13,306 nt of DNA, from positions 1 through 13,306 of the forward strand of contig JACNFQ010000037.1 of the NCBI GenBank assembly GCA_014384545.1, read 5' to 3'. This stretch comes from a bacterium (GTDB lineage: Bacteria; UBP7; UBA6624). Each line of letters begins with the position of its first letter. The first letter of the stretch is position 1. Under the pieces are notes generated by a model. It was given only the letters and a program-made list of their open reading frames with translations, made no database searches and was not told where the DNA came from. A program made the position numbers and the translations under genes. This document shows positions 1-13,306 of this stretch, piece after piece.

Positions 1-2
1 GT

Positions 3-284
3 TCAGATGGTCGTGGTGATCCTTACCCCCGCTGTTTACTCTGCCACGAAGGCATAATAGGCGTTTTCGAATCGATAGTAACTTCGGGAGAATGGGAAGA
101 GGTGCTCTACATTACGGGTGGGCAAAGGGAAGCATATGCACTATCAAACCTTCAGGAGTTCTTTTCAGAGATAAGCGAAGCTTGGTGGGGCGTGAATGAT
201 TTCTATCCCTTCGTTCGCGGCGAAGTAATCACTGCGTTTCCAGAGGTCGCGGCACTGATGGATTCGGTGTGGTCAGTTGAATAA
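3..284 (+). CDS. Hypothetical protein, C-terminal part (5' end outside window)
   Basis: The reading frame is open from the left edge and ends at TAA 282-284, giving 93 residues of a protein that starts outside the window. An internal GTG at 102 could be read as a start, but the frame continues upstream without a stop and the upstream residues look like protein, including a Cys-x-x-Cys pair followed by His (PRCLLCHEG) near residue 11. That could be a small metal site or part of a zinc knuckle. The rest is acidic and aromatic-rich (EAWWGVNDFYPF) with no membrane segment. I do not recognise the family. It runs convergently toward the cyclotransferase-like gene, with about 100 bases between them in which I see no clear terminator. 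Confidence 0.55.
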   Translation, partial: SDGRGDPYPRCLLCHEGIIGVFESIVTSGEWEEVLYITGGQREAYALSNLQEFFSEISEAWWGVNDFYPFVRGEVITAFPEVAALMDSVWSVE

Positions 285-384
285 TCCACTATTCTTTCGT
301 TTGGATCTGTAATTCGCCGCTGGTGGAGAGGAAGACAACTGATCAGTATTCCCTTTGAATCCCTCTAATCTTGGGCCTTAGGCA

Positions 385-807
385 TCAGACATTTTTCAGG
401 GTGAAATCGCTTTCGTCGTTTAGTTTCCAGTTCCCATTAGGGACAGTTTCGTCGTGGATAAGGCGGTATTGGTTGGGGGTATTGATTATGTACATCCAGC
501 AGATTTCCTCCCCCACACGCGTAGGTTTGCGGGTATAGAAATGACCATTCCCTTCAAGTCGATCTAGTTGGGCAAGGGTTCTTCCATTGACAGCATAAAC
601 TTCACCCTTGATGGAATCTGTTCCCCCCAAGGCAACGGCGGGGAATGCACCTAGGTTGAACATGGTGTACTTTTTTAGTGAAGTCTCTCCCTTTCCCACA
701 AACTGCGAGTCGTTCAACAACCCGTCATTGATGAATCCTTTCTTTAGGGAGCCATAGACGAAGACCTTGTGCAGTAAACGCCTAGCTCTATTCTTGAGGT
801 TGTCCAT
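385..807 (-). CDS. Gamma-glutamylcyclotransferase-like (GGCT/AIG2 fold) protein
   Basis: This 140-residue protein has the hallmarks of the GGCT-like (AIG2/YtfP) family. Near the N-terminus is VFVYGSLKKG (residues 15-24), the substrate-binding loop. In the middle is the stretch GEVYAV...LDRLEGNGHFYTR (68-93); by family analogy E85 would be the catalytic glutamate and Y91/R93 the conserved pair after it. Family members release 5-oxoproline from gamma-glutamyl amines or peptides, but many bacterial homologues have no known substrate, so the reaction is not settled here. The size suits a single cytoplasmic domain. Its ATG (807-805) shares one base with the TAA stop of the upstream ARPP-1 gene (TAATG), so the two are almost certainly co-translated. 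There is no separate promoter or ribosome site. Confidence 0.85.
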   Translation of the reverse strand: MDNLKNRARRLLHKVFVYGSLKKGFINDGLLNDSQFVGKGETSLKKYTMFNLGAFPAVALGGTDSIKGEVYAVNGRTLAQLDRLEGNGHFYTRKPTRVGEEICWMYIINTPNQYRLIHDETVPNGNWKLNDESDFTLKNV

Positions 808-1859
808 TACTGGCGCTCTACAATTTGTGCGGATAGGGAAAGAACTTCGTTCTTATGCATCAAGCCAGAAAGAGCCAACGCCTTAGGGTGTCTGGGGGTA
901 GGGAGACCAATAGGGGGTTGCTGTATGCTGGTATTAAACCTATTGGGCACACCCATTGAATCACCCAAAACGACATGGGCACGGATGTCAAACCCCAAAC
1001 CAACACTGGGGCGGACCTCTGCCTTAGCAAGCAGGGGCCTAAGCCGTGTAAGGGGGCTTGATTCGGGACGAGGGCGGCCACGGTAGATTGTAGGTATGGC
1101 AAGATCCAATGCCAAGGTCTCGACCCACCGCTCCTTTACGCGAGAGGCATCTTCAAGACAGCCTACGATCTCCACAACTTTCCACTTGCCCTCAATAGCA
1201 AGCGCATAACCTACAGCACCATCCATCACACGCGCAACCTGTTCTCTTGTTTCAGAAACGGGATGGCGACGGCGTGCCCCCTCCATCACTTCATCCAAGT
1301 CGCTTGTCCCTGAATGGACGCCCATGCGTCGTGCCTCTAGAGAGACGCTATCCCACACATCACCCTGGTTAGAGTGCCACCCGCCCTGTGCTGCCGATTG
1401 GGAGACACCCATCTTAGCCGTCCCCTTCACAAAACGACTGACCATTCTGGTGGATAGACCGAAATCCCTCCGACGGGAACGCCCCCACCTTCCGCTCTCA
1501 ACACAGCTGACAGGAATCGCCAAGTCCTCACCGGCCTTAGATAGGAATGCGGTGTTCAAGAGACGATTCTGCTTAGCACCTACTAACATCTCGCCCTCTA
1601 ACCCTAAGACATCAAGTGGCAGGCTGTTCTTAAACAGCAGGGTAGGGACACTACCACTCTCGCTAATCTCTTCTACCTTTGCACCCCGTTCTAGCGCCTC
1701 ACCCAAGGTGATATGGAGTCGATCGCTTCGACCACCTTCGCACATCAGCGGGAGAACCACCCCCCCGTTTACCTGGACTTCCTCGCCCAAAACGAGTTGA
1801 TCTAGGAACCCCTCCATACCCTTACGGGTTTCGTTTCTTACAGCTTCTGTAACAGTCAC
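807..1859 (-). CDS. ARPP-1 domain (DUF6569-like) protein
   Basis: This 350-residue protein matches what I recall of the ARPP-1/DUF6569 family. It has EGEMLVGAKQNRLLNTAFL (about 88-106), IPVSCVESGRW (115-125), a block of aromatic and polar residues at 159-172, AVGYALAIEGKWKVVEI (215-231), and a C-terminal GLGFDIRA (287-294) followed by ALALSGLMHKNEVLSLSA (327-344). About 30 residues between GFDIRA and ALALSG look like an insertion relative to my memory of the family. The biochemical role is unknown; the name comes from comparative genomics linking it to ADP-ribosylglycohydrolase, rhodanese and phosphatase genes. It starts at GTG with a strong Shine-Dalgarno and overlaps the next gene as TAATG. 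It lies 86 bases after the MerR gene, probably in the same transcript. No signal peptide or membrane segment is visible. Confidence 0.8.
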   Translation of the reverse strand: MTVTEAVRNETRKGMEGFLDQLVLGEEVQVNGGVVLPLMCEGGRSDRLHITLGEALERGAKVEEISESGSVPTLLFKNSLPLDVLGLEGEMLVGAKQNRLLNTAFLSKAGEDLAIPVSCVESGRWGRSRRRDFGLSTRMVSRFVKGTAKMGVSQSAAQGGWHSNQGDVWDSVSLEARRMGVHSGTSDLDEVMEGARRRHPVSETREQVARVMDGAVGYALAIEGKWKVVEIVGCLEDASRVKERWVETLALDLAIPTIYRGRPRPESSPLTRLRPLLAKAEVRPSVGLGFDIRAHVVLGDSMGVPNRFNTSIQQPPIGLPTPRHPKALALSGLMHKNEVLSLSAQIVERQ

Positions 1860-1863
1860 AGCA

Positions 1864-1872
1864 CACCTCCTA
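1864..1872 (-). promoter_or_regulatory. Shine-Dalgarno of the ARPP-1 gene
   Basis: On the minus strand this reads TAGGAGGTG, ending 4 bases before the GTG at 1859-1857. It is the strongest ribosome-binding site in the window and supports the GTG start. It contrasts with the first genes of transcription units here, which have a TANNNT box at that distance instead. Confidence 0.75.
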
Positions 1873-1895
1873 TTCTTTGTTTTAAGTCTCTATTT

Positions 1896-1924
1896 GGGGC
1901 CGGGGCACCACACCCCGGATCCCC
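1896..1924 (-). other. GC-rich hairpin between MerR and ARPP-1 genes
   Basis: Bases 1896-1905 (GGGGCCGGGG) pair with 1913-1924 (CCCCGG-AT-CCCC) across a 7-base loop, with a two-base bulge. This gives a roughly 10-pair, all-GC stem in the minus-strand transcript just after the MerR stop. No T-run follows on either strand, so it is not a standard intrinsic terminator. It could stabilise or process the mRNA, or reduce read-through into the ARPP-1 gene. Confidence 0.5.
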
Positions 1925-1945
1925 TGACACATTGAGGGGGTTAGG

Positions 1946-2776
1946 TTAGCCCCAGCCCTCCTCGGTGGCATCGTCATTGGGCGCGTCCACACGATGGTCG
2001 CGCCGTTGAAAAAGCCGCCCTAGAGACATCAAATCTCTAAGGAGGCTCTCTGGAAAATCATCAGCATGGTTCTGGGGTAGGGTGACGGTGATATGTCCCG
2101 GAAAGTTGAAGGTCTCCATCGCTCGCCCCCGCCCTCGCCCCCAACCACCGATGGGCTCACTACGAAGGTGCCCGTCTCTTAGTTCCTTGAACTCTATCAA
2201 CCTAGCCGTGGGGTAAAGACACCCATAACAGGCCTCCACATCCCCATCCCTAGGTGGCCAACCCAAACCTAAGCATCTTCGTTGCGCCTTGCTAAGCCCA
2301 CCGTTTCGACTCACACCACGTTGGTGCCACGAGGGGGTAAACACCATCTCTTCAGGGTAGGAAGTCATCCTCAGATGTTCCGGTTCGGGCATTGAAGACC
2401 TCATGGAGTGTCCCACATTCTCTGGCAAACGGCTAGAAAAAGGGGCATTATCCCGATCACTAGAAAATGAAGAACTGCCCAAAGAGCGAACAGCAATATC
2501 TAACAACCCCTCTTTTTGGAGCTTCTTCCTAATCTCCATAAGACCTAAGCCCTCTTCGCGAAGGTCAAGGATGCGGTTGATGATATCCCAATGACGGTAA
2601 GTGAAACCTCCAGCAAAACCTGTTTCCGCAGTGCGCTGCGCTTTGGGAACCAACCCTTTCTGTTGCCAAGACACGATCGTTCTAGGGCTCACTTTGGCAC
2701 TGGGTCGCTCTAGACGCAACTGATCCACAACCCACTCTAACGAGCGGCCATCTTCAGGAAAGTCTCTTTGTCCCAC
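1946..2776 (-). CDS. MerR-type HTH transcriptional regulator
   Basis: Residues about 28-95 form a MerR-family DNA-binding domain: helix-turn-helix VSPRTIVSWQQKGLVP (29-44), a wing ending in FTYRHWDIINRI (58-69), then LDLREEGLGLMEIRKKLQKEG (70-90), the usual 'L...G.sL.eIr..L' helices. The remaining 180 residues match no effector domain I know. They contain a polar, Ser/Pro-rich linker (about 98-165), a CYGC pair (183-186) that might bind metal or sense redox state, and a short hydrophobic strand FNFPGHITVTLP (223-234). The GTG start at 2776 is the only sensible one before an in-frame stop at 2810-2812; TAGAAT lies exactly 7 bases upstream, suggesting a leaderless transcript. Repeats upstream look like its own operator. 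The ligand is unknown. It likely controls itself and the ARPP-1/GGCT pair. Confidence 0.8.
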   Translation of the reverse strand: MGQRDFPEDGRSLEWVVDQLRLERPSAKVSPRTIVSWQQKGLVPKAQRTAETGFAGGFTYRHWDIINRILDLREEGLGLMEIRKKLQKEGLLDIAVRSLGSSSFSSDRDNAPFSSRLPENVGHSMRSSMPEPEHLRMTSYPEEMVFTPSWHQRGVSRNGGLSKAQRRCLGLGWPPRDGDVEACYGCLYPTARLIEFKELRDGHLRSEPIGGWGRGRGRAMETFNFPGHITVTLPQNHADDFPESLLRDLMSLGRLFQRRDHRVDAPNDDATEEGWG

Positions 2777-2783
2777 ATTGGTT

Positions 2784-2789
2784 ATTCTA
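2784..2789 (-). promoter_or_regulatory. Probable -10 box (TAGAAT) of the MerR gene, leaderless
   Basis: TAGAAT on the minus strand is followed by exactly 7 bases and then the GTG start, placing a predicted transcription start at the start codon. A weak -35 candidate (TAAACT, 2812-2807) sits 17 bases upstream and overlaps the TGCGT repeats. No Shine-Dalgarno is present. Confidence 0.5.
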
Positions 2790-2798
2790 CACTTGCTA

Positions 2799-2818
2799 CA
2801 CGCATAAGTTTACGCACT
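2799..2818 (-). promoter_or_regulatory. Candidate operator: paired TGCGT repeats, 12-base spacing
   Basis: On the minus strand TGCGT occurs at 2816-2812 and again at 2804-2800, exactly 12 bases apart, covering the -35 region and spacer of the predicted MerR promoter. A regulator bound here would act directly on RNA polymerase. The same pair in opposite orientation lies at 2891-2909. Assignment to this MerR protein is inference. Confidence 0.45.
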
Positions 2819-2890
2819 TCGCCTGAAATGGGCACTTTCGTTCGTTTACCTCTGGTATATTTCCCACAAAGAACGAAACGAATTAGATAA

Positions 2891-2909
2891 AGTGCGTGCA
2901 ATAGTGCGT
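2891..2909 (+). promoter_or_regulatory. Second, oppositely oriented AGTGCGT pair, 12-base spacing
   Basis: AGTGCGT occurs on the plus strand at 2891-2897 and 2903-2909, the same 12-base step as the promoter-proximal pair but inverted relative to it. It abuts the stop codon of the small gene upstream. An inverted GCACTTT (2832-2838) / AAAGTGC (2889-2895) also lies in this gap. Confidence 0.4.
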
Positions 2910-3152
2910 TTACAGAAACTCAGGGGGGGAACCGGGGAGGTTCTCTATCTCGCTGGCTGAAAGAAAAGATTCGGCGAGTGGTTCCATCGCTTGAAGCCAT
3001 GCCTTATCGGGCATCGTGCGCACGTTATGAAGAAGGATCCGTAAGGACTCTTCGGTCGGGTTTAGTTCGCCTTCCATAAAGCGTTGGTCCAATAGGGTGA
3101 TTACCTGTTCATGTATTTCGTTGGCGCGTTCCATAGAGTGGTTATCCATCAT
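2910..3152 (-). CDS. Small hypothetical protein (80 aa)
   Basis: This 80-residue, acidic, probably all-helical soluble protein runs in the same direction as the MerR gene. It has no signal peptide, Cys pair or recognisable motif; SLRILLHNVRTMPDKAWLQAMEPLAESFL looks like two amphipathic helices. Two adjacent ATG codons (3152 and 3149) could both serve as the start and there is no good Shine-Dalgarno. TACAAT (3175-3170) upstream is a possible -10 box with a short leader of about 10 bases. It is separated from the MerR gene by 133 bases that contain the operator-like repeats, so it is more likely its own unit than part of the MerR operon. I do not recognise a family. It is supported mainly by filling the space between genes and by plausible composition. 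Confidence 0.6.
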   Translation of the reverse strand: MMDNHSMERANEIHEQVITLLDQRFMEGELNPTEESLRILLHNVRTMPDKAWLQAMEPLAESFLSASEIENLPGSPPEFL

Positions 3153-3171
3153 GTAAGGTCTTGTTGATAAT

Positions 3172-3189
3172 TGTATGGGGTGTATGGGG
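3172..3189. repeat. Tandem 9-base repeat TGTATGGGG x2
   Basis: TGTATGGGG at 3172-3180 is repeated immediately at 3181-3189, in the short gap between the divergent small gene and the MFS gene. It could be a regulator site for either, or a chance slippage product. Confidence 0.5.
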
Positions 3190-3228
3190 TCGCTACCCGC
3201 AGTAACGCCTTCCCCCGATGGAACGCTC

Positions 3229-3234
3229 TAGGAT
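3229..3234 (+). promoter_or_regulatory. Probable -10 box (TAGGAT) of the MFS gene, leaderless
   Basis: TAGGAT is followed by exactly 7 bases and then ATG 3242, matching the spacing seen at the MerR and YlbF genes. The embedded AGGA could alternatively serve as a Shine-Dalgarno for the same ATG. Either reading favours 3242 over the upstream ATG at 3218. I see no convincing -35. Confidence 0.4.
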
Positions 3235-3241
3235 GGCGATT

Positions 3242-4498
3242 ATGCCCGCTAATCCCACCCCATCCACGGGCTACCTTGCCCTGCTAAAAGGGAACAGCGA
3301 CTTTAGGAAAGTCTGGGTCGCTTGGGCACTTAGCCTATTTGGCGATTGGTTCAATATGCTAGCCACCGCTACCCTACTTACCCGCCTGACGGATAGCGGT
3401 GCCGCCATTGGGGGGCTGTTCGTGGTAAGGATGTTGGCACCCAGTTTGGTAAGCCCTCTTGCAGGTGTCCTTTCTGACCGCGTTTCTCGCCGCCATATCC
3501 TTATCGCCACCGACCTTCTGAGAAGCGTGGTGGTTTTGGGGTTTTTGCTCGTTCGCGATCCCTCTCAGATATGGCTCCTTTATACACTTACCTTCATCCA
3601 AATGGCCCTATCAGGCATTGCCTACCCCGCCCAGCGCTCTATCCTGCCGGACATCTGCTCTAAAGAGGAATTAGGGGCGGCAAATGCCCTAAATTCCGCT
3701 ACATGGAGTATCATGTTTGCCCTAGGCACTGCCTTGGGAGGCTTTGCAACTGGTGCTTGGGGCACATCCCCTAACTTCATCATCGATTGTGGTACATTTC
3801 TTCTGTCGGCAGCGATTCTCAAGAGCCTTTACTTTAGGAAGGGTGCTGCGGAAACAGCGCCTTCACAGAGTGGATTTGCCGACTTTAAGAAGGGGCTTCG
3901 CTATCTGAAAGACCATACCGATATACTCGTTGTCGTCTTGGTCAAAACCTCTTTTTCACTCTTTGTGGTGGGTGCGTTCAATGTAGCTAAAGTTGCCATT
4001 GCAGACAGGGTCTTTCCCTCTTCCAATGGGGGTGGCACCAATCTCGGGCTTCTCTACGGAGCGATGGGTTTAGGTACCGCATTGGGGCCTATTCTTTGGC
4101 GAATCTGGACAAGAGACAACGAACGAAAAATGCGCATCGCTATCGCCGTGAGTTACATCGTTGCTGCAGGCGGGCTATATACCGCCAGTACTCTCTCCTC
4201 TTTAGGTGTTGTCGCCTTGGGTAGCACGCTTCGGGGCATCGGTGCAGCGACAGGTTGGGTCTTTAGTACGCAAATCCTCCTTCACAAACTGCCCGATGGT
4301 GTTCGAGGACGAGTCTTTAGTAGTGAGTTTGCCCTTCTTACCCTTGCAAATGCAGCGAGTGCCTATATGGGCGGACAACTCGTAGACACCATGGGTCCCG
4401 AGGGCCTTTTGAGAGTCCAATCACTCCTCGTCCTCATCCCCTTGGGATTCTGGATCTGGTGGAACGGGCGCACTTTTCGCACCCATGCCCCCCTGTAG
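3242..4498 (+). CDS. MFS transporter, EntS/MFS_3-like exporter
   Basis: This is a 418-residue major facilitator protein, about the usual length for 12 membrane helices. The loop between helices 2 and 3 carries motif A as GVLSDRVSRR, and the N-terminus KGNSDFRKVWVAWALSLFGDWFNMLA is typical of the EntS/MFS_3 exporter branch, as are the YPAQRSILPDI and ANALNSATWS stretches after helix 4. Relatives export siderophores or drugs by proton antiport; the substrate here cannot be told. Longer starts exist at ATG 3218 and ATG 3233, but 3242 has TAGGAT 7 bases upstream (leaderless promoter or AGGA ribosome site) and neither of the others has a ribosome site. It is the first gene of a plus-strand unit: the next gene begins 9 bases after its stop. 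Confidence 0.88.
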   Translation: MPANPTPSTGYLALLKGNSDFRKVWVAWALSLFGDWFNMLATATLLTRLTDSGAAIGGLFVVRMLAPSLVSPLAGVLSDRVSRRHILIATDLLRSVVVLGFLLVRDPSQIWLLYTLTFIQMALSGIAYPAQRSILPDICSKEELGAANALNSATWSIMFALGTALGGFATGAWGTSPNFIIDCGTFLLSAAILKSLYFRKGAAETAPSQSGFADFKKGLRYLKDHTDILVVVLVKTSFSLFVVGAFNVAKVAIADRVFPSSNGGGTNLGLLYGAMGLGTALGPILWRIWTRDNERKMRIAIAVSYIVAAGGLYTASTLSSLGVVALGSTLRGIGAATGWVFSTQILLHKLPDGVRGRVFSSEFALLTLANAASAYMGGQLVDTMGPEGLLRVQSLLVLIPLGFWIWWNGRTFRTHAPL

Positions 4499-4507
4499 GA
4501 TTTCTGT

Positions 4508-6493
4508 ATGGGCCTGCCACTAGCGTTCTTTCTCTTCCTTTCCCCCCCATCGATTCTTTGCCAAGAGGCTGGCGCACAACTTGCCCCTCTTCTGCAGCGG
4601 GCAGAGGGCGAAATCTCCAGCGACATCCCCTCTGATGGCGGCTCCGCTGTTTGGTGGCAAGAGGTTGCCCTTTCGCGCCACCTTCTCGTTCAACCCTGGG
4701 ACGCCCTTTGGGCAAGTCTGCGAGGGCTTGAGGAGGAGTGGACACCAAGGGGTAGTATCCATACAGGCATCTACCTATACTGGATGGATGGATTTGAAGA
4801 GAGTGCCGAATCGTTCCTGAGATGTGGGCTCACAGAAGGGGAGGAATCGATGGAAGCCCGCGAAACCCTTGCCTTGCTCCTAACCAAAGCAGGAAGAAAC
4901 AGAGAGGCACTTCTGGAGATTCGTGCAGCTCGTGCGCTGGCCCCCAACGATCAAACTTTGGCGCTTGTAGAAGAGATGATTCAAACGGGGGAACGACCCT
5001 ACGGCACTTTGGATATCTCGCGGTTGGATGCGTGTCACAAGGAGGTTTTCGAAACGTTGGACCACTTGGCGAATAATGGTCGCCTTCTGGGGCAACATCT
5101 GGGTCAATGGGATGATAATTACAACGCTTCTTTTCTTTGGGAGAGTTTTTCCTTTGACGGCATTAGAGAATCTTGGGTGGAAACTCGAGAATTAGCGATG
5201 CTCTCCTATAGTGAGTATTTGGATCGTTTTATTCGTCCCTTTGCCATCCCTGAAGAGATGGACCTTGATCTGAAACAAGCGCACCTTGCCTTCCGTCAAT
5301 CCACTTTCAATCATGGCATTAGGAGTTGCATTGAGGCGATCGGTCTTGCCCTCCTCTTTGAAACGAAACACCAAACCACCTCTTCGGGCACAATCGATGC
5401 ATTCTGGGCCGAAGCTATTGGAGCCAAACCAGGCGACACAACAGGCCTAAACGAAGACCTTTGGGAAGAGCACAATCTGAAACGGATCGAGATACAGGCT
5501 GAAGGTGATAGGAGATTTGTCGCTTGTGATAATGCACCATGCATGCGCGCCTCTAAAGTTCAGGAGTGCCAAAGCCAAGGTGCAGAACTGGCCCGCCTTA
5601 GGGCTGTATTGGATCTGAGACATTCGAAAGCCTCTTTGGGCATCGACAAAGCACGCGAAAACCTCCTTTCTTATTACTTTAGTTTGGCTGAATGGGGAGG
5701 TTCATTTGCCGTTCGCTGGATTCCCGAAATGGTAGCCGATGCCGCCTTCCTAAATCTTCCCAACAGCCATCCCCTTTCCATCTATAGTGTGTTGGAATTG
5801 CCTCAGAAGCTGGGTTGGCAAGAATGGGGACAAGGATCTCAGTCTTGGAGATTGGTAGAGGAGTTTCTAGACCAACGAGAGGTTGAGCTCTCTTTAGCCA
5901 CCCCAGAAGCAAATGACTACATACGTAAGCGTGTCGCTGAGAACGCGGCAACCTGTGCGGCTGCTGTAGAGTCGCTTGAAGCATTAAGTCGAGAACCTAC
6001 CGACTGGGACTCGCACTGGGGGGGGTTTGATTGGAGCCCTCGGTGCGATGCCAAACTAGACGGGCTAACTGTAAGCGTCGGTTGGACTGGTGTCTCGCTT
6101 GGGTTTAGCCTACCAGGAACGATCTCGCCTTCTGTGGGCGCTACTGCTGAATACCGCAGCCGACGGATTGAGACAACGATGGGAGCAGGTCTATCCTCTC
6201 AAGGCGGTGCACTCTCGCTCTCCCCCTCTGCCTTCGGGGACAATCCTTCCCTCAAAGAGAGTGGGGGGTTAACGGGGGCGTTGTTTTTGGGTTCTCCTAC
6301 ACCCATTCAAGTCGGGCTAGAGCTCAGTGGCGAAGTTCGGCTTGTTCGCCATGTGGGATCCCAAACCACCTCTGTTTTGGCCACTGTTCGACCCGGTTTG
6401 GGGGTAAGGATGGCTAAGGGAGCCGTAGAGGCCACTTGCTCGCTTGGAACGTCCACGATGTCGTGGACGCCGCGTGCAGGCACCAAACGATAG
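4508..6493 (+). CDS. Secreted TPR-containing protein with beta-rich C-terminus, function unknown
   Basis: This is a 661-residue protein I cannot assign to a family. Residues 1-18 (MGLPLAFFLFLSPPSILC) look like a signal sequence; the residues before C18 do not make a good lipobox, so ordinary secretion is more likely than lipidation. Residues about 115-148 fit a TPR repeat (L..LL...GR..EALLEIRAARAL.PND) and 82-114 may be a weaker one. A long helical middle follows, with six Cys that could form disulfides. The last 149 residues (513-661) alternate Gly, Ser and hydrophobic residues in short strands (TVSVGWTGVSLGFSL, QVGLELSGEVRL), suggesting a small beta-barrel or beta-sandwich, perhaps at the outer membrane. 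AGGA at 4497-4500 supports ATG 4508. An 8-G tract lies at 6018-6025. It is co-transcribed with the MFS and NRDE genes. Confidence 0.75.
   Translation: MGLPLAFFLFLSPPSILCQEAGAQLAPLLQRAEGEISSDIPSDGGSAVWWQEVALSRHLLVQPWDALWASLRGLEEEWTPRGSIHTGIYLYWMDGFEESAESFLRCGLTEGEESMEARETLALLLTKAGRNREALLEIRAARALAPNDQTLALVEEMIQTGERPYGTLDISRLDACHKEVFETLDHLANNGRLLGQHLGQWDDNYNASFLWESFSFDGIRESWVETRELAMLSYSEYLDRFIRPFAIPEEMDLDLKQAHLAFRQSTFNHGIRSCIEAIGLALLFETKHQTTSSGTIDAFWAEAIGAKPGDTTGLNEDLWEEHNLKRIEIQAEGDRRFVACDNAPCMRASKVQECQSQGAELARLRAVLDLRHSKASLGIDKARENLLSYYFSLAEWGGSFAVRWIPEMVADAAFLNLPNSHPLSIYSVLELPQKLGWQEWGQGSQSWRLVEEFLDQREVELSLATPEANDYIRKRVAENAATCAAAVESLEALSREPTDWDSHWGGFDWSPRCDAKLDGLTVSVGWTGVSLGFSLPGTISPSVGATAEYRSRRIETTMGAGLSSQGGALSLSPSAFGDNPSLKESGGLTGALFLGSPTPIQVGLELSGEVRLVRHVGSQTTSVLATVRPGLGVRMAKGAVEATCSLGTSTMSWTPRAGTKR
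6450..6469 (+). repeat. Perfect 9-base inverted repeat upstream of the NRDE start
   Basis: CGTCCACGA (6450-6458) and its exact complement TCGTGGACG (6461-6469) are separated by 2 bases, inside the end of the secreted-protein gene and 24 bases before the NRDE start. In RNA it would form a tight GC-rich hairpin with a 4-base loop. No T-run follows, so it is not a terminator. It could influence coupling between the two genes. Confidence 0.55.
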
Positions 6494-7216
6494 ATGTGCT
6501 TGATTGTCGTTGCTGTGGGTGTGCTGGAAGAGAGCCCCTTAGCCCTAGCTTCAAACAGAGAAGAGAGCCCAACGCGCCCTGGAACTCCACCCTTCGTCTG
6601 GGAGCGCCCTTTCTCCCACATCTTCGCAGGACGAGACCCCTTAGGAGGTGGCACTTGGCTAGGGGTAGGGAAGGGTGGGGGGAAGGGTAAAGAGTTGGTC
6701 GTCGCCCTCACCAACCGACCCTACGACCCCCAACCCGCCGAAAGGAGCCGGGGGCTCCTTGTTCGGGATCTCTTGGGAGAGGAGTCTGCCGCCTCGGCTG
6801 CCACCGCTGCCCAGACGGCGTTTAACTCCACCCATTACGACGGTTGCAATCTGGTATTGGCAGACCGAGAAACGACTTGGATCGCCGATTCCGTATCGGG
6901 GGCAACCAAACAACTAGGGGTAGGGATCCACCTCATTGGGTTGGGGGAGGCGAATGATCCAAAAGACAAGCGATTCAAGAAGGTGAGAAAAGTCATGGAA
7001 GCGTATCCGCTTTGTACAGCGGATGATTGGATTACCCACATTCCTGTCCTGCTAAGCGACCATGGAATAGAGAGTATCTGTAGGTGTCAGGCTGAAGGAC
7101 GACCCACGATTTCTGCGGATGTGCTGACATTGGGTAAGCAAGGCGTGCAATGGGTCCATGCCCAAGGTCCCCCATGCTCTACGAAGTGGGAAAAGGTAGG
7201 GAGTACTACCCCTTAA
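6494..7216 (+). CDS. NRDE/TANGO2-family protein (NREE variant)
   Basis: This 240-residue protein belongs to the NRDE (TANGO2, DUF833) family: it starts MCLIVVAV, has LALASNREE (17-24) where the family reads N-R-D-E, then GGGTWLGV (51-58), VVALTNRP (69-76) and SRGLLV (85-90). Cys2 right after Met is conserved and, as I recall, the fold relates to Ntn hydrolases, making Cys2 a candidate nucleophile after Met removal. The family's reaction is not established; the eukaryotic member TANGO2 is linked to heme and lipid metabolism. Two oddities: Asp of NRDE is Glu (E23), and a Gly/Lys-rich insert (60-66) sits where relatives have a short turn, encoded by a G-quadruplex-like run. The ATG follows the preceding TAG directly, so translation is probably coupled. 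The last 11 bases overlap the convergent phosphohexomutase gene. Confidence 0.85.
   Translation: MCLIVVAVGVLEESPLALASNREESPTRPGTPPFVWERPFSHIFAGRDPLGGGTWLGVGKGGGKGKELVVALTNRPYDPQPAERSRGLLVRDLLGEESAASAATAAQTAFNSTHYDGCNLVLADRETTWIADSVSGATKQLGVGIHLIGLGEANDPKDKRFKKVRKVMEAYPLCTADDWITHIPVLLSDHGIESICRCQAEGRPTISADVLTLGKQGVQWVHAQGPPCSTKWEKVGSTTP
6662..6687 (+). other. G-quadruplex-like motif inside the NRDE gene
   Basis: The coding strand carries five runs of at least three G (lengths 4, 3, 3, 6, 3) separated by 1-2 bases, encoding residues 57-65 of the NRDE protein. It meets the usual four-run quadruplex pattern and, being on the non-template strand, would also be present in the mRNA. Whether it folds is unknown. 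Confidence 0.6.
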
Positions 7217-8633
7217 GAGATTCGGCAGCTTGGGCAGCTGTAGCGATAAGGGCATCCACCGCTTTGGCACCACCCTCGGATTCGCTATAGATGCGCAGAA
7301 GGGGCTCGGTTCCACTGGCTCGCACCATCACCCAACCACCCTTCACGCGCACTTTGACACCATCAAGAGTATTCGCAGCGTCTTCCTTGACCCCCAACGC
7401 TTTCGTAAGTGCTTTGGCAAACGCTGGGGTATCGGCTCGTAATCGCTGGGCTACTTCGGGTTCTACTTTTTGATCGCGTCGTTCATAGAAAAAGTCTCCA
7501 TATTTCTTGCGGAAGGTCTTTCGAAGGGCAAAAAGAGGCTTTCGTTCTCGTGCCAACATGCGTAAGAGGAATAGAGCACCCAGCAAGCCATCTCGTTCGG
7601 GGAGATGGAAACCCATCCCAATACCCCCACTCTCTTCCCCTGCGACTATCGATTCGCCGCTGAGCAAAAACTGAGAGAGATGTTTGAAGCCCACAGGTGT
7701 TTCAATAAGGGGAACATCGTGTGCTTCAGCCACCCGAGCCAACCAGTCGCTGGTAGGTAGCGACTTAGCAATGCCCCCCTTTTCAACACCCTCGGGGGGG
7801 TTAAGGAGAACCTCATCCGCGATAATTCCAAAGACCTCTTGAGGCCAAAGAAGATCTCCCCTCTCATCACAGACTGCCAAGCGGTCGCCATCACCATCAA
7901 AAGCCAATCCCACCGTTTTTCCCGCGCGAAGAACGCCCTCTGACAAGCCCTCTAGATTGCGGGGAATCGGCTCGGGGCTTCCCCCCCCAAATCCAGGCTC
8001 TTCAAAGTCTCGAATGCCTGTTATGGCAAGCCGCCCTTCGCCCAAGCCCATCTTTTGTGGCACACCGATTTGAGCACCGTGCATATAGTCAATCAATACA
8101 CGCAATGGGCTCTCTTTTAAGGACTCAAGATCTATCCATTTCTCAAGGGCATCTTGGTAATGGGCAATGAAGTCATCTGTTTCGTGAGGGAGCAACCGGG
8201 TGGTATCTGAAGAAGGGTATTCTGTGGGAATCTCAGCCACAATCTCCTCTACAAGAGTTTGCCCCATTGGGTTTCCATTAGATGCCCGCAACTTGACCCC
8301 CAAGTAGGAATAAGGATTATGACTCGCTGTCAACATCACACCCACATCTCCATCAAGTTCTCTTGTAGCAATACATAGAGCTGGAGTCGGGCTTACACCC
8401 CTAGACAGAGTCACATGGCACTTCTCTGCAAGGAGCGCCTCTGTAGCGATACGGGCAAACTCGCGGGCTTGAAATCGTGTATCGTGCCCCACCACAACCC
8501 TTGCCCTTCGAGATGAAATATCATTCATCCGTCGCCCCACTGCAGACATCAACCTACGGAGGCTATCCTCGGTAAACCCGAACCCGATTTGGGCACGCCA
8601 ACCATCGGTCCCAAAACGGATTTCTTCGCTCAT
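7206..8633 (-). CDS. Phosphohexomutase (phosphoglucomutase/phosphomannomutase family)
   Basis: This is a complete 475-residue alpha-D-phosphohexomutase with all four active-site motifs in order: the phosphoserine loop TASHNP (102-107, S104), the magnesium loop DGDGDR (246-251), the sugar-recognition loop GEESGG (332-337) and the phosphate-binding loop RASGTEP (438-444). N-terminal FGTDGWRA is also typical. It interconverts hexose 1- and 6-phosphates in the cytoplasm, feeding cell-wall, glycogen or nucleotide-sugar synthesis. GEESGG is the glucose/mannose-type loop, so glucosamine mutase is less likely, but choosing between glucose and mannose is beyond sequence reading. Its ATG overlaps the stop of the upstream membrane peptidase gene by 4 bases (ATGA). 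Its stop lies inside the end of the convergent NRDE gene. An 8-G tract (7981-7988) encodes GGG in a loop near residues 216-218. Confidence 0.95.
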   Translation of the reverse strand: MSEEIRFGTDGWRAQIGFGFTEDSLRRLMSAVGRRMNDISSRRARVVVGHDTRFQAREFARIATEALLAEKCHVTLSRGVSPTPALCIATRELDGDVGVMLTASHNPYSYLGVKLRASNGNPMGQTLVEEIVAEIPTEYPSSDTTRLLPHETDDFIAHYQDALEKWIDLESLKESPLRVLIDYMHGAQIGVPQKMGLGEGRLAITGIRDFEEPGFGGGSPEPIPRNLEGLSEGVLRAGKTVGLAFDGDGDRLAVCDERGDLLWPQEVFGIIADEVLLNPPEGVEKGGIAKSLPTSDWLARVAEAHDVPLIETPVGFKHLSQFLLSGESIVAGEESGGIGMGFHLPERDGLLGALFLLRMLARERKPLFALRKTFRKKYGDFFYERRDQKVEPEVAQRLRADTPAFAKALTKALGVKEDAANTLDGVKVRVKGGWVMVRASGTEPLLRIYSESEGGAKAVDALIATAAQAAESLKG

Positions 8634-10909
8634 TTCGCCCCCTCCAGAAAGGTATTTGCCAAACGACGAATCCTACCAAGCCTAGGGCTTCCCACCCAAG
8701 AGTTGTCTAGCCGCTCCAAAGTCAACAATCTATCAACTGTCTGCTGGGGATTAGAGGCATAAGTGCTTTCAGCCCATCCCAACACCTTCGTTCCCATCCA
8801 TCGCAACGCCCAGGGCTCCAGTTCCCCAGCCAAAGAGACGATCTCCGGTGGCGCCAAAGGCGAGCCACAAACCAACACCATCCAAAGATCCCAAGCCTCT
8901 CCTCCATCTTCTACACCCAACAGCAAGGGGCAGGATTCGCTTTCGGGCAATAAGCTTGTAGAGGTGCTCCAGAGGCGTTCGGGAAAGACCTGCCGCCACT
9001 GAGGAAGCCAAGATATTGAGAGACGCCGACTAGGGGAAAGCCCCGGTTCGAAAGGTCCCAATTGCTCCAAGAGATTCACTTCTTGGTCAGGGTCCCAGTA
9101 CGATCGGGATGAAAGGGCAGCGCCTTTCCAAGCATCATCGGGGGCTGAATCCCAACCTAGGTGCCAAATCGTCCGTGCAACCGTCAAATCGTCATGCGCT
9201 CTTTGGCGTGAAGCCGTCAGAGCAGATCCTGTTATTTCTGATGGTTGAAACGGACTCCGATTTAACCATTCCCAAGCCTCTTCCCAATCCACAAGAGAAT
9301 CGGTTTTCCAGAAGCCTCCAAGAGCAATTGACGAAACCAACAATTCGAAGTATCTACCCCCTGGTCGGTTCAGCTTGGGGTCTTCATTGCGAACCATGGA
9401 GATATACTTCTCCCAAGGCGATTCACTATTGATTGCTGTTTGCCACCTCACGAGGCACGCTTCTCGAAACCGGGGTTGAGCGGCATAGAGGCGTTCAGAG
9501 TCCCGGCGGGCCCGCTGGGGCACATCTAATCCTTCAAGATAAAGGCCCCACTCGCTCAAGGCATCTTCGGGCGGCTTGCCGAACGCTTCCTCCCAATCCG
9601 CGTTCGCGTATAGAGCAAGAAAAGCCTCCTTCCCCCGGCTTTGTAAGAGGTACCCCATCAACCCCCCCGAACGCTTGTACGATGTGCGAAAATTCCCCGT
9701 CCAGAAAGCGAGGCCGCCCAAGACTTCAGTGGGCGCTTCTTGCGCCCTCTTGGCAAAGGCTACATGTGCCCATTGCCCTTCATCCGTATCCGTAAACTCT
9801 GCCAAAGCAACCGCTGCCCCCTCCACAATCGTGGTACTCCAGGGCACTCGGAATGGCCAGGGGCCTTTGGAGGCGAGGATGGCGTGAACCATCTCGTGGG
9901 AGAGGTGGGGAATAGAGGGTCGCAAGCTAGACATATGGATCGTTCCTTGCCACGGTTTGACAAAATCAACCCTATTTACACCCGTCCAAAAAAGCTGTTC
10001 ACCCTCCTCCAGCAATAGATGAAGGGTTAGGGGTCGTTCAACCCCTAATCCCAACTTTTCGCGGTGCTCCCTAGCCAACGTAGCTGCCACCATAGCAAGC
10101 CTTTGGACATCTCCCACTTTTTCGGGGTGACGCAGGGACCACCCCTTCGCTGTTGTTACGACGATTTCGGGCTGATTGGCAGGCCATACAGCGACCGTTT
10201 CGCGGCTCGCTCTAAAGAGAATCCCTACCCCCCCGCCAAAAGGGTCTCCCAATAACATCCACGCCAAAACAGCAAACGCTTGACCACGCGCTACCCGTCG
10301 CTTCTTTGCGCCTGACAGATCTTCCCGCCAAATACGAAGAGCTGCCCAGATAAGAACGCCCCATGCAAAGAGAATCGCTTCTGTTCCCTCCCCCCCCTCC
10401 CCACTAGAAAAGTGGAAAGAGAGTTTTCCCGTAACAGGATGGTAGGGTGCCATTCGGGGCCCCAGCAACACCTGCGCACCCGAAAACAACCCCGTCCAAA
10501 GAACGAATGTCCACAACCTCTTACACGCACGCTTCACACCCCCTTTTCCCACCGCACCCAAGACAGCTCCAAGAAGGATTCCTGGGAGAGGTGCCCATAG
10601 GAAGTTGATCCTCATCCCCGTAGGGAGAGGAGGGCACCATGTCGTCAAACTAGGGAGAATAACTAGAGAGATCATGAGAGGGAAGATCAGAAGAAAACCA
10701 CGGAACAATCCGCTCTTGAACCGTGCGCGACGATTCCCTTTCTCCTTTCCAGCAAGAACTCCTGCGACGAGAAATCCCACCAGTGAGAGAATGATGGACC
10801 ACTCTGGAACGGGCCCCCTCATCATTCCCACAGGTAAAAGGAGGAGGAGGGGGGCGATACCTAATCCCACCATCAACCACCCCCATTGTCCACACTTTGG
10901 CATCCTCAT
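8630..10909 (-). CDS. Multi-spanning membrane protein with gluzincin (HExxH) peptidase domain
   Basis: Counting from ATG 10909 (759 residues), the first 235 or so hold about seven hydrophobic segments (near 11-30, 38-54, 68-87, 102-121, 132-150, 177-193, 209-233). A soluble region follows with HEMVH (338-342) and IVEGAAVALAEF 21 residues later (E363), fitting a peptidase-MA-like gluzincin: two His and a downstream Glu bind zinc, and the Glu in HEMVH is catalytic. GGLMGYLLQSRGKEAFLAL and the next helices are also usual there. The final 280 or so residues, rich in Trp, match nothing I know. The frame can extend to TTG 10939, but that would run into the divergent YlbF gene; ATG 10909 has TATCAT 6 bases upstream. 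The substrate is unknown. It is translationally coupled to the phosphohexomutase gene. Confidence 0.8.
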   Translation of the reverse strand: MRMPKCGQWGWLMVGLGIAPLLLLLPVGMMRGPVPEWSIILSLVGFLVAGVLAGKEKGNRRARFKSGLFRGFLLIFPLMISLVILPSLTTWCPPLPTGMRINFLWAPLPGILLGAVLGAVGKGGVKRACKRLWTFVLWTGLFSGAQVLLGPRMAPYHPVTGKLSFHFSSGEGGEGTEAILFAWGVLIWAALRIWREDLSGAKKRRVARGQAFAVLAWMLLGDPFGGGVGILFRASRETVAVWPANQPEIVVTTAKGWSLRHPEKVGDVQRLAMVAATLAREHREKLGLGVERPLTLHLLLEEGEQLFWTGVNRVDFVKPWQGTIHMSSLRPSIPHLSHEMVHAILASKGPWPFRVPWSTTIVEGAAVALAEFTDTDEGQWAHVAFAKRAQEAPTEVLGGLAFWTGNFRTSYKRSGGLMGYLLQSRGKEAFLALYANADWEEAFGKPPEDALSEWGLYLEGLDVPQRARRDSERLYAAQPRFREACLVRWQTAINSESPWEKYISMVRNEDPKLNRPGGRYFELLVSSIALGGFWKTDSLVDWEEAWEWLNRSPFQPSEITGSALTASRQRAHDDLTVARTIWHLGWDSAPDDAWKGAALSSRSYWDPDQEVNLLEQLGPFEPGLSPSRRLSISWLPQWRQVFPERLWSTSTSLLPESESCPLLLGVEDGGEAWDLWMVLVCGSPLAPPEIVSLAGELEPWALRWMGTKVLGWAESTYASNPQQTVDRLLTLERLDNSWVGSPRLGRIRRLANTFLEGAK

Positions 10910-10914
10910 AAAGG

Positions 10915-10921
10915 TATGATA
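10915..10921. promoter_or_regulatory. Overlapping divergent -10 boxes in TATGATA
   Basis: The plus strand reads TATGAT at 10915-10920, 7 bases before ATG 10928 of the YlbF gene. The minus strand reads TATCAT at 10921-10916, 6 bases before ATG 10909 of the membrane peptidase gene. Both would give leaderless mRNAs from one near-symmetric element. No Shine-Dalgarno at a usual distance serves either start, and no strong -35 is seen. Confidence 0.5.
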
Positions 10922-10927
10922 GACCCT

Positions 10928-11281
10928 ATGAGCATTCAAAAGAAAGCGATGGAACTAGGGATTGAGATTGGTAAGAGCCAAGAATTCAAGGCAGCACGCC
11001 GTGCCGAAGAATCTTTGGGCACTGAAGATGACCTCCGCGGACATATGGGAGAAATGCAGGCGCTCCAAGACCAAGCGATGGGCATTCGTTCTCGTGGCAA
11101 CCAAGTGCCCGAAGAGATGGTCAAGAAGATGGAAGGGCTTCAGATGAAGATCGAAGCGAATACGAAATATCAACAGTTCATTGCAACTCAAACCAATCTT
11201 CAGAAAGTCATGGAATCGGTCAACAAAACAATTGGCGAGGGCATGGAGAAGGGTCTAGACAAGAAGATCATCACTCTCTGA
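10928..11281 (+). CDS. YlbF/YmcA-family protein
   Basis: This 117-residue, highly charged all-helical protein fits the YlbF/YmcA (Com_YlbF) family: an N-terminal helix with AMELGIEIGKSQEFKAARRAEESL, a polar linker with RSRGNQVPEEMVKKMEGL, and a second helical hairpin with TKYQQFIATQTNLQKVMESVNKTIGEGM. In Bacillus the relatives YlbF and YmcA join YaaT in a complex that steers RNase Y and affects sporulation, competence and biofilm. Whether that role holds here is unknown. Upstream in-frame starts exist (TTG 10886, ATG 10916), but 10928 gives the expected family N-terminus and has TATGAT exactly 7 bases before it. Its TGA overlaps the ATG of the adaptor gene by one base, tying it to the export operon, which is an unusual partnership. 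Confidence 0.8.
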   Translation: MSIQKKAMELGIEIGKSQEFKAARRAEESLGTEDDLRGHMGEMQALQDQAMGIRSRGNQVPEEMVKKMEGLQMKIEANTKYQQFIATQTNLQKVMESVNKTIGEGMEKGLDKKIITL

Positions 11282-12435
11282 TGAATCGGTTTCTACCCCT
11301 GCTCCTTCTCCCTTTCGCGGCTTGCTTGAAGTTCGCCAAAGAAGAGAAGGTTGAATTTGATCTAGATACGATCCAAGTTTCCTCGCTTGTAATCAGTCGG
11401 TCTGTGGTCGCGTATGGGAGCCTCTCTCCCCTGACCCAAGTCGAGATAAAGAGTGAGGCTTCGGGCTTGGTAGCGACGATGGATGTAGAGGTGGGCGATC
11501 GGGTTGAAGCGGGGCAGATCATTGTCAGCCTTGACCGCGAAATCCTAGAAAGTCGCTTCCGTCAGCAAGAAGCCGTTCTGCTTCAAACTGAAGCAAGCTT
11601 GGGAACAGCCCAGATTGAACTAGAAGCATCCGAACGCGATTTGACCAAACTTCAACGGTTGGTGGATGAGGGGTATGGCACCGTTGACGAGTTGGCTCGT
11701 GCCCAAGACCGATTGGAACGAGCCCACCTTTCAGTGGCATCTGCACAAGCGAGTAAGGACCAATCTGCGGAATCGGTCTCCTCGGCACAAGATGATTTGG
11801 ACAATGCTACCATTCCTTCCCCACGAAACGGTGTTATCTTAGCGGTCTATGTAGAAGAAGGCTCTGCAGTCGCATCTGCTACAAGTGGTTTGGGGAACGG
11901 CACCCCCATTGCTTTGGTGGGGGATATGACGGTCATGAAGTTCTTGGGCTTGGTGGACGAAACCGAGATTGGGAAACTCCAAGATGAAATGGAAGCGAAT
12001 GTCAATGTCCAAAGCTATCCCGAAGATTCATTCCCTGGAACGCTCCAACGGATCTACCCCATGGGGCAGAACCAAGGAGGTGTCGTAAGTTATCAGGTAG
12101 AGATTCGGATTCCTAACCCCGACCGAACCCTTTTGCCAGGGATGACGGCAGAAGCTCGCTTCATTACCAGTTCTGAAGAGATGATGGGACTACCCGACTC
12201 TGCCTTGGTCTTTGAAGAAGACAAGGCTTTTGTTTGGGTGATGCGAGCTCCCGAAGATGACCCCGAAGGGGAACCCGTACCTAAGAAGGTCAAAGTGGAG
12301 ATTGGGTTTATTGGGGATGAGGCCGTAGAGATTCTCTCGGGTGTAGAAGCGGGAGAGTTTGTGGTGGACAGACCAGGCACAGAGATGGATGCACTTTCTC
12401 CTGTCAAAGTCCGCATGAGCCGTCGCCGGCATTGA
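11281..12435 (+). CDS. MacA-like periplasmic adaptor (HlyD/RND-MFP family), probable lipoprotein
   Basis: This 384-residue membrane-fusion protein begins with a short signal ending PFAAC (11-15); C15 would be lipidated after type II cleavage, although F at -3 is not ideal. The first lipoyl half is 52-85 (VEIKSEASGLVATMDVEVGDRVEAGQ), a coiled-coil hairpin fills about 86-176, the second lipoyl half is 177-215 (ATIPSPRNGVILAVYVEEG), and the beta-barrel is about 216-297 with YQVEIRIPNPDRTLLPGMTAEARF. A C-terminal membrane-proximal domain ends in SRRRH. In MacAB-type pumps this protein links the inner-membrane permease to an outer-membrane TolC-like duct; no such duct gene lies in the window. It overlaps both neighbours (TGATG before, TTGA after), so stoichiometric co-expression with the ATPase and permease is likely. 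The substrate is unknown. Confidence 0.9.
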   Translation: MNRFLPLLLLPFAACLKFAKEEKVEFDLDTIQVSSLVISRSVVAYGSLSPLTQVEIKSEASGLVATMDVEVGDRVEAGQIIVSLDREILESRFRQQEAVLLQTEASLGTAQIELEASERDLTKLQRLVDEGYGTVDELARAQDRLERAHLSVASAQASKDQSAESVSSAQDDLDNATIPSPRNGVILAVYVEEGSAVASATSGLGNGTPIALVGDMTVMKFLGLVDETEIGKLQDEMEANVNVQSYPEDSFPGTLQRIYPMGQNQGGVVSYQVEIRIPNPDRTLLPGMTAEARFITSSEEMMGLPDSALVFEEDKAFVWVMRAPEDDPEGEPVPKKVKVEIGFIGDEAVEILSGVEAGEFVVDRPGTEMDALSPVKVRMSRRRH

Positions 12436-13091
12436 TTCAACTCCAAGGCATTTCAAAGGTTTACCAAACCGGGAAGGTCTCCTTTGAGGCTCTTAAAGGA
12501 GTAGATGTCACCATTCATGAAGGGGAATCGGTCGCCATTACGGGTCCGTCTGGTTCAGGCAAGAGCACCCTGATGCATATCATCGGTCTCTTAGATAAGC
12601 CGACGCAAGGCACCTATCACTTGGACGACAAGGATGTGAGTCAACTGAAGGCAAACCAGTTGGCAAAGATTAGGAATGAGAAGATAGGGTTTGTCTTCCA
12701 GAGTTTTCATCTTCTTTCGGGCGCTCGTGCTTGGGAAAATGTCGCCTTGCCCCTGATTTACGGGGGGGTAAAAGGGGCATCCAGAAAGGAACGCGCAATT
12801 GATTCCCTCAAAGAAGTCGGGTTGGGTCCTTGGGCTCTCCACAAGAGCAACGAACTGAGTGGTGGACAGATGCAGAGAGTCGCTGTCGCGCGTGCTTTGG
12901 TTTCCAAGCCACGTCTCCTTTTGGCGGACGAACCGACGGGGAACTTGGATAGTAAGACCAGTGCGGAAATCCTTAAGTTGCTTGATGATCAACGGGCAGA
13001 CGGCACCACACTAATCATCGTCACACACGATCACGAAGTCGCCGACCAATGTGGTCGAACAATCCACCTCTTAGACGGAAGAGTCGTCTGA
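12432..13091 (+). CDS. ABC transporter ATPase, MacB/LolD type
   Basis: This is a complete 219-residue nucleotide-binding subunit with Walker A GPSGSGKST (38-46), Q-loop Q90, signature LSGGQMQRVAVARAL (142-156), Walker B LLLADEP (162-168, catalytic E167), D-loop NLDS (171-174) and switch H199 in VTHD. Length and the opening IQLQGISKVYQTGKVSFEALKGV are typical of the LolD/MacB/FtsE branch, which powers FtsX-type permeases from the cytoplasm by mechanotransmission rather than carrying substrate through the membrane. The start is a TTG that overlaps the adaptor's TGA (TTGA, 4 bases); no ATG occurs before the Walker A motif, so initiation probably relies on coupling. Its own TGA overlaps the permease ATG by one base. 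Confidence 0.94.
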   Translation: MIQLQGISKVYQTGKVSFEALKGVDVTIHEGESVAITGPSGSGKSTLMHIIGLLDKPTQGTYHLDDKDVSQLKANQLAKIRNEKIGFVFQSFHLLSGARAWENVALPLIYGGVKGASRKERAIDSLKEVGLGPWALHKSNELSGGQMQRVAVARALVSKPRLLLADEPTGNLDSKTSAEILKLLDDQRADGTTLIIVTHDHEVADQCGRTIHLLDGRVV

Positions 13092-13306
13092 TGTTGTTTG
13101 AGAACATTCGCTTTGCGATGCGAGCGGTCTTCCAGAACCCCCTACGGAGCATTCTGACCCTTATAGGCATCACCTTTGGTGTCGCTGCAGTCGTTATCGT
13201 TTCTGGTGTGGGAGAGGGTTTTAGGAAGAATTTTGAAGAAGGTATGGGTGAACTGGGTACAAACCTTCTCTTGACAGGTCCTGGCCGTATGGAGGAAGGA
13301 GCCCTA
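13091..13306 (+). CDS. FtsX/MacB-type ABC permease, N-terminal part (3' end outside window)
   Basis: The first 72 residues are present. They open with MLFENIRFAMRAVFQNPLRSILTLIGITFGVAAVVIVSGVGEG, the classic start of MacB-like permeases: an amphipathic helix, the NPLRS-LT-IGI motif and the first membrane helix, followed by the start of the periplasmic domain (GELGTNLLLTGPG). In the full family a roughly 200-residue periplasmic domain and three more helices follow. The ATG shares a base with the TGA of the ATPase gene. Together with the two preceding genes this makes a MacAB-type tripartite exporter or lipoprotein/peptide-handling complex. Confidence 0.93.
   Translation, partial: MLFENIRFAMRAVFQNPLRSILTLIGITFGVAAVVIVSGVGEGFRKNFEEGMGELGTNLLLTGPGRMEEGAL

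Follow-up and report, generated by a model that had tools for sequence, protein, structure and literature searches.

Bacterial promoters that drive transcription in both directions owing to the symmetry of the -10 element have been described (Warman et al., 2021; PMC12825309; PMC10268837), as the initial annotation of the locus studied here had noted. In symmetrical bidirectional promoters, the divergent start sites lie 18, 10 or 23 bp apart (PMC10268837). The 18-bp class is defined by a reciprocal arrangement of -7T and -11A, and a spacing of 18-19 bp is the commonest among the published cases (PMC10268837; PMC12825309). Separately, leaderless genes of Deinococcus-Thermus and Actinobacteria carry TANNNT a few base pairs before the ATG, mostly lack a -35 element and coexist with genes led by a Shine-Dalgarno (SD) sequence (Zheng, 2011, PMC3160421; PMC12340547; Cortes, 2013, PMC3898074). 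Closely juxtaposed divergent promoters were called common in Mycobacterium tuberculosis, in which transcription starts were mapped at both start codons of the divergent pair Rv1129c/Rv1130 (prpD), albeit this pair was not described as sharing one -10 (PMC3898074). In the present analysis, a parallel emerged in the culturable Thermus thermophilus HB27: the annotated ATGs of the divergent pair cobT/TT_RS10165 on pTT27 (L170, 4483-4511) stand 24 bp apart and are preceded, at 7 and 6 nt, respectively, by TAAGCT and TACCCT, which overlap by TA. In the literature searched, we found neither a single -10 yielding two leaderless mRNAs nor any leaderless gene described for the candidate phylum UBP7.

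We analyzed a stretch of 13,306 nucleotides (hereafter the window), which is contig 80 of a metagenome-assembled UBP7 genome (1.39 Mb, 79% complete). The collection searched contained three genomes of this phylum. The divergent start region in the window resembles the described bidirectional promoters in its overlapping -10 hexamers on opposite strands, the reciprocal -7T/-11A and a predicted start spacing of 18-19 bp. It differs from them in that the predicted start sites are the start codons themselves, so that both RNAs would be leaderless, and in that no -35 signal was visible in 220 aligned promoters of the genome. The TANNNT shortly before the ATG is shared with the leaderless genes of Deinococcus-Thermus and Actinobacteria, as are the missing -35 signal and the presence of SD-led genes alongside, whereas the -10 consensus of the UBP7 genome is TAGRAT. 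The T. thermophilus pair, for which the annotated codons are taken as the start sites, belongs to a 23-24 bp configuration in contrast to the 18-19 bp seen here. Both bidirectional promoters and leaderless genes are thus already known, and it is their putative union in one -10 that would be without a precedent in the literature searched.

Leaderless expression in the UBP7 genome

The genome survey covered 1.355 Mb and 1218 genes called with a simple hexamer model, the starts of which were not curated. Upstream of the called ATGs, TANNNT peaked where the gap was precisely 6 or 7 nt (135 observed versus 22.5 expected at the called starts). The hexamer occupied these two gaps before 31% of the genes in a divergent context (coding-only starts gave 33%), 13-16% of same-strand heads, 8% of the genes inside operons and 1-4% of internal ATGs. 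When only strong -10 hexamers were counted, the divergent genes showed 17% at gap 6 and 9% at gap 7; the remaining gaps reached 0-4%, and internal ATGs 0-0.5%. SD cores were found before 25-44% of the genes. A disguised AGGA Shine-Dalgarno was ruled out as the source of the TAGGAT peak, since TAGAAT (40 versus 1.6 expected) and TAGACT (9 versus 0.4 expected), both free of an SD core, peaked at the same gaps, and T flanking AGGA on both sides was concentrated at gaps 7-8. Thus, the signal is that of a -10 rather than an SD effect. Leaderless initiation, the premise of the initial annotation, is well supported as a common, mainstream mode of expression in this genome. As a separate observation, the gene for an MFS transporter in the window may start at ATG 3242, 7 nt past TAGGAT, and not at ATG 3218.

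Geometry of the divergent start region

The features of the region are listed in Table 1. The gap, AAAGGTATGATAGACCCT, is flanked by CAT on the left (10907-10909) and ATG on the right (10928-10930), and the starts of the two divergent operons are 19 bases apart. Both the 18-base separation and the distances of the two hexamers from the start codons had been given correctly in the initial annotation, but the two hexamers overlap in five bases (10916-10920) of their seven-base union, not in six of seven as it had counted. The two gaps of 6 and 7 nt coincide with the genome-wide peak; TANNNT thus stands at the distance preferred by the genome before both starts. The -7T and -11A fall on positions 10920 and 10916 on the plus strand and on 10916 and 10920 on the minus strand, i.e., reciprocally. 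If six bases are placed between hexamer and start, the predicted start sites are 18-19 bp apart, the minus-strand one on the A of the ATG (10909) and the plus-strand one a single base before the ATG (10927). No SD core (GGAG, GAGG or AGGA) was found within 18 nt of either ATG. On the plus strand, TATGAT is the sole TANNNT between positions 10701 and 10960; on the minus strand, TAGGGT, TATCAT and TACCTT are the only ones between 10870 and 11200, with none in 10929-11200.

Table 1. Features of the divergent region, in coordinates of the window.
Feature	Position	Strand	Remarks
Phosphohexomutase, second minus-strand gene	7206..8633	-	PF02878-PF02880, PF00408
Membrane protein with HExxH (HEMVH) peptidase-like motif, first minus-strand gene	8630..10909	-	Absent from the sister genus
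Intergenic gap between both start codons	10910..10927		18 bp
TATGAT, -10 predicted for the YlbF-HlyD-ABC operon	10915..10920	+	7 nt before ATG 10928; predicted start 10927/10928
TATCAT, -10 predicted for the peptidase/phosphohexomutase operon	10916..10921	-	6 nt before ATG 10909; predicted start 10909
TAGGGT, rival minus-strand -10	10923..10928	-	Leader would be ~7 nt
YlbF/YmcA-family protein (117 aa), first plus-strand gene	10928..11281	+	PF06133, E 5.7e-19
HlyD-type membrane-fusion protein	11281..12435	+	PF16576/PF13437
ABC transporter ATPase	12432..13091	+	PF00005
ABC permease, 5' part (gene cut by the contig end)	13091..13306	+	Gene call; L008/L009 have an orthologous permease in matching gene order

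The first minus-strand gene encodes 759 amino acids and sits between genes that adjoin each other in the sister genus. No Pfam family was detected above the cut-off in the protein, and its relatives are very distant (21-27% identity, in other phyla); those homologues were therefore dropped as a guide to its start codon. The candidate start codons are ATG 10909, 10903 and 10873, of which the gene model prefers 10873 on coding score alone. The ATG of the phosphohexomutase gene overlaps the stop codon of the peptidase gene and is preceded by an SD-like GGAGG.

Conservation in the sister genus

The divergent pair of phosphohexomutase and YlbF-HlyD-ABC-permease was kept in both genomes of the sister genus, in which the YlbF orthologues are 56% identical to that in the window and the peptidase gene is absent from this divergent pair. 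The gap of the sister genus, GTTTTTATCCTAATAGAGATTATGATAAACAAATT, is 35 nt long and holds TATGATA. No difference was found in this gap between the two sister species, while the surroundings differ at 471 of 3342 sites (~14%). TATGATA is therefore conserved between the genera at this gene pair, as judged by the sequence comparison, although not at a constant distance from the start: TATGAT lies 9 nt before the YlbF ATG in the sister genus but 7 nt in the window. The alignment of the gap across relatives, proposed in the initial annotation, thus recovered the element and not its spacing. Nor did the comparison show the sharing of one -10 by two genes to be conserved, as the phosphohexomutase gene of the sister genus has a minus-strand TAGGAT of its own 6 nt before the ATG and is not accompanied by a peptidase gene. 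In the window, the latter gene may have landed behind an older YlbF promoter and be using its reverse face, or the change may have gone the other way. This TAGGAT in the sister genus (L003, 1454-1488; L004) contains AGGA at an SD spacing of 7, and could act as a -10 in DNA and as an SD in a longer RNA.

Evaluation of the proposed shared -10 and its alternatives

We moderately favor one shared -10 box for two operons that are predicted to be leaderless. TATGATA (10915-10921) would be a -10-only, sigma-70-type element bound by RNA polymerase in either orientation; one orientation would start transcription at 10927/10928 and yield a leaderless YlbF-HlyD-ABC mRNA, and the opposite one would start at 10909 and yield a leaderless peptidase-phosphohexomutase mRNA. 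The geometry, the leaderless signal and the conservation of TATGATA were computed; the start sites, the use of the minus side and any competition are what we infer. The two sides differ in strength. Because the sister genus retains TATGATA in a gap that is invariant between its two species, the plus-strand promoter is very likely real. The predicted use of TATCAT is weaker, at a level of somewhat probable: in comparison to TAGRAT, TATGAT is a tolerable match and TATCAT a poor one. In the position weight matrix (PWM) of the genome, TATCAT scored -3.88 and TAGGGT -1.31. TATCAT occurred three times at gaps 6/7 across the genome versus 0.47 expected. The bidirectional element proposed in the initial annotation is therefore partly upheld, by both gaps falling on the genome-wide peak and by the reciprocal 18-bp geometry, but weakened by the poor match of TATCAT.

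That poor match would be accounted for if the plus side alone worked and TATCAT were its incidental reverse face, the peptidase operon then being driven either weakly or from a promoter off the consensus inside the YlbF gene. The symmetry of TATGATA makes a minus-strand match cheap, and the plus-strand box is conserved in the sister genus whereas the peptidase gene is not. Nevertheless, nothing better is available on the minus strand, where TANNNT is lacking throughout 10929-11200, ATG 10909 stands exactly at the modal gap of 6, and 31% of the divergent genes in the genome look leaderless; we thus regard this explanation as unlikely. It is still less likely that two nested promoters are present, the plus-strand one from TATGAT and the minus-strand one from TAGGGT (10928 to 10923) with a leader of ~7 nt before ATG 10909. 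TAGGGT outranks TATCAT in the PWM, but G is rare at hexamer position 5 (9 of 160), a gap of 13 is not enriched upstream of the starts in the genome, and a 7-nt leader is too short for an SD.

Quite improbable, finally, is that neither mRNA is leaderless, with transcription starting upstream in the opposite coding regions or with translation of the plus-strand gene starting at ATG 10916 from the ribosome site AAAGG. ATG 10916, which lies inside TATGAT, is in frame (MIDPMSIQ...) and preceded by AAAGG, but we rejected it as the plus-strand start, because AAAGG is only 1 nt away and thus too close, and the orthologues align from about ATG 10928. The genome-wide leaderless signal and the lack of plus-strand TANNNT in the 215 bp upstream also speak against leadered transcripts.

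Rarity of the arrangement

In-frame ATGs 18-20 bp apart were found in 3 of the 105 divergent pairs of the genome, and the pair in the window alone has a TANNNTA centred between its two ATGs. Of 934 genome-wide occurrences of CAT-N17-19-ATG, four (0.4%, this site included) fit CAT-N5-6-TANNNTA-N5-6-ATG, a pattern that did not occur in the reversed genome used as a control. Given TATGAT on the plus strand, the minus-strand TANNNT needs just A10921 in addition, and the two matches should therefore not be counted as independent of each other. Judging from the base frequencies of the genome, no form of TANNNTA other than TATNATA would place the favored A in position 5 of both hexamers.

Possible reciprocal linkage and significance

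A shared -10 box could not be occupied by two polymerases at once, for steric reasons that we consider sound. From this, the initial annotation had concluded that the two operons would be reciprocally linked, and an obligatory linkage is not supported as stated: five tested bidirectional promoters of Escherichia coli showed no competition at basal activity and interfered only when one direction was strongly activated (PMC12825309), implying that any linkage would be conditional. The footprint argument could extend to the many pairs of the genome with starts 24-46 bp apart.

A shared -10 with both starts at the start codons would be about the smallest divergent control region to be expected, and, with no leader, there would be no room for a ribosome site, a riboswitch or a leader-binding regulator. 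Whether two operons reading from one element affect one another, and what sets their ratio, are the questions raised. The genome-wide pattern in an uncultured phylum and the similar pair in the tractable T. thermophilus make them testable.

Other close divergent pairs

Under a lenient joint start model, 35 of the 105 divergent pairs looked leaderless on both sides; as the model uses the -10 motif, such pair counts lean towards leaderless, a lean from which the position-specific peak at gaps 6/7 is free. Both hexamers scored well in 30 of the 35, often with starts 17-46 bp apart, and TATCAT keeps the site in the window out of these 30. The two starts of the 35 pairs were a median of 41 bp apart, versus 163 bp in the pairs with neither side leaderless (Mann-Whitney p 0.001), and the starts were within 50 bp of each other in 20 of the 35. 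The site had been put forward as an extreme case. Its centred TANNNTA was found in no other pair; with about 20 divergent pairs having two leaderless starts within 50 bp, it is less singular than proposed and probably the extreme of a general leaderless habit of the genome.

In most close pairs, each gene has a TAGRAT box of its own, the two boxes lying back to back. Besides the site in the window, the boxes may overlap in three pairs, though in different registers: TAGGATTCTA at 17 bp (two pairs) and ATCCTAGGAT at 24 bp (one pair), with TTG or GTG serving as one of the starts, so that the shared -10 itself may not be unique to the window. One of the 17-bp pairs (L127, 9746-9763; G000:C99) comprises a UvrD-like helicase gene (minus strand, ATG) and a tyrosine-recombinase-like gene (plus strand, GTG), both named from their N-termini with no family search behind them. 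Having TAGAAT and TAGGAT both at gap 7, it makes a better case for a shared box than does the site in the window. The other two are L107, 11849-11866 (G000:C78; 17 bp) and L106, 2332-2356 (G000:C77; 24 bp). We tentatively suggest that UBP7 possesses a class of ultra-compact divergent regions, in which -10-only promoters serve leaderless operons 17-46 bp apart; in a few of them (the site in the window, G000:C99, C78 and C77), the operons would share one palindromic -10 and compete for a single polymerase site, with no untranslated DNA for other control. Dual leaderless boxes were present in both genera at one or more further orthologous pairs of divergent genes, among them L016.
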